Positions 1 to 64,000 of a DNA stretch of 64,000 nucleotides are shown here, one piece after another (position 1 is the stretch's first letter; each line of letters begins with the position of its first letter). The translations under genes and the position numbers were made by a program. The DNA lies in contig NZ_CP137854.1 in the NCBI RefSeq assembly GCF_033546935.1, forward strand, positions 1,922,001-1,986,000. Reading direction: 5' to 3'. A model generated the notes under the pieces. The model did no database searches. It was not told where the DNA came from and saw nothing but the letters and a program-made list of their open reading frames with translations. The stretch is from Xylophilus sp. GOD-11R (GTDB taxonomy: Bacteria > Pseudomonadota > Gammaproteobacteria > Burkholderiales > Burkholderiaceae_C).

Positions 1-1060
1 CCGACAGGGTGGCGGGCACGGTCCAGGCCGTCCAGCTGGCGTACTGGCCGTCGCTGTAGGCGTCGAGGTTGCGGCGGAAGACGGCGGCGTTGTCCCAGGG
101 CAGCAGGATGTTGGTGGTGCCGGCGGCCAGGATCACCGGGTGGCGCATCGACGGGTTGAGCGCCTTGAAATCCTCGAGCTTCACGCCGGCCAGCTTGGCA
201 GCCAGGGCGATGTCGATGTCGCGGGTGATCTCGACCTGTTGGAAGTAGGGGTGGTTCTCGATCAGCGGAAGCTCGGCATTGAACTGCTCCGGATGCGCCA
301 CGATGTTCTTGACTGCCTGCAGCTTGGGCACGTACATGCGGGTTTCAGCCGGCATGGTGATGTCTTCGTAGCCGGTCGGCAGGCCCGCCTTCTGGTTCTT
401 GGCGATGGCGCGGCCGACGCTGCCTTCGCCCCAGTTGTAGGCGGCCAGGGCCAGCTGCCAGTCGCCGAACATGCCGTAGAGGCGCTGCAAATAGTCGAGC
501 GCCGCGCGGGTGGACGCCAACACGTCGCGCCGGTCGTCGCGGAACATGTTCTGCTTGAGCTGGTAGTCGTTGCCGGTGGCCGGCATGAACTGCCACATGC
601 CAGCGGCCTTGGCGCTCGAGACGGCCTGCGGGTTGAAGGCGCTCTCGATATAGGGCAGCAGGGCGAGTTCGGTCGGCATGCCACGCCGCTCGAGTTCCTC
701 GACGATGTGGAAGAGGTACTTGCTGGAGCGCTCGGTCATGCGCTGGATGTAGTCCGGCCGGGTGGAATACCACTGCTCGCGGTCGCGCACCAAGTCGTTG
801 TTGAGATCCTCCATGGCGAAGCCGCGCCGGATTCGCTCCCACAGGTCGGCTGGCGGCGCGAGCGGCGCGACCGCCAGGCGGTTGGCACTGCCGGCCGTGA
901 TGGGTTGCAGGGCCCCGGTCGGGTAGACCGGCTTGTGGACCGCGACCGGGGCGGCGTCGGTCGGATCGGCGGAATTGGTGGCGTTCGGGCCGGCGGGGGC
1001 GGCGCAACCGCCCAGCACCAGGGCGCCGAGGGAGAGCCAGACAGACAGCAGCAGCTTCAT
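1..1060 (-). CDS. mltD: Membrane-bound lytic murein transglycosylase D, 3' end outside the window
   Basis: Lipoprotein lytic transglycosylase that cleaves peptidoglycan glycan strands to 1,6-anhydro products at the inner face of the outer membrane. Visible: signal peptide ending in a lipobox (LGGC, Cys19), then an SLT domain with the catalytic Glu in PYIES (E139), followed by the FMPATG and AAYNWGEGSV family blocks. About 353 codons lie in the window; the C-terminal LysM repeats usual in MltD would lie beyond position 1. The ATG overlaps the gloB stop (ATGA), so it is probably translated from the gloB transcript. The mltD-gloB pairing is also found in enterobacteria. Confidence 0.93.
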   Translation of the reverse strand, partial: MKLLLSVWLSLGALVLGGCAAPAGPNATNSADPTDAAPVAVHKPVYPTGALQPITAGSANRLAVAPLAPPADLWERIRRGFAMEDLNNDLVRDREQWYSTRPDYIQRMTERSSKYLFHIVEELERRGMPTELALLPYIESAFNPQAVSSAKAAGMWQFMPATGNDYQLKQNMFRDDRRDVLASTRAALDYLQRLYGMFGDWQLALAAYNWGEGSVGRAIAKNQKAGLPTGYEDITMPAETRMYVPKLQAVKNIVAHPEQFNAELPLIENHPYFQQVEITRDIDIALAAKLAGVKLEDFKALNPSMRHPVILAAGTTNILLPWDNAAVFRRNLDAYSDGQYASWTAWTVPATLS

Positions 1061-1830
1061 CGGAATTCGTTTTTCCATTGGCGCAGGGACGCGAACACGG
1101 CGGTCTCGTCGTCCGGGGTGGCGGGTGCGTGGCGGCGAACCGCGTCGATGACGTCGGCCTCGCGGCTACGCAGGAATGGATTGATGGCGCGTTCGGTCGA
1201 TAGCGGCGAGGGCAGCGTGGGGCGGCCCTCGGCGCGCAGGGCCTCGCAACGCCGCGTGTGGTCGGCGACATGCGCGTTGCCGGGCTCGACGGCCCGCGCG
1301 AACCTGAGGTTGGACAGCGTGTATTCGTGGCCGCAGCAGACGCGGGTGGCGCCTGGCAGGGCGGCCAGTGCATCGAGCGACGCGAGCATCTGCGCCGGCG
1401 TGCCCTCGAAGATGCGGCCGCAGCCGGCCGAAAAAAGCGTGTCACCGCTGAAGACGACGGGCTCGCCGCCGGCGTCGGCACCGTAGAAGGCGATATGCCC
1501 TGCGGTGTGGCCGGGCACGTCGAGCACCTCGAAGCGGATGCCCAGCACGTCGACGGTGTCGCCGCCGCTCACCCGCTCGGCCGGCTCCGGTACGGCCTCG
1601 GCGGCCGGGCCGATCACGCGGCAGCCGGTGGCTTCGCGCAGTTCGGCGACGCCGCCGGTGTGGTCGGCATGGTGATGGGTGACAAGGATGGCTTCGAGCC
1701 GGAGGCCGTCGGCCTGCAGCGCGGCCAGCACGGGGGCCGCTTCGCCGGGGTCGACTACGACGGCCCGCTGCGCGTCGCGCAGCATCCAGATGTAGTTGTC
1801 GGAAAAAGCGGGCAGCGGGACCAGGAACAT
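1057..1830 (-). CDS. gloB: Hydroxyacylglutathione hydrolase (glyoxalase II)
   Basis: Metallo-beta-lactamase-fold enzyme that hydrolyses S-lactoylglutathione to lactate and glutathione in methylglyoxal detoxification. The metal site THHHADH is at residues 51-57, and the C-terminal HxxG/CGHEYT and R-E-R blocks of glyoxalase II are present. The start is placed at MFLVPLPAFSDNYIW because this is the conserved N-terminus of the family; a longer in-frame start at 1872 would add 14 unconserved residues. 257 aa, normal length. Stop overlaps the mltD start (ATGA). Confidence 0.95.
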   Translation of the reverse strand: MFLVPLPAFSDNYIWMLRDAQRAVVVDPGEAAPVLAALQADGLRLEAILVTHHHADHTGGVAELREATGCRVIGPAAEAVPEPAERVSGGDTVDVLGIRFEVLDVPGHTAGHIAFYGADAGGEPVVFSGDTLFSAGCGRIFEGTPAQMLASLDALAALPGATRVCCGHEYTLSNLRFARAVEPGNAHVADHTRRCEALRAEGRPTLPSPLSTERAINPFLRSREADVIDAVRRHAPATPDDETAVFASLRQWKNEFR

Positions 1831-1994
1831 GAGCGACGAATTATGACTTCGTTGCCTCGACGCCTTGGGCATCGAGTTTCCACGACAGCCGCCGATTAGA
1901 CCATGGCGGGGGGCTTGGCCGCCGCCTTGCGCCTACGCACAGCCTCGTTCGACGCTGACAGGCGCCTGTGGCGAGTGGGCAGAAAAGCAGGGTC

Positions 1995-2144
1995 ATGAAC
2001 ACTTCACCTGCAAAAAAGAATTCTTCGACCGATGCGGAGCCCGGACCACCGAACTCGGAGGATTCAGTGCCCCAGGACGAGGGAACCGACAACCGGTGGC
2101 AGATGGAGCCGCTGGAAAATCGCAAAGAGAAAGAATCCAAATGA
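1995..2144 (+). CDS. Small acidic/basic hydrophilic protein, 49 aa, unknown
   Basis: ORF of 49 codons beginning MNTSPAKKNSST and ending NRKEKESK. Its TGA overlaps the ATG of the following DUF4142 gene (ATGA, 2141-2144), which suggests translational coupling. An AGCAGGG stretch lies a few bases before the ATG. The peptide is rich in Ser, Pro, Glu, Asp and Lys, with no hydrophobic segment, so it is probably disordered and cytosolic. No family recognised. It could instead be a translated leader without a protein function. Confidence 0.5.
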   Translation: MNTSPAKKNSSTDAEPGPPNSEDSVPQDEGTDNRWQMEPLENRKEKESK

Positions 2145-2653
2145 CCAGGTTCCTTCGCTACCTTCCGGCCCTGGGATTGGTGTGCCTGTCGACCCTCGCC
2201 CAGGCCGATGGCGCCTTCAACCAGACCGACCGGCGCTTCGTCACTGACGCCGCCAACGCGGGTGTGTACGAGGTTCAGGCCGCGCAGGTGGCGGTGAAGC
2301 GGGCGCAGAGCGCGGACGTGAAAGCGTTTGCGCAGATGTTGCTGAGCGATCACGAAAAAGCGAATGTGGCTTTGGAGAAATTGGCGGCGAGCCGTTCGAT
2401 GGAGCTGCCGCGCGAACTGCCGCACGAGCTGCGTGGCCGGGTCCAGGGGCTGGAGCGGGAACAGCCGGAGAAATTCGATCGGGAGTTCGTGCAGAAAGTG
2501 GGCATGGACGACCACGACAAGGACATCAGGCTGTTCGAGAACGCCGTGGCGAAGTCCACCGATCCGGAGTTGAAATCCTTTGCCGTGAAGACCCTGCCGG
2601 AGTTGAAGCAACATCGCCAGCATGCACAGGGCCTGATCGGAAAACTGCGTTGA
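2141..2653 (+). CDS. DUF4142 domain-containing secreted protein
   Basis: 170-residue protein with a cleavable signal peptide (MTRFLRYLPALGLVCLSTLAQA) and a helical ferritin-like DUF4142 domain running from FVTDAANAGVYEVQAAQVA to the C-terminus. Family members are periplasmic or outer-membrane four-helix proteins of unknown function, often linked to stress. The start was chosen at the signal peptide; the reading frame stays open further upstream but without a plausible initiation site. It follows a 49-codon ORF with an ATGA overlap. Confidence 0.85.
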   Translation: MTRFLRYLPALGLVCLSTLAQADGAFNQTDRRFVTDAANAGVYEVQAAQVAVKRAQSADVKAFAQMLLSDHEKANVALEKLAASRSMELPRELPHELRGRVQGLEREQPEKFDREFVQKVGMDDHDKDIRLFENAVAKSTDPELKSFAVKTLPELKQHRQHAQGLIGKLR

Positions 2654-2714
2654 ATCGGCCGCGAGCAGCTTCCACTCCCATCGACACGAGGCCGCGACAC
2701 CACGCGGAGGCACC

Positions 2715-2957
2715 ATGAGCATTCACGGACATTCGATGGGCAAATACGCCTTGCAGATCGCGACGGACGCTTCGGGGGCGTTTCGCTGGCTGGTAGTCGA
2801 AATGCTGGTAGACAGCATCTCCTCGCCGATCTCGGTGTCCGAACGCGACTATTCGAGTTACGAGGAGGCGCTGGCGGCCGGTGGCGCTGAGCTCCAGCGT
2901 GCCGAACGGGCTGCGGCTGCGGCTTCCGGACGCGCCGCGAGCCTGGGCTCTTCATAG
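2715..2957 (+). CDS. Small conserved-looking hypothetical protein, 80 aa
   Basis: 80-residue protein with a good ribosome-binding site (GGAGG, 6 bases before ATG). Sequence starts MSIHGHSMGKYALQIATDASG and contains a compact region with alternating hydrophobic residues (FRWLVVEML) followed by an Ala-rich helix at the C-terminus. It resembles short proteins of the type that carry one beta-sheet and one helix, but no family is recognised. Lies 61 bases after the DUF4142 gene and may share its transcript. Confidence 0.65.
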   Translation: MSIHGHSMGKYALQIATDASGAFRWLVVEMLVDSISSPISVSERDYSSYEEALAAGGAELQRAERAAAAASGRAASLGSS

Positions 2958-3053
2958 CCTCAGCGGTAATAATGCCGGGCAGCCCGCGACGCCTGTCGCG
3001 GTTCCACGTCGCACCACCGGCCTGCCCGCCGGACCAGCCTGGGATGTCGATCG

Positions 3054-3899
3054 ATGCAAAGCGCTGAAACCTCCAGCCTGCAGTCGTGGTTCGCCACGCC
3101 TGCGGGTCAATATCTGCTGGCCTGGGAGCAGTCGCGGTTCGACGCGGCGGTGGACGACATCTTCGGCTACCACGGGGTGCAGCTCGGGCTGCCGGCGCTC
3201 GACGGGCTGGCGTCGAGTCGGGTCCGGCGAACCTGGCTCGCGGTGGATGGCAGCCATGCCACCGCGACGGGCGAGCGCACCGCGGTCGGTGGGGCGCATG
3301 CGCTGGTCACCGATTTTTCGGCGCTTCCGTTCGACACCGCCAGCCTCGACATGGTGCTGATGCCGCATACCCTCGATCTGGCCACCGACCCGCACGCGGC
3401 CTTGCGCGAGGCAGAGCGTGTGCTCGTGCCGGACGGCAAGCTGGTGATCTGCGGCTTCAATCCGGCCAGCCTTTGGGGTGTCGCGCAGCGGCGGGCCGAT
3501 TTGTTCGGGCGTATCGGCCTGGGCCAGCGATTTTTGCCGGTTCGGCAGGACAGCATCGGCTACCGCCGACTGCGCGACTGGTTGCGCCTGCTGTCCTTCG
3601 AGGTCGAGAGCAGCCAGTTCGGCGGTTTTCGGCCAGCGGTGCGCAGCCAGCAGTGGCTCGATCGCTTTCGGTGGATGGACACGGCGGGCGACCGCTGGTG
3701 GCCTATCCTCGGTGCGGCGTACTTCATGGTGTCGACCAAGCGCGTCGCCGGCATGCGCCTGATCGCGCCGGCCTGGAAGTCGCGACCCGCGCGCAAGGAG
3801 CCGGCGGCCGTGCCGGTCGCGGGGCGCGACAATGTCGCCCGGCACGCGCCGTCGCCGGTGCCACGGCCGCGTCCTTCCTCTTCTTATCCCGATTCGTAG
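3054..3899 (+). CDS. Class I SAM-dependent methyltransferase (YafS-like)
   Basis: 281-residue methyltransferase-fold protein. The SAM-domain core is visible as DFSALPFDTASLDMVLMPHTLDLATDP followed by the EAERVLVPDGKLVICGFNP strand-helix block, as in methyltransferase family 11. Substrate unknown. It sits between gloB/mltD and rnhA, the same neighbourhood as E. coli yafS (gloB-yafS-rnhA), which supports orthology. The C-terminal 35 residues are Pro/Arg-rich and probably disordered. The rnhA start follows 12 bases after its stop, so the two are likely cotranscribed. Confidence 0.85.
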   Translation: MQSAETSSLQSWFATPAGQYLLAWEQSRFDAAVDDIFGYHGVQLGLPALDGLASSRVRRTWLAVDGSHATATGERTAVGGAHALVTDFSALPFDTASLDMVLMPHTLDLATDPHAALREAERVLVPDGKLVICGFNPASLWGVAQRRADLFGRIGLGQRFLPVRQDSIGYRRLRDWLRLLSFEVESSQFGGFRPAVRSQQWLDRFRWMDTAGDRWWPILGAAYFMVSTKRVAGMRLIAPAWKSRPARKEPAAVPVAGRDNVARHAPSPVPRPRPSSSYPDS

Positions 3900-3911
3900 C
3901 GAAGCTTTTTC

Positions 3912-4361
3912 TTGAACCACGTAGAGATCTATACCGACGGCGCCTGCAAAGGCAATCCAGGGCCGGGCGGCTGGGGCGTTCTGCTGAAATCCGGCGAACT
4001 CCATAAAGAAATGTTCGGCGGCGAGAAGCTGACCACCAACAACCGCATGGAGATGATGGCGGTGATCGAAGGGCTGCAAGCTCTGAAAAAGCCGTGCAAG
4101 GTCACTCTCTACATCGACAGCCAGTACGTGCTCAAGGGCATCACCGAATGGGTGAAGGGCTGGAAGGCGCGCGGCTGGCGCACCGCGAGCAAGGAGCCAG
4201 TGAAGAACGTGGAGCTGTGGCAGCGGCTCGACCAGCTGGTGGCGAGCTGCGGCCATACCATCGAATGGCGCTGGGTCCGGGGCCACAACGGAGACCCGGG
4301 CAACGAGCGCGCCGATGCGCTGGCCAACATGGGCGTCGACAAGGCGCTGGGGCGCATCTAG
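3912..4361 (+). CDS. rnhA: Ribonuclease HI
   Basis: Endonuclease that degrades the RNA strand of RNA:DNA hybrids in the cytosol. All four acidic active-site residues are visible (D9 in IYTDGAC, E47 in NNRMEMM, D69 in YIDSQ, D135 in NERADALA), with the catalytic-loop His125 in RGHNG. 149 aa, usual length. The start is TTG at 3912: the upstream methyltransferase stop is in the same frame at 3897-3899, and no ATG or GTG lies between it and the conserved EIYTDG block. Its stop shares a CTAG with the convergent mobA stop. Confidence 0.96.
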
Positions 4362-4960
4362 CGCTGGATCGGGTCGCCGTCCGGCGGCAGGGCGGCGAGT
4401 TCTTCGGCCGTGTTGACGTTGGCGAAGTCCTGGCTGTCGTCGAAATCGACCATGGTGGCGCCGTGTGACGACGCCCAGCGACGCACCCGCTTTTCTCCTG
4501 CGGACAGGGCTTGCGCCAGTTCTTCGCGCAGCGAAGTGTTGACCAGCAGAAACACCGGTTGGGCTGCGCCTCCGGCTTGCGCCATGGCGATCGGGCTGCC
4601 GGTCTCGTCTGCAGCCTGGGCCAGGCGCGCGACCAGATCGGCCGGAAAGAGCGGACTGTCGCAGGGCACGGTGGCCAGCCAGTCGGTCCGGCAGTTCGAC
4701 AGGCCGGCCAGCAAGCCGGCGAGGGGGCCGGCGAAGGCGTCGTCCGCATCCGGCCAGACCGGTACGTTCCAGCTTTGGTAGACCTCCAGATGCCGATTGG
4801 CATTGATCGCGACATCGCCGACCTGGGGCCGGAGCCGCCGCAGGGCACGCGCCGCCAGGGGCTCGCCCTGCCAGGTCACCAGGCCTTTGTCGGCGCCGGC
4901 CATCCGGCTGCCTCGGCCACCGGCGAGCACCAGTCCGGTGATCCGGGAAATATGCGGCAT
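4358..4960 (-). CDS. mobA: Molybdenum cofactor guanylyltransferase
   Basis: Transfers GMP from GTP to molybdopterin to form the bis-MGD cofactor. The nucleotide-binding signature [15 protein letters not shown] is at residues 12-26 and the metal-binding Asp is in VPCDSPLF. 200 aa, normal length. The start was taken at [15 protein letters not shown]; a longer open frame upstream runs into moaA and lacks conservation. Follows moaA by 26 bases on the same strand, so the two cofactor genes form an operon. Confidence 0.94.
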
Positions 4961-4986
4961 GGGTCGAGCGTCGGCGCCTAACGGGC

Positions 4987-6132
4987 TTATCCGCCGATGA
5001 AGCTCATCTCGACCCGGCGGGCGCCAGGAGCCTCCGCGCGCTCCGGCGGAAGGTCGGCACGAAGTTCCGAGTAGCGGTCGGCGCGGTCTTGCCAGATGCC
5101 GGCGATGGCCGACGCCAGTTCGTCGTCGGTGCCGCCGTCGCGCAGTAGGCCGCGCAGATCGTGGCCGTCCCGGGCGAATAGGCAGAGAAACAGCCGACCG
5201 TCGGTGGACAGGCGTGCCCGGTTGCAATCGCCGCAGAAGGCTTCGGTGACGCTGCTGATGAAGCCGATCTCGCCCTGGCTGGCGTCTGGCCGGCCGGAGG
5301 CGTCGGCGTAGGCCCAGCGCTGGGCGGTTTCACCCGGCGTGGCGGCGGGAATCGCGACCAGCGGCAATTCGGCGCGCAAGCGGGCCAGCAGTTCGGACGA
5401 GGGCAGCACTTCGTCCATGCGCCAGCCGTTGGTGCTGCCGACATCCATGTATTCGATGAACCGCAGCACCACGCCCGTACCCCGGAAGTGGCGCGCCATG
5501 GGCAGCACCTGGTCGTCGTTGGTGCCGCGCTTGACGACCATGTTGACCTTGACCGGTCCCAGCCCGGCGTGCAGGGCGGCGTCGATGCCGTGCAGCACGT
5601 CGGCGACCGGAAAGTCCACGTCGTTCATGCGGCGGAACACGGCGTCGTCCAGGCCGTCGAGGCTGACCGTGACCCGGCGCAAGCCGGCGTCCTTCAGGGC
5701 AGCGGCCTTGCGGGTGAGCAGCGATCCGTTGGTGGTGAGGGTGAGGTCGGGCGTTTCGCCATCGACCGTCTTCAGCAAAGCCAGTTGCGCCACCAGCGCT
5801 TCGAGGTTGCGCCGCAGCAGCGGTTCGCCGCCGGTCAGTCGCAGCTTGCGCACGCCCTGGGCCACGAACAGGCCCGCGATACGCGCGATTTCCTCGAAAG
5901 TCAGCAGCGAGGCGTGCGGAAGATAGGGGTAGTCCTTGCCGAACACTTCCTTGGGCATGCAATAGTTGCAGCGGAAGTTGCAACGGTCGGTCACGCTGAT
6001 GCGCAGATCGCGCAGGGGGCGGCCCAGGCGATCGACCAGTTCAGAAGCTGGCGTCGCCACGATCGTGCGCGACCGGCCGACGTGTCGCAGGTCGAGCAGG
6101 GGGTGGATCGTGGTGGTCTGGGCGGGAGGCAT
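4987..6132 (-). CDS. moaA: GTP 3',8-cyclase (molybdenum cofactor biosynthesis protein A)
   Basis: Radical SAM enzyme converting GTP to 3',8-cyclo-GTP, the first step of molybdopterin synthesis. N-terminal [4Fe-4S] cluster motif CNFRCNYC (C51, C55, C58), [11 protein letters not shown]-binding block, C-terminal second cluster in [10 protein letters not shown]...LFLCLF, and the conserved C-terminal Gly-Gly needed for activity. 381 aa; the first 40 residues are a longer N-terminal extension than in E. coli (about 329 aa). Leads a moaA-mobA operon. Confidence 0.96.
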
Positions 6133-6300
6133 CCTGCCATTGTCGCGTTCAACGGCGTCGCCGCAGGTAATGGGCTGTCAAATCCGTGCGCGATGAGGCC
6201 TTTTGACCATCCGGCGGCTGTCGTGGTGCATACAGGTAGTGTTACAGGGCCTGGATCGGCAGCCCGCAGACTATCGGTCACGCGCGTTGTACAGACCGTG

Positions 6301-6323
6301 TATAAATGCGAGTGAAACTCATT
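6301..6323 (+). promoter_or_regulatory. -10-like hexamer and inverted repeat upstream of superoxide dismutase
   Basis: TATAAA at 6301-6306 runs into an imperfect inverted repeat, AATG-c-GAGT-gaa-ACTC-ATT (6305-6323), ending 14 bases before the sod ATG. The symmetry and position fit a repressor operator. Fur is a reasonable candidate because Mn-type sodA genes are iron-repressed in several proteobacteria, but the sequence is not a clear Fur box. Inference only. Confidence 0.35.
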
Positions 6324-6337
6324 TGAAGGATTGATTC

Positions 6338-6961
6338 ATGCCTTTCAGCCTGCCCACGCTCCCTTATGCCTACGACGCGCTCGAGCCGAACATCGATGCG
6401 CAGACGATGGAGATTCACTACACCAAGCATCACCAGACCTACGTGAACAACCTCAACGCGGCGCTGAAAGACACGCCGCATGAGGGCAAGTCGATCGAGG
6501 AACTGGTGGCGGGCGTGGAGCAACTGCCCGAAAACCTGCGGGCACCGGTGCGCAACAACGGCGGCGGCCACTACAACCACAGCCTGTTCTGGACGGTGAT
6601 GACGCCGGGTGCCGCCGCGCAGCCCGATGGTGATCTGGCCAAGGCCATCGACGCCGATCTGGGCGGGCTGGCCGCCTTCAAGGAAGCATTCACCAAGGCC
6701 GCCCTGACACGCTTCGGCAGCGGCTGGGCCTGGCTGTCGGTCACCGAGGGCGGCAAGCTGGCGGTGGAGAGCAGCGCCAACCAGGACAGTCCCCTCATGA
6801 CCGGCATCGGCTCGGGCAACACGCCGATCCTGGGCCTCGACGTCTGGGAGCACGCCTACTACCTCAAGTACCAGAACCGTCGGCCGGACTACATCGCCGC
6901 TTTCTACAACGTGGTGAACTGGCCCGAAGTGGCCCGTCGCTACGCTGCGGCCCGCGGCTGA
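6338..6961 (+). CDS. sodA: Superoxide dismutase, Mn/Fe family, Mn-type signature
   Basis: Cytosolic enzyme that dismutates superoxide. Metal ligands are visible in the family blocks [18 protein letters not shown] and [19 protein letters not shown]. The residue pair that separates subtypes is Mn-like: Gly in GGGHYNH and Gln in ANQDSPL, as in E. coli SodA rather than SodB; cambialistic use of Fe cannot be excluded. 207 aa. Good ribosome-binding site (AAGGA). The ZIP transporter gene starts 10 bases downstream, so metal uptake and a metal-dependent SOD may be co-expressed. Confidence 0.93.
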
Positions 6962-6971
6962 GCGGTTCGCC

Positions 6972-7853
6972 ATGCTCGGCGCTTATTCGGCAAGCTTCAG
7001 TCGGCGCCGTTTCGGCATGGCGGTCGTGTTGGCGGCCGCCGTCGCCACGGGCATCCAGGGCTGGCAACTGGTCGCTACGAACGAGGTGGTGCGTGATGCG
7101 TTCCTGGGCGGACTGGTGGCGGCTTTCGCCACGGCGCTCGGAACGGTGCCGGTGCTGTTCTCGCAGCGGCTGTCCGAGCGGACGCAGGACACCCTGTTCG
7201 GCTTCGGCGCCGGCGTGATGCTGGCCGCCAGCGCCTTCTCGCTGATCATCCCTGGCATCGCGGCGGCGCGCGACAGCGGCATGAACGCGTGGAGCGCCGG
7301 CGGCGTCGTCGGCGCTTCCATCCTGCTCGGCGGACTGGTGCTGCTGGTGATGGAGCGGCTGGTACCGCATGAACATTTCATCAAGGGCGTGGAAGGGCAG
7401 TCGTCGCACACCTTGCGGCGCAGCTGGCTCTTCGTGTTCGCGATCGCGCTGCACAACCTGCCCGAGGGCCTGGCGATCGGCGTCGGTTTCGCCGGCACCG
7501 ATCCGCTGCGCGCCAGCGCGCTCGCCACGGGCATCGCCATCCAGGATCTGCCAGAGGGATTAGTGGTGGCGGTTGCCCTGCTCGCCGCGGGTTACAGCCG
7601 CAAGCTGTCGGTCGGTGTCGGCATGGCGTCGGGTCTGGTCGAGCCGGTCGGGGCATTGCTGGGCGCGGCGGTCATCGAGTATTCGCAGGGCCTGCTGCCC
7701 TGGGGACTGGGCTTTGCCGGTGGCGCGATGCTGTTCGTGATCAGCCACGAGATCATTCCCGAATCGCATCGCAAGGGGCATGAAGCCTGGGCGACCGGCG
7801 GGCTGATGATCGGGTTCGTGCTGATGATGCTGCTCGACACTGCCTTGGGCTGA
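6972..7853 (+). CDS. ZIP-family divalent metal transporter (GufA-like)
   Basis: Inner-membrane metal importer of about eight transmembrane helices, 293 aa. ZIP metal-site motifs are seen in successive helices: [24 protein letters not shown] and [10 protein letters not shown]. The second motif has Gln-Asp where ZupT has His-Asn, the pattern of the GufA branch. Zn, Mn or Fe are possible substrates. Starts 10 bases after sodA, which hints at Mn or Fe supply to the dismutase (inference). Confidence 0.88.
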
Positions 7854-7945
7854 TCGATCCCGCCAGAGGGCGCTGGCTACAATGCCGGCGCCCGTTCCGC
7901 GCCTCTGCAGCGCGGCTGATTTCCTCCATCCAATCCACATCTTCC

Positions 7946-8476
7946 ATGGCCTTCGACAAAGTCTCCCCCGGCAAGAATCCGCCGGATGTGTTTAACGTCA
8001 TCATCGAAATTTCGATGAACGCCGATCCGGTCAAGTACGAAGTCGACAAGGACTCCGGCTGCGTGTTCGTGGACCGCTTCCTGACCACGGCCATGCACTA
8101 CCCGACCAACTACGGCTACGTGCCGCAGACGCTGTCGGGCGACGGCGATCCGGTCGACGTGCTGGTGATGACGCCGTTCCCGCTGCCGCCCGGCGTGGTG
8201 GTGCCCTGCCGCGCGATCGGCATCCTGAAGATGGAAGACGAAGCCGGCGTCGACGGCAAGGTGCTGGCCGTGCCCACCACCAAGATCCTGCCGATCTACG
8301 AAAACATCCAGAAGCCCGAAGACCTGCACCCGATCCTGCTCAAGCAGATCAGCCATTTCTTCGAGCACTACAAGGACCTGGAAGCCGGCAAGTGGGTGAA
8401 GGTGCTGGGCTGGGAAGGCAAGGAGGCCGCCCACCAGGAAATCACCGAAGGCATCGCCAACTACAAGAAGGACTGA
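7946..8476 (+). CDS. ppa: Inorganic pyrophosphatase
   Basis: Hydrolyses pyrophosphate to drive biosynthetic reactions. Family I soluble pyrophosphatase, 176 aa. Active-site block [12 protein letters not shown] with its three aspartates is present, as are the N-terminal [18 protein letters not shown] and the C-terminal [17 protein letters not shown] blocks. A TACAAT hexamer at 7878-7883 may be its -10. Ends before a strong bidirectional terminator. Confidence 0.96.
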
Positions 8477-8513
8477 TCGTTCGCGCCAGACGCACGGCTT
8501 TGAGGCTTCAACA

Positions 8514-8542
8514 TGAAAAAAGGAGTCGATGGACTCCTTTTT

Positions 8543-8543
<1 letters not shown>
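8514..8543. terminator. Bidirectional intrinsic terminator between ppa and the convergent gene
   Basis: Stem GGAGTC (8522-8527), loop GATG, GACTCC (8532-8537), flanked by an A-run on the left and a T-run on the right. It can therefore terminate transcription from either side. The downstream T-run abuts the stop codon of the minus-strand gene at 8543. Confidence 0.9.
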
Positions 8544-10120
<1,577 letters not shown>

Positions 10121-10138
10121 ACCCGCCGCCAGTCGGCA

Positions 10139-10735
10139 TCAGATCACGCTGCGCAGCGGGGCGGTATCGCCCACGCTGCCGCGGGTGGCGTCGATCAAGG
10201 CGGCAAGCAATGGCTCCGGATCGGTGCCGACCTTCAGGAACGCCGCGGTCTGCGCGTTCATGAAGCCCTTGGCGACGGTCTCGTGCACGAACGAGATCAG
10301 CGAGTCGTAGTAACCGGCCACGTTGAGCAGACCCATCGGCTTGTCGTGGTAGCCGAGGTGTCGCCAGGTCCAGGCCTCGAATAGTTCCTCGAAAGTACCG
10401 ATGCCGCCGGGCAGGGCCAGAAACGCGTTCGACCGTTCCGCAAGCATCGCCTTGCGTTCGTGCATGGTGGACACCACGTGCAGTTCGTCGCAGCGCTGGT
10501 TGGCGGCCTCGCGATCGACGAGCGTCTGCGGAATCACGCCCACGACTTGCCCGCCCGCTGCCTGCGTCGCGTCCGCGACGATGCCCATCAGCCCGGCGCG
10601 ACCGCCACCGTAGACGAGGCGCCCGCCCGAGCGACCGATCCAGTCACCCACGCTGCGCGCGGCTGCGGCGAATCGCGGGTCGGCGCCTTCTCGCGAGCCG
10701 CAATAGACACAGAGGGAAAAGGCAGGTTCGGCCAT
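10139..10735 (-). CDS. LOG-family cytokinin riboside 5'-monophosphate phosphoribohydrolase-like protein
   Basis: Rossmann-fold protein of the TIGR00730/LOG family, 198 aa, with the signature LPGGIGTFEELFE at residues 108-120 and the upstream MHERKAML block. Family members release free cytokinin-type bases from nucleoside monophosphates; many bacterial members are annotated wrongly as lysine decarboxylases. The start was placed at MAEPAFSLCVYCGS, the conserved N-terminus. Immediately downstream of dgkA. Confidence 0.88.
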   Translation of the reverse strand: MAEPAFSLCVYCGSREGADPRFAAAARSVGDWIGRSGGRLVYGGGRAGLMGIVADATQAAGGQVVGVIPQTLVDREAANQRCDELHVVSTMHERKAMLAERSNAFLALPGGIGTFEELFEAWTWRHLGYHDKPMGLLNVAGYYDSLISFVHETVAKGFMNAQTAAFLKVGTDPEPLLAALIDATRGSVGDTAPLRSVI

Positions 10736-10743
10736 AGGACGTT

Positions 10744-11166
10744 TCAGGCAAATCGGTGGAACAGGGCGGCAACCCATAGGCTGCCGCTCAGGATAAGCGC
10801 GAGGAACACCGCCGCGCTGCCCATATCCTTGGCCTGTTTGGAGAGACGGTGCCATTCCGGCCCGATGCGGTCGATGGCGGTTTCGATGCCGGTGTTGAGC
10901 AGTTCCACGATGAGCACCAGTACGGCCGATCCGGCCAGCATGCCGACTTCCGCCCAACCGTCGCCGATCCAGAAGGCCGCCGGCACCAGCACCAGCGCAA
11001 TCAGTACTTCGTGGCGGAAAGCAGGCTGTCCCCAGCCCGCGCGCAGCCCGGCGATGGAATAGCGCGTGGCGTGCCAAAGTCGGGAAAAGCCCTTGCGGGA
11101 CTTCTGTGCATCGGTCGCTTCACGCGTGACGGGCGAGTTGGGGTAGTTGGTCCGAATCTTCGACAT
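10744..11166 (-). CDS. dgkA: Diacylglycerol kinase
   Basis: Small integral membrane kinase (three helices, 140 aa) that phosphorylates diacylglycerol to phosphatidate. The family signature with ELLNTGIETAIDRIG and the upstream RHEVLIALVLVP helix are clear. About 25 extra N-terminal hydrophilic residues precede the conserved part. Lies 6 bases after the RDD gene and 8 before the LOG gene. Confidence 0.92.
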   Translation of the reverse strand: MSKIRTNYPNSPVTREATDAQKSRKGFSRLWHATRYSIAGLRAGWGQPAFRHEVLIALVLVPAAFWIGDGWAEVGMLAGSAVLVLIVELLNTGIETAIDRIGPEWHRLSKQAKDMGSAAVFLALILSGSLWVAALFHRFA

Positions 11167-11172
11167 GGCGAT

Positions 11173-11733
11173 CTAACGCCCCGGTCTGCGGGGAGGCGCG
11201 CGGTAGGTGATCAGCCGGGTGCCGGCCAATGCGTCGTGAACGAACTGCCGCGTCGGGTGCAGCCGGCTGGCAAGCGCCCAGCAAGTCATCCAGCCGACCA
11301 GAGCGACCAGGGTTTGCGGCAGGCTGGCGTGCAGGAGAACGCTGGCGCCGAGCGGCGGCAAGAACCACAGCCAGGCGAGCAGATAGCGGCAAAGCGCGCG
11401 CATCTGAGTCACCGCGCGACCGTCGCGGTCGACCAGCCGGATGTGCCAGGTCTTCATGGCCAAGGTCTGGCCCCGGGTCCAGAACCAGACGAAATAGATA
11501 CCGAGCACCACGAAGAGAAAGGCCATCAGGGCGTGGCGATTGTCGAGTGCGTTGCGGGTCTGACTGAGGGCACCGAATAGATAGCCGGCGATGAACACCA
11601 CGCCGAACAACAGCACACCTTCGTACAGCCAGGCGGCGAGGCGACGGGCGATGGACGGCGCGAGTTTCGGCAGGCTCTCCTGGGTCGCATCGGAAAGCCC
11701 GACGCGGCCGTCGGGATGCAGATCGGGGGTCAT
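11173..11733 (-). CDS. RDD-family membrane protein
   Basis: 186-residue inner-membrane protein of the RDD family. The family block starts at PSIARRLAAWLYEGVLLFGVV, where the usual Arg-Asp-Asp is changed to Arg-Leu-Ala-Ala-Trp. Then come two further hydrophobic segments and GQTLAMKTWHIRLVD. Function not known; some homologues act as Na+(Li+)/H+ antiporters. Part of the sigma factor-DUF3619-DUF3106-RDD run. Confidence 0.82.
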   Translation of the reverse strand: MTPDLHPDGRVGLSDATQESLPKLAPSIARRLAAWLYEGVLLFGVVFIAGYLFGALSQTRNALDNRHALMAFLFVVLGIYFVWFWTRGQTLAMKTWHIRLVDRDGRAVTQMRALCRYLLAWLWFLPPLGASVLLHASLPQTLVALVGWMTCWALASRLHPTRQFVHDALAGTRLITYRAPPRRPGR

Positions 11734-11787
11734 CTTCGGCTGGGCTCACTGCTCGTGACACATGGCAGCAGGGCGGATCGCTGGGGA

Positions 11788-12468
11788 TCAGGGAGCCGGA
11801 AGATGCTGCGGGAGAAGCGTATTGTGATCGACCTCGGAGGCGGGAACGCCCACCCGGGGCGACCGACTCGGATCGGCGCCTGACGGCACCAGCCTGACCA
11901 TGGTGGGCCCACGGGTCGCGCTGACTGGTGTCGCTACGCCCGGGCGGCGCGGCACGACCGTCGCGGCGAGCTTGTCGCGCTCTTCTCCGGTGAGGGCTTG
12001 GTAGGCCTCCCAGCGCGCCTTTTTTTGGTCAGGGTCGACCTTGCGCGCTTCAGCATAGTTCAACCGAGCCTGGTCGCGCTCTGGCGCACTGAGCCCTGCC
12101 CATGCACTCATGCGTTCATGCACCCGGCTTTTCTCATCGGCAGGCCAGGCGTTGAAATTGCGGGAAATGGCGATCCACTTGCGCCGGTGGCCCTCTGACA
12201 GGGTGGTCCAGTGGGGTGCCAGCGGTGCAAGCGCCTCGCGTTGCTCCTGCGTCAGCTCGTTCCAGGACGGTCGGGAAACGGCCGCCGCTGCGGTTGGAGT
12301 CGCGATGGGCACCGCTGACGGGCCTTTGGGCGACAAATGCGCCTGCGCCCAGGTGCCCTGAGCGCATGCCAGCAGCATGCCGACCGCGCCTGCAAGCGTT
12401 CCGACCGCGCGCGCGCAGTGGCGCACGCGGCGAGCCCAATGCGATGGAGCCAATTTGCGCATCAACAT
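11788..12468 (-). CDS. DUF3106 domain-containing exported protein
   Basis: 226 aa with an N-terminal hydrophobic signal segment (VGTLAGAVGMLLACAQGTWAQ). The DUF3106 repeat-like core (WNELTQEQREALAPLAPHW, W.AISRNFNAWPADEKSRVHERM, WAGLSAPERDQARLNY) is followed by a Pro-rich tail. The spacing of acidic/Trp-rich helices recalls LTXXQ-type periplasmic stress sensors. Usually encoded next to a sigma factor and DUF3619, as here; function unknown. Confidence 0.82.
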   Translation of the reverse strand: MLMRKLAPSHWARRVRHCARAVGTLAGAVGMLLACAQGTWAQAHLSPKGPSAVPIATPTAAAAVSRPSWNELTQEQREALAPLAPHWTTLSEGHRRKWIAISRNFNAWPADEKSRVHERMSAWAGLSAPERDQARLNYAEARKVDPDQKKARWEAYQALTGEERDKLAATVVPRRPGVATPVSATRGPTMVRLVPSGADPSRSPRVGVPASEVDHNTLLPQHLPAP

Positions 12469-12482
12469 GGTGGCGAAAGTGC

Positions 12483-12938
12483 CTATCGTTCCTGCACTTC
12501 GTTGCCGCCTTGCAAGCCGTTGCGCAGGAATTCGATGAATCCCGGATCGGTGTAGGCGGAGGGGGGCAAGTCGTCGGTCAGCAAGGCGCTGTCGACCTCG
12601 ACGAGTTCGCTCAAACGGTCTTCGTCCTGGAGCGCGTGGATCGTGATGAGCCCGCCGACGAGGACGAGGAGCGGCAGTGCGGTGGCCATGCGGCCCCAGA
12701 GACCCGGGCCGCCGCTGCCCAGTACGACCGCCGAAGTGCCGTTGGCGAAGACCGCCGAGGCCGTGCGGGCCCGGACGTTGGCCACCTTGCGTCGTGCCAC
12801 GGCCTGCAGGCGGATGGATTTCAAGCGGGCGCGGATATCGGGGTTGAGGTTGCGTGCGCCGGCTTCCAGGCGGGCCGCGACCCGCTCGCCGAATTCGTCC
12901 TGCAGCTGCGCTTCGGTGATCTTGATCGTCGAATTCAT
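12483..12938 (-). CDS. DUF3619 family protein, probable membrane-anchored partner of the sigma factor
   Basis: 151 aa. The N-terminal soluble part (EAQLQDEFGERVAARLEAGARNLNPDIRARLKSIRLQAV) is followed by one transmembrane segment (MATALPLLVLVGGLITIHAL) and a short acidic periplasmic tail ending DPGFIEFL. Its ATG overlaps the sigma-factor stop (ATGA). This architecture and placement fit an anti-sigma-like role, but no anti-sigma domain is recognised, so that is inference. Confidence 0.8.
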   Translation of the reverse strand: MNSTIKITEAQLQDEFGERVAARLEAGARNLNPDIRARLKSIRLQAVARRKVANVRARTASAVFANGTSAVVLGSGGPGLWGRMATALPLLVLVGGLITIHALQDEDRLSELVEVDSALLTDDLPPSAYTDPGFIEFLRNGLQGGNEVQER

Positions 12939-13501
12939 AGTTTTATTCCCCTGGCTTTCAGCGCCGCGGCGAGGGCACGCACCGCGCGGGAGCAATGTGT
13001 CTTGACGCTGCCTTCGGAGCAGCCCATGGCGGATGCGGTTTCCGCTACATCCATTTCCTCCCAGTAACGCATCAGGAAAGCCTCGCGTTGACGTGTGGGA
13101 AGCTCTTGAATCTCGGATTCGATCTGGCGCAGTATTTCGGCGCGCGCGGTGGTGTCCTCGGCGCTTTCGGTGCGTTGGCTGCCGTCGTCGACGACCAGGG
13201 CTTCCAGCAAGTCGAAATCGCCGTCGTCGCCGGCCGACTCGAAGTCGCCCAGATTGGAAAACAGCGCATTGCGAGTCTTCTGGCGGCGGAACCAATCGAG
13301 GGTGCAATTCGACAGGATGCGCTGGAACAACATCGGCAGCTCTTCGGCCGGTCGGTCGGCGTAGTGCTCCGACAGGCGGAGCATGCTGTCCTGCACGATA
13401 TCCAGCGCGGCTTCCTGGTCACGCACGTGGTAGACCGAGCGCTTGAAAGCGCGCGTTTCCACGCTGTGCAGGAAGTCGGATAGTTCTTTGTCTGATGCCA
13501 A
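12935..13501 (-). CDS. ECF-type RNA polymerase sigma factor
   Basis: 188 aa with region 2 (VYHVRDQEAALDIVQDSMLRLSEHYADR...LPMLFQRILSNCTLDWFRRQK) and region 4 helix-turn-helix (LPTRQREAFLMRYWEEMDVAETASAMGCSEGSVKTHCSRAVRAL). A 45-residue acidic linker separates the two. First gene of a minus-strand run reaching the LOG gene. Divergent from ilvB. Confidence 0.92.
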   Translation of the reverse strand: MASDKELSDFLHSVETRAFKRSVYHVRDQEAALDIVQDSMLRLSEHYADRPAEELPMLFQRILSNCTLDWFRRQKTRNALFSNLGDFESAGDDGDFDLLEALVVDDGSQRTESAEDTTARAEILRQIESEIQELPTRQREAFLMRYWEEMDVAETASAMGCSEGSVKTHCSRAVRALAAALKARGIKL

Positions 13502-13762
13502 GGCGGAACGGGTTGGGGCGACGCGGCACCGCCGAGCGGTGCGGTCACATTATTCCATCCCGCGATTTTTTGGGCCGGGCAGGGTGTTTCCGTGCCGCAC
13601 AAGTGCAATAATGCGAGTTGCAAGTCAAACAGCAAACGGGCTTCGGTTTGGTGCGTCACATCGCCCTCATGGCCGCTAGTCCAAAGTTCCGACGCAACCT
13701 CACAAGGGTTCTGCGAAGGGGCACCCTAGGTTTTTCGTCAGAGAAATTCTCAAAGGTTCATC
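13502..13762 (+). promoter_or_regulatory. Divergent region between the sigma factor gene and ilvB; long ilvB leader
   Basis: 261 bases without a convincing gene. A GCACCGC/GCGGTGC hairpin lies near the sigma gene. A GCAATAATGC stretch at 13606-13615 could supply an ilvB -10. AACCT and AGGTT (the latter followed by a T-run) bracket a GGGT/ACCC pair near 13698-13735, so a structured leader is possible. The short ORF at 13611-13679 is not enriched in Leu, Ile or Val codons, so classical attenuation is not supported. Confidence 0.4.
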
Positions 13763-15568
13763 ATGGAAATCTCCAAGGCCGAAATCAGCTCGGCAGCTGC
13801 GGCGTCCGCAGCATCCACCCCGTCCAGTCCCCAGCCAGATTCCGCCTCCATCGAGCTCATGGGCTCCGAAGTGCTGATGAAGGCGCTCCAGGCCGAAGGC
13901 GTCGAGTTCGTCTGGGGTTATCCGGGCGGCGCGGTGCTCTACATCTACGACGCGCTCTACAAGCAGGACGCCATCCAGCACGTGCTGGTGCGCCACGAGC
14001 AGGCGGCCGTCCACGCAGCCGACGGCTACGCGCGGGCTACCGGCAACGTCGGTGTGGCGCTGGTCACGTCCGGCCCGGGCCTGACGAACGCCGTGACCGG
14101 CATCGCCACCGCGTACATGGACTCGATTCCCATGGTGATCGTGAGTGGCCAGGTGCCCACGGCCGCCATCGGCCAGGACGCGTTTCAGGAATGCGACACC
14201 GTCGGCATTACCCGGCCCATCGTCAAGCACAACTTCCTCGTCAAGGACCCGCGCGATATCGCGATGACGATGAAGAAGGCCTTCCACATCGCGCGCACCG
14301 GCCGTCCCGGCCCGGTGGTGGTCGACATCCCGAAGGACGTTTCCTTTCGCAAGACCCCCTACGCCGGTTACCCGCAGACGGTGGAGATGCGTTCGTACAA
14401 CCCGGTCAAGCGCGGTCACGGCGGCCAGATCCGCAAGGCGCTGCAGCTGCTGCTCAACGCCAAGCGCCCCTACATCTACACCGGCGGTGGCGTGCTGCTG
14501 GGCAATGCCTCCGACGAACTGCGCACCCTGGTCGACCTGCTCGGCTATCCGGTCACCAACACGCTGATGGGCCTGGGCGCCTACCCGGCGTCCGACCCGA
14601 AGTTCCTGGGCATGCTCGGCATGCACGGTACCTGGGAAGCCAACAACGCCATGCAGCACTGCGACGTGCTGCTGGCCGTCGGTGCACGCTTCGACGACCG
14701 GGTGATCGGCAACGTCAAGCATTTCGCGCAGAACGAACGCAAGATCATCCACATCGACATCGACCCCTCGTCGATCTCCAAGCGGGTGAAGGTCGACGTG
14801 CCGATCGTCGGTGACGTGAAGGACGTGCTGACCGAGCTGATCACCATGATCAAGGAGTCGTCGGCACAACCCGACGGCGGTGCGCTCAAGGCCTGGTGGG
14901 ACACCATCGGCGAATGGCGCAGCCGAAAAAGCATGGCCTACAGCCTGGGCGCGGGCGACGTGATCAAGCCGCAGTACGTGGTCGAAACCCTCTGGAACAT
15001 GACCAAGGACGCCGACACGTACATCACCTCGGACGTGGGCCAGCACCAGATGTGGGCGGCGCAGTACTACCGCTTCGACAAACCCCGCCGCTGGATCAAT
15101 TCCGGCGGCCTGGGCACCATGGGCGTGGGCATTCCCTACGCCATGGGCGTGAAGATGGCCAAGCCGGAATCGGAGGTGTTCTGCATCACCGGCGAAGGCT
15201 CGGTGCAGATGTGCATCCAGGAGCTTTCCACCTGCCTGCAGTACGACACGCCGATCAAGATCTGCGCGTTGAACAATCGCTACCTGGGCATGGTGCGCCA
15301 GTGGCAGGAGATCGAATACTCCAGCCGCTATAGCCACAGTTACATGGACGCGCTGCCCAACTTCGTGAAACTGGCCGAAGCCTACGGGCACGTCGGCCTG
15401 CTGATCGAGCATCCGCGTGATGTCGAGCCCGCCCTGCGCGAGGCGCGGCGCCTGAAGGACCGCACGGTGTTCATGGACTTCCGGACCGATCCAACGGAAA
15501 ACGTCTTTCCGATGGTGCAGGCCGGCAAGGGCATCACCGAGATGCTGCTGGGCAGCGAAGACCTGTAA
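13763..15568 (+). CDS. ilvB: Acetolactate synthase large subunit
   Basis: Thiamine diphosphate/FAD enzyme that condenses pyruvate to acetolactate or, with 2-ketobutyrate, acetohydroxybutyrate; first step of valine, leucine and isoleucine synthesis. 601 aa. TPP-activating Glu in VRHEQAAVHAADGYARATG; TPP/Mg motif GEGSVQMCIQELSTCLQYDTPIKICALNN; FAD-domain block GMHGTWEANNAM. The N-terminal 30 residues are an Ala/Ser/Pro-rich extension. Followed by the regulatory subunit ilvH and then ilvC. Confidence 0.96.
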   Translation: MEISKAEISSAAAASAASTPSSPQPDSASIELMGSEVLMKALQAEGVEFVWGYPGGAVLYIYDALYKQDAIQHVLVRHEQAAVHAADGYARATGNVGVALVTSGPGLTNAVTGIATAYMDSIPMVIVSGQVPTAAIGQDAFQECDTVGITRPIVKHNFLVKDPRDIAMTMKKAFHIARTGRPGPVVVDIPKDVSFRKTPYAGYPQTVEMRSYNPVKRGHGGQIRKALQLLLNAKRPYIYTGGGVLLGNASDELRTLVDLLGYPVTNTLMGLGAYPASDPKFLGMLGMHGTWEANNAMQHCDVLLAVGARFDDRVIGNVKHFAQNERKIIHIDIDPSSISKRVKVDVPIVGDVKDVLTELITMIKESSAQPDGGALKAWWDTIGEWRSRKSMAYSLGAGDVIKPQYVVETLWNMTKDADTYITSDVGQHQMWAAQYYRFDKPRRWINSGGLGTMGVGIPYAMGVKMAKPESEVFCITGEGSVQMCIQELSTCLQYDTPIKICALNNRYLGMVRQWQEIEYSSRYSHSYMDALPNFVKLAEAYGHVGLLIEHPRDVEPALREARRLKDRTVFMDFRTDPTENVFPMVQAGKGITEMLLGSEDL

Positions 15569-15684
15569 TTTCCCCCGGGCGGCGCCCGGTGCGCCGCTGC
15601 TTTCACTCCACCTGAAGAATCTATCGACCGTCGAGCCCGCGCATTACCGTGCGCGGGGGAGGGCGGCGAAAAGAGGAATCGCAT
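15569..15684 (+). promoter_or_regulatory. Two-hairpin leader between ilvB and ilvH (candidate ilvH RNA motif)
   Basis: Two strong hairpins lie in this 116-base gap: CCGGGC (15575-15580)/GCCCGG (15584-15589), and CCCGCGCA (15636-15643)/TGCGCGGG (15650-15657) with loop TTACCG. Neither is followed by a T-run. An ilvH-associated cis-regulatory RNA has been described in betaproteobacteria; whether this is an instance cannot be decided by eye. Confidence 0.45.
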
Positions 15685-17338
<1,654 letters not shown>

Positions 17339-17359
17339 GCGATTCACCATCGTGAAAAT

Positions 17360-17394
17360 GGGGCTGTCGCGAAGGCGACAGCCCCTGTTTTTTT
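17360..17394 (+). terminator. Intrinsic terminator after ilvC
   Basis: Perfect 11-bp stem GGGGCTGTCGC (17360-17370)/GCGACAGCCCC (17375-17385) with a GAAG tetraloop, then TG and seven T residues. Ends the ilvBHC unit. Confidence 0.95.
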
Positions 17395-17481
17395 GTGTGA
17401 CGCACGGTGGCGCTCGCTACACTGCCGGTTGAAAAAGATCAACAGGGACGCCGTATTTCGCGCGCCCGAAGGAAATTGAAA

Positions 17482-18318
17482 ATGGCACAAACACCGCAGG
17501 TTCCAGGCGTCCCGGAAGGCGTAGTCGTCCGCAAGCGCCGCAAGGGCATCTACATACTGCCCAACCTGTTCACGCTGGCAGCGCTCTTTGGCGGCTTTTA
17601 CGCCATCGTCATGGCGATGGATGGCCGGTTCGAGATGGCAGCGGCGGGCGTGTTCATCGCCATGGTGCTCGACAGCCTGGACGGCCGCGTTGCGCGCATG
17701 ACCAACACGCAGAGCGCGTTCGGCGAGCAGATGGATTCGCTCTCCGACATGGTGTCTTTCGGCGCAGCGCCGGCGCTCATCGCCTACGAATGGGCGCTGC
17801 GGGGCATCGGCCGCTGGGGCTGGATCGCCGCCTTCGTCTACTGCGCCTGCGCGGCACTGCGCCTGGCACGCTTCAACGTGAACACGGCGGTGGTCGACAA
17901 GCGCTATTTCCAGGGGCTTCCGTCGCCAGCCGCAGCAGCGCTGGTGACCGGCTTCATCTGGCTGATGAACGAGTTCGGCGTGCGCGACGTGGGCAGCGAA
18001 TACGTCAGCTGGAACGTCGTGGTGTGGGCCACCTTCGTCTTCACGCTCTACGCGGGATTGACCATGGTCACCAACGTTCCGTTCTACAGCTTCAAGGACC
18101 TGCGCATGAAGCGCAGCGTGCCCTTTGCTGCCGTGGTGCTGGTGGTGCTGGTCATCGCTGTCATCAACATCCATCCGCCGACCGTGTTGTTCTCGGTCTT
18201 CGTGCTGTATGGCCTCAGCGGTTACGTGGTCTATGGCCTGCGCCGATTCCGTGGCCAGCAGACCAGCGTGATCAGCACTTCCACCGAAGAGCCCGACGAG
18301 CGTGGATGGCATCGCTGA
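17482..18318 (+). CDS. pssA: CDP-diacylglycerol-serine O-phosphatidyltransferase
   Basis: Membrane enzyme making phosphatidylserine from CDP-diacylglycerol and serine, the precursor of phosphatidylethanolamine. The CDP-alcohol phosphatidyltransferase signature DG-x2-AR-x8-G-x3-D-x3-D is complete (SLDGRVAR to FGEQMDSLSD). 278 aa with about eight hydrophobic segments; type II (archaeal/Bacillus-like) synthase rather than the E. coli phospholipase D-type enzyme. Start at MAQTPQVPGVP after GAAGGAAATTG. Confidence 0.93.
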   Translation: MAQTPQVPGVPEGVVVRKRRKGIYILPNLFTLAALFGGFYAIVMAMDGRFEMAAAGVFIAMVLDSLDGRVARMTNTQSAFGEQMDSLSDMVSFGAAPALIAYEWALRGIGRWGWIAAFVYCACAALRLARFNVNTAVVDKRYFQGLPSPAAAALVTGFIWLMNEFGVRDVGSEYVSWNVVVWATFVFTLYAGLTMVTNVPFYSFKDLRMKRSVPFAAVVLVVLVIAVINIHPPTVLFSVFVLYGLSGYVVYGLRRFRGQQTSVISTSTEEPDERGWHR

Positions 18319-18353
18319 CGCATTTGCGTCAGCGTTTGCTCCTGTGCTAGATT
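18313..18353 (+). promoter_or_regulatory. 10-bp palindrome and probable promoter of the leu leader
   Basis: CGCTGACGCA (18313-18322)/TGCGTCAGCG (18325-18334) form a perfect inverted repeat with a 2-base centre that includes the pssA stop codon. TTGCGT (18324-18329) and TAGATT (18348-18353), 18 bases apart, make a plausible sigma-70 promoter. The palindrome would therefore cover its -35 and could be an operator as well as a weak pssA terminator. Confidence 0.45.
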
Positions 18354-18362
18354 CGCCATTCC

Positions 18363-18416
18363 ATGAATGCCATCGCGCTTTTCCTACTAGCTCTGCCTGA
18401 CGGGCAGAGACGGTAA
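18363..18416 (+). CDS. leuL: Leucine operon leader peptide
   Basis: 17-residue ORF, MNAIALFLLALPDGQRR, upstream of leuA. It has four Leu codons in a six-codon window (CTT-TTC-CTA-CTA-GCT-CTG), including two adjacent CTA codons that are rare in this GC-rich genome. Codon use and placement are those of an attenuation sensor for charged tRNA-Leu. There is no ribosome-binding site, and the predicted transcription start is about 3 bases upstream, so translation may be leaderless. Confidence 0.8.
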   Translation: MNAIALFLLALPDGQRR

Positions 18417-18477
18417 CGCGCGCGCGCTTTCACCCCCACTCAACGGCCCGTTTGCACCAGCAACGGGCCGTTTTGCT
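18391..18477 (+). terminator. Attenuator: pause, antiterminator and terminator hairpins before leuA
   Basis: Three mutually exclusive pairings are visible. Pause hairpin 1:2 pairs CTCTGCC (18391-18397) with GGCAGAG (18403-18409). Antiterminator 2:3 pairs ACGGGC (18400-18405) with GCCCGT (18446-18451). Terminator 3:4 pairs AACGGCCCGTT (18442-18452) with AACGGGCCGTT (18462-18472), followed by TTGCTT. Ribosome stalling at the Leu codons would free region 2 and favour read-through into leuA. Confidence 0.82.
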
Positions 18478-18518
18478 TGGGAGTTGCTGGTTCTTCATCT
18501 ATTGAAAAAGAGATCGCC

Positions 18519-20216
18519 ATGTTGCAGCAACCCGCATCCAAATACCGCTCGTTTCCCCCTGTCGGCCTGAAGGACCGCACCTGGCCCGACCAGGTCGTCT
18601 CGGCGCCGCCCGTGTGGTGCAGCGTCGACCTGCGGGATGGCAATCAGGCGCTGATCGAGCCGATGGACGTCACGCGCAAGATGAAGATGTTCGAGACGCT
18701 GGTGGCGATCGGCTTCAAGGAGATCGAGGTCGGGTTTCCGTCCGCGTCGCAGGTGGAGTTCGACTTCCTGCGCATGCTGATCGAAGAAGACCGCATCCCG
18801 GACGATGTCACCATCCAGGTGCTCACCCAGGCTCGCGAGCCGCTTATCCGCCGCACCTTCGAGGCACTGCAGGGCGCACCGCGCGCCATCGTGCACCTCT
18901 ACAACGCCACCGCGCCGGTCATGCGCCGCGTGGTGCTCGGCATGAGCGAAGACGAGATCGTCGACCTCGCAGTGGCCAACGCCCGCCTGTTCCGCGAGCT
19001 CGCCGCCGAGCAACCGGCTACGCATTGGACCTTCCAGTATTCGCCCGAGATGTACTCGAATACCGAACTCGCTTTTTCCAAGCGGGTGATCGACGCCGTG
19101 GTGGCGGAATGGAATCCGAGCCCGCAGCACAAGTGCATCATCAACCTGCCGACGACGGTCGAATGCTCCACTCCGAACATCTTCGCCGACATGGTCGAAT
19201 GGACGATTCGCCATGTGGCGCGGCGCGACTCGATCGTGATTTCGGTCCATCCGCACAATGACCGCGGTACCGGCACCGCCACTGCCGAACTCGCTCTGAT
19301 GGCCGGCGCCGATCGGCTCGAAGGTTGCCTGTTCGGCAACGGCGAGCGCACCGGCAACCTCGACATCGTGAACGTCGCGCTCAACCTCTATACCCAAGGC
19401 GTTTCGCCGGGCCTCGACTTTTCGCAGATCGATGAGATTCGCCGAACGGTCGAGCACTGCAATCAGTTGCCGGTGCACCCCCGCCATCCGTATGTCGGCG
19501 AACTGGTCTACACCTCCTTTTCGGGCTCGCACCAGGATGCGATCAAGAAGGCATTCGCCGCGCGTCGCGAAGACGATACATGGGACATGCCGTACCTGCC
19601 GATCGATCCGATGGACCTGGGCCGCAGCTACGAGGCGGTGATTCGCGTCAACAGCCAGTCGGGCAAGGGCGGCATTTCGTATCTGCTCGAAAGCGAATAC
19701 GGCCTTGAATTGCCGCGACGCCTGCAGATCGAATTCAGCCAGGTGGTGCAACAGCACATGGACGCCAGCGGCAAGGAATTGTCGGCGCGCGACATCTTCG
19801 AACTCTTCGAGCGTGAATACCGTATCGACGACATGCAGACGCCGATCCACCGCGTGGTGGAAGACGCTGGCGTGACCGGTAGTTCGGTGCAGCTCGACGC
19901 CACCATCGACTGGAATGGTGAAACCCGTCAGCTCAAGGGGCAGGGCAGCGGTCCGATCGACGCTTTCGTGGCCGGCTTGCAGTCGATCACCGGCAGCAGC
20001 ATTCGGGTGATCGATTACCACCAGCACGCCATCGGCGCTGGCGCCGATGCGCGCTCGGTCGCCTATGTCGAAGTGCAGATCGATGGCGGCAAGGGCGTTT
20101 TCGGCACGGGAATCGACGCGAATATCGTGTCCGCTTCCCTCAAGGCGATCCTTTCGGGCGTGGCGCGTGGTCGCCCCACCGCAACGCCCGCTGCCACCCA
20201 GGCGCTTCCTGCCTGA
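18519..20216 (+). CDS. leuA: 2-isopropylmalate synthase
   Basis: First committed enzyme of leucine synthesis: acetyl-CoA plus 2-ketoisovalerate to 2-isopropylmalate. 565 aa, the long LeuA form. TIM-barrel catalytic domain begins with [16 protein letters not shown]; the metal-binding His motif is in [20 protein letters not shown] and [16 protein letters not shown]-terminal LeuA allosteric domain ([33 protein letters not shown]) is the site of leucine feedback. Start chosen at [14 protein letters not shown]. Controlled by the attenuator upstream. Confidence 0.96.
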
Positions 20217-20241
20217 TGGGGATAACCGCACTTAAACGTCG

Positions 20242-20265
20242 AAAAGGGGGGCGGGCCCCCTTTTT
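20242..20265 (+). terminator. Intrinsic terminator after leuA
   Basis: AAAAGGGGG (20242-20250), loop GCGGG, CCCCC (20256-20260), then TTTTT. Clear stem plus T-run. Confidence 0.92.
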
Positions 20266-20301
20266 GCGTTGCGGTAGTGCTTCGGTTTACAAACTAAAGT
20301 A

Positions 20302-20340
20302 CCCATGGTGGTGCCGCCATGGGAAACAACTGCTTATAAT
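20302..20340 (+). promoter_or_regulatory. pbpG promoter with inverted repeat at the -35 position
   Basis: A consensus TATAAT at 20335-20340 has no good -35. At that position lies an inverted repeat CCCATGG (20302-20308)-N8-CCATGGG (20317-20323). A regulator bound there would be placed to activate or block the promoter. The rest of the 229-base gap after leuA holds its terminator and about 100 bases of untranslated leader. Confidence 0.45.
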
Positions 20341-20445
20341 TTTGGCAATGCATGATAAAGCCTTCGTAAGTGCTTGAATTTCATGCCGCTTTCCCAGGAT
20401 TTATATTTCCGCTAGGCCCTGGCCCCGCTTTTCGGAGAACTTTTG

Positions 20446-21558
20446 ATGTCGATTCGTAACGTTTCCATGGTGGCACGCGCTACCCGTTTTGCCGGCGTTC
20501 TCGCCGCTGCCGCGTGCTTCGTCATGGTCGGCACCACCCATGGTGCGCAAGCAGCCGAGCGTCAAAAAGCGCCGGTTGCCAAGAAGCAGGCTGCCTCGGC
20601 GGCACCTGCGCGCAAGGTCGCGACCACGCGTGCCGCGCCCCGCAAGGCGGTGGCGTCCGGCCGGGTCTCGCAGACCTTCGTGGCCGGTCGCCGCAATGTC
20701 GCGCCTGCACGTGTCGCCTATGTGCCGGCGCGTCCCTCCTATGGTCAGCTGGCCGGACTGCACCAGTCGAGCGACCCGCTCGACCTCAAGTCCAGCGTTG
20801 CCTTCGTGATCGACCAGGACACCAACGAAGTCCTGCTCAGCAAAAACGACAGCGCCATCCTGCCGATCGCCTCCATCACCAAGCTGATGACCGGCACGCT
20901 GATCAGCGAAGCCAAGCTGCCGATGGACGAGTTGATCACCATCACGCAGGACGATGTCGACACCGAGAAGGGCAGCAGTTCGCGCCTGGTGGTGGGCACC
21001 ACGCTCAGCCGCGGCGAAATGCTGCACCTGGCGCTGATGTCCAGTGAGAACCGCGCGGCCCACGCGCTGGGCCGCACCTATCCGGGCGGCCTGACGACTT
21101 TCGTCACGCTGATGAACGCCAAGGCCCGCCAGCTCGGCATGGTCGACACCCACTATGTAGAGCCGACCGGCCTGTCGAGCCGCAACCAGTCGAGCGCACG
21201 CGACCTCGCCACGCTGGTCAACGCGGCCTACCAGGATCCGCTGTTGCGCGAACTCACGACCTCGCCCAACTACACCGTCGACATCGGTCGCCGCACCTTG
21301 CAATACAACAACACCAACCGCCTGGTGAGCAACCCGGCGTGGGAAATCGGCCTGCAGAAGACCGGCTTCATCAACGAGGCCGGTCAGTGTCTGGTGATGC
21401 AGGCCAAGATCGCCGGCCGCAAGCTGATCATGGTGTTTTTGGATTCCGCCGGCCGCCTGAGCCGCGTCGCGGATGCCGAGCGCGTTCGGCGCTGGGTCGA
21501 GAGTTCGTCGGCCGCCGCCGCTTCGTCGGCACTGGCGGGCCGGCCGAACAACGGCTGA
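20446..21558 (+). CDS. pbpG: D-alanyl-D-alanine endopeptidase (penicillin-binding protein 7-like)
   Basis: Periplasmic low-molecular-mass PBP (peptidase S11) that cleaves peptidoglycan cross-links. All three active-site motifs are present: SxxK (S143-ITK), SxN (S200-E-N202) and KTG (305-307). 370 aa. N-terminal signal segment (VLAAAACFVMVGTTHGAQA) followed by a Lys/Ala/Arg-rich, probably disordered linker of about 70 residues before the catalytic domain. ATG chosen 8 bases after CGGAG. Confidence 0.93.
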   Translation: MSIRNVSMVARATRFAGVLAAAACFVMVGTTHGAQAAERQKAPVAKKQAASAAPARKVATTRAAPRKAVASGRVSQTFVAGRRNVAPARVAYVPARPSYGQLAGLHQSSDPLDLKSSVAFVIDQDTNEVLLSKNDSAILPIASITKLMTGTLISEAKLPMDELITITQDDVDTEKGSSSRLVVGTTLSRGEMLHLALMSSENRAAHALGRTYPGGLTTFVTLMNAKARQLGMVDTHYVEPTGLSSRNQSSARDLATLVNAAYQDPLLRELTTSPNYTVDIGRRTLQYNNTNRLVSNPAWEIGLQKTGFINEAGQCLVMQAKIAGRKLIMVFLDSAGRLSRVADAERVRRWVESSSAAAASSALAGRPNNG

Positions 21559-21594
21559 AGCACCGATAAGCGGTCTGCGCCGGTTCATGACAAG

Positions 21595-21615
21595 AGACGC
21601 CCGCGGGCGTCTTTT
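21595..21615 (+). terminator. Intrinsic terminator after pbpG
   Basis: GACGCC (21596-21601), CGCG loop, GGCGTC (21606-21611), then TTTT. The whole is an uninterrupted palindrome. Confidence 0.85.
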
Positions 21616-21720
21616 GCATTTCTGCTTATGCGTTTTACGCAATAAAGTTAAAAAAATCCGTTTGTTCCTGAATTAAGACCAAGCCCGCAGAATGGCGGTC
21701 CATCTATAAGAGGACTCTCC

Positions 21721-22362
21721 ATGGCTACGCTTCGACTTGGCGACACCGTTCCGGATTTCACCCAGGATTCTTCCGTTGGCCCCATCAGCTTCTATGAATG
21801 GGCGGGCAATTCGTGGGTCGTGCTGTTCTCCCATCCGGCTGACTTCACGCCGGTCTGCACCACCGAACTCGGCAAGACGGCTGCGCTGTCGAGCGAATTC
21901 GCCAAGCGGGGCGTGAAGCCGATCGCAGTGAGCGTCGACACCGTCGAATCCCATGGCAAATGGATTCCGGACATCAACGAGACCCAGAACACGGAAGTGA
22001 ACTTTCCGATCCTGGCCGACGCCGATCGCAAGGTCGCCACGCTCTACGACATGATCCACCCCAACGCGCTGGCCAACGCCACCGTGCGCAGCGTGTTCAT
22101 CATCGACCCCAAGCACGTGCTGCGCACCACCTTCACCTACCCGGCGAGCACCGGCCGCAACTTCGACGAGATCCTGCGCGTGATCGATTCGCTGCAGCTC
22201 ACCGACAGCCACAAGGTCGCCACGCCCGCCAACTGGAAAGACGGCGACGACGTCGTCATCGTGCCGAGCATCCAGGATCCGACCGAGCTGGCCGAGCGCT
22301 TCCCCAAGGGCTTCAACCCGGTTCGCCCTTATCTGCGCGTGACGCCCCAGCCCAACCGCTGA
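21721..22362 (+). CDS. 1-Cys peroxiredoxin (Prx6 type)
   Basis: Thiol peroxidase reducing H2O2 and organic peroxides. 213 aa with the peroxidatic cysteine in DFTPVCTTELG (C46) and the long C-terminal extension typical of Prx6 (WKDGDDVVIVPSIQDPTELAERFPKGF). No resolving Cys is seen. Good ribosome-binding site (AAGAGGA). The upstream 100 bases are AT-rich and include TATAAG at 21705, suggesting its own promoter. Its position next to sulfate uptake genes fits oxidative and sulfur stress responses. Confidence 0.92.
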   Translation: MATLRLGDTVPDFTQDSSVGPISFYEWAGNSWVVLFSHPADFTPVCTTELGKTAALSSEFAKRGVKPIAVSVDTVESHGKWIPDINETQNTEVNFPILADADRKVATLYDMIHPNALANATVRSVFIIDPKHVLRTTFTYPASTGRNFDEILRVIDSLQLTDSHKVATPANWKDGDDVVIVPSIQDPTELAERFPKGFNPVRPYLRVTPQPNR

Positions 22363-22451
22363 TCCACAACGGCCTGTCGGCCATCACGGCCGGCGCGCCT
22401 CGCCTGGCGCGCCCGCTTTCTCTACGCTCCTTTGTTGAAAACGCTTTCCGC

Positions 22452-23447
22452 ATGAACTCCCGCCTCAAGGCCGCCCTCGCCGCCGCCGCATTCCTGGCCT
22501 CCGCCGCCGTTTCGGCGCAGACGCTGCTCAATGCCTCCTACGACGTCGCGCGCGAGTTCTACAAGGACTACAACGCCGCTTTCATCGCCCACTACAAGCA
22601 GACGACCGGCAAGGACGTGAAGATCGACCAGTCGCACGGCGGCTCCAGCGCGCAGGCCCGCGCGGTGGCCGACGGCCTCGACGCGGACGTGGTGACGATG
22701 AACACCTCGACCGACATCGACTTCCTGGCCGAGCGCGGCGTCGTCGCCAAGGACTGGAACAAGCGCTTCCCCGAAAACGCATCGCCCACCACGTCCACCA
22801 TGCTGTTCCTCACCCGCAACGGCAATCCCAAGAACATCAAGGACTGGGACGACCTGATCAAGCCGGGCATCCAGGTGGTGGTGGTCAACCCCAAGACCGG
22901 CGGCAACGGCCGCTATGCCTATCTGGCAGCCTGGGGCTACATCAAGAAAAAGGGCGGCAGCGATGCGCAGGCCGCCGAGTTCGTCGGCAAGCTCTACAAG
23001 AACGTGCCGGTGCTGGGCAAGGGCGGCCGCGACGCGACCACCACCTTCCTGCAGCGCAATATCGGCGACGTGCTGATCACCTTCGAATCGGAGGTCGTGT
23101 CCATCAACCGCGAGTTCGGCGACGGCAAGGTGGATGCGGTCTATCCGTCGGCCAGCATCGTGGCCGAGAACCCGGTGGCGGTGGTGGAGCGCACGGTGGC
23201 CAAGAAGGGCACCGGCGAGGTGGCCAAGGCCTACCTGTCGTGGCTCTACTCCGACGAGGCACAGGAGATCGCCGTCAAGCATGCGCTGCGTCCGCGCTCG
23301 CAGGCCATCCTGAAGAAGCACGCCGATGTGTTCAAGCCGATCCAGCTGTTCACGGTGCAGGAACTGTTCGGCAGCCTCGGCGAAGCGCAGAAGGTGCACT
23401 TCAACGACGGCGGCCAGTTCGACAAGCTCTACACCGTCGGCCGCTGA
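22452..23447 (+). CDS. sbp: Sulfate ABC transporter periplasmic substrate-binding protein
   Basis: Captures sulfate (or thiosulfate) in the periplasm for CysTWA. 331 aa with signal peptide ([15 protein letters not shown]). Family blocks [53 protein letters not shown] and [10 protein letters not shown]. Overall sequence looks closer to E. coli Sbp than to CysP. The DATTTFL and [12 protein letters not shown] segments are conserved in both. First gene of the sbp-cysT-cysW-cysA cluster. Confidence 0.92.
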
Positions 23448-23469
23448 GCGTCGGTCCATCGACACCCCC

Positions 23470-24318
23470 ATGTCCACCGCGCCGATCCGCCGTAAGGGCG
23501 GCACGCGCGTGCTGCCGGGCTTCAACCTGACGCTCGGCTACACGCTTTTCTACCTCTGCCTCATCGTGCTGATTCCCCTGTCGGCGCTGGTGCTGCGCAG
23601 CTTCAGCCTGAGCGCCGAACAGTTCTGGGCGGCGGTGGCGTCGCCCCGGGTGCTGGCCGCCTACCGGCTGACCTTCGGCGCGTCGTTGATCGCCGCGCTG
23701 GTCAACCTGGTTTTTGGCCTGCTGCTGGCCTGGGTGCTGGTGCGCTATCCATTTCCAGGCAAGAAGATCGTCGACGCGCTGGTCGACCTGCCGTTTGCGT
23801 TGCCGACGGCGGTGGCCGGCATCTCGCTGACCGCGCTGCTCGCCGGCAACGGCTGGGTCGGGCAGTACCTGGAGCCAATGGGCATCAAGCTGGCGTTCAC
23901 GCCGGCGGGCGTGGTCATCGCGCTGATCTTCATCGGTATTCCGTTCGTGGTGCGCACGGTGCAGCCGGTGCTCGAAGACACCGAGAAGGAGCTCGAAGAA
24001 GCCGCCACCTGCCTGGGCGCGACGCGCCTGCAGACCTTCACCAAGGTGATCCTGCCGTCCATCGCGCCGGCGCTGCTCACCGGTTTTGCGATGGCGTTTG
24101 CCCGCGCGATCGGCGAATACGGCTCGGTCATCTTCATCGCCGGCAACATGCCCATGATTTCCGAGATCACGCCGCTCATCATCATCGGCAAGCTGGAGCA
24201 GTACGACTACGCGGGCGCCACGGCGGTCGCGGTGGTGATGCTGGCCATTTCCTTCATCCTGCTGCTGGTCATCAACGGCCTGCAGGCCTGGCAGCGCCGA
24301 CGCGCGGGGATGTCCTGA
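23470..24318 (+). CDS. cysT: Sulfate/thiosulfate ABC transporter permease CysT
   Basis: One of two inner-membrane permeases of the sulfate importer. 282 aa with about six hydrophobic helices and the ABC-permease EAA loop ([30 protein letters not shown]). The start at [11 protein letters not shown] follows the sbp stop by 22 bases; no strong ribosome-binding site is seen there, which may mean coupling to sbp. Confidence 0.94.
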
Positions 24319-24319
24319 C

Positions 24320-25225
24320 ATGAGCGCTTCCAAGATTCCATCGCGGCGGCCGGTCACCACCGAGTCGCCCTGGGTGCGGCGCACGCTCATCGGCATTGCG
24401 CTGGTGTTCCTGTTCCTGTTCCTGTTGCTGCCGCTGGCAGCTGTGTTCACCGAGGCGTTGCGCAAGGGCTTCGACGCCTACCTGGCGGCGCTGCAGGAAC
24501 CCGACGCCTGGGCTGCCATACGTCTCACGCTGTTGACGGCCGTCATCGCGGTGCCGCTCAACCTGGTCTTCGGCGTGGCGGCGGCCTGGTGCATCGCCAA
24601 GTTCGAGTTCCGCGGCAAGGCCTTCCTCACCACGCTGATCGACCTGCCGTTCTCGGTGTCGCCGGTGGTCGCGGGCCTGATGTACGTGCTGGTGTTCGGC
24701 GCCAACGGCTGGTTCGGCAGCTGGCTGTCGGACCACGACATCAAGATCATCTTCGCCGTGCCCGGCATCGTGCTGGCGACCGTCTTCGTCACCTTTCCCT
24801 TTATCGCGCGGGAGCTGATCCCGCTGATGCAGGCGCAAGGCACGGACGAGGAGCAGGCCGCCATCGTGCTGGGGGCCACCGGCTGGCAGACCTTTTGGCA
24901 CGTGACCCTGCCCAACATCAAGTGGGGCCTGGTCTACGGCGTGATCCTGTGCAATGCGCGGGCCATGGGTGAGTTCGGTGCGGTGTCGGTGGTGTCGGGC
25001 CATATCCGTGGCCAGACCAACACCATGCCGCTGCACGTCGAGATCCTCTACAACGAATACCAGTCGGTTGCCGCCTTCGCGGTCGCCTCGCTGCTGGCGT
25101 TGCTGGCGCTGGTCACGCTGGTGATCAAGTCGATCGTGGAATGGCGCAGCGAGCGCGAACGCGCCGCGGCCGACCTGCCGCCCGAGAAACCGCCGACGCT
25201 GCCGGTGCCCGGCGCCGTCCGCTGA
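24320..25225 (+). CDS. cysW: Sulfate/thiosulfate ABC transporter permease CysW
   Basis: Second permease subunit, 301 aa. EAA-loop region [29 protein letters not shown] and the conserved [36 protein letters not shown] block are present. Starts one base after the cysT stop, so coupled translation is likely. The C-terminal 25 residues are charged and Pro-rich. Confidence 0.94.
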
Positions 25226-25241
25226 GAAAGACAGAGCAAAC

Positions 25242-26348
25242 ATGAGCATCGAAATCCGCAACGTCAACAAGCAGTTCGGCGACTTCCACGCGCTGCGCGA
25301 CGTCAGCCTGGACATCGCCTCGGGCGAACTGATCGCGCTGCTCGGCCCCTCGGGCTGCGGCAAGACGACCCTGCTGCGCATCATCGCCGGCCTGGAAAGC
25401 GCCGACGCCGGCAGCATCCTGTTCTCGGGCGAAGACACCACCGATGTCCACGTGCGCGAGCGCCAGGTGGGCTTCGTGTTCCAGCACTACGCGTTGTTCC
25501 GTCACATGACGGTGTTCGAAAACGTTGCCTTCGGTCTGCGCGTCAAGCCGCGCAACCAGCGGCCGAGCGAAGCGCAGATCAAGGAAAAGGTTCATTCGCT
25601 GCTGAATCTGGTGCAGCTCGACTGGCTGGCCGATCGTTATCCGGCGCAGCTCTCCGGCGGCCAGCGGCAGCGCATCGCCCTGGCGCGTGCGCTGGCGGTC
25701 GAGCCCAAGGTGCTGCTGCTCGACGAGCCCTTCGGCGCGCTCGATGCCAAGGTGCGCAAGGAACTGCGCCGCTGGCTGCGCCGGCTGCACGACGAGTTGC
25801 ATGTCACCAGCATCTTCGTCACCCACGACCAGGAAGAGGCGCTGGAAGTGGCCGACCGGGTGGTGCTGATGAACGGCGGCCGGGTGGAGCAGAGCGGCTC
25901 GCCGCAAGAGGTCTGGGACCATCCGGCCAGCCCCTTCGTGTATGGCTTCCTGGGTGATGTGAACCTGTTTCACGGCCGCGCCGACCAGGGCCGGGTGAGC
26001 TTCGAGGGCGTGAACCTGGAGGCGCCGGAGCATGCGGAGGCCAGCGACCAGCGCGCCTTCGCCTATGTGCGGCCGCACGACTTGGAAGTGCAGGCTTATT
26101 ACCCCGACGCGGTTGGCGAATCGCACGGTGGCATCCTGGCTACGCTCGAGCGTGCCATCGTGGTCGGCCCGATCGCGCGGTTGGAGCTCGCACCGACGCA
26201 GCCGCAGTCGGGCGAGGGTGGCGACACGCCGGCCATCATCGAGGCCCAGTTGCCGGCCGAGCAATACCGTGCACTCGGCCTGAGCGAAGGCCAGACGGTG
26301 CTGGTCACGCCACGCCGCGCACGGGTCTTCGTGGACGACAAGCGCTGA
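25242..26348 (+). CDS. cysA: Sulfate/thiosulfate ABC transporter ATPase CysA
   Basis: ATP-binding subunit of the sulfate importer. 368 aa: Walker A GPSGCGKT (35-42), signature LSGGQRQR, Walker B LLLDEP and switch His in VTHDQEEAL. The C-terminal TOBE-like domain (about 240-368) includes VRPHDLEVQ. Good ribosome-binding site (AGAGCAAAC region). Last gene of the cluster. Confidence 0.95.
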
Positions 26349-26469
26349 GGCCGCGCAGGCCACAATAAGGCCCTGACCGGCTCGGCGAGGCCGGCGGGGC
26401 GGAACCAATCCGGGGGCCGCCGCACCAATGGCAGGGCGACCGCAGTGGCGCCGGAGGAAACCAATCGTG

Positions 26470-26988
26470 ATGAGTATTTTCGGCGCGCAACCGCGCAAGG
26501 TCCTGGCGCTGGTCTGCGCCGCATGCGTGGCCATGCTGGCTTTCGGCCTGTACCTGCAACATGTCGTGGGACTGGAGCCTTGCCCCATGTGCATCGTGCA
26601 GCGCTACGCGCTGATCCTGCTGGCGGTGTTCGCCTTCGTCGGTGCCTTGCTGGCTGGCAACGGCGGGCGCAAGACGCTGGCTTTTCTGGGCCTGCTGACC
26701 GCCGGCTTCGGCGCCTTCGTCGCGGCGCGCCAGAGCTTTCTGCAGTGGTATCCGCCGGAGTTCGCATCGTGCGGCCGTGACTTCTACGGAATGATCGAAA
26801 CCTTTCCGCTGCAGCGCGCCATTCCCATGATCTTCAAGGGCAGCGGCGACTGCACCGCGATCGATTGGACCTTCCTCGGCGGCTCCATCGCCAACTGGTC
26901 GTTCGTATGCTTCGTGGTCCTGGGCCTGGTGCTGTTGGCCGTGCTCGTGACGCCGGCCCGCCGCCCGCGCCGCGTCGGCGACCGATAA
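26470..26988 (+). CDS. dsbB: Disulfide bond formation protein B
   Basis: Inner-membrane oxidase that re-oxidises periplasmic DsbA and passes electrons to quinone. 172 aa, four helices. First redox pair is CPMC (C38, C41), second pair C101 and C128; the quinone-site Arg in QRYALIL is present. ATG chosen after GGAGGAAA; a GTG immediately upstream is possible. Confidence 0.92.
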   Translation: MSIFGAQPRKVLALVCAACVAMLAFGLYLQHVVGLEPCPMCIVQRYALILLAVFAFVGALLAGNGGRKTLAFLGLLTAGFGAFVAARQSFLQWYPPEFASCGRDFYGMIETFPLQRAIPMIFKGSGDCTAIDWTFLGGSIANWSFVCFVVLGLVLLAVLVTPARRPRRVGDR

Positions 26989-27144
26989 GGACCCGGGCCG
27001 CCGCTACGAGCGGCGGCGCCTGAGGCTCGAAACATTCGTGATCGGGCAAGCCGGGCAGGCATCCTTGGCTGCATCGGATCTGCGCCACGGTGACGACTCG
27101 CTGACGTGACTCCGGAGCGCGCCGAAAAGCGCTCCGCGCCGCCT
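26989..27144. other. Convergent gap between dsbB and argA with two hairpins
   Basis: 156 bases with no supported gene. A hairpin GCCGCCGCT/AGCGGCGGC near 26999-27019 lies after dsbB, and GGAGCGC (27114-27120)/GCGCTCC (27129-27135) just after argA. Both may be terminators although neither has a T-run. Confidence 0.5.
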
Positions 27145-28494
27145 TCAGGCCAGCTTCTTCACCAGCACCTGGCTCTTGCGATCCCAGTTGTATTTGCGCT
27201 TGCGAGCCTCGGGCAGCCAGTCGGGCTCCACCGGCTGGAAGCCCCGCTTGATGAACCAGTGCATGGTGCGTGTGGTCAGCACGAAGATGCTGGTCAGGCC
27301 CATGGAGCGGGCGCGCTGCTCGATGCGGCGCAACACCTTCTCGCCGTCGCCCTGGCCCTGGCTGAGCGGCGACACCGTCAGCGCCGCCATCTCGGCGGTG
27401 CGTGCGTCCGGATAGGGATACAGCGCGGCGCAGGCGAAGATCACGCCGTCGTGTTCGAGCACCGTGTACTGGTCGGCATCGCGTTCGATCTCGGTGCGGT
27501 CGCGCTTGACCAGCGTGCCGTCGCGCTCGAAGGGTTCGATCAACTGCAGGATGCCGCCCACGTCGTCGGCCGTGGCCTGGCGCAGTTCCTCGAGCTTCTC
27601 GTCGATCACCATGGTGCCGATGCCGTCGTGTACGTACACCTCCAGCAGCAGCGAGCCGTCGACCGCGAACGGAATGATGTGGTTGCGCTCCACGCCGGCC
27701 TTGCAGGCGCGCACGCAATGCTGCAGGTAGAAGGCGACGTCGCTCGGCTGCTGGGGTTGAGGCAATTGGGCCAGCAGGGCCTCGGCGGCGGCCAGCGGCA
27801 TCTCGGTGTCGATCGGGTTGTCGTCGCTCGCGGGCTCGGAGGGCTGCATGCGCACGCCGGGCACCTCGGTCATGAAGATCAGCTTGTCGGCCTGCAGCTC
27901 GATCGCCACGCTGGTCGCGACCTCTTCCATGGTCAGGTTGAAGGCCTCGCCGGTCGGTGAAAAACCGAAGGGCGAGAGCAGCACCATGGCGCCCATGTCG
28001 ATGCAGCGCAGCAGGGCCTCGGTGTCGACCTTGCGCACCAGGCCCGAATGCTTGAAGTCGACCCCGTCCACGATGCCGACCGGCCGCGCGGTGATGAAGT
28101 TGCCCGACACCACCCGCACCTGCGCGCCCGCCATCGGCGTGTTGGGCAGGCCCTGGCTGAATGCTGCCTCGATCTCGTAGCGCAACTGGCCGGCCGCTTC
28201 CTGGGCGCAGTCGAGCGCCACGCTGTCGGTGATGCGCATGCCGTGCGAGTAGCGCGCTTCGTGGCCCTTGGCGGCCAGCTGTTCGTTGACCTGCGGCCGA
28301 AAGCCGTGCACCAGCACCACCTTCACGCCCATGGACTGGATCAGCGCGATGTCCTGCGCGATGGCCGGTAGCTTGCCGGCGGCGATGGCCTCGCCCGCCA
28401 CCGCCACCACGAAGGTCTTGCCCCGGTGCATGTGGATGTAGGGCGCCACCGAACGGAACCAGGGCACGAAGGTGAAATTGAAGACGGCGGACAT
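27145..28494 (-). CDS. argA: Amino-acid N-acetyltransferase (N-acetylglutamate synthase)
   Basis: Acetylates glutamate with acetyl-CoA, the first step of arginine synthesis. Classical two-domain ArgA, 449 aa. N-terminal amino-acid-kinase-like regulatory domain (FVVAVAGEAI, VLVHGFRPQVNEQL, LLSPFGFSPTGEAFNL) where arginine feedback acts. C-terminal GNAT domain (AALTVSPLSQGQGDGEKVLRRIEQRARSMGLTSIFVLT) binds acetyl-CoA. Start MSAVFNFTFVPWFRSVAPYI matches the family N-terminus. Confidence 0.95.
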   Translation of the reverse strand: MSAVFNFTFVPWFRSVAPYIHMHRGKTFVVAVAGEAIAAGKLPAIAQDIALIQSMGVKVVLVHGFRPQVNEQLAAKGHEARYSHGMRITDSVALDCAQEAAGQLRYEIEAAFSQGLPNTPMAGAQVRVVSGNFITARPVGIVDGVDFKHSGLVRKVDTEALLRCIDMGAMVLLSPFGFSPTGEAFNLTMEEVATSVAIELQADKLIFMTEVPGVRMQPSEPASDDNPIDTEMPLAAAEALLAQLPQPQQPSDVAFYLQHCVRACKAGVERNHIIPFAVDGSLLLEVYVHDGIGTMVIDEKLEELRQATADDVGGILQLIEPFERDGTLVKRDRTEIERDADQYTVLEHDGVIFACAALYPYPDARTAEMAALTVSPLSQGQGDGEKVLRRIEQRARSMGLTSIFVLTTRTMHWFIKRGFQPVEPDWLPEARKRKYNWDRKSQVLVKKLA

Positions 28495-28531
28495 GGAGCG
28501 GCGCAGGGCGGGGCAGGTGGGCAGGCCGGCA

Positions 28532-30571
28532 TCATAAAGGTGGTGCCGCCGGGCCCGGGGCTGCCTGCGGCGCGGACTCCGCCCGCTGCCGAAAAGCCGC
28601 GAGCCGTTGCGCGAAGGGCGCGAGCACCAGGCCGTCGTCGGGCAGGGTGGCGTCGGCCTCGCTCGGCGGCGCCAGCGACAGGCCGCTGGCCTGCAGTAGC
28701 GCCACCATGTCGGCCGGCTCTATGGACCCCCGCGCTAGCAAGGTGTCCACCATACGGCCCAGGACTTCGCGCTGCTCCTGCAGCAGTTCCAGGCCGCGCC
28801 GGTATTGCTGTTGCAGCAGCACCTCGATGGCCCAGTCGGTGGGTGTGATGTCGGTGTTGATGTCGGCATTGGCTTCCATCGTCACGTCGGTGCGGGAAAG
28901 GCGCGAGCTGAAGCCGTGGCGCCGTACGTGTTTGGCAGCATCCGCCGTGACCTGACGGATGTCCTGTTCGGCGCCGGTGGTGCAAGTCATGTCACCGAAG
29001 ACCAGCTCTTCGGCGGCGCGCCCGGCCAAGCCGACGCACATCATGTCGACCGCGTTCTGCCGGGTGGTGACCTTGCGGCGCGAGAAGCTGTTGTAGCCGC
29101 CCTCGTAGGAGGCGATGTTGATCCTGACCTCCTGCGGTGCATGGCCGAACAGCAGGCAGTACACCAACGCGTGGCCCGCCTCGTGCACCGCCAGCAGCGC
29201 ACGCAAATCGGCATTGGAGCGCTGGCGTAGCCGACTCAGCTCCAGCGCTACCGGAAGGGTGGTTTCCACCGGCCCCCCCGGCCCCCGTCCGCGCACCAGC
29301 AGGTGCCGGCGGGAGGGCGCCACACCGATGGAAAACGGCTGGTCCGTCGGCAGACCTTGTTCAAGTACCCACAGCGCCGCCTTGACCAGATTTGCGCTCA
29401 GGATGGAATGGATCGACGAGAACAGCGGGCGCGTACCCTGCGCCGGGAACACGCCGTTGGCATAGAGCTCATCGAGCAAGTCCTGGCCGAGCACGAAGCG
29501 TACGCGGCATTGCGCGGCGATATCTCCCAGGTAACTTTCGCATTGCTGGCGGATCAGGCGTTGGTAGGTGGCCTTGCCGAGCGACGGATACACCACGTGC
29601 TCGTTGCCGAGCCGTGCGATCTGCTCGGGCTTGAAGCGGTCGGCAAGCGCTTTTTTCACGTCGATCAGCGACAGCTGGCGTGTGAGCCGGTGAAAGATGT
29701 CGGCGTTGGTGTCGCTGTCGGCCACACGCTGCGCGGTCTCCTGGTACATCTCGTCGAGGTTGCCGCACACGAAGACCAACAGCCGGCTGTAATCGGTCTC
29801 CCAGGTCTGGGCGGACGCCTGGAACTGCTGGAAGAGCGCCTGCACTTTCGTCGACGGCCATTGCATGATTTCGGCGAGCGGCTCGCGCAGCTTGAGCATG
29901 CGTTTCAGTTCCTGGGCATCGTAGGCATCGAGCTGAAATCGCAACGGCGGCTTGCCCGCTCTCGTCGCTTCCTCGCCGTCTTCGCGTTCCTCCTTGTAGA
30001 TGGCGTTGGCCAGCATGCGCTCGACGTTGGCCAGGGAGCTCAGCGCCGGCGGCAGCCGGCCGTCGGACAGCAGCGTCCACACGTCCTGGTAGCGTTCCAC
30101 CTTCACGTCGTCGCCCTTGGGGTGGATGGTGCGAAAGCGCTGGAATTCGTCGAGCACCAGCATGCCGGGCGAGCCCTCCACGATGCTCGACTCGCCCAGC
30201 AGGGCCGAGATGGTCGAAACCCGGAATGCCGCGCCGTGGCTGAAGCCGTCCATCTGCACTTCCACGAAACGGTCGTAGAAGTCGAGCAGCTGCGCCAGGC
30301 GCCGGGTGAGCTGGGTCTTGCCGGTGCCGGTGAGGCCCCAGAGGCAGACGATGACCGGGCGCCGGATCAGCTGCGGCCACACATACCAGGCGCGCACCGC
30401 GTCGATCACGCGGTCGATCACCTCGTCGATGCCGAACAGCTCCTGCTTCAGCTGCGCCGCGACCTTCGCCAGCACCTGCTGGCGCGCGGTGAGTTCGGCG
30501 ATGTCGGCACGGCCTGGGTCGTTGGACGTGGGGATCGGCGCGATGGTGCTGTCGGTGACCGGAACGGACAT
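28532..30571 (-). CDS. Clp-like AAA+ ATPase fused to an M41 (FtsH-type) zinc metallopeptidase
   Basis: 679 aa, apparently cytosolic with no membrane segment. AAA+ part about 45-400: Walker A GLTGTGKT (79-86), Walker B LVLDEF (138-142), sensor-1 Asn in FVCGNLD, sensor-2 Arg in GTRPLF (R381), of the ClpA/ClpX/HslU kind. Peptidase part about 455-630: HEAGH zinc site (463-467), third ligand candidate D537 in GAEQDIRQ, and the FtsH-like GLAGRAAEELVFGD. True FtsH has two N-terminal helices and a different AAA module, so this is a separate architecture. Start set by AGGAGG 7 bases before ATG. Substrate unknown. Confidence 0.88.
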   Translation of the reverse strand: MSVPVTDSTIAPIPTSNDPGRADIAELTARQQVLAKVAAQLKQELFGIDEVIDRVIDAVRAWYVWPQLIRRPVIVCLWGLTGTGKTQLTRRLAQLLDFYDRFVEVQMDGFSHGAAFRVSTISALLGESSIVEGSPGMLVLDEFQRFRTIHPKGDDVKVERYQDVWTLLSDGRLPPALSSLANVERMLANAIYKEEREDGEEATRAGKPPLRFQLDAYDAQELKRMLKLREPLAEIMQWPSTKVQALFQQFQASAQTWETDYSRLLVFVCGNLDEMYQETAQRVADSDTNADIFHRLTRQLSLIDVKKALADRFKPEQIARLGNEHVVYPSLGKATYQRLIRQQCESYLGDIAAQCRVRFVLGQDLLDELYANGVFPAQGTRPLFSSIHSILSANLVKAALWVLEQGLPTDQPFSIGVAPSRRHLLVRGRGPGGPVETTLPVALELSRLRQRSNADLRALLAVHEAGHALVYCLLFGHAPQEVRINIASYEGGYNSFSRRKVTTRQNAVDMMCVGLAGRAAEELVFGDMTCTTGAEQDIRQVTADAAKHVRRHGFSSRLSRTDVTMEANADINTDITPTDWAIEVLLQQQYRRGLELLQEQREVLGRMVDTLLARGSIEPADMVALLQASGLSLAPPSEADATLPDDGLVLAPFAQRLAAFRQRAESAPQAAPGPAAPPL

Positions 30572-30770
30572 GCAAAATACCTCCTGGTGGGTCGGCGTGA
30601 AATGGAGTGGCCGTGCGCATAGGCAGGCCCATTTCGATTTTGCGGACCGCCCAGGTGTCGGCGTCACCTTCGCCATGGAGCGAACGGACCGGTCATGTCC
30701 CCGCGCGCCCCTGGTAGGACTCACCCCCGGCGGGCGGCGGCGGCGCCATGTTTGGATAATCCACCCCCTT

Positions 30771-33700
30771 ATGTCCGTATCCGACCCGCGCCAGCCCACG
30801 TCTTCCGCCACCGAACCAGCGCCTGCCCGGCCGCGCATCGAGTTCCCCGAATCGCTGCCGGTCTCGGCCCGGCGCGAAGAAATCATGGCCGCGCTCGCAG
30901 CGCACCAAGTCGTCATCGTCAGCGGCGAAACCGGCTCCGGCAAGACCACGCAGCTGCCCAAGATCGCGCTGGCCATGGGGCGCGGCAAGCTCAATGCGCC
31001 GCCCGGCAAGGGCCGGCTCATCGGCCATACCCAGCCGCGCCGCATCGCCGCGTCGTCGGTGGCCAAGCGCATCGCCGAAGAACTGAAGACACCGCTCGGT
31101 GAAGTGGTCGGCTACAAGGTGCGCTTCCAGGACCGGCTGAGCCGCGACGCCTCGGTCAAGCTGATGACCGACGGCATCCTGCTGGCCGAAACGCAGACCG
31201 ATCCGCTGCTCAAGGCCTACGACACCATCATCATCGACGAGGCCCACGAGCGCAGCCTCAACATCGACTTCCTGCTGGGCTACCTGCGCGAGATATTGCC
31301 GCGCCGCCCCGACCTGCAGGTGATCGTGACCTCGGCCACGATCGACGCCGACCGCTTCGCCAACCATTTCGCCTCGGCCCGGGGGCCGGCGCCGGTCATC
31401 CACGTCACCGGCCGCACCTTCCCGGTGGAGCAACGCTGGCGGCCGTTCGAGGAAAGCCGCGACTACGGCATGAACGAAGCCATCGCCGACGCGGTCGACG
31501 AGCTCTGGCAGGACCCCCGGCAAAGCGGCGACATCCTGGTGTTCTTTCCCGGCGAGCGCGAGATCCGCGAGGCCGCCGACCATCTGCGCGGCCACCTCAG
31601 CCACCACGCGGTGCTGCGCAACGCCGAGGTGCTGCCGCTCTTCGCCCGGCTGTCGCAGGCCGAGCAGGACCGCATCTTCGAGAGCCATTCCGGCCGGCGC
31701 ATCGTGCTGGCCACCAACGTCGCCGAAACCTCGCTGACGGTGCCGGGGATCCGCTACGTGATCGACACCGGCACCGCCCGCGTCAAGCGCTACAGCTACC
31801 GCAGCAAGGTGGAGCAGTTGCTGGTGGAGCCGATCAGCCAGGCGGCGGCCAACCAGCGCGCGGGCCGCTGCGGGCGGGTGGCCAACGGCATCTGCATCCG
31901 GCTCTACGGCGAAGACGACTTCGCCGGCCGGCCGCGTTTCTCGGACCCCGAAATCCTGCGTTCGTCGCTGGCCGGCGTCATCCTGCGGATGAAGTCGCTG
32001 CGCCTGCGCGACGTGGAGGAGTTTCCGTTTCTGGAGGCGCCGCAGAAGCGCGCGATTTCCGACGGCTACCAGCTGTTGTCCGAACTCGGCGCGGTGGACG
32101 ACGACAACCAGCTAACTCCGGTCGGCCAGGAGCTGTCGCGCCTGCCGCTCGATCCGCGCATCGGCCGCATGATCCTGGAAGGCCGCGACCGCGGCGCGCT
32201 CGACGAGGTGCTCACCATCGCCAGCGCGCTCAGCGTGCAGGACGTGCGCGACCGCCCGATGGACGCCCAGGCCCAGGCCGACCAGGCGCACGCCAAGTTC
32301 GACGACGACCGAAGCGAGTTCAGCGGCTATCTCAAGCTCTGGAAATGGCTGCACGACGCACGCGGTGGCGCGCCGGTGGCCACCACGCGGCGGCAGATGG
32401 CGGCGCAGCAGCCGGGAGCCGGCGCCAGGCGCGGCAACCAGGCCTTTCTGCCGGTGTCGCAGCGCAGCGTGGCGCCGGCTGTCGCCGCGCCGCCGGCCCC
32501 GGCGGTGGCCGAGGCGCCCACCCACAAGCTGAGCAACCGGCAATACGAGCAACTGCTGCGCGCCAATTTCATCAGCATCCGCCGGGTGCGCGAATGGCGC
32601 GACATCCACTCGCAACTCGTCGCCACGGTGCAGGAGCACCACTGGCCGATCAACGCCGATCCGGCCAGCTACGAACAGCTGCACCAGGCCATGCTCGCCG
32701 GGCTGCTGGGCAACATCGGCTTTCGTCCGGAAGACGCCGGCAGCGCGGGTAGCACCCAGGCCGGCGGGGCAGGGCGGGGTGCGGCGGGCGGCGGCGAATA
32801 CCTGGGCGCGCGCGGCATCAAGTTCCACAAGCATCCGGGCGCGCATCTGTCGAAGAAGCCCGGTCGCTGGATCGTCGCGGCCGAGCTGGTCGAAACCACC
32901 CGGCTATTCGGCCGGGGCATCGCCGCGATCGAGCCGACCTGGCTCGAAGAGGTCGGCTCGCATCTGCTCAAGAAGCAACTGCTCGACCCGCACTGGGAAA
33001 AACGCGGCTCGGAAGTCGTCGCGCTGGAGCGCGCCACGCTCTACGGCCTGGTGGTGTACAGCGGCCGGCGCGTGCCCTATGCGCGGGTCGACATGGCCGC
33101 GGCGCGCGAGATCTTCATCCGCGAGGCGCTGGTCGGCGAGCAATGGGAATCGAAGCTGCCGTTCCTGGCGGCCAACCGCAAGCTGATCCGCCAGGTGGAA
33201 GAACTCGAGCACAAGTCGCGCCGCCAGGACGTGCTGGTGGACGACGAACTCATCTATGCCTTCTACGACCAGCACCTGCCGCCGGACGTGTTCGACGGCC
33301 GCAGCCTGGAGCACTGGTGGCGCGAGGCCTCGCGCGGCCAGCCGCGGCTGCTGCACCTGGAGCGCGACGAGCTGATGCGCCACGAGGCGGCCGGCATCAC
33401 CACCGACGCCTTTCCCCGCACGCTGCGCATGGGCGGCGTCGACTGCGCGACCGAATACCTGCACGAACCGGGCAATGCGCGCGACGGGTTGTCGGTGGCG
33501 GTGCCGATCTTCGTGCTCAACCAGATCGGCGAAGACCGCGCCGAATGGCTGGTGCCGGGCATGCTGCGCGACAAGGTGCAGGCGCTGCTCAAGAGCCTGC
33601 CGCAGAAGCCGCGCGCGCGCCTGGTGCCGCTGCCCGAGAGCGCCGCGCGCATCACCCAGGCGCTGGTCGAGCCCACGGTGTTCGGCCACGGCACGCTGAT

Positions 33701-34865
33701 CGACGCGGTATTGAAGCTGGTGCGCGAGACCACGCAGCTCGACGTGAAGCGCGCCGACTTCAAGCCGGACATGGTGCCGCCGCACCTGTTCATGCACCTG
33801 CGGGTGTTGGACGAACACGGCCGCCAGCTCGGCCAGGGTCGCAGCCTGGCCGCGCTCAAGGCCGAGCTCGGCGGGCAGGCGCGCGGGGCCTTCCAGGCGC
33901 TGGCCGGACTGCGGGCGCCGGCCGCACCTGCCGCACCGGCATCCGCCGCGCCTGCGCCCAAGGCGGCAGCCGGTGGCGCGACCCGGGCCGCCCCCACCGC
34001 GCCGTCGGCACCGGCAGGCCAGCGCTACACCGACTGGACCTTCGGCGAACTGCCCGAGCTGATGGAGATCCGCAAGGGCGGCCAGACGCTGGTCGGCTTT
34101 CCCGCCCTCATCGACGACGGCGACGCGGTGCACATCGAGGTGTTCGACGAGCCCGAGCTCGCGGCGCAACGCCATCGCGGCGGCCTGCGACGGCTGTTCG
34201 CGCTGCAGATGAAGGAGGCCTTGAAATACCTGGAGAAGTCGATTCCCGACCTGCAGAAGATGGCGGTCGCCTTCATGCCGCTGGGCACGCAGGACCAGCT
34301 GCGCCAGCAGATCGTGGACGTGGCGCTGGACCGCGCCTTCCTGCTCGAGCCGTTGCCCACCGACGCCGACGCTTTCAAGAAGCGGGTGGACGAAGGCCGG
34401 GGCCGGCTCACCCTCATCGCCCACGAAGTCGCCCGTCTGGGCCTGCGGGTGCTGACCGACTATGCGGGCGCGGTGCGCAAGATCAAGGACACCAGGGGCC
34501 AGCCCCATGTGACGGCTGACGTGCAGGCCCAGTTGCAGCGGCTGGTGCCGCGCGATTTCCTGTCCGCCACGCCCTGGGCGCAGCTGCAACACCTGCCGCG
34601 TTATCTGCAGGCCATCGTGATGCGGCTCGACAAGCTGCGCGCCGATCCGGCCCGCGACACCGCGCGCATGGCCGACGTGAAGCTGCAGGACCAGCGCTTC
34701 TGGCGGCTGGTGGCCGAGCGCAAGGGCAATGTCGACGCCCGCATGCAGGAGCTGCGCTGGCTGCTGGAAGAACTGCGGGTGAGCCTGTTCGCGCAGGAGC
34801 TGCGCACGCCTGGCCCGGTGAGCGTGAAGCGGCTCGACAAGGCCTGGGCGTTGCTCAATACCTGA
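30771..34865 (+). CDS. hrpA: ATP-dependent RNA helicase HrpA
   Basis: DEAH-box 3'-5' RNA helicase, 1364 aa. Walker A GETGSGKT (52-59), DEAH (156-159), TSAT motif III, then RecA2, winged-helix/ratchet, OB-fold and the long HrpA-specific C-terminal DUF3418 region. Two Ala/Pro-rich inserts stand out, near residues 543-585 and 1045-1085. The ATG at 30771 was chosen because the frame upstream is not conserved and overlaps the divergent AAA-M41 gene's promoter. E. coli HrpA acts on stalled ribosomes. Confidence 0.94.
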   Translation: MSVSDPRQPTSSATEPAPARPRIEFPESLPVSARREEIMAALAAHQVVIVSGETGSGKTTQLPKIALAMGRGKLNAPPGKGRLIGHTQPRRIAASSVAKRIAEELKTPLGEVVGYKVRFQDRLSRDASVKLMTDGILLAETQTDPLLKAYDTIIIDEAHERSLNIDFLLGYLREILPRRPDLQVIVTSATIDADRFANHFASARGPAPVIHVTGRTFPVEQRWRPFEESRDYGMNEAIADAVDELWQDPRQSGDILVFFPGEREIREAADHLRGHLSHHAVLRNAEVLPLFARLSQAEQDRIFESHSGRRIVLATNVAETSLTVPGIRYVIDTGTARVKRYSYRSKVEQLLVEPISQAAANQRAGRCGRVANGICIRLYGEDDFAGRPRFSDPEILRSSLAGVILRMKSLRLRDVEEFPFLEAPQKRAISDGYQLLSELGAVDDDNQLTPVGQELSRLPLDPRIGRMILEGRDRGALDEVLTIASALSVQDVRDRPMDAQAQADQAHAKFDDDRSEFSGYLKLWKWLHDARGGAPVATTRRQMAAQQPGAGARRGNQAFLPVSQRSVAPAVAAPPAPAVAEAPTHKLSNRQYEQLLRANFISIRRVREWRDIHSQLVATVQEHHWPINADPASYEQLHQAMLAGLLGNIGFRPEDAGSAGSTQAGGAGRGAAGGGEYLGARGIKFHKHPGAHLSKKPGRWIVAAELVETTRLFGRGIAAIEPTWLEEVGSHLLKKQLLDPHWEKRGSEVVALERATLYGLVVYSGRRVPYARVDMAAAREIFIREALVGEQWESKLPFLAANRKLIRQVEELEHKSRRQDVLVDDELIYAFYDQHLPPDVFDGRSLEHWWREASRGQPRLLHLERDELMRHEAAGITTDAFPRTLRMGGVDCATEYLHEPGNARDGLSVAVPIFVLNQIGEDRAEWLVPGMLRDKVQALLKSLPQKPRARLVPLPESAARITQALVEPTVFGHGTLIDAVLKLVRETTQLDVKRADFKPDMVPPHLFMHLRVLDEHGRQLGQGRSLAALKAELGGQARGAFQALAGLRAPAAPAAPASAAPAPKAAAGGATRAAPTAPSAPAGQRYTDWTFGELPELMEIRKGGQTLVGFPALIDDGDAVHIEVFDEPELAAQRHRGGLRRLFALQMKEALKYLEKSIPDLQKMAVAFMPLGTQDQLRQQIVDVALDRAFLLEPLPTDADAFKKRVDEGRGRLTLIAHEVARLGLRVLTDYAGAVRKIKDTRGQPHVTADVQAQLQRLVPRDFLSATPWAQLQHLPRYLQAIVMRLDKLRADPARDTARMADVKLQDQRFWRLVAERKGNVDARMQELRWLLEELRVSLFAQELRTPGPVSVKRLDKAWALLNT

Positions 34866-34874
34866 CGGAGAAAC

Positions 34875-34906
34875 GAAATCGCCCCCGGCGTGCCGGGGGC
34901 GATTTC
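34875..34906 (+). terminator. Long hairpin after hrpA
   Basis: Perfect 15-bp inverted repeat, GAAATCGCCCCCGGC (34875-34889) and its complement (34892-34906), with a 2-base centre. It lies between convergent genes. No T-run follows, but the left arm begins GAAA and the right ends TTTC, so it could serve both strands. Confidence 0.75.
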
Positions 34907-34926
34907 AGGTTCTGTCGATCGAAGCG

Positions 34927-35424
34927 TCAGGCCTTGTTGCTGTCGCCCTGCTTGAGGCTGTTCGCCACCACGGCCATCACCGAGGTGCCGATGAGGCTGA
35001 GCATCGTCGGGTGTTCCGCGCAGAACTTCGACACGCGTTCGATGATGCCCGGCTCGGCCTGCGCCGCACCGTCGGCCAGTTGGGCGACTTGCTGCGGCGT
35101 GAACCGCGCGGCCTGCGCCGGCGTCACGGTGCCACCGGTGGCGGCCAGGGCCTGGAAGGCGCCGCCGGCCAGCCCCGCCAGCGCCTTGGGGTCGATAGCA
35201 CCCAACACTTCACTGAGCAGGCCGGCCTTCTGCGGCGCATCGGCCTTGTCGAACAGGCGACTGAGGGTCTGCCCGGTCGGTGGGGTCTGATCGGAGTTCA
35301 GCGCCGAGGCCAGCAGTTTCTGGATCGTCTCGGGCGAGATGTTCCCCACCAGTGTGTTGAGCGGAGACTGCGATGCGCCCGATTGGCCGCCGAGGAAGCC
35401 GCTCAAAATATTTGAAAAATCCAT
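34927..35424 (-). CDS. Hypothetical protein, 165 aa, downstream of GlsB/DUF3597 genes
   Basis: Unrecognised helical, Ala/Gln/Leu-rich protein beginning MDFSNILSGFLGG. Middle part has repeated short helices (SPETIQKLLASAL, AGLLSEVLGAID, AGLAGGAFQALAATGG); the C-terminus has a weakly hydrophobic segment (TMLSLIGTSVMAVVANSL). The amphipathic N-terminus with Gly-Gly recalls the first residues of the DUF3597 proteins upstream (MSIFGNILGKFF), hinting at a related membrane-surface role. Good ribosome-binding site (AAGGAG). Confidence 0.65.
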   Translation of the reverse strand: MDFSNILSGFLGGQSGASQSPLNTLVGNISPETIQKLLASALNSDQTPPTGQTLSRLFDKADAPQKAGLLSEVLGAIDPKALAGLAGGAFQALAATGGTVTPAQAARFTPQQVAQLADGAAQAEPGIIERVSKFCAEHPTMLSLIGTSVMAVVANSLKQGDSNKA

Positions 35425-35472
35425 GGTGACTCCTTGGTAGCCGAAGGTAAGGATGAGGCGTTGGTCGCCGGG

Positions 35473-35736
35473 TCAGATCCGCCGCTGCACGACGTATCCG
35501 TAGACCGCCAGCACCACCACCGCGCCGAGGATCGACGCGATGAAGCCGGCGACGGCGCCTTGCGGGTAGAGGCCCAGCGCCTGGCCGGCGAAGGTGGCCA
35601 GCAGCGAGCCGGCGATGCCCAGGCCCGCCGTCAGGATGAAGCCCAGGGTGTTGCGACCGGGCATGAGTGCGCGGGCGATCAGGCCGACGATCAGGCCGAT
35701 GACGATGGTGGTGATGAAGGCTGCCATGTTGTTCAT
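35473..35736 (-). CDS. GlsB/YeaQ/YmgE-family stress-response membrane protein (copy 1)
   Basis: 87-residue transglycosylase-associated-protein family member with three hydrophobic helices: IGLIVGLIARALMPG, LGFILTAGLGIAGSLLATFAGQALG, AGFIASILGAVVVLAVYGYV. Small inner-membrane proteins induced in stationary phase or acid stress. Start overlaps the DUF3597 stop (ATGA). A second copy of the DUF3597-YeaQ pair lies about 1.0-1.6 kb upstream on the same strand. Confidence 0.88.
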   Translation of the reverse strand: MNNMAAFITTIVIGLIVGLIARALMPGRNTLGFILTAGLGIAGSLLATFAGQALGLYPQGAVAGFIASILGAVVVLAVYGYVVQRRI

Positions 35737-36113
35737 GCCTTCAGGTCTGCGGGCAGCTTGCCGCCGTTGGCCGCGAGTTTTGCCATCACCGTCTTATGCA
35801 GCCAGACGTTCATGGCGGCCGAGTCGTTGCTGTCGCCGCTGAAGCCGAGTTCCTTGGCCAGCGCCTGGCGGGCGGGCAGCGAGCTGTCGAGGCCCAGCAG
35901 CTTCATCAGGTCGACGATGGAGGACTTCCAGTTGAAGGTGCCGCCACCGGCCTTTTGGATCAGGCCTTCGATGACCTGTGCGATATCGACCGAACCCGCG
36001 GCCGGCGCGCCGGCGATGGCCGAAGTCAGGCCTTGCGGTGTCGCGGTGGCGGCAGGCGTGGCGGCGTTCGCCGAGGGAAAGAACTTGCCGAGAATGTTGC
36101 CAAAAATGCTCAT
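35733..36113 (-). CDS. DUF3597 domain-containing protein (copy 1)
   Basis: 126 aa. Amphipathic N-terminus MSIFGNILGKFFP, Ala/Pro/Thr linker, and a DUF3597 C-terminal domain (WKSSIVDLMKLLGLDSSLPARQALAKELGF...MNVWLHKTVMAKLAANGGKLPADLK). The same domain is nearly identical in copy 2 at 37339. The fold resembles LysM-adjacent, phage-tail-like helical domains; function unknown. Coupled by ATGA overlap to a YeaQ-type membrane protein. Confidence 0.88.
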   Translation of the reverse strand: MSIFGNILGKFFPSANAATPAATATPQGLTSAIAGAPAAGSVDIAQVIEGLIQKAGGGTFNWKSSIVDLMKLLGLDSSLPARQALAKELGFSGDSNDSAAMNVWLHKTVMAKLAANGGKLPADLKA

Positions 36114-36243
36114 GGCTTAGGCCTCCGAAGGGATGGAGAAAGTCCCGCGACCGTGATCGCGGGGCGCTGTCGCACCGGCTGCAAGGCAGGTGTCGAAGGC
36201 CATGGTGGCGAGCACCGGCAAGAGTGCCAAGGGCTCATGTGGG
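36114..36243. other. Gap upstream of DUF3597 copy 1
   Basis: 130 bases without a gene. A hairpin CCCGCGA (36144-36150)/TCGCGGG (36157-36163) lies 31 bases ahead of the DUF3597 start on the minus strand and could be part of its leader. Confidence 0.35.
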
Positions 36244-37070
36244 CTATCGCTCACTTTCTTTTCTTGGGAGATAGGGTAGGGCTGGTCGGTAGCGTCGGTC
36301 GGTCAGCGTGCTGAGGAAGGCAACGACGGCGTCGATGTCTTCCTCGCTCATCGCTGGCGTGCTGCCAGCGTGCCCTGCCCGCGCAGCATGTCGTCGAAGC
36401 GGGAGTCGAAGGGCGAGAGTTCGTCGCTCTGCAGATAGGCCTGCAGGCCGGCGCCGGCGGCCTGCATGGCGCGGCGCGGATCGTCCAGCACGCCGGCGCC
36501 GAATCAGCGCCTCGAAGCGCTCGCGATCGCCATTGGGCCGCAGCCGCTCGGCCACCGCGCGTTCGCTGCCCAGGTTCATCTCGTGGCGCGCCAGCAGCGG
36601 CTCGCGCGCCTGAAGGCCAGGATCGGGTGGTGGTTGGCGAAGAGCGTGGTCTTGCCGGGGGCGGCCGCCATGGCGGCCACCTGTCGGAACTGCGCGGAAG
36701 ACGTCGAATTGGTGGTCGCTGGCCGGCAGGGGCGCGCTACTGACCTTTAACGAGTCGAAGACCACCAGCCGGGTGTCGTCGCCGAGCGGCACGAGATAGA
36801 GCTCACCGATGTTGGATGACCGTTTGGCCGACCGGACCGATGAGCGTGAAGGCGGCCAGGACGCGGACGTCGGCCTCGGCCGGTGCTGGCTCTGCGAAGG
36901 CGCTGCCCGATGCGGTCAGGCTGGCGGCCGGCAGCGACGCCGAAAATAAGCGCCGCCCCGGGACCTGGGCGGCGTATGGGCGGCGCGGGGTGGCGGGCAT
37001 GCGGTGCGGTGTCGATTCGAACCAGCCATCGTCGGCCTCGGCGACGACCTGCCCGTGACGCCGCCCGCGC
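36244..37070 (-). pseudogene. Decayed di-haem cytochrome c peroxidase/MauG-like gene
   Basis: Remnants lie in different frames of the minus strand. The segment reading REPLLARHEMNLGSERAVAERL continues, after a one-base insertion near 36504, as FGAGVLDDPRRAMQAAGAG...FDSRFDDMLRGQGTLA. This then jumps frame straight to MSEEDIDAVVAFLSTLTDRRY at 36350, with no haem-binding CxxCH left. In the cytochrome c peroxidase family these blocks are separated by about 200 residues, so an internal deletion occurred as well. The part above 36790 (DVRVLAAFTLIGPVGQTV) is also frameshifted and is not clearly the same gene. Confidence 0.7.
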
Positions 37071-37082
37071 CGCCGGGCTGTG

Positions 37083-37331
37083 TCAGCCGCGCCGCGCGAC
37101 CATGCCGTAGAGGACCAGCACCACGATGGCGCCGACCACCGAGGCGATGAAGCCCGCGCCCACGCCGGCTTCGTACCAGCCGAGCGCCTGGCCGGCGTAG
37201 GTGGCGAGCAGCGAGCCGACAATGCCGAGCACGATGGTCAGCAAGAAGCCCATGGCCTGTTTGCCCGGCAGGATCGCCCGGGCGACCAGGCCCACGATGA
37301 AGCCGATGACGATGGTGGAGATGATGCCCAT
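37083..37331 (-). CDS. GlsB/YeaQ/YmgE-family stress-response membrane protein (copy 2)
   Basis: 82-residue paralog of the gene at 35473, with the same three-helix pattern (VIGFIVGLVARAILPGKQ, MGFLLTIVLGIVGSLLATYAGQALGWY, GFIASVVGAIVVLVLYGMVARRG). Seven bases downstream of DUF3597 copy 2. Its 3' end borders the decayed peroxidase gene. Confidence 0.88.
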   Translation of the reverse strand: MGIISTIVIGFIVGLVARAILPGKQAMGFLLTIVLGIVGSLLATYAGQALGWYEAGVGAGFIASVVGAIVVLVLYGMVARRG

Positions 37332-37338
37332 GGTGTGT

Positions 37339-37728
37339 TCAATCCTTCAGGTCGGCCGGAACCTTGCCGCCGTTGGCAGCGAGCTTGTTCATCACCTGGC
37401 GGTGCAGCCAGACGTTCATGGCGGCGGAGTCGGCGGTGTCGCCGCCGTAGCCGAGTTCCTTGGCCAGTTCCTTGCGGGCGGCCAGCGAGCTGTCGAGGCC
37501 GAGCAGCTTCATCAGGTCGACGATGGAGGTCTTCCAGTTGAGCTTTTCGCCGGCCTTGGCGGCCATGCCGTCGAGCACCTGCTGCACATCGACTTCGGCC
37601 ATGGGCGCTGGTGCCGGGGCCGTCGCAGGAGCCGCGGGGCTCGGGGTGTCAGGAGCGGTCGGCGCGGGCGCCGGGGCGGCGTGGGCCGACGGGAAGATCT
37701 TGCTGAAGATGGTGCCGAGGATGCTCAT
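37339..37728 (-). CDS. DUF3597 domain-containing protein (copy 2)
   Basis: 129 aa: MSILGTIFSKIFPSAHA, then a long Ala/Pro/Thr linker, then the DUF3597 domain (WKTSIVDLMKLLGLDSSLAARKELAKELGYGGDTADSAAMNVWLH). The C-terminal 75 residues are close to copy 1 while the linker differs, consistent with an older duplication. ATG at 37728 is the family start; a longer frame upstream has no conservation. Confidence 0.88.
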   Translation of the reverse strand: MSILGTIFSKIFPSAHAAPAPAPTAPDTPSPAAPATAPAPAPMAEVDVQQVLDGMAAKAGEKLNWKTSIVDLMKLLGLDSSLAARKELAKELGYGGDTADSAAMNVWLHRQVMNKLAANGGKVPADLKD

Positions 37729-37828
37729 GTGATGCTGATCCGGTGAGGTAAAACGAAGCCCCGGAGCATGAGGCATGAGGCAGCCCGTCGCGTAGGCAAA
37801 CGTGTCCACCGTCGCGTAGCCTGAACGG

Positions 37829-39877
37829 TCAGGGCTTGCCGGCCTTGCGTTGCGCACCGCCTGGCGCGGCGACCGCCTGCTTCTCGGCAGCGCCGGCCTC
37901 CTGGCGCACGCGGGTGCAGTTGCTGTCTTCGCCCGGCCCGGTTTCCAGCAGCGGAATCACCGCGGCGAGCGGCGCCACCACGGCCAGCGCCAGCGCACCG
38001 CCGGCGCGTGCGGCCAGCGGGCCTTTCTCCAGCGAGAAGTCCGGATCCTTGAAGCTGCCGAAAACCCGCACCGGGGTGCGCAGCGACAAAATGCCCGGGC
38101 GCTTGGGCTTGGGCGCGATGCGCATGTCGAAGGTTTCCTGGGCGAGGTCGAAGCCGCCTTCGCCGAGGATCTGCGTCTGCTCGGTGTCCACCAGGAACAG
38201 GGTCGACTTGCCCTTGCCGCGGTTGATGTCGAATGCCACACCGCCGCAGTTGACCGCGATGGCGTGGTCGCCGCCGGCCAGCAGCGCCAGCACCTTGCCG
38301 CCGTTAAGCCCGCTGGCCGCATCGATCAAATTGCTGATGCGGCCGTTGGCGATCGCCATCGACAGGCTGCCGTCGGCCCGCGCGGCCGCATCGGCGATGG
38401 AGTTGCCCTGGCCCTTGAGTTGGATGCGGGCGCCCAGCGTGCCCGCACCCTGGGCGACCTTCTCGGCGCTGGCCGGCACCAGCTTGGCGACCTGGATGCG
38501 GCGAAAGTCGACCGCCGCCTCGGTGGCGATGACCGGCTGGCGCGCATCCAGCGTCCAGCGCGAGGCGATGGTGCCGCCGGCGAAGCCGAAATCGAGCGGC
38601 GCGAGCTTCATCACCGCATCGTGCAGGTGCAGCGCGGCCTTCAGGCTTTCCAGCGGCAGGGTGCCGGGCACCTTGAGCTGGGCGGCTTCGAGCGTGACGT
38701 CGGCGTCGATCTTCTGCAGCCGGCTGCCGTCGAAACTGCCGGCCGGCAGGATGTGATGGGGGTCGGCCTGCTTCTCCTGCGTTCTGGCGGCGGGTCGGTC
38801 GGCCGTCTGGGCCTGCGAGGCGGCGGGCTTGCCGCCGGTTTCCTGCGTCTGCACGCCGATCACCGGCCCCAGGTCGGCGATGTCGAGGCGCTTGCTGTGC
38901 AGGTCGGCGGTGAGCAGGGGTCGTGGCTGGCGGTCGATGTAGGCGCCTTTGCCGGTGACGTCGGTCGAGCCGATGCGGCCGGCGAGGTCGTCGATGGAAT
39001 AGCGGTTGCCCTTCAGCACCAGGCGGCCCTGTAGTTCGTACGGCGGCGAAGCGGGCAGCGGCAGCAGCAGAAAGGGGTAGAGATTGGCCAGGGTGCGGCC
39101 CTCGATGCGCAGCCGGGTGTCGATGCCCGAGATGTTGGCCGCATCGGCGATGGTGCCTTCCACCTCCAGCCGGGTGGTGCCGGCGTCGAGCTCGCCCTTG
39201 ATCGGGAAGGGCACGCCCGACTCCTGGAAGCTCAGCACCTCGCCGGTCAGGGCGGATCCCTTGAAGCCGGCGTCGCGATATTTGCCGCTGAAGGCGTAGC
39301 GCGTGGAATAGCGGTCGTTGGCGGGCGCGGCATCGGCGTCCTTTACTTGTGCCTGCTTCGCCGGATCGAAGGTGCTGGCCTGCACGTCGATCGAGAATGG
39401 CATGCCCGCGTCGGTAAAACGCAGGTGGCCCTGGTCCACCGACAGCGTGCTGATGCGCAGCTTGCTCGGCGACTTGTCGTTCGGGTCGGACAGGATCCAG
39501 TTCTTGCGGTCGTCGGCCATGCGCTCGAAGAGCAGGTCTGGCTTGGTGAGCGCCACGCGCGGCACCAGAATCTTCTCGGGCAGGTCGCGCAGGCTCACCG
39601 AAAACTCCAGCTCCTGGATGCGCGCCATGTGCGGCTTCTGGGACCAGCGGGCATTGCCGAAGAGCACGTCGCGCATGCGGATGGTGGGCGTCATGCCCAG
39701 CTTCACATGCAGGTCGGAGATGGTGAAGGTGCGCTCGGTCTTCGCCGATATGTAGCGCTCCAGCGGCGGACGCAGCCAGTTCCAGTCGAATAGCGCGATC
39801 AGCAGCACGAGGGCGACGACGATGGTGACGGCCACCGGATGGCGGCGCACGAAGACGGCGGGGCGGGACGTTGTCAT
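37829..39877 (-). CDS. AsmA family protein
   Basis: 682-residue envelope protein. An N-terminal transmembrane helix (VAVTIVVALVLLIALFDWNWL) anchors a long periplasmic region with the AsmA N-terminal domain (ERYISAKTERTFTISDLHVKLGMTPTIRMRDVLFGNARW) and the C-terminal AsmA block (LNGGKVLALLAGGDHAIAVNCGGVAFDINRGKG). AsmA-like proteins act in outer-membrane lipid transport. Contains a Gln/Lys/Ala-rich insert near 350-380. Divergent from the decarboxylase gene. Confidence 0.88.
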   Translation of the reverse strand: MTTSRPAVFVRRHPVAVTIVVALVLLIALFDWNWLRPPLERYISAKTERTFTISDLHVKLGMTPTIRMRDVLFGNARWSQKPHMARIQELEFSVSLRDLPEKILVPRVALTKPDLLFERMADDRKNWILSDPNDKSPSKLRISTLSVDQGHLRFTDAGMPFSIDVQASTFDPAKQAQVKDADAAPANDRYSTRYAFSGKYRDAGFKGSALTGEVLSFQESGVPFPIKGELDAGTTRLEVEGTIADAANISGIDTRLRIEGRTLANLYPFLLLPLPASPPYELQGRLVLKGNRYSIDDLAGRIGSTDVTGKGAYIDRQPRPLLTADLHSKRLDIADLGPVIGVQTQETGGKPAASQAQTADRPAARTQEKQADPHHILPAGSFDGSRLQKIDADVTLEAAQLKVPGTLPLESLKAALHLHDAVMKLAPLDFGFAGGTIASRWTLDARQPVIATEAAVDFRRIQVAKLVPASAEKVAQGAGTLGARIQLKGQGNSIADAAARADGSLSMAIANGRISNLIDAASGLNGGKVLALLAGGDHAIAVNCGGVAFDINRGKGKSTLFLVDTEQTQILGEGGFDLAQETFDMRIAPKPKRPGILSLRTPVRVFGSFKDPDFSLEKGPLAARAGGALALAVVAPLAAVIPLLETGPGEDSNCTRVRQEAGAAEKQAVAAPGGAQRKAGKP

Positions 39878-40078
39878 GGCGGCCTGATCCTCTGGTCGAA
39901 CCGTGCAAGTTGACCCAGTGCGGCGCGTGCCGACGTAGGACGATTTCGCGCCTGCCGGCTGGCAAAGCGCGGAACAGCACGGGAAAACCGGCTTTTCACG
40001 GCGGCTCGGCCGGTGTGGCGCGTCCTATCCTCGACCACGAGCCGTGGCATCCCGCACCGGCGCCAAACGACCGTGCCC
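39878..40078. promoter_or_regulatory. Divergent promoter region, asmA-like gene and decarboxylase operon
   Basis: 201 bases between divergent starts. No clear sigma-70 hexamer pair, operator or small gene could be supported. Confidence 0.3.
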
Positions 40079-41587
40079 ATGACGACAGCGTCCATGAACC
40101 CGCCACGCGCCACCTCGCTCGACCCCTCTGACTGGTCGCAATTGCGCGCGCAGGGGCACCGCATGCTCGACGACATGTTCGACCACCTCGCCGGCCTGCG
40201 CGACCGGCCGGTGTGGCAGCCGATTCCCGAGACGGTGCGCGGCGCCTTCCGCGAGCCGATGCCCGCCGAGCCCACCACGGTGGCCGAGGCGCACGGCCGG
40301 TTCATGCGCGACGTGCTGCCGTACTCGGTCGGCAACACGCATCCCCGATTCATGGGCTGGGTGCACGGTGGCGGTACCGCCGAAGGCATGCTGGCCGAGA
40401 TGCTGGCGGCCGGGCTCAATGCCAACCTGGGTGGCCGCGACCAGATGCCGCTGGAGATGGAAAAGCAGGTGGTGCGCTGGATGGCCGACCTGTTCGGCTT
40501 TCCGGAAACCGCCGGTGGCCTGTTCGTCACGGGCTCGTCCATGGCCAACCTGGTCGGTCTGCTGGTAGCGCGCACCTCGGCGCTGGGCGGCCAGTCGCGC
40601 AAGACCGGCGTGGAGAACGCGGGCGGCGGCCGGCTGGTGGCCTACACCTCGCAGGCGGCGCATGGCTGCATCGCGCAGGCCATGTCGATCGCCGGCCTGG
40701 GCACCGATGCGCTGCGCCTGGTGCCGACCGATGCCGATCACCGCACGGACATCGTGCAGCTGCGCGCCATGGTCTGGCAGGACATGGCGGCCGGCCTGCG
40801 GCCCTTCCTCATCGCGGGCACCGCCGGCACGGTGGACGTGGGCGCGGTGGACGACCTGGACGCCATCGCCGACGTGGCCCGCACCTGCGGCGCCTGGTTC
40901 CATGTCGACGGCGCGTACGGTGCGCTCGGCATGCTCTCGCGCCAGGTCGCGCCGCGCCTGGCCGGCATCGAACGCGCCGATTCGCTGGCCCTGGATTTTC
41001 ACAAGTGGGGCCAGGTGCCCTACGACGCCGGCTTCATCCTGGTGCGCGACCAGGCCGACCAGCTGGCGGCCTTCGCCTCGCCGGCGGCCTACCTGTCGCG
41101 GCATCCGCGCGGACTGGCGGCGGGATCGCCCTGGCCCTGCGACCTGGGGCCGGATCTCTCCCGCGGTTTCCGCGCGCTCAAGACCTGGTTCACGCTCGTC
41201 ACCCACGGCACGAACCGCCTGGGCGCGGCCATCGACAACAGCTGCGACCTCGCCCGCCACCTGATGGCGCGGGTGCTGGCCGAGCCCGAGCTCGAGCTGA
41301 TGGCGCCGGTCGCGCTCAACATCGTGTGTTTTCGCCTGCGCGCCGCGCCGAGCCAGGACGCCGACGCGCTCAACACCGAGGTCGTCGCCGACCTGCACGA
41401 GTCCGGCATCGCCGTGCCTTCGTCCACCCGCATCCGCGGGCAGGTGGCGATCCGCGCCGCCATCGTCAACCACCGCACGGTGGCCGGCGACATCGATATG
41501 CTGGTCGACGCGGTGCTGGCCTGTGGCCGCCGCCGCCAGCGCATCCAGAACACCACTGTCCAACCCGTCCAGGAATTCGCCGCATGA
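40079..41587 (+). CDS. PLP-dependent group II (aromatic-L-amino-acid type) decarboxylase
   Basis: 502-residue fold-type I enzyme. PLP lysine K309 in LDFHKWGQVPYDAG, PLP-stacking His195 in QAAHGCIAQAM, ring-N Asp277 in FHVDGAYG, and TGSSMANLVGL phosphate loop. Probably decarboxylates an amino acid such as tyrosine, tryptophan, DOPA, glutamate or diaminobutyrate to the amine; the residues do not fix the substrate. Start at MTTASMNPPRA (a second ATG five codons later is possible). The stop overlaps the next ATG (ATGA), so the ATP-grasp protein is made with it. Confidence 0.88.
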   Translation: MTTASMNPPRATSLDPSDWSQLRAQGHRMLDDMFDHLAGLRDRPVWQPIPETVRGAFREPMPAEPTTVAEAHGRFMRDVLPYSVGNTHPRFMGWVHGGGTAEGMLAEMLAAGLNANLGGRDQMPLEMEKQVVRWMADLFGFPETAGGLFVTGSSMANLVGLLVARTSALGGQSRKTGVENAGGGRLVAYTSQAAHGCIAQAMSIAGLGTDALRLVPTDADHRTDIVQLRAMVWQDMAAGLRPFLIAGTAGTVDVGAVDDLDAIADVARTCGAWFHVDGAYGALGMLSRQVAPRLAGIERADSLALDFHKWGQVPYDAGFILVRDQADQLAAFASPAAYLSRHPRGLAAGSPWPCDLGPDLSRGFRALKTWFTLVTHGTNRLGAAIDNSCDLARHLMARVLAEPELELMAPVALNIVCFRLRAAPSQDADALNTEVVADLHESGIAVPSSTRIRGQVAIRAAIVNHRTVAGDIDMLVDAVLACGRRRQRIQNTTVQPVQEFAA

Positions 41588-42831
41588 GCCTGCTGCCGCA
41601 CGATACGTCCGCCCTTCCTGATTCCGACCCGACCGAGCCGGGCCAGCAACTGATCGGCCTGGCGCGGCTGATGACGCTGGCCTTCCACGGCGCCGACCTG
41701 CGCCCGGTGGCCTCCACGCTCATCGCCCGCGCCGAGCGCGACGCCACCGATGCCGCCGCGTTGATGGACCTGTCGACCGTGCTGTTCCTGCAGGGCCTGC
41801 CCGACCTCGCGCTGGCCACCCAGTCGCAGGCGCTCGGCATGGAGCGCCTGTATCGCTTGCAGCTGCCCGACTGCGCGCTGCCGCGCCTGCGCATGTTGGC
41901 CGTCATGGCGCCCGGCGACCTGATGACCAACACGCCGCTGTCCTTCCTGGTGGAAGACGGCCGCATCGCCCTCGACATGCTGTTCGTGCTGCCCGGTGAA
42001 GGCCTGCCCGAGTTGCTGCCGGAGCACGACGTGCTCTACATGGCGATCTCCGAATCCGACGCCACGCACGGCTTGCTGGAACGGCTGTCGTACGAGCTGC
42101 CGGCCGGCGCGGTGCTGAACCATCCGTCGCGCATTCTCGAGACCGCACGTGACCGCGCCTACGACGCGCTGCGCGGTGCGCCCGGCATCGCCATGCCGGC
42201 ATCGGCGCGCTCGGGCCGGCTGTCACTGCAGGCGGTGGGCGATGGGCGCCTGGCCATTGCCGAAATGCTGGAACACGGGCGGTTTCCGCTGATCGTGCGG
42301 CCGGTCGATTCGCACGCCGGACACGGTCTCGAGAAGGTGACCACGCCGGCCGAGCTGGTGGCCTACCTGGCGGGGCAGGGCGCCGACGAATACTTCGTCT
42401 CCAACTTCATCGACTACGCCCAGGCTGACGGCCTGTTTCGCAAGTACCGTGTGGTGCTGGTGGACGGCATGGCGTATGCGGCGCACATGGGGGTGTCGTC
42501 GCACTGGATGATTCATTACCTCAATGCCGGCATGACCGAATGCGCCGACAAGCGCGCCGAGGAAGCCGCCTTCATGCGCGACTTCGACACTGGCTTCGGC
42601 CTGCGCCACCGCGAGGCGCTGTCGGCCCTGGCCGGGCGCATCGGGCTCGACTACCTGGTGGTCGATTGCGGCGAAACACCCGAGGGCGACCTGCTGGTCT
42701 TCGAAGTGGACCCGGGCGCCGTGGTGCATCGCATGGATCCGCCGGAGGTGTTCAGCTACAAGCGCGCCTGCATGGACAAGCTGTACGCCGCCTTCGACAC
42801 GCTGGTGATGCGCGCGGGGCGTCCGGCCTGA
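41584..42831 (+). CDS. ATP-grasp ligase-like protein with N-terminal helical (TPR-like) domain
   Basis: 415 aa. Residues 20-100 are helical and TPR-like (IGLARLMTLAFHGADL...DAAALMDLSTVLFLQGLPDLALATQSQAL). Residues 110-230 form a pre-ATP-grasp region with NHPSRILETARDRAYDAL. Residues 235-410 look like an ATP-grasp fold (FPLIVRPVDSHAGHGLEKV for ATP binding, LVFEVDPGAVVHRMD as the metal-binding end). Family role: ATP-dependent ligation of a carboxylate to an amine, as in RimK and glutathione synthetase. Coupled to the decarboxylase by ATGA. Confidence 0.78.
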   Translation: MSLLPHDTSALPDSDPTEPGQQLIGLARLMTLAFHGADLRPVASTLIARAERDATDAAALMDLSTVLFLQGLPDLALATQSQALGMERLYRLQLPDCALPRLRMLAVMAPGDLMTNTPLSFLVEDGRIALDMLFVLPGEGLPELLPEHDVLYMAISESDATHGLLERLSYELPAGAVLNHPSRILETARDRAYDALRGAPGIAMPASARSGRLSLQAVGDGRLAIAEMLEHGRFPLIVRPVDSHAGHGLEKVTTPAELVAYLAGQGADEYFVSNFIDYAQADGLFRKYRVVLVDGMAYAAHMGVSSHWMIHYLNAGMTECADKRAEEAAFMRDFDTGFGLRHREALSALAGRIGLDYLVVDCGETPEGDLLVFEVDPGAVVHRMDPPEVFSYKRACMDKLYAAFDTLVMRAGRPA

Positions 42832-42911
42832 CTCGGCTGCTTACAACCACATCACGGGCGCGACACGCGCGACAGGCATGCTGGAAGCGTCCAAACAAAC
42901 GGAGCTTCTCC

Positions 42912-43295
42912 ATGCAAAGCAAAAAAATCGGCGCTGCTTTTCTCGCCTTCACGCTGGGCGTTTCCAGCCTGGCGTTTGCCCAGCCGCGCGAGGGTCGTGA
43001 CGACCACCGCGGCGGGCCGGAACAACAGCAGCGTGGCAACGGCCATGGACCCGATCGCGGCGGCCCGGGGCACGACCGCCATGCAGATGCGCGTGGCGCC
43101 GGCCCGGACCACCGCTTCCACCGTGGCGACCGCCTGCCCGCCGAATACCGCAGCCGCCAGTACGTGGTCGACGACTGGCGCGGTCATCGCCTTTCCGCGC
43201 CTCCACGCGGCTACCAGTGGGTGCAGGTCGGTGGCGACTACGTGCTGGCCGCCATCGCCACCGGCGTGATCGCTTCCCTGTTTCTCAACCAGTAA
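42912..43295 (+). CDS. RcnB-like periplasmic protein
   Basis: 127 aa with signal peptide (AAFLAFTLGVSSLAFAQ), a His/Asp/Gly/Arg-rich segment (about residues 25-72) and the RcnB domain (DRLPAEYRSRQYVVDDWRGHRLSAPPRGYQWVQVGGDYVLAAIATGVI). RcnB in E. coli tunes Ni/Co efflux; the His-rich stretch fits metal binding. ATG 8 bases after GGAG. Its stop overlaps the convergent gene by 11 bases. Confidence 0.82.
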   Translation: MQSKKIGAAFLAFTLGVSSLAFAQPREGRDDHRGGPEQQQRGNGHGPDRGGPGHDRHADARGAGPDHRFHRGDRLPAEYRSRQYVVDDWRGHRLSAPPRGYQWVQVGGDYVLAAIATGVIASLFLNQ

Positions 43296-44649
43296 AGGCT
43301 TCGGTCGGGCGCATGGCGCGCCCGAGCGGGTGGTGCAGCAGATCGATCAGCGCGTCGCGCTGCGCTGGCGTCAGCAGCTCGACATCGACCATCACATCGA
43401 GTGTTTCGCGCGCGATGCGCAAGGCGCTGGCGGCTCGCGCCGGGCTCGCGTCGCCGCGTGCCAGGTCGGGCGGCAGCAGGCGACTCGGGTCGCCGCTGGC
43501 CAGGCGCTCGGCCAGGTCGGCCGGGTCCAGCGCCGCTTCCATCACCGAGGCCATCACCTGCTGGCGCGCGCGGGATGGCGAGACGGTGTCGAAGCCGTTG
43601 CTCGGCACCGGGCGCCGCCCGATGTCGAGCGCCGCCTCCACTTGTAGATAGCGTTCGAGCCGGTCCGCCGCGCCGCGCAGGCGTCCGACGGTTCCGGCCG
43701 GCAAGGGTTGCGGCAGGCGAGCCAGGGCCTGGTCGATCTGGGGCTGGATGCGGCCTATGACGCCGGACTCGGCCTGGCGCGCCTCCGAGATGTGGCGCCG
43801 CAGACATTTGAGCAGGGCGGCCGCGAGCAGGCCTTCGGGCAGCGTCGAGATGGAGGGCATGCGCAGCAGCTGGCCGACGTTGCCCCGGAACGCCGCCATG
43901 CCGTGGGCGGCGGGCTCGGGTTCCTGGCGGTCCGGGCGCACCGGGCGTTGGCCGCCGGCCCTGCGCAGCAGCGACGCGGCTTTTCCATTCGACAGGGCGA
44001 GCTCAGCGGCGCCGGCGCCAATGGCCTGCTCCAGTCGGCTGGCCAGCTCCGGGCGTGCGCGTGCATCGATCTGATGGAGGCGGCCCAGCACCGCCAGCAG
44101 GTCGCGCATGCCGAGCCGGCCATCGGCCAGGTGCTGCTGCCAATCCCGACTGAGCAACATATAGCCCGCTTTTCCGATGGAAGCCGAAGCGGGCGGCAGG
44201 TCGATACCGGCCTGCTCCAGCCGGCGAGCGATCAGCCGGGCGATGTCGGCATTGGCATCCGGCGCCCGGGTGATGTCGGCGACCAGCTCGGGGAAATGGT
44301 GGAAAGCGCGCAGCGTCGGGCGCCACGGGTAGGGCTCGTCGAACTCGAGCTCCGGTTCCGGCTTGCCGATGAGCGGACGCAGCACCTGCTTGAACGTTTC
44401 GCCCAGTGTTTGACGGGGCGGGGTCGGCACGCCGCGTAGCCCGATGGATCCGGCAAACACCACCATGGCCTGGTGTTGAGGACTGCGATGCCGCAGCCCT
44501 TCGAGTACCGAGCCGGCGCCGGGCGCTGTTTCGTGGAGAAGTGGATCGTGGGCAACCGACGGGGTGGAGAAGGAGGAAGAGCGGCTGCCGGGCTCAGGCG
44601 TGGAGCCGGGCGGCGTAGGGCGGCGGTGATAAGAAACGAACATACGCAA
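43285..44649 (-). CDS. Hypothetical protein, 454 aa
   Basis: No family recognised. The first 60 residues are rich in Ser, Pro and Arg and look disordered. The rest is Leu/Ala/Arg-rich and mainly helical, with blocks PWRPTLRAFHHFPELVADI, MLLSRDWQQHLADGRLGMRDLLAVLGRL and AALLKCLRRHISEARQAESGVIGRI. No signal peptide or membrane segment. Follows a single-domain response regulator by 84 bases on the same strand, so a signalling role is possible. Effector-like secretion cannot be excluded from the N-terminus, but no secretion signal is visible. Confidence 0.6.
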   Translation of the reverse strand: MRMFVSYHRRPTPPGSTPEPGSRSSSFSTPSVAHDPLLHETAPGAGSVLEGLRHRSPQHQAMVVFAGSIGLRGVPTPPRQTLGETFKQVLRPLIGKPEPELEFDEPYPWRPTLRAFHHFPELVADITRAPDANADIARLIARRLEQAGIDLPPASASIGKAGYMLLSRDWQQHLADGRLGMRDLLAVLGRLHQIDARARPELASRLEQAIGAGAAELALSNGKAASLLRRAGGQRPVRPDRQEPEPAAHGMAAFRGNVGQLLRMPSISTLPEGLLAAALLKCLRRHISEARQAESGVIGRIQPQIDQALARLPQPLPAGTVGRLRGAADRLERYLQVEAALDIGRRPVPSNGFDTVSPSRARQQVMASVMEAALDPADLAERLASGDPSRLLPPDLARGDASPARAASALRIARETLDVMVDVELLTPAQRDALIDLLHHPLGRAMRPTEAFTG

Positions 44650-44733
44650 TCAGGTTGGGCGGCCACCAATCGGGCCGGACCGCGCGATGTTCCGGACTGT
44701 CGCACCCGCGGTCGCCCGCGTTTGCGAAACGCT

Positions 44734-45135
44734 TCACCCGCCAGGGAAGACGCGATCCGGTGTCAGGGCCAAGGCCTGGCAGAAGGCCACGAGCTCGGCG
44801 ATCTCGCTGGACTTGTCGAACACCGCGTCGGCGCGCGCATCCAGGCAGCGCTGCCGTACCTCGTCGCTCACCATGGCGCTCAACACCACCACGCGTTGCT
44901 CGGGTAGCCGGGTACCGCACCAGCTCAGCGCCGCGTAGCCGCTGCCTTCGCGCAGCTGCAGGTCGACGATGGCGAGGTCCCAGCCGCGGTCGTTGGAAGA
45001 CAGCCAGTGGGTCACGCTGCGCTCGTTGTCGCCCCAGCCGACGATCTCCATGCCCGGCACCTGCTGCTGCAGCAAGGCAGCCAGGGTGTCCCGGGCATCG
45101 GCGTCGTCTTCGATGAGGTAGGTGCGCAGGGTCAT
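44734..45135 (-). CDS. Single-domain response regulator (REC only)
   Basis: 133 aa. Phospho-acceptor D58 in DLAIVDLQL, acidic pair E9-D10/D11, and conserved Lys in VFDKSSEI. No output domain, so it probably works by protein contact like CheY or Spo0F, or as part of a phosphorelay. No kinase gene is adjacent on this side; tctE is the nearest but has its own partner. Ends 84 bases before the 454-aa unknown gene. Confidence 0.85.
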   Translation of the reverse strand: MTLRTYLIEDDADARDTLAALLQQQVPGMEIVGWGDNERSVTHWLSSNDRGWDLAIVDLQLREGSGYAALSWCGTRLPEQRVVVLSAMVSDEVRQRCLDARADAVFDKSSEIAELVAFCQALALTPDRVFPGG

Positions 45136-45196
45136 GGCTTGCTTTCTTGGTCTTGTTCGAGGCGTCGTGGCATCAGGAAATCCGGCTGGGGCGGGG

Positions 45197-45616
45197 TCAG
45201 TCGACCGAGGCGCTCCAGCGTTCGCCCCAGCCGCTGGCGCTGTGATCGATGGCGCGACGGTCGCGCTTGGTGGGTCGGCCCTGCATGCGCCCGGCGCCGG
45301 GCTCGGGTGCGAGTCGCTGGGATTCGACCCAGGCGGCGCGAGCGGCCAGGCTCTCAGGTGTTTCCTCGTAGAGCTTTTGCGCCACCGGCGCCGGTCCGCG
45401 CTGTGCGCTCAGGCCGAGCACGAGCACGGTTCGCGACAAGGCGCCTTGCCGGATGGCGATGGTGTCTCCGGGGCGAATGTCGCGAGAGGGTTTTGCTGCC
45501 GCGTCGTTGACCTGGATTCGGCCTTTGCCGATTTCTTCCACGGCCAGGGAGCGGGTCTTGAAAAATCGAGCGCTCCAAAGCCACTTGTCGAGGCGCAGCG
45601 TATCCGGTGGCGTCAT
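45197..45616 (-). CDS. hslR: S4-domain RNA-binding protein (heat shock protein 15)
   Basis: 139 aa. N-terminal S4 domain (LRLDKWLWSARFFKTRSLAVEEIGKGRIQVNDAAAKPSRDIRPGDTIAI), followed by the HslR-type tail with basic residues. HslR binds 50S subunits with stalled nascent chains and helps recycle them. Start at MTPPDTLRLDKW; the frame upstream overlaps tctE and is not conserved. Confidence 0.92.
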   Translation of the reverse strand: MTPPDTLRLDKWLWSARFFKTRSLAVEEIGKGRIQVNDAAAKPSRDIRPGDTIAIRQGALSRTVLVLGLSAQRGPAPVAQKLYEETPESLAARAAWVESQRLAPEPGAGRMQGRPTKRDRRAIDHSASGWGERWSASVD

Positions 45617-45650
45617 CCCTGCATTGTCACTTACATCCCGATTCGTACTG

Positions 45651-47087
45651 TCAGACGGACGCGCGCGCTGACATCGGCAGTCTGACCGTCGTGTCGAGGC
45701 CGGATACGCTGCCGTCGCTCGCCATTCGGTTGGGCAGCGCGATGCTTCCGCCGGCGCTGGCGACGATTTCGCGGCAGATCGCCAAGCCCAGGCCGGTGCC
45801 GCCCGATGCGCTGCCGGCGGAGAAGGGCTGGAACAGCCGACCGCGCAGCTCGTCGTCGATGCCGGGGCCGCTGTCGGCCACCACCAGTACGGCGTCATCG
45901 CCGTCCTGCGACACCCGCAGCTGCAGCGCGCCGCCCGGCGGCGTGTGGCGGATGGCGTTGTGCAGCAGGTTGCGCACCAGTTCGCGCTGCATCCAGCCCG
46001 GCGCGGCGACCGGCGCGGCGACGGTGGCGATGGAAAAGTCCAGGTCCTTGCCGGCAATCAGGGGCGACATGTCCAGGGCCAGCTCGCGCACGATGGCGCC
46101 GAGGTCGGTCGGGCCATCGCCTGCATCGACGTCGGGCTCGTGACGCGCCTGATCGACGCGTGCCAGCGACAGCATCTGCTGGGCCAGCGCCGTGGCGCGG
46201 TCGACCGTGCCGCCGATTTCCCGCAGCGCGTCGATCGGCGGCACGTCGCCCCGCAAGGCAGACTGCACCTGCACCTTGAGCACCGCCAGCGGGGTGCGCA
46301 ACTGGTGCGCGGCGTCGCGCATGAAGCGCTGCTGCTGGCCGAGCTGGTGGCGCAGGCGGCGCATGACCTGGTTGGTGGCGTCCACCACCGGCAGCAGCTC
46401 GCGCGGCGCGTCGCGCGCGGCCAGCGGTCGCAGGTCGGCCTCGGGGCGCTCGCGCAGCTCGTCACTGAGCCGGCGTATCGGCCGTGTCGCGCTCTGCACC
46501 ACCAGCACCACGACCAGCCCGATGACCGCCACCAGCGCGGCCTGGCCGGTGAGGGTGTCGACGAGCAGGTCGCGCGCCAGTCCGCGGCGCAGTTGCAGGG
46601 TTTCGGCCACTTGGATCACCGCGATGGCGTGGCCGGCGCTGCTGGCCACCGGCTGCAACAGCACCGCCACCCGCACCGCGTTGCCGCGGAATTCGTCGTC
46701 GTAGAAGTCGACCAGCGCGGCGTAGGGCGGCCGGTCGGGAATGTGGCCGTGCCACAGCGGCAGCTCGTCGTAGCCCGAGACCAGGCGGCCGTTCTGCTCG
46801 GAGACGCGGTAGAAGAGGCGGGTCTGGTTGTCGGCTTCGAAGATCTCCAGCGCCGAATACGGCACCGTGGCGCGCAGCCGGGCGGCGTCGTCCTTGCCAT
46901 CGACCTCGAGCTGCTCGCCGATCGACTTGGCCGAGGCCAGCAGGGTGCGGTCGTAGGCGGTGTTGGCCACGCGCAGCGCCTGCCGGTAGTGCGCGGCGGT
47001 GTTGAAGCCGATCAGCAGCACCACCGGCACCAGGATGCCCAGCAGCAGGCGGCGGCGCAGCGACATCGGGCGCCGCCGCGCGCTCAT
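45651..47087 (-). CDS. tctE: Sensor histidine kinase of the TctE type
   Basis: 478 aa: transmembrane helix at 10-30, periplasmic 2CSK_N-type sensor about 35-170, second helix 180-200, HAMP, HisKA with H261 (HQLRTPLAVL), HATPase with NAIRH, DSGPGID and GGTGLGLAIC blocks. Probably senses a tricarboxylate and phosphorylates TctD. The ATG overlaps the tctD stop (ATGA). Together they are divergent from tctCBA. Confidence 0.9.
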   Translation of the reverse strand: MSARRRPMSLRRRLLLGILVPVVLLIGFNTAAHYRQALRVANTAYDRTLLASAKSIGEQLEVDGKDDAARLRATVPYSALEIFEADNQTRLFYRVSEQNGRLVSGYDELPLWHGHIPDRPPYAALVDFYDDEFRGNAVRVAVLLQPVASSAGHAIAVIQVAETLQLRRGLARDLLVDTLTGQAALVAVIGLVVVLVVQSATRPIRRLSDELRERPEADLRPLAARDAPRELLPVVDATNQVMRRLRHQLGQQQRFMRDAAHQLRTPLAVLKVQVQSALRGDVPPIDALREIGGTVDRATALAQQMLSLARVDQARHEPDVDAGDGPTDLGAIVRELALDMSPLIAGKDLDFSIATVAAPVAAPGWMQRELVRNLLHNAIRHTPPGGALQLRVSQDGDDAVLVVADSGPGIDDELRGRLFQPFSAGSASGGTGLGLAICREIVASAGGSIALPNRMASDGSVSGLDTTVRLPMSARASV

Positions 47088-47782
47088 GCCGTCGCCTCCA
47101 CCTTCAGCAGATAGCCCAGGCCGCGCAGCGTGACCAGCGCGGTGCCCGTGCCGGCGAGCTTCTTGCGCAGCCGGTAGGCCACCACCTCGATCGCCTCGTA
47201 CTGCACCTCCGCCGCGCCGGGAAACACCAGCTCGAACAGCCGTTCCTTGGCCACCGCGCGGCCCGGTTGCTGGATGAGCGCCTGCAGCAGGGTGAGCTCG
47301 CGCGGCGCGAGTTCGAGCGGCTCGTCACGGCAGTAGATGGCGCCGCTGAACTTGTCGTAGCGCAATGCGCCGGCGTGGAGGACCCCGGGGTCGGCAGCCG
47401 CCGCGTTGGCGGGCGTGCCGGCAGGGCGGCGGCGGGCGATGGCGCGGATGCGCGCTTCGAGCTCGTCCAGGTCGAAGGGCTTGGGCAGGTAGTCGTCGGC
47501 ACCGGCGTTCAGGCCCATCACCCGGTCGCCTACGGTGGCGCGGGCGGTGAGCAGCAGTACCGGGGTCGTCAGGCCGCGCTTGCGGCCGCCGGCCAGGACT
47601 TCGAGGCCGTCGAGGCCGGGCAGGCTGAGGTCGAGCACCAGGATGTCGGGCGGCTCGGCCACCCAGGCGTCGAGGGCGCTGCGGCCATCGGCGAACTCGC
47701 GCACCTCGAAGCCCCGGCGCAACAGGGTGCGCGCCAGCGCGGCGCGCAGTCCGGGATCGTCTTCCACCAGCATCAATCGCAT
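47084..47782 (-). CDS. tctD: OmpR-family response regulator of the TctD type
   Basis: 232 aa: REC domain with phospho-acceptor D51 (ILVLDLSLPG), KPFD switch, and winged-helix output (LELAPRELTLLQALIQQPGRAVAKERLFELVFP...IEVVAYRLRKKL). Start set at MRLMLVEDD, the standard N-terminus; the frame continues further upstream without conservation. Divergent from tctC, the usual position for the regulator of a tricarboxylate transporter. Confidence 0.92.
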   Translation of the reverse strand: MRLMLVEDDPGLRAALARTLLRRGFEVREFADGRSALDAWVAEPPDILVLDLSLPGLDGLEVLAGGRKRGLTTPVLLLTARATVGDRVMGLNAGADDYLPKPFDLDELEARIRAIARRRPAGTPANAAAADPGVLHAGALRYDKFSGAIYCRDEPLELAPRELTLLQALIQQPGRAVAKERLFELVFPGAAEVQYEAIEVVAYRLRKKLAGTGTALVTLRGLGYLLKVEATA

Positions 47783-47909
47783 GGGCGCCGACTGTAGCCG
47801 GCCCGGCCCCCGCGGGCTTTCCCTAGTGCGGCGGACAGCCAAATGACAGGCGGCGGCAGCATCATCGCGCTCGTTGCAGAAGACCTATAGCCATCCGGAG
47901 ACAAACCCC
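47783..47909. promoter_or_regulatory. Divergent promoter region tctD / tctC
   Basis: 127 bases between the two starts. It must hold promoters for both transcripts and the TctD binding sites. No TctD box or clear -35/-10 pair could be assigned by eye. The tctC ribosome-binding site (GGAGA) is visible just before its ATG. Confidence 0.4.
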
Positions 47910-48869
47910 ATGCGCCGTGACGATTTCCTCAAGACCCTCGCCGTGTTCGCCGCCGCCGGCAGCCTGCCGCTGGCGGCCCGCGCGGCGAGCAACTTCAAGA
48001 TGATGATCCCGGCCAATCCGGGCGGCGGCTGGGACCTCACCGGCCGGGCCTTCGGCAAGGCGTTGCAGGAGGCCAAGGTGGCCGACACCGTGACCTACGA
48101 CAACAAGGGCGGCGCGGCCGGCGCGCTGGGCCTGGCGCAGTTCGTCAACGGCAGCAAGAACGATCCCAACGCGCTGATGGTGATGGGCGCGGTGATGCTC
48201 GGCGGCATCATCACCGGCAAGCCGCCGGTGAGCCTGGACAAGGCCACGCCCATCGCCCGCATCACCAGCGAATACAACGTTTTCGTGCTGCCCTCGAACT
48301 CGCCCTTCAAGACCATGCAGGACGTGATCGCCCAGCTCAAGAAGGATCCCGGCAGCGTGAAGTGGGGCGGCGGCTCGCGCGGCTCCACCGAGCACGTGGC
48401 CGCGGCCATGATCGCGCAGAAGGCCGGCGTCGATCCGTCCAAGATCAACTACGTGGCCTTCCGGGGCGGCGGCGAGGCCACGGCGGCCATTCTGGGCGGC
48501 AACGTGACCATCGGCGGCAGTGGCTACAGCGAGTTCGCCGAATACATCACGGCCGGCAAGATGCGGCCGGTGGCGGTGACCTCCGAGGCGCGCCTGCCGG
48601 GCGTGGACGCACCGACCCTCAAGGAGATCGGCATCGACGTGGTGATCGGCAACTGGCGCGGCCTGTACGGCGCGCCGGGCATCACGCCCGAGCAGCGCAA
48701 GGCGCTGACCGACGGCGTGCTGAAGGCGCTGGCGACGCCCGCCTGGAAGGACGCGCTGAAGAAGAACGACTGGACGCCGGCGGTGATCAGCGGCCCGGCG
48801 TTCGACAAGTTCGTCGACGACGAATTCGCCTCGCTGCGGGCGATCATGGCCAAGTCCGGCATGGTCTGA
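47910..48869 (+). CDS. tctC: Tripartite tricarboxylate transporter substrate-binding protein TctC
   Basis: Periplasmic solute receptor of the TTT family, 319 aa. Twin-Arg N-terminus with signal segment (MRRDDFLKTLAVFAAAGSLPLAARAA). Family blocks MMIPANPGGGWDLTGRAFGKAL, VTYDNKGGAAGALGLAQF, WGGGSRGSTEHVAAAMIA and GNWRGLYGAPGI. The start was chosen at MRRDD after GGAGACAAACCCC. Works with TctB and TctA. Confidence 0.92.
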   Translation: MRRDDFLKTLAVFAAAGSLPLAARAASNFKMMIPANPGGGWDLTGRAFGKALQEAKVADTVTYDNKGGAAGALGLAQFVNGSKNDPNALMVMGAVMLGGIITGKPPVSLDKATPIARITSEYNVFVLPSNSPFKTMQDVIAQLKKDPGSVKWGGGSRGSTEHVAAAMIAQKAGVDPSKINYVAFRGGGEATAAILGGNVTIGGSGYSEFAEYITAGKMRPVAVTSEARLPGVDAPTLKEIGIDVVIGNWRGLYGAPGITPEQRKALTDGVLKALATPAWKDALKKNDWTPAVISGPAFDKFVDDEFASLRAIMAKSGMV

Positions 48870-48945
48870 CGGCGCTCGTGCCGCGCCAGGGCTTGCTTGC
48901 GCCGGCGGCCGAAGAAGAACAACTCCAACGAAACCCACGCATTTC

Positions 48946-49479
48946 ATGACCACGTCCGCCGCCGAACCATCTTCCATCGCGGGCGCCCGATGGCCGCAGA
49001 CCGTCGTGGGTATCGCCGTGGTGGCGACCGCGCTCGGCCTGGGCTGGGGCGCCTTGGGCATTTCGTCGGATGCCGGCTATGGCGGCGTCGGGCCCAACTT
49101 CCTGCCCTGGCTCACCGCCGTCGGCCTGCTGGTCTGTGGAGCGCTGATGCTGTGGGAGGTACGCAGCGGCGGCTTTCGGCAGATGGATGCGCCGCCCGGA
49201 TCCGAAAGGGGCGACTGGTTCGGTTTTGTCTGGGTGTCGGCGGGGCTGCTGCTCAACGCATCGCTGATCACGGTGATCGGCTTCATCCTGAGCTGCACGC
49301 TTTGTTATGTGTTCGCCTGCCAGGGCCTGCGCCGGGCGTCCGGTCAGGCGGCCGGCAGCCCGAAGGTGCTGGTGACGGACGTGGTGACCGGCATGGTGAT
49401 CTCGGCGCCGGTGTTCTGGATGTTCACGCAGTTCCTGGCGATCAATCTGCCCGGGATCACTGCCACCGGGTGGATTTGA
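48946..49479 (+). CDS. tctB: Tripartite tricarboxylate transporter small membrane subunit TctB
   Basis: 177 aa with four hydrophobic segments (VVGIAVVATALGLGWGAL, FLPWLTAVGLLVCGALML, GFVWVSAGLLLNASLITVIGFIL and VVTGMVISAPVFWMFTQFL), as expected of TctB. Poorly conserved family; assignment rests largely on its place between tctC and tctA. ATG follows a region with AACTCCAACGA rather than a strong ribosome-binding site. Confidence 0.88.
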   Translation: MTTSAAEPSSIAGARWPQTVVGIAVVATALGLGWGALGISSDAGYGGVGPNFLPWLTAVGLLVCGALMLWEVRSGGFRQMDAPPGSERGDWFGFVWVSAGLLLNASLITVIGFILSCTLCYVFACQGLRRASGQAAGSPKVLVTDVVTGMVISAPVFWMFTQFLAINLPGITATGWI

Positions 49480-49480
49480 C

Positions 49481-49618
49481 TCTCCCCCAGGCTGCGCACT
49501 TCGTGTCTTCGCCTACCCCTTCGCCGGGGGCGGCGGGCTGGCTCGGCGGAGCCTCGCTGCCTCGCCCCACGGGCAGTCGGCGCGCTGCGCGCGGCCTCCG
49601 GTTGTGGGAGGGGCGCTG
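49481..49618 (+). repeat. Intergenic repeat, copy A
   Basis: About 138 bases between tctB and tctA, running from CTCTCCCCCAGGCTGCGCAC to GGCCTCCGGTTGTGGG. Near-identical blocks (GGGGGCGGCGGGCTGGCTCG, CAGTCGGCGCGCTGCGCGCG) occur on the opposite strand in two copies at 54139-54337. Both strands would read through as Gly/Ala/Arg-rich peptide, but no gene is implied. Confidence 0.8.
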
Positions 49619-49726
49619 TGATGTGGCGGACTCGCCGCTGCGGCCCTGAGGTAGTCGGCCGGCTTCGCGGCCTCTGGTGTCGCAAGCTGCGGTGTTCGAA
49701 AAGCGTTCGTTTACGCGCCTGGCGCG

Positions 49727-51259
49727 ATGGAAAACTCGATCATGGATATCTTCAACGCCTTGGTGAACGGCTTCGCGGCCGCCATCACCCCGATGAATCT
49801 GCTGTGGTGCCTGGTGGGGTGCGCGCTGGGTACCGCCGTCGGCGTGCTGCCGGGCATCGGGCCGGCGACCGCGGTGGCGATGCTGCTGCCGATTACCGCC
49901 AAGGTCGACATGACCGCGTCGATGATCTTCTTCTCCGGCATCTACTACGGCGCGATGTATGGCGGCTCCACCACCTCCATCCTGCTCAACACGCCCGGCG
50001 AAACGGCCAGCATGGTGACGGCGATGGAAGGCAACAAGATGGCCAAGAGCGGGCGCGCCGGAGCGGCGCTGGCCACCTCGGCCATCGGCTCCTTCGTGGC
50101 GGGCACCATCGCCACGGTGGTGGTCACGCTGTTCGCGCCCTTCGTCGCGGACTTCGCGGTCAAGCTCGGGCCGCCCGAATACTTTCTGCTGATGGTGCTG
50201 GCCTTCACCACGGTGAGCGCCGTGCTCGGCAAGAGCACGCTGCGCGGCATGACAGCGCTGCTGATCGGCCTGGCGGCGGGCTGCGTCGGCCTGGACCAGA
50301 TCTCCGGCCAGGGCCGCTACACGGCCGGCCAGGCGGAGCTGCTCGACGGCATCGAGATCGTGCTGGTGGCCGTCGGCCTGTTCGCGGTGGCCGAGGTGCT
50401 ATACGCGGCGCTGTACGAAGGCCGCGTGGTCGAGTCGCAGAACCGCATGAGCCGGGTCCACATGAGCGGGCGCGACTGGCGGCGTTCGGTGCCGGCGTGG
50501 ATCCGCGGCACGCTCATCGGCACGCCTTTCGGCTGTATTCCGGCCGGCGGCACCGAGATCCCGACCTTTCTGAGCTACGCCACCGAAAAGAAGCTTGCCA
50601 AGGGCGAGAACCGCGCGGAGTTCGGCGGCAAGGGCGCCATCGAAGGCGTGGCCGGCCCCGAGGCCGCCAACAACGCCACGGTGACGGCCGCGCTGATTCC
50701 CCTGCTGACGCTGGGCATTCCCACCAGCAACACCACCGCCATCCTGCTGGGCGCTTTCCAGAACTACGGCATTCAGCCGGGGCCGCAGCTGTTCACCAGC
50801 TCGGCCGCGCTGGTGTGGGCGCTGATCGCCTCGCTCTACGTCGGCAACGTGATGCTGCTGGTGCTCAACCTGCCGATGGTCGGGCTGTGGGTGAAGCTGC
50901 TGAAGATCCCCAAGCCGCAGCTCTACGCCGGCATCCTGATCTTCGCCACGGTGGGTGCCTACGGCATGCGCCAGAGCGCTTTCGACCTGTTCCTGCTGTA
51001 TGCCATCGGCGTGCTGGGCGTGGTGATGCGGCGCTTCGACTTCCCGACCGCGCCAGTGGTCGTTGGCATGATCCTCGGCCCGCTCGCCGAAGCCCAGCTG
51101 CGCAACGCCATGTCGATCGGCGAGGGCAGTGCCGGGGTGTTCTTCCAGCGTCCCATGTCGATCGGCCTGATCGTCGTGATCCTGGCCGTGCTGATCCTGC
51201 CGCGCCTGTTCAAGATGCGCGCGAACCGTCTGGAGCGAGCCGCATTGCGCACTCGCTGA
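49727..51259 (+). CDS. tctA: Tripartite tricarboxylate transporter large membrane subunit TctA
   Basis: Transport-pore subunit, 510 aa with about 12 hydrophobic segments. TctA blocks: [43 protein letters not shown] ([23 protein letters not shown]), and [38 protein letters not shown] at 49727 was used; M6 (49742, MDIFNAL) is equally plausible and matches many homologues. Separated from tctB by 247 bases that hold a repeat, so the two may be expressed with a structured spacer. Confidence 0.92.
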
Positions 51260-51469
51260 ATTCGGTGTTACCGTTCGAAACTAACCTGTTTTGATGACAG
51301 GTGATTTTCGGCGAGGGTGAGTATTTGCTTCCTCGTGGATGCCGTCGAAGTGGCGCAGCCGATTCCGGCACGGGCCACCTCGGTGGAGGGTTATTGTATG
51401 GACACGTGTCCAAACCTATCAATTTGCATCTACAGTTGACACCGGTTCCCGGAATTCGTGGAGAAGCAG
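51260..51469 (+). promoter_or_regulatory. EAL gene upstream region with perfect 14-bp palindrome
   Basis: TGGACACGTGTCCA at 51399-51412 is a perfect 14-bp palindrome, 58 bases before the start codon, and a further CCACC/GGTGG pair is at 51376-51386. Twelve of its bases plus one (ATGGACACGTGT) recur at 60464-60475. TTGACA-like sequence (TTGACACC) follows at 51436. Likely the control region of the GAF-EAL gene; the regulator is unknown. Confidence 0.45.
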
Positions 51470-52747
51470 ATGCCTACCCAAAATGCCCAGATGCTGTCCG
51501 ACGCCATCGGCGCCATCTTCGAGGAGCAGGCCGGCGCGAGCAGCGTCGACAAGGCCCTGCGCGCCGTGCGGCGGCATTTGTCGATGGACATCGCGTTCGT
51601 GTCGCAGTTCGGCGGTACCGAGCGGGTCATGCGCCATGTGGATGCCGACAACGACAAGGTGTTGCAGCAGGGAATGTCCATTCCCCTGGACGCCGGCTAT
51701 TGCCGCCATGTGGTGGAGGGCCGGCTTCCCGGCGTGATTCCGGACACCGCCGACGTCGCCCTGGCACGGCAGATTCCCGAAACCGCCGCGATTCCGATCG
51801 GCGCTCACCTCAGCGTGCCGATCTGGCTCAGCGACGGCTCGCTGTACGGCACCTTCTGCTGCTTCAGCCACCAACCCGATGAAACCCTGGGCCAGCGCGA
51901 CCTGCAGTTCATGAACGTGTTTGCCGAACTGCTGGCGGACCGGCTCGAAGAAGACATGCTCGCGGCGCGTCTGAAGGAAGAAAAGCGCAACCGCATCGAA
52001 CGCGTGTTTTCGCACGACGAGTTGTCGGTGGTCTACCAGCCGATCTATCGGCTGGATGACGGCACGGTGTCGGGCATGGAATGCCTCGCGCGTTTCCGGG
52101 GCGCTTTCCACGCCACGCCCGACAAATGGTTCGCCGATGCGGCCGAGGTGGGCATGGGTATCCAGCTTGAGAGCCATGCCATCCGGCAGGCGCTGTCCAA
52201 GATGGATTCGCTGCCGCGCGACGTCTACCTGGCGGTCAACGGCTCGCCGGAACTCTTCATGAGCGACGAGCTGGCCCGCGCGGTCGAAGGCGTGGACCCG
52301 AGCCGGGTGGTGCTGGAAGTGACCGAGCACGCCAGTGTGTCGGACTACCGCCAGCTCTGGAATTCGCTGGCCGCCTGGCGCAACCGCGGCATGCGCATCG
52401 CCATCGACGACGCCGGCGCGGGCTACTCGAGCATGCGCCACATCCTGGATCTGCAGCCCGAATACATCAAGCTCGACATCAGCCTGGTGCGCAACATCGA
52501 CGCCGACGCGCGCCGCCGCGCGCTGGCCGCCGCGCTGATCGCCTTCGCGCGTGAAATCGGTGCCGCGGTGACGGCCGAGGGCGTGGAAACCGAAGCCGAA
52601 CTGCAGACCCTGCGCCACCTCGGCGTGGACAAGGTGCAGGGTTTTCACATGAGCCGACCGGTGTCGGCGCAGCGGGCAGCCGAGCTGGCTACGCAGTCGC
52701 GCCAGCGCGCCGCGTTGGCGGCGGCCGAGGTGGGCGGCCGGGCCTGA
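51470..52747 (+). CDS. GAF-EAL domain cyclic-di-GMP phosphodiesterase
   Basis: 425-residue cytosolic protein. GAF sensor domain about 20-165 (ALRAVRRHLSMDIAFVSQF...LSVPIWLSDGSLYGTFCCFS), EAL domain 180-410. Residues for c-di-GMP hydrolysis appear present although motifs vary: E204-CL instead of EAL, N257, E283, D313-D314 (DDAGAG for DDFGTG), K334, E370, Q390 (QGF). Probably active, hydrolysing c-di-GMP to pGpG. Start at ATG 51470 after GGAGAAG; a GTG four codons earlier is weaker. Convergent with the TRAP permease gene. Confidence 0.88.
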   Translation: MPTQNAQMLSDAIGAIFEEQAGASSVDKALRAVRRHLSMDIAFVSQFGGTERVMRHVDADNDKVLQQGMSIPLDAGYCRHVVEGRLPGVIPDTADVALARQIPETAAIPIGAHLSVPIWLSDGSLYGTFCCFSHQPDETLGQRDLQFMNVFAELLADRLEEDMLAARLKEEKRNRIERVFSHDELSVVYQPIYRLDDGTVSGMECLARFRGAFHATPDKWFADAAEVGMGIQLESHAIRQALSKMDSLPRDVYLAVNGSPELFMSDELARAVEGVDPSRVVLEVTEHASVSDYRQLWNSLAAWRNRGMRIAIDDAGAGYSSMRHILDLQPEYIKLDISLVRNIDADARRRALAAALIAFAREIGAAVTAEGVETEAELQTLRHLGVDKVQGFHMSRPVSAQRAAELATQSRQRAALAAAEVGGRA

Positions 52748-52771
52748 TTACCGGCGCCTGCGCGTCGGCGC

Positions 52772-54091
52772 TCAGCCGATGCGCTCCTTGCCCATCACCA
52801 TGTCCGGCAGGATCGTCACGATCTGCGGAAACAGGGTGATCAGCCCGATGCAGATCACCAGGCAGATGAAGAACGGAATCGACGCCTTGGCGATCAGGTT
52901 GCTGTCCTTGCCGGTCATGTTCTGCAGCACGAACAGGTTGAAGCCCACCGGCGGCGTGACCTCGGCGATTTCCACCAGCAGCACGATGAAGATGCCGAAC
53001 CAGACCAGGTCGAAGCCGGCCTTCTGGATCATCGGCATGACGACGGCACTGGTCAGCACGATCATGCTGATGCCGTCGAGCGCGGTGCCCAGCACCAGGT
53101 AGACCACCACCAGCGCCGAGATGAGCGCGTAGGGCGACAGGTGCATGCCGTCGACCCATTCGGCGAGTTCACGCGGAATGCCGGTGAAGGCCATGGTCTT
53201 GGTCAGGAAGGCGGCGCCTGCCAGGATGAACATGATCATGCAGCTGGTGCGGGTGGCGCCCATCACGCCGGCCTTGAAGTTCTCCCAGGTGAGGCTGCGG
53301 CCCCAGGCGGCGATGGCCAGTGAGCCCAGCACGCCGAAGGCGGCGCATTCGGTGGCGGTGGCCCAACCGGCCACCAGCACCCAGACGATGAACACGATCA
53401 GCAGCGCGCAGGGAATCAGGTTGCCGGATGCCTTGATCTTCTCCAGGAAGGTGGTGGGCGCGTCGGCCGGCGGCACCTTGTCGGGGTTGCGCAGGCTCCA
53501 CCAGCCGATGTAGCCGGAGAACAGCAGCATCAGCAGCAGGCCCGGCAGGAAGCCGGCCAGGAAGATGCGGATGATGGAGGCGTCGGCCGCGACCGCGTAG
53601 ACCACCATGGTGATCGACGGCGGGATCAGGATGCCCAGCGTGCCGGCGGTGGCCAGCGAGCCGATGGCCAGGTTCTCGTCGTAGCCGCGTTTCTTGAGCT
53701 CGGGCAGGGCGACCTTGGCGATGGTGGCGCAAGTGGCGGCCGAAGAGCCCGACACCGAGCCGAATACGCCGCAGCCGAGGATGGTGGTGTGCATCAGCCG
53801 GCCGGGCACCTTGTTGAGCCAGGGGCGCAGGCCATCGAACATCTCTTCGCTGAGCTTGGTGCGAAACAGGATCTCGCCCATCCAGATGAACAGCGGCAGC
53901 GCGGCCAGCTCCCAGGAAGCGTTGGATTCCCAGAACGCCGAGAACAGGTTTTTGCCCGGCAGCGTGTTGGTGAAGAAGGCTTGGCCGACCCAGCCGACGA
54001 TGGCCAGCGTCATCGCGATCCAGATGCCGCCCGCCAGCAGCAGCAGCATGACGACCAGCAGCAGCGCGCCGATCATGAGGGTTTCGAACAT
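52772..54091 (-). CDS. TRAP transporter large permease subunit (DctM type)
   Basis: 439 aa with about 12 hydrophobic helices. Blocks: PLFIWMGEILFRTKLSEEMFDGLRPWLNKVPGRLMHTTI, FGSVSGSSAATCATIAKVALPELKKRGYDENLAIGSLATAGTLGILIPPS and VEIAEVTPPVGFNLFVLQNMTGKD. Imports an organic acid driven by a sodium or proton gradient. Separated from the small subunit by 248 bases that hold repeat copies. Confidence 0.93.
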   Translation of the reverse strand: MFETLMIGALLLVVMLLLLAGGIWIAMTLAIVGWVGQAFFTNTLPGKNLFSAFWESNASWELAALPLFIWMGEILFRTKLSEEMFDGLRPWLNKVPGRLMHTTILGCGVFGSVSGSSAATCATIAKVALPELKKRGYDENLAIGSLATAGTLGILIPPSITMVVYAVAADASIIRIFLAGFLPGLLLMLLFSGYIGWWSLRNPDKVPPADAPTTFLEKIKASGNLIPCALLIVFIVWVLVAGWATATECAAFGVLGSLAIAAWGRSLTWENFKAGVMGATRTSCMIMFILAGAAFLTKTMAFTGIPRELAEWVDGMHLSPYALISALVVVYLVLGTALDGISMIVLTSAVVMPMIQKAGFDLVWFGIFIVLLVEIAEVTPPVGFNLFVLQNMTGKDSNLIAKASIPFFICLVICIGLITLFPQIVTILPDMVMGKERIG

Positions 54092-54138
54092 GGGGACTCT
54101 TTGGTGATTCAGGTTGGCTAACGGCCGCTCGCCGCTAA

Positions 54139-54250
54139 AACAGGAGGCCGCGCGCAGCGCGCCGACTGCCCGTCGGGCGTGGCAGCGAGGCTCCGCCGAG
54201 CCAGCCCGCCGCCCCCGCAAGGGTTAGGCGGCCACACGAAGTGGGCAAGC
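54139..54250 (-). repeat. Intergenic repeat, copy B1
   Basis: Reverse complement matches nearly all of copy A (49481-49618): AGGCTTGCCCACTTCGTGTG..., GGGGGCGGCGGGCTGGCTCG, then CAGTCGGCGCGCTGCGCGCG. It lies between two TRAP genes, in opposite orientation to copy A. Confidence 0.8.
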
Positions 54251-54263
54251 CTGGGGGGGATCC

Positions 54264-54337
54264 AGCTCTCGAGCCAGCCCGCCGCCCCCGGTAGGGGACA
54301 GGCGAAGACACGAAGTGCGAAGCCTGGGGGTGAGCCA
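54264..54337 (-). repeat. Intergenic repeat, copy B2 (partial)
   Basis: Reverse complement gives CCCCCAGGCTTCGCACTTCG TGTCTTCGCC, then GGGGGCGGCGGGCTGGCTCG, equal to the first half of copy A. Tandem with B1 in the same direction; the second half is missing. Confidence 0.78.
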
Positions 54338-54339
54338 AG

Positions 54340-54882
54340 CTACACATCCGATGAGAAATCACCAGCCGCATGACGCTCCTCGATCGCCCGCTGGTAGCCC
54401 GGAGTCCCGCCCTGCAGCACGGTGACCAGCTCGTCGAGCACGGCGGCCAGCAGCAGCCAGGAACCCACCACGAAAGTCGCCTGCGGGATCCAGATGGGAA
54501 TCACCACCAGGCCGGTCGCCATCTCGGCGTATTCGTAGCTTTCCCAGGTAAACGATGTGGCCGACCACGCGAGGTAGGCGACCGAGACCGCTGCGATGAC
54601 CAGGCCGACCGTCTCGAACACCCGGCGCACGCGTGGCGAGAGCTTTTCGAGCAGCAGTGTCACCCGCACGAAGTCGCCGTGGCGAAACGCGTGCGCCATC
54701 GCCAGGAAGGCGGCCGCCGCGCAGAACCACGCCACGATGTCGTTCAGGCCGCTGACCGTCAGGTTGAGCTGGCGGCCCACGCCGGCGATGATCATCAGCA
54801 CGAAGATGGCCACCACGCAGGCCGCGCCCAGGGCGCCGGCCGCGTCGATGATGCGGCCGAGGCCGCGTCGCAACGCACCCAC
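54340..54882 (-). CDS. TRAP transporter small permease subunit (DctQ type)
   Basis: 180 aa with four hydrophobic segments (AACVVAIFVLMIIAGVGRQL, IVAWFCAAAAFLAMAHAFRHGDFVRVTLL, VGLVIAAVSVAYLAWSATSF, FVVGSWLLLAAVLDELV). The HGDFVRV block is the DctQ hallmark. Its start is 3 bases after the substrate-binding gene's stop. Confidence 0.9.
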   Translation of the reverse strand: MGALRRGLGRIIDAAGALGAACVVAIFVLMIIAGVGRQLNLTVSGLNDIVAWFCAAAAFLAMAHAFRHGDFVRVTLLLEKLSPRVRRVFETVGLVIAAVSVAYLAWSATSFTWESYEYAEMATGLVVIPIWIPQATFVVGSWLLLAAVLDELVTVLQGGTPGYQRAIEERHAAGDFSSDV

Positions 54883-54885
54883 CGC

Positions 54886-55878
54886 TTATTTCTTGGCGGC
54901 GCGGTAGGCGTCGACGATGGCCGCGCCGTCGGCGCCGGCGGCCTTGAGCCAGTCGGCCTGCATGATGCTGCCGACCTGGCGCATGTCCTGGTCGAGCTTG
55001 GGCGAGGGCTTGATGATGCGCATGCCGCGTTCGGTCAGCAGACGCTTGTATTCGGCGTTCTTCTCCTCGGCCACCTTCCAGCCGCGCGCTTCCGCATCCG
55101 CCGCCACCTTGCTCACAGCGGCTTGCGTGGCCGGGTCCAGCGCGGCGAAGGCCTTGGCGTTGACCAGCACCACGTTCTTGGGAATCCAGGCCTGGGTGTC
55201 GTAGAAGTTCTTGATGTATTCGTAGGTCTTGGTGTCGTAGCCGGTGGAGCCCGAGGTCATGAAGGCTTCGATCACGCCGGTGGCCATGGCCGCGCTGAGT
55301 TCGGCCTGCTGGATCTGCACCGGCTGCGCGCCGATGAGTTCGGCGATCTTGGCGGTGGCCGGGCTGTAGGCGCGCCACTTTATGCCGCGCAGGTCGGCCA
55401 CCGAGGCGACTTCACGCTTGCTGTAGATGCCCTGCGGCGCCCACGGCACCGAGAACAGGATCTTCATGCCCTGGGCGGCCAGCAGTTTCTCCATGGCGGG
55501 CTTGGACACGTCGTACAGGCGGTGCGCATCGGCATATGTGGTCGCCAGGAAGGGCACGCCGTCGAGCGCGTACATCGGGTTCTCGTTGGAGAAGTTGGCC
55601 AGCAGGATCTCGCCGGCCTGTGCCTGGCCGCTTTGCACCGCGCGCTTGATCTCAGGCGCCTTGAACAGCGATGCGTTGGCGTGCACCGTGATCTTGAGCT
55701 TGCCACCGGTGGCCGCATCCACCTGCTTGGCGAACTCGACGATGTTTTCGGTGTGGTAGTTCTGCGCGGGGTAGGCGGTGGGCAGGTCCCAGCGGGCTTG
55801 CGCCAAGGCGGCGGCTGCGGACAACGAGAGTGCGGCGGCGATGGCGACACGGATGGACGGCAGTCGGATACGGTTCAC
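54886..55878 (-). CDS. TRAP transporter substrate-binding protein (DctP type)
   Basis: Periplasmic receptor, 330 aa. Signal peptide (VAIAAALSLSAAAALAQ), then DctP-family blocks TENIVEFAKQVDAATGGKLKITVHANASLFKAPEIKRAVQSGQAQ and WRAYSPATAKIAELIGAQPVQIQQAELSAAMATGVIEAF, with the carboxylate-binding Arg in the first. Start placed at GTG (55878) because AGGAG lies 7 bases before it; an upstream ATG would put unconserved residues before the signal peptide. Likely ligand is a dicarboxylate or similar organic acid. Confidence 0.9.
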   Translation of the reverse strand: MNRIRLPSIRVAIAAALSLSAAAALAQARWDLPTAYPAQNYHTENIVEFAKQVDAATGGKLKITVHANASLFKAPEIKRAVQSGQAQAGEILLANFSNENPMYALDGVPFLATTYADAHRLYDVSKPAMEKLLAAQGMKILFSVPWAPQGIYSKREVASVADLRGIKWRAYSPATAKIAELIGAQPVQIQQAELSAAMATGVIEAFMTSGSTGYDTKTYEYIKNFYDTQAWIPKNVVLVNAKAFAALDPATQAAVSKVAADAEARGWKVAEEKNAEYKRLLTERGMRIIKPSPKLDQDMRQVGSIMQADWLKAAGADGAAIVDAYRAAKK

Positions 55879-56025
55879 GTCGAGCTCCTGGAGAAATACG
55901 TGCGATGCGAAGGAAAACCCTGCGATCGGAATGGGGCAGGGGGGCAACCCATTCCGGTGCATGTTGCCTGATGTATCGCAATATCGATGCCAGTGAATCC
56001 CCCGTGTCGATGGCCCGCGCGCTGC

Positions 56026-56877
56026 TCAAGGCCGCGCTTGCTGCAGCCGGGCGAATTCGTTGCGCTTCATGGCCAGGTATTCGTCGCGCTCCATCTCGTG
56101 CAGTTGCTTGGGGTAACGCTCGGTGGCGTCGAACCAGGCGGCCGCGCGCGGCTCGCGCTGCGCGACGGAGGGCGCGGCGAGAAAGCTGTCGATCGCCAGG
56201 TAGTAACGCATGGTGTTGCGCTCGACCACGCCACGCACGCCGTCGGTGGTGAAGCCGGCCTTGTCGCGGCCGAGCGTCGACAGGTAGGCCTGCATCGCGA
56301 AGCGTGCGGCAGCGCCGTAGGCGTAGGAGTAGCCGAGGTGGATGAAGGTCTTGCCGGAGGGCAGCGGAATCGCCTGCAGTTCGATGCGGTAGTCGCGCGT
56401 GGACAGCGGCCCTTCCTTGGCGCCCAGGCGCACGTCGAGCAGGTGGTCATCCGTGGCGAGTGGCGTGAAGACGAAGGCCACTTTCTGCGCCTGGTCGAGC
56501 GGCTGGTCGAACTTGCGGCCCACGCTCACCGCCAGACTGACGGCGCCGGCCTGTTCCTGCGGCGCGCAGTACTTGGTGTTGAGGTGCAGCATCAGCACCT
56601 CGCACCAGTTGCCGGGGCTGCGCATGGCAGAGGACACCGTGGCGAAGGGCTTGTCGATCACCGCGTAGATGTTGCCGGAGAGCTGTTCCTTGGTTTCGGA
56701 GGACTCCAACACCAGCGGCCGGCCGAAGGCGTTGTCGCGCAGTGCGTCGCCCAGGGTGTCGTAGCGCTGGCGCAGCGTGTCGGCCGAGGCGGGCGCCTGC
56801 GCGGCAGCCGTGCCGCCGGCCATGGCGGTGAAGACCGCGAGCAGGGTGGTGGCGAGCAAACGGGTCGATCGGTGCAT
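56026..56877 (-). CDS. Hypothetical secreted protein, 283 aa
   Basis: Signal peptide (STRLLATTLLAVFTAMAGGTAAAQA). Then a single folded domain with alternating hydrophobic/charged segments: DNAFGRPLVLESSETKEQLSGNIYAVIDKPFATVSSAMR, CEVLMLHLNTKYC (Cys pair), KVAFVFTPLATDDHLLDVRLGAKEGPL, HLGYSYAYGAAARFAMQAYLSTLGRDKAGF. The pattern resembles START/SRPBCC-like lipid-binding folds, but this is only a guess. Lies between the IclR gene and the TRAP genes; start at MHRSTRL chosen for the signal peptide. Confidence 0.7.
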   Translation of the reverse strand: MHRSTRLLATTLLAVFTAMAGGTAAAQAPASADTLRQRYDTLGDALRDNAFGRPLVLESSETKEQLSGNIYAVIDKPFATVSSAMRSPGNWCEVLMLHLNTKYCAPQEQAGAVSLAVSVGRKFDQPLDQAQKVAFVFTPLATDDHLLDVRLGAKEGPLSTRDYRIELQAIPLPSGKTFIHLGYSYAYGAAARFAMQAYLSTLGRDKAGFTTDGVRGVVERNTMRYYLAIDSFLAAPSVAQREPRAAAWFDATERYPKQLHEMERDEYLAMKRNEFARLQQARP

Positions 56878-56973
56878 CTCGGACATCCTGGCCCGCGACG
56901 GCGGGCCCGAGCGCCGCATGCTAGGAGCCGGCGCCGCCGGCCGCGCGAAGACTTGTAACCTGGACGGTCGGCC

Positions 56974-57765
56974 TCAGACTGGTGGGCGGTGGCCGAGCGA
57001 ACTGGAGATTTCGCGTGCCGTCTGCTCCAGCTTGGCGAGCCAGCCTTCGTCGATGCGGTCGGCGGGCGAGGAAATCGACAGGCCGGCGACGAGTTTGTCC
57101 TGGTCGTCGTAGATGCCGGCGGCCATGCAGCGCACGCCGAGTTCCAGCTCCTCGTTGTCGCGGGCGGTGCTGTACTGGCGCACCCGCGAAAGCTCGCGCT
57201 CGAGCACCGGCAGGTCGGTGATGCTGTTGCGGGTGTGACCGGCAAGACCGGTACGGGTGGCGTAGGCGCGCACGCGTTGGGGGTCGTCGGCGGCCAGGAA
57301 GAGCTTGCCGACGGAGGTCAGATGCAGCGGTGCCCGCCCGCCGATGGCGCGCACCACCTGCATGCCGGAGCGCTCGCTGTAGGAGCGCTCGATGTAGACG
57401 ATCTCGTCGCCCTGGCGCACGCTCAGGTTGACCGGTTGCTGGATGAGGCGGTGCAGCTCGCGCATCGGCACCAGGGCGGCGTCGCGTACCGACAGCCGCG
57501 CTTTCACCAGATTGCCCAGCTCCAGCAGGCGCATGCCCAGCCGGTAATAACCGGATTCGGGGCGATCGACGAAGCGGCCGGTGGCGAGGTCGTTCAGGAT
57601 GCGGTGGGTGGTGGAGGGGTGCAGGCCGGTGCGCTCGCTGATCTCCTTGAGCGATACCGCCTCTTCGTGCGAGGCCAGCACATCGATCAGCGCGAACATG
57701 CGCTCGATCACCTGGACATTGGGAGTCGCCGGAACGCTGTTGTCTGTTTTCTTCATGGAAGGCAA
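56974..57765 (-). CDS. IclR-family transcriptional regulator
   Basis: 263 aa. N-terminal winged helix-turn-helix (ALIDVLASHEEAVSLKEISERTGLHPSTTHRILNDLATGRFVDRP), C-terminal effector domain with GRAPLHLTSVGKLFLA, VRQYSTARDNEELELGVRCMAAGIYD and VAGLSISSPADRI. Probably senses an aromatic or organic acid and controls the TRAP transporter next to it (inference from position). Confidence 0.92.
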   Translation of the reverse strand: MPSMKKTDNSVPATPNVQVIERMFALIDVLASHEEAVSLKEISERTGLHPSTTHRILNDLATGRFVDRPESGYYRLGMRLLELGNLVKARLSVRDAALVPMRELHRLIQQPVNLSVRQGDEIVYIERSYSERSGMQVVRAIGGRAPLHLTSVGKLFLAADDPQRVRAYATRTGLAGHTRNSITDLPVLERELSRVRQYSTARDNEELELGVRCMAAGIYDDQDKLVAGLSISSPADRIDEGWLAKLEQTAREISSSLGHRPPV

Positions 57766-57805
57766 GCCGCCGGAGCCTGGATTGCCATCATTTTATAAGG
57801 TGAAA

Positions 57806-58555
57806 TCAGAGCTTGTCAGCGGACGCTTCCTGCCATTCTCCCGCCACCAGCAATTCGTGCGGATGAAAGCGCGTCTTGTAGCGCATCTTGTCGCTTTGGG
57901 CGATCCAGTAGCCGAGGTAAACGTAGGGCAGGTCGAGGCTGCGCGCCTGGGCGATCTGCCACAGCACGCCGTAGGTGCCGTAGCTTGCCGACGGGTCGGG
58001 GTCGTAGAAGGTGTAGACGGCGGATATGCCATCGTCGACCACGTCGACGATGGCCACCATGCGCAGGGTGCCGAGCTTGCCTTCGGGGGCCGCGTCGCGG
58101 AATTCGACCAGCCGCGAGTTCACCCGGCTTTGCAGCAGGAACTGGGTGTACTGGTCGATGGAGTCGTGGTCCATGCCGCCGCCGGCATGGCGACCGTTCT
58201 GGTAGCGCAGGTAGAGCTGGTAATGCTCGGGCACGAAGCAAAGCTTGAGCACCCGCTCCTGCAGGTCGGCGTGGCGTTTCTGCGCGCGGCGCTGGCTGCG
58301 GTCCGGAACGAAATCGCGGACCCGTACGCGCAGTGGCTGGCAGGCCTGGCAGCCGTCGCAGTAGGGTCGGTAGGTGAACATGCCGCTGCGCCGGAAACCC
58401 TTGGCGATGAGTTCGCTGTAGATGTCGTTGTGGATCAGGTGGCCGGGCGTGGCGACCTGCGAGCGCGCCTGCCTGTCCGGCAGATAGCTGCAGGGGTAGG
58501 GTGCCGTTGCATAGAACTGCAAGGCATGCAGGGGGAGTTCCTTGAGATGCGTCAC
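57806..58555 (-). CDS. bpt: Aspartate/glutamate leucyltransferase (N-degron pathway)
   Basis: Transfers Leu from Leu-tRNA to proteins with N-terminal Asp or Glu, marking them for ClpAP. 249 aa. ATE_N cysteine motif [17 protein letters not shown] domain with [25 protein letters not shown] and [24 protein letters not shown]. Start is GTG at 58555, overlapping the aat stop (GTGA); the conserved N-terminus [12 protein letters not shown] begins 4 codons in. Confidence 0.92.
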
Positions 58556-59304
58556 GCGGAAGGCGGGCCGGGCAGGAGTTCGCGCCAGTATACGGGGGTG
58601 AATTCCCATCGCGGCGCGGGTTTCGGGGTCCGGTCGGCCAGTGCCGCGGCGAACTCGCCGCGCGGCATTTCGGCCGCGCCCAACGAGGCCAGGTGTCGCG
58701 TGTTCTGCTGGCAATCGATCATGTCGACATGTTGCGCGCGACAAAAAGCCACGAGCGCGCTCAGGGCGATCTTGGAGGCGTCGGTGCGCCGTGCGAACAT
58801 CGATTCGCCGAACACCGCACGGCCCACGTTGACGCAATACAGCCCGCCGGCGAGTTCGCCGTCGATCCAGGTCTCGACGCTGTGCGCGTGGCCGGCGCGA
58901 TGCAGCGCGATATAGGCGTTCACCATGTCCGGCAGGATCCAGGTGCCGTTCTGGCCGGCCCGCGGCGCACTGGCACAGGCTTTGATGGTGGCGGCGAAAT
59001 CGTGGTCGATTCGGATCTCGCAGCCCGCATCGTCCCGGAACGCCTGCAGCACCTTGCGCAGAGATCGGTGCAGGCGGAAGTCGGCGGTGCGCAGCACCAT
59101 GCGCGGATCGGGGCTCCACCACAGAATCGGCTGGCCTTCGCTGAACCACGGGAAGATGCCCGAGCCATAGGCCCGCATCAGCTGGCGCACCTCCAGCGAG
59201 CCGCCCGCGGCCAGCAGGCCGGCGGCGGGATCGTCGTCGGTCCAGGCGGTCGACAGCGGGGGAAAGGCGTCGCCTGGTCGGAGCCAGAGCAGAGGTCGGG
59301 TCAT
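58552..59304 (-). CDS. aat: Leucyl/phenylalanyl-tRNA-protein transferase
   Basis: Adds Leu or Phe to proteins with N-terminal Lys or Arg. 250 aa. Conserved ends: [102 protein letters not shown] and the [13 protein letters not shown] block. Start at [12 protein letters not shown]. Operon with bpt. Confidence 0.94.
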
Positions 59305-59320
59305 GCGGGTGAGCGAGGAT

Positions 59321-59674
59321 TCAGCGTGACGGGCGGTCCAGCACCCAGCGTGCCAGGAGCAGGGCTTCATCTTCAGTCATGTGCGGCTGGCGCGGCATGA
59401 CCAGCCGGCCCCAGTTGCCGACGGCGCCGTTGCGCAGGCGGCCGGCCAGATAGGTGGCGGCCTTCGGATCGGCGCGGTAGCGGTCGGCGACCTGGGCGAA
59501 CCCCGGGCCGACCTGCCGGTGCACCGGGCCGTGGCAATTCATGCAGGCGTATTTGTCGACCAGGGCGGAGACAGGCTCGGCGCCGGCAGCCGCCTGCATG
59601 CTGCCCAGGAGCAGGCCGGCGGCCAGCGCGTGCAGCGAGCGAGCAGTCTTGATCGGCACTCGGAAAATATCCAT
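59321..59674 (-). CDS. Small periplasmic class I cytochrome c
   Basis: 117 aa with signal segment (LHALAAGLLLGSMQAAAGA), one haem site CMNCH (C44, C47, H48) and an axial Met candidate M93 in LVMPRQPHM. Cytochrome c-553/c8 type electron carrier. Lies 16 bases ahead of aat on the same strand, so it may be cotranscribed with it. Confidence 0.88.
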   Translation of the reverse strand: MDIFRVPIKTARSLHALAAGLLLGSMQAAAGAEPVSALVDKYACMNCHGPVHRQVGPGFAQVADRYRADPKAATYLAGRLRNGAVGNWGRLVMPRQPHMTEDEALLLARWVLDRPSR

Positions 59675-59683
59675 CTCCCAACG

Positions 59684-59708
59684 AAAAAAGGCTCCAGAGG
59701 AGCCTTTT
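59684..59708 (-). terminator. Intrinsic terminator of the RRM gene
   Basis: On the plus strand AAAAAAGGCTCC (59684-59695), AGA, GGAGCCTTTT (59699-59708). Read on the minus strand it is a stem followed by six T residues, after the RRM gene stop at 59732. Confidence 0.88.
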
Positions 59709-59731
59709 CATGCACTTGCGCGCTGCGTGGT

Positions 59732-60127
59732 TCAGTAACCGCCGCGGCCACCGCCGCCGTAACCACCGCCGCCACCGCTACGGCCACCGCCGCCGCCGTA
59801 ACCGCCGCCGCCGCCACCACCGTAGCCGCCACCACCGCTACGGCCACCGCCGCCGTAGCCGCCGCCGGCCGGACGGGGTTCCATCGGGCGAGCTTCGTTG
59901 ACGGTCAGAGCGCGGCCGTCGAGTTGTTGGCCGTTCATGCCTTCGATGGCAGCCAGCGCTTCAGCGTCGGTGCCCATTTCCACGAAGCCGAAGCCCTTGG
60001 AACGGCCGGTTTCACGTTCCATCATGACCTTGGCGCTGGCGACGACGCCGTATTCGCCGAAGGCTTCTTGAAGGTCGTTGTCACGAATGCTGTAGGACAG
60101 ATTGCCTACGTAGAGTTTTTTGCCCAT
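59732..60127 (-). CDS. Glycine-rich RRM RNA-binding protein
   Basis: 131 aa. One RRM with RNP2 KLYVGNL (4-10) and RNP1 KGFGFVEM (44-51), then a Gly/Tyr/Arg-rich tail (88-131, YGGGG repeats). Resembles the cold-induced RNA-binding proteins of cyanobacteria and many betaproteobacteria; acts on mRNA in the cytosol, likely as chaperone. ATG at 60127 follows GGAGTCCTC. That ribosome-binding site sits in a hairpin (see 60128-60165). Confidence 0.9.
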   Translation of the reverse strand: MGKKLYVGNLSYSIRDNDLQEAFGEYGVVASAKVMMERETGRSKGFGFVEMGTDAEALAAIEGMNGQQLDGRALTVNEARPMEPRPAGGGYGGGGRSGGGGYGGGGGGGYGGGGGRSGGGGGYGGGGRGGY

Positions 60128-60165
60128 GAGGACTCCAGAAAAATACAAAACAAGCGATGGAGTCC
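60128..60165 (-). promoter_or_regulatory. Hairpin enclosing the RRM gene's ribosome-binding site
   Basis: Plus-strand GGACTCCA (60130-60137) is the reverse complement of TGGAGTCC (60158-60165). In the mRNA this makes an 8-bp stem with a 20-base T-rich loop, and the Shine-Dalgarno GGAG is inside the 3' arm, five bases from the ATG. Temperature or a protein could therefore gate translation. Confidence 0.6.
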
Positions 60166-60515
60166 CAAATCACAACAAACAAATGCGCTGTGGCGCGAAA
60201 CTAGCCAATCACCGACACGTCCCTGCAAGTAAAAACTATGCACAAACGTGACGTCATTATGGGCTTGAAATGATGTTTTTCCGCTCGCTTCCAACTTTCT
60301 TTCAAAAATAACGAGTCGTATTGTCTTTTCGCTTGCGCACGGCCCCGCGAAAAAACCATGCACCGCCCTCTGAACCCACCGATTGTCGCTGGTAGCAACC
60401 CCGCGAAAACCCTGACGAAACAACAGGATGATGGGTAGCTTCGACGGTGTTCAAGTTACATTCATGGACACGTGTTCTTCGCGTCTTTTTGCGCGACGTG
60501 TCCGCCCCCCCCCGC
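60166..60515. other. AT-rich divergent leader between RRM gene and secreted unknown
   Basis: About 350 bases with no supported gene, noticeably richer in A/T than its surroundings. On the minus strand it presumably holds the RRM promoter and a long 5' untranslated region, as in cold-shock genes. On the plus strand an imperfect palindrome TGGACACGTGTTCT (60465-60478) precedes the secreted-protein gene. Confidence 0.5.
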
Positions 60516-60875
60516 ATGAAGCCCCTGATTTTCTCGATCGGATTGATCCCCCTGGTCTGCGCCGCGCAGGTTCGCAGCGCCATCGTGATGCCTGCCAGCG
60601 AGCAATTGCGTGAGGCAGAAGAAAAATACCGTACCTGCGCCGCGCTGTCCCTGCCCGACAACTTCAGTCGCATCCACGAGCCCCGGATGGCCGCAGAGCG
60701 GGCGCTCGACCAATGTCACAAAAAGAGGCTGGCGCTCGCCGGCCAGTTCGCGCTGGACAATCCGGGAACCCGGCGCACCGGTGAATACATCGAGGACGTG
60801 CGTGTACGCCTGACGGGCGACCTGGCCACCTGGATCGCCGATATGAAAACGCTGGGCGTGCAGGGCCCGCGCTGA
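60516..60875 (+). CDS. Hypothetical secreted protein, 119 aa
   Basis: Signal peptide (MKPLIFSIGLIPLVCAAQVRS), then a helical, charged domain with two Cys (C37 in YRTCAALSLPDNF, C67 in LDQCHKK) that could form a disulfide. No family recognised. Ribosome-binding site unclear; a longer frame starts at 60447. Convergent with the LysR gene, 2 bases between stop codons. Confidence 0.6.
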   Translation: MKPLIFSIGLIPLVCAAQVRSAIVMPASEQLREAEEKYRTCAALSLPDNFSRIHEPRMAAERALDQCHKKRLALAGQFALDNPGTRRTGEYIEDVRVRLTGDLATWIADMKTLGVQGPR

Positions 60876-60877
60876 AT

Positions 60878-61780
60878 TCACGCCACGGCCGTGCCGAAAT
60901 GCGCGCAGATGGCGGTGATCAGCGCCTGGCTGTAGACCGGCAGCCTGCCGCGGTCGCGTGCCAGCAGGTAACGCTCGCGCACGCACCAGGCATCCGACAG
61001 CGGCACCAGTGCCAGTCCGAGCGCTTCCCGATGCCGTAGCGCAGCCGATTCTGGCAGCACGCCGATCGCCACGCCGCCGGCGATCATTCGGCACATGGCG
61101 TCGAAGCTGCCGAGTTGCAGGCGCAGCTTCTGCCGCCGGCCCAGCCCGTCGGCGATGCCTGCCAGGAACGCTTGCAGCGTGCTGCCTTGCTGCATGCCTA
61201 CCGTGTCTTCCTCCAGCGTTTCGACAAAAGCCACGGCCTTGCGCCGAGCGAAGCGGTGGCGAGCGGGGGTTACCAGTACCAGTCGGTCGGTGCTGAAGTG
61301 GATCTGCTCCAGCCCCAGCGTGTCGACCTGGCCGGCGACGATGCCGATGTCGGCACTTTCGTCGAGCACACCGCGCGGGATCACCGTATTCGGTTTTTCC
61401 TGAAGGTCCACGTTCACGCCCGGGTTGTCGCGCAGGAAGGCGGGCAGGATTTCAGGCAGGAAATCCGTCACGGCGGTGGTGTTGGCCAGCACCCGCAAGT
61501 GGCCGCGCGCGCCGCCGCCGTATTCGTCGAGTTCGGCGCGCAGCTGTTCCGAGCGCCGCAGCATGGCGCGTGCATGGTGCAGCAACGCTTCTCCGGCGGG
61601 CAGCAGCCGCACGCCGCGCGGCTCGCGCTGCAGCAGGGCGACGCCGGCCTGGTCTTCCAGCGATCGGATGCGGGCGCTCGCGGCGGCCAGCGACAGGTGC
61701 AGGCGCTCGGCGGCACGGGTGAGGCTGCCGAGTTCGGCGGCGGCCACATACAGACGCAGGTCGCGGAGATCGAAGTTCAT
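60878..61780 (-). CDS. LysR-family transcriptional regulator
   Basis: 300 aa. N-terminal winged HTH (LRDLRLYVAAAELGSLTRAAERLHLSLAAASARIRSLEDQAGVALLQREPRGV), C-terminal periplasmic-binding-like effector domain. Divergent from a hydratase gene with 106 bases between. In Pseudomonas aeruginosa a LysR gene (RipR) is likewise divergent from the itaconate genes, so this may be its counterpart. Confidence 0.9.
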   Translation of the reverse strand: MNFDLRDLRLYVAAAELGSLTRAAERLHLSLAAASARIRSLEDQAGVALLQREPRGVRLLPAGEALLHHARAMLRRSEQLRAELDEYGGGARGHLRVLANTTAVTDFLPEILPAFLRDNPGVNVDLQEKPNTVIPRGVLDESADIGIVAGQVDTLGLEQIHFSTDRLVLVTPARHRFARRKAVAFVETLEEDTVGMQQGSTLQAFLAGIADGLGRRQKLRLQLGSFDAMCRMIAGGVAIGVLPESAALRHREALGLALVPLSDAWCVRERYLLARDRGRLPVYSQALITAICAHFGTAVA

Positions 61781-61821
61781 GGTGGGTGGCAAGGGTGTTT
61801 GCCAGCGATGAGCCTCTTGTA

Positions 61822-61844
61822 TTTTCGAAGGCTGGCAGCGAAAA
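61822..61844. promoter_or_regulatory. LysR-box candidate (TTTTCG-N11-CGAAAA)
   Basis: TTTTCG (61822-61827) and CGAAAA (61839-61844) are separated by 11 bases, matching the T-N11-A shape bound by LysR proteins. It lies 42 bases from the LysR start and 42 bases from the hydratase start, the usual position for autoregulation plus activation. Confidence 0.6.
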
Positions 61845-61886
61845 ACGCAGATTGTGCCCGTGCTGTGCCCGGCGGACGATGCGGCC

Positions 61887-62792
61887 ATGACCGAGTCTTC
61901 CTTCCGCACCGCAGACACGTTGGATCCGACGCTGATCGCCCACCTCAAAAGCTGGACAGGCCGCACCGAAACCCTCGTCGACCAGGCCGGCGCCGCACCG
62001 ATCCTGGCCTTGGCCGCCACGCTCGACCGCGACGACGGCGACCGGCTCGCCAGCGACCCGGCGGCCGAACTGCCGCCGCTGTGGCACTGGCTCTATTTTT
62101 TGCCCCGACCACTGGCGCGCGAAATCGGCGAAGACGGCCACGCGCGCCGGGGCGGCTTCCTGCCGCCGGTGCCGCTGCCGCGCCGCATGTGGGCGGGCGG
62201 CCGCCTGAAATGGCAGGTCGGCAACCCGCTGCGGGTGGGGCAGCGCATCGAACGGCACTCGCGCATCCTGTCGGTGGAGCACAAGGCCGGCCGCAGCGGG
62301 GAACTGGTCTTTGTCACCGTGGGCCACGAGGTGCACAACGAACGGGGCCTGGCGCTGGCCGAGGAGCACGACATCGTCTACCGCGCCGCCGCCCGCCCGG
62401 GTGACCCGGCGCCCGCGCCCGTCGTGGCCGAGACCGGCGCCGCCTGGCAGCGCGACCTGCTGGCCGACCCGGTGCTGCTGTTCCGCTATTCGGCGCTCAC
62501 CTTCAATGGCCACCGCATCCACTACGACCGCCGTTATGTCACCGGCGTCGAGGGCTACCCCGGGCTGATCGTGCATGGCCCGCTGATCGCCACGCTGCTG
62601 GTCGACCTGCTCGGCCGCCATGCGCCGGGACGGGCGCTGGCGACCTTCGACTTTCGTGCGGTGCGGCCCACCTTCGACATCCATTGCTTCAGCGTCAACG
62701 GCCAGCCCTCGGAGGACGGCCGCACGGTGCGGCTCTGGGGCGCCGACCACGAAGGCTTTCTGACCATGCAGGCGACGGCCACCCTGGCCTGA
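61887..62792 (+). CDS. MaoC/FAS1-like dehydratase, probable itaconyl-CoA (or mesaconyl-CoA) hydratase
   Basis: 301 aa hydratase with tandem hot-dog folds: N-terminal half (LPPLWHWLYFLPRPLAREIGEDGHARRGGFLPPVPLPRRMWAGGR) and C-terminal half (FRYSALTFNGHRIHYDRRYVTGVEGYPGLIVHGPLIATLLVDLL), which holds the catalytic Asp-His region. It matches the Ich/mesaconyl-C4-CoA hydratase family. Start at MTESSFRT. Followed 24 bases later by an acyl-CoA dehydrogenase. Confidence 0.82.
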   Translation: MTESSFRTADTLDPTLIAHLKSWTGRTETLVDQAGAAPILALAATLDRDDGDRLASDPAAELPPLWHWLYFLPRPLAREIGEDGHARRGGFLPPVPLPRRMWAGGRLKWQVGNPLRVGQRIERHSRILSVEHKAGRSGELVFVTVGHEVHNERGLALAEEHDIVYRAAARPGDPAPAPVVAETGAAWQRDLLADPVLLFRYSALTFNGHRIHYDRRYVTGVEGYPGLIVHGPLIATLLVDLLGRHAPGRALATFDFRAVRPTFDIHCFSVNGQPSEDGRTVRLWGADHEGFLTMQATATLA

Positions 62793-62816
62793 AGAAACAA
62801 CCCGAGATCCATTGGA

Positions 62817-63986
62817 ATGAGCACAGCCTCCACTGAAGCCGAAGCCCACGCCGACATCCGCGACGCGGTACGCGACCTCTGCGCCCGCTTCCCCGACGAA
62901 TACCACCGCCGCATCGACGAACAGCGCGGCTACCCCGTCGAGTTCGTCGACGCCCTCACCGAGGCCGGCTGGATGGCCACGCTCATCCCCGAGGAATACG
63001 GCGGCTCCGGCCTGGGCCTGGCCGAGGCTTCGGTGGTGATGGAGGAGATCAACCGCAGCGGCGGCAACTCCGGCGCCTGCCACGGCCAGATGTACAACAT
63101 GAACACGCTGCTGCGCCACGGCAGCGAGCAGCAGAAGCAGTTCTACCTGCCCAAGATCGCCACCGGCGAGTGGCGCCTGCAGTCCATGGGCGTGACCGAG
63201 CCGACCACCGGCACCGACACCACGAAGATCAAGACCACCGCCGTGAAGAAGGGCGACAAGTACGTGGTCAACGGCCAGAAGGTGTGGATCAGCCGGGTGC
63301 AGCACAGCGACTGGATGATTCTGCTGGCGCGCACCACGCCGCTGGCCGAGGTCACCAAAAAGAGCGAGGGTATGTCGATCTTCATGGTCGACCTGCGCCA
63401 GGCCGAGAAGACCGGCATGACGGTGCGGCCCATTCCCAACATGGTCAACCACGAGACCAACGAGCTGTTCTTCGAGAACCTGGAGATCCCGGCCGAGAAC
63501 CTGATCGGCGAGGAAGGCAAGGGCTTCAAGTACATCCTCGACGGGCTCAACGCCGAGCGCACACTGATCGCGGCCGAATGCATCGGCGACGGCTATTGGT
63601 TCATCGACCGGGTGACCAAATACGTGAAGGACCGCGTCGTCTTCGGCCGGCCGATCGGCCAGAACCAGGGCGTGCAGTTTCCGATCGCCGAGGCCCACAT
63701 CGAGGTGGAGGCGGCCAATCTGATGCGCTGGGAGGCCTGCCGCCTGTTCGACGCCCACCAGCCCTGCGGCGCCCAAGCCAACATGGCCAAGTACCTGGCG
63801 GCCAAGGCGAGCTGGGAGGCGGCCAATGCGTGCATCCAGTTCCACGGCGGCTTCGGCTTCGCCAACGAATACGACGTGGAGCGCAAGTTCCGCGAGACCC
63901 GGCTCTACCAGGTGGCCCCCATCTCCACCAATCTCATCCTGAGCTACATCGCCGAGCACGTGCTCGGCCTGCCGCGCTCGTTCTAG
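62817..63986 (+). CDS. Acyl-CoA dehydrogenase
   Basis: FAD-dependent flavoprotein, 389 aa, complete. Blocks: GWMATLIPEEYGGSGLGLAEASVVMEEINRSGGNSGA, MGVTEPTTGTDTTKIKTTA, KVWISRVQHSDWMILLARTTP, DRVVFGRPIGQNQGVQFPIAEAHIEVEAANLMRWEA and the C-terminal QFHGGFGFANEYDVERKFRETRLYQVAPISTNLIL. Oxidises a short-chain acyl-CoA to the enoyl-CoA. In P. aeruginosa this enzyme type is the second gene after the itaconyl-CoA hydratase gene. The sequence GGAGG after its stop is the ribosome-binding site of a gene outside the window. Confidence 0.92.
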   Translation: MSTASTEAEAHADIRDAVRDLCARFPDEYHRRIDEQRGYPVEFVDALTEAGWMATLIPEEYGGSGLGLAEASVVMEEINRSGGNSGACHGQMYNMNTLLRHGSEQQKQFYLPKIATGEWRLQSMGVTEPTTGTDTTKIKTTAVKKGDKYVVNGQKVWISRVQHSDWMILLARTTPLAEVTKKSEGMSIFMVDLRQAEKTGMTVRPIPNMVNHETNELFFENLEIPAENLIGEEGKGFKYILDGLNAERTLIAAECIGDGYWFIDRVTKYVKDRVVFGRPIGQNQGVQFPIAEAHIEVEAANLMRWEACRLFDAHQPCGAQANMAKYLAAKASWEAANACIQFHGGFGFANEYDVERKFRETRLYQVAPISTNLILSYIAEHVLGLPRSF

Positions 63987-63987
63987 T

Positions 63988-64000
63988 TCGGGAGGAAAAC
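63988..64000 (+). promoter_or_regulatory. Ribosome-binding site of the next gene
   Basis: TTCGGGAGGAAAAC ends the window directly after the acyl-CoA dehydrogenase stop. GGGAGGAAA is a strong ribosome-binding site, so another coding sequence, probably part of the same operon, starts just outside. Confidence 0.7.

Follow-up and report, generated by a model that had tools for sequence, protein, structure and literature searches.

A Clp-type AAA+ motor and an M41 zinc protease predicted in one soluble chain of Xylophilus sp. GOD-11R

The AAA+ proteases of bacteria, as textbooks present them, comprise a handful of motor-protease pairings. HslUV and ClpXP have their protease, which belongs to another family, on a subunit apart from the motor; Lon combines the two in a single soluble chain, as does the protein described here, and Lon's protease is of the S16 Ser-Lys type. 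Skd3 carries ankyrin repeats and no protease. FtsH has one or two membrane helices, as described in an excerpt of a 2022 review (PMC9020784).

The fusion gene and the make-up of its product

The window, that is, the whole stretch of 64,000 nucleotides of Xylophilus sp. GOD-11R that we analyzed, holds the gene listed below; on the plus strand of 28532-30571 the frame is interrupted by stops. The sequence-only reading had placed the gene between argA and hrpA with a strong ribosome-binding site of its own, and the neighboring genes and the sequence ahead of the ATG bear this out: hrpA is the divergent flank, argA lies on the same strand and begins 37 nt past the fusion stop, and an AGGAGGT precedes the start codon.

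28532..30571, minus strand: Clp-type AAA+/M41 fusion gene, 679 residues plus stop (open frame, translation)
30579..30585, minus strand: Shine-Dalgarno AGGAGGT, 7 nt 5' of the ATG (sequence)
29360..30493, minus strand: AAA+ module, residues ~27-404 (predicted model; structure alignment with CLPB/Skd3 and ClpB; partial NCBIfam ClpB/ClpA matches)
30314..30337, minus strand: Walker A GLTGTGKT, residues 79-86 (identical in 83/83)
30212..30256, minus strand: loop 106-120, where Clp proteins have pore loop 1 (alignment with those of E. coli)
30140..30160, minus strand: Walker B and signature LVLDEFQ, residues 138-144 (D141, E142 and Q144 in 31/31, F143 in 30/31)
29786..30058, minus strand: insert before sensor 1, residues ~172-262 (alignment; mostly helical in the model)
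29750..29770, minus strand: sensor 1 region VCGNLDE, residues 268-274 (N271 in 31/31)
29603..29638, minus strand: arginine-finger region RFKPEQIARLGN, residues 312-323, with R320 (aligned with the ClpB RPEFINR stretch)
29420..29437, minus strand: sensor 2 GTRPLF, residues 379-384 (aligned with ClpB GARPLK; R381 in 31/31)
28688..29215, minus strand: M41 peptidase domain, residues ~453-628
29171..29185, minus strand: zinc site HEAGH, residues 463-467 (H463, E464 and H467 in 31/31)
28961..28975, minus strand: GAEQD, residues 533-537 (31/31; aligned with FtsH GASND)

The gene has no strongly foreign composition, as its GC content is 0.664 against 0.667 for the whole window and its GC at third positions is 0.859, compared with 0.927 for argA and 0.901 for hrpA. 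The make-up read from the letters is beyond chance, since 82 other bacterial proteins align with its product over nearly the whole length with the motifs invariant. A search of Rfam over window positions 26000-32000 gave zero matches at the gathering score. Upstream of the bacterial fusion genes, the sigma-32 pattern was found at 0 loci within 300 bases, and a sigma-54 promoter with at least 10 matches at 0/81 (1/81 in a shuffled control).

The 83 near full-length bacterial proteins comprise that of the window, 78 from the best 80 of 81 loci (the fragments L102 and L112 being omitted) and four more; one genome may be counted twice in this set, as L007 and L085 look alike. The search behind the 80 loci detects close relatives only, and the titles of these best 80 of 81 loci name mostly Burkholderiales genera; a few relatives are MAGs whose names go no further than Gammaproteobacteria, Pseudomonadota, Proteobacteria or beta proteobacterium. 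A second alignment of 31 rows combined 9 bacterial and 22 viral-collection proteins, with 24-50% identity to the first row. Fifteen of the 19 residues tested are the same in 31/31 (K85, D141, E142, Q144, N271, D273, E316, R320, R381, H463, E464, H467, E521, G533 and D537), and the variable columns are T86 (T in 29, S in 2), F143 (30/31), R312 (28/31) and F110 (11/31). As far as aligned sequences can tell, bacterial and viral-contig members thus share the residues most important for the ATPase and for zinc.

Several features assign the motor half to the Clp D2 type, namely a D2-type AAA+ fold, the small domain and a GxRP sensor 2. The structure models are monomers, with pLDDT values of 78.9 and 83.8. 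Among the Pfam families, ClpB_D2-small is unlisted for the window protein, over its cut-off in L162 and below it in L138, L150 and L155; PF00004 scores 19.7 bits in the window protein, under the cut-off of 21.2, and is above it in L138 (24.1) and L155 (27.4). The DEFQ that follows Walker B is a handy signature of the fusion proteins. The insert before sensor 1 has a length of 86-107 residues in the 9 bacterial and 100-185 in the 22 viral-collection proteins, and we take its site to be that of the pre-sensor-1 hairpin or pore loop 2. R320 was assigned by alignment, and we presume that it acts as the arginine finger. The GYVG pore loop is absent from the alignment rows of the window protein, L061, L138, L150 and L155, and present in those of E. 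coli ClpX, HslU, ClpA and ClpB; an aromatic residue occurs in loop 112-120 in 73/83 bacterial proteins.

The protease half matches PF01434 at 80.4 bits against a cut-off of 29.9. H463, E464 and H467 share columns with H414, E415 and H418 of E. coli FtsH, and D537 is what we expect to be the third zinc ligand. Pfam gives no match to the S16 (Lon-type) protease domain in the window protein. We found no membrane helix in this protein either: its highest 19-residue Kyte-Doolittle mean is 1.47, while the two FtsH-type proteins of its own genome, used as controls, reach 2.13 and 2.69. Only 4/83 members reach 1.6, in stretches starting at residues 494-615. The genome has three M41 loci. Beside the canonical FtsH, it encodes another, divergent protein of the FtsH type (L002, C1:263557-264081), which has hydrophobic stretches at its N terminus.

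Most of what had been read from the letters alone held up. Walker A at 79-86 (GLTGTGKT), Walker B at 138-142 (LVLDE), HEAGH at 463-467 and the lack of a membrane segment were all recovered, and the sensor-2 motif was correct with its position one residue too late (380-385, instead of 379-384). Domain, structure and alignment evidence also agree with the claim of an ATPase followed by a C-terminal M41 in one chain. Judged by sequence comparison and predicted models, then, the window protein is a Clp/HSP100-D2-type AAA+ motor and an M41 zinc protease in one chain without a membrane helix.

Motor ancestry

To place the motor, we rebuilt a tree of AAA modules with 53 rows, from which the D1 and Lon rows had been removed after a first tree had been seen. 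The 37 fusion rows (15 bacterial and 22 from viral collections) form a single branch (100/100), which joins ClpA/B D2 (98/88), and the FtsH AAA modules make up a separate clade (100/100). This is the outcome that the sequence-only reading, which had proposed a phylogeny against FtsH and ClpX, would predict for an ATPase half outside FtsH. Nevertheless, constraining the fusion and the FtsH AAA modules to group together costs 5.6 log units, with a p-AU of 0.084, and the tree program warns that long branches meet in this tree, so that such a clade is only disfavored. When the D1 and Lon rows were kept, D1 grouped with the fusion (94/66), probably as a long-branch effect, and the fusion formed one side (99/99). 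A tree of the M41 domain places FtsH on one side (100/99).

Structure comparisons gave a mixed ranking. By E-value, Foldseek lists FtsH chains first (6.2e-14), with ClpB NBD2 at 1.6e-11, and in structure alignment FtsH chains that cover both halves draw level in Z (20.1, with an rmsd of 6.6). The profile of the FtsH family (FtsH_fam, TIGR01241) scores 68.8 bits against a cut-off of 600, in an alignment confined to residues 453-619, that is, to M41; for contrast, the FtsH of phage Callisto scores 551.8 over its whole length, itself under 600. Fold comparison and tree together lead us to favor a ClpA/B D2 ancestry of the motor. The earlier assignment to the Clp/HslU branch is kept as to the Clp type and dropped as to HslU, the motor being nearer to ClpA/B D2 and devoid of an HslU-type insert. 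The Callisto protein (L179, Pseudomonas phage Callisto, 287 kb) has FtsH_ext and a classic AAA module, and its gene lies near genes annotated as clpS, small heat-shock protein and clpP.

Distribution, the small basic partner and viral-contig relatives

The fusion is patchy among bacteria. In the same family, 31/299 genomes match at E <=1e-30; one of these holds a fragment (G296), one a gene split across two frames (G175), and three have one stop codon in the reported frame (G064, G170 and G316), G170 having a second copy without the stop. A sample of the phylum gave 2/398 at 1e-25, both in the same family and one of them the genome of the window. In the order sample 21/300 matched at 1e-15, the sole full-length match being the window's own; the 20 others start from model position 405, the protease end. 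Six other genomes of the genus gave no match beyond the M41 part or a short motor piece, and of 35 matching plasmid records 0 cover more than 80% of the query. The survey of Burkholderiales suggested by the sequence-only reading has thus turned up a patchy family in that order, plus a family on viral contigs.

The site between argA and hrpA recurs. The fusion is followed by argA, in the same orientation, at 34/94 loci and has hrpA upstream at 33/94, many flanks being too short to tell, and the setting is shared by many Acidovorax-type loci; outside it, neighborhoods differ among loci. In three sister genomes (L168, L170 and L171) hrpA starts within ~170 nt of argA, and in L172 it was not found within 1.5 kb. 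L169 and L173 have an ORF between argA and hrpA that looks PIN-like by eye, which makes the gap look like an insertion hotspot. We also considered a link to the rtcBA RNA-repair operon and rejected it as a general one, given that rtcB is in the flanks of 6/82 loci only. At some loci (L080, L089, L100 and L109) rtcB and rtcA precede the fusion on its own strand, and L089 has an ORF that by eye is RtcR-like.

At 74/82 other bacterial loci a basic protein of ~80 residues is encoded on the same strand upstream of the fusion (for example, L039:4659-4907 and L089:4736-4975), with the consensus MSAK..SRAF..G..K.LRRMKQP...PRNPVA.ALAQR.....AGKHIRS.GAQRRAD. With start codons as chosen by the script, the stop of the partner lies at most 30 nt from the fusion start at 49/74, at or past it at 25/74, and within 200 nt at 71/74. 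At eight of the 82 loci no partner was seen, and two of them (L090 and L074) start so close to the end of a contig that one could escape notice. The protein has zero matches in Pfam and NCBIfam, only matches of E 0.15 and worse in PHROGs, and none on plasmids. It was not found in the genome of the window, where the best match has E 0.017, nor by a profile search of the viral loci L138-L155, L157 and L159-L166; L135, L136, L156 and L158 have a divergent partner that overlaps the start of the fusion or lies next to it.

Partner and fusion tend to occur together. Treating two samples of 299 family genomes as an identical set, and counting the partner when a match was better than 1e-14, a limit set after the list had been seen, we found both genes in 24 genomes, the fusion only in 7 (including that of the window), the partner only in 3 and neither in 265 (Fisher p 4.4e-26, without correction for shared ancestry). 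The pair is not obligatory, as the window's genome lacks the partner and 3/299 have the partner only. The seven weaker partner-like matches include other small proteins that share the C-terminal motif. In two genomes a partner without the fusion lies ~1.6 kb from argA (L193:3213-3542 and L195:2325-2576), a related small protein stands directly upstream of argA (L197:2364-2666), and L190, L191, L192, L196 and L198 hold small basic proteins or frame ends with the partner's C-terminal motif PRNP...G.H...A.R.A.K.AL. From their sequences, proteins with the PRNP...G.H motif perhaps form a wider unnamed Burkholderiales family. We regard the ~80-residue protein as the best candidate for an adaptor or substrate of the fusion.

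Scans of IMG/VR with growing alignments yielded 3, 2, 27 and 43 loci in successive rounds, for a total of 44 loci or contigs and 38 distinct proteins, 36 of which have Walker A and HExxH in order. One variant has a motor without the protease part (L166:7854-9257), another lacks a recognizable Walker A (L163), and in L151 (11792-12433) an extra, separate HExGH ORF lies beside a complete fusion. The contigs reach 413 kb, with 13/44 of at least 200 kb and 32/44 of at least 100 kb. Ten chosen neighbor genes of viral loci were compared with PHROGs: these included a terminase (L139), a major head protein (L135), an endolysin (L165), a sigma factor (L145), and a clamp loader and a helicase in L155, and for the remaining four there were unknown families, a weak PhoH-like match or no match. 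In L155 the clamp-loader gene overlaps with its end the start of the fusion, and a similar clamp loader and helicase precede the fusion in L209. Two short contigs near the bacterial clade, L135/L158 and L136/L156, may be bacterial DNA beside a prophage. Four queries of phage records returned none covering 80%, and among the 50 matches listed from predicted viral structures, which are FtsH- or Clp-like pieces, the best query TM-score is 0.39. In the phage record MD-2021a (L181) the order yhbY, ftsJ, ftsH, folP looks like a host chromosome.

Relatives of DnaK, DnaJ and IF3 lie downstream of the fusion in 7/44 viral loci (L140-L146, of which L142 and L143 have an identical fusion protein), and Pfam confirmed these families in L139, on the same contig as L146. 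The linkage is limited to one viral subgroup and is no more than a hint at disaggregase-like work with Hsp70. A sigma factor and a Nudix gene are often found at L140-L146 too. In excerpts of published work, 'moraphages' are reported with DnaK and DnaJ, with the ClpA family among the common genes (PMC12619734), and IF3 is reported in huge phages (PMC7162821); FtsH, protease, chaperone, DnaK and Clp are absent from the main text of the latter, as excerpted.

A full-length tree of 50 rows (L163, L166 and L156 omitted; root not inferred) gathers the 15 bacterial rows and L158 in one group (100/100), which adjoins L155, L209, L210, L157, L211 and L215 (100/96) and then L159, with 27 other viral rows on the opposite side (100/100). 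That the bacterial members make up one group amid a more varied viral set suggests that the gene passed from phage to bacterium. The Burkholderiales copies probably came from large (huge) phages, with the direction inferred from sequences in an unrooted tree.

Proposed function, rival readings and known systems

The reading we prefer, with a probability of about 0.7, is that the fusion is a soluble, self-contained ATP-dependent zinc protease with a Clp-descended motor and an M41 domain, as its sequence and predicted models indicate. Six subunits would form a ring and bind ATP between them, with the arginine finger R320 and the sensor-2 residue R381 contributing. The motor would thread or position a protein for the attached zinc protease: ATP would drive the polypeptide through the ring into the M41 chamber, past a helical insert whose pre-sensor-1 position would bring it close to the pore exit, and there zinc held by H463, H467 and D537 would cut it, as in FtsH. 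Proteolysis would occur in the cytoplasm, away from the membrane. The sequence-only reading had gone as far as an all-in-one soluble protease-unfoldase, of which the soluble two-part chain stands and the unfoldase is conjectural; strong unfolding is uncertain, since GYVG is missing, the loop aromatic is found in 73/83 and F110 in 11/31.

These same observations open the way to a dedicated processing protease, in which the AAA ring recognizes a single partner, or a few, and positions them for limited cleavage with no strong unfolding. The partner would perhaps be the 80-residue basic protein, or else a phage or host regulator. The absence of GYVG in the rows compared and a loop aromatic in 73/83 only would fit this scheme, as would the large lineage-specific insert before sensor 1 and the close coupling of the small partner gene; we consider it unlikely, because all 31/31 rows retain the key ATPase and zinc residues, the motor has the fold of threading machines, and the partner was not found in the genome of the window or in L138-L155, L157 and L159-L166. 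The patchiness of the gene (31/299 family genomes), at a site that in sister genomes is empty or holds a PIN-like ORF, could also speak for a bacterial defense or conflict protein in a variable slot, with the phage relatives as counter-measures. However, PADLOC on three members gave no convincing match (short weak matches only, the best 3.6e-6 over 88 residues), and many Acidovorax-type loci have the same argA/hrpA site, which leaves a defense role distinctly improbable.

The M41 half is clearly FtsH-type, and this, together with the Foldseek ranking of FtsH in first place by E-value and the p-AU of 0.084 for a joint fusion and FtsH AAA clade, is what a divergent FtsH that has lost its membrane anchor would lead one to expect. 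Against it stand the Clp-type small domain and GxRP sensor 2 of the motor, the FtsH_fam score of 68.8 against 600 over M41 only, when the Callisto FtsH reaches 551.8 over its whole length, and the clade of their own that the FtsH AAA modules form (100/100), so we give this derivation very little weight. An artefact of gene fusion or assembly, in favor of which we found nothing, is refuted by the same make-up in 83 bacterial and 36 viral-contig proteins. Returning to the soluble ATP-dependent protease, we tentatively propose, at odds a little short of even, a wider history in which a further class of AAA+ protease arose in the folding kit of very large phages (DnaK, DnaJ, IF3), was taken once by Burkholderiales and there gained a coupled upstream gene, whose basic product of 80 residues serves it as adaptor or substrate.

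If true, the fusion would be a further AAA+ protease class beside Lon, FtsH, ClpXP/ClpAP and HslUV. A Clp-descended motor with M41 in a soluble chain would mean that modules can be re-paired, and would offer a compact enzyme in a single chain, free of the membrane anchor that hampers work on FtsH. The small coupled partner would be an immediate handle on substrate choice, and the occurrence in huge phages a pointer to virus-encoded proteolysis (host takeover, virion protein quality control or counter-defense). Outside this genome, we found the pairing of a Clp motor with M41 only in bacterial relatives and on viral contigs that are uncultured and in many cases very large; being confined to these, the fusion looks like a distinct ATP-powered protein-degrading machine. 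By title and the start of the abstract, none of the open-licence papers listed in our literature searches describes a Clp-type motor fused to M41, and an earlier mention is possible.

Among the known systems, FtsH, AFG3L2 and YME1 resemble the fusion in having M41 C-terminal to AAA+ in one chain, with HExxH and a distal Asp. Unlike the FtsH/M41 proteases, it has no membrane helices and no FtsH_ext match, and unlike FtsH its AAA module is of the Clp-D2 rather than the classic type, with an insert before sensor 1. By analogy, it would share soluble, ATP-dependent proteolysis of the Clp branch with HslUV and ClpXP; in the alignment with E. coli HslU, the I-domain lies between Walker A and B, whereas the insert of the fusion follows Walker B. 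Finally, in contrast to the D2 modules of ClpA, ClpB and ClpC and to Skd3/CLPB, the fusion has a single AAA module, no GYVG and a built-in protease.
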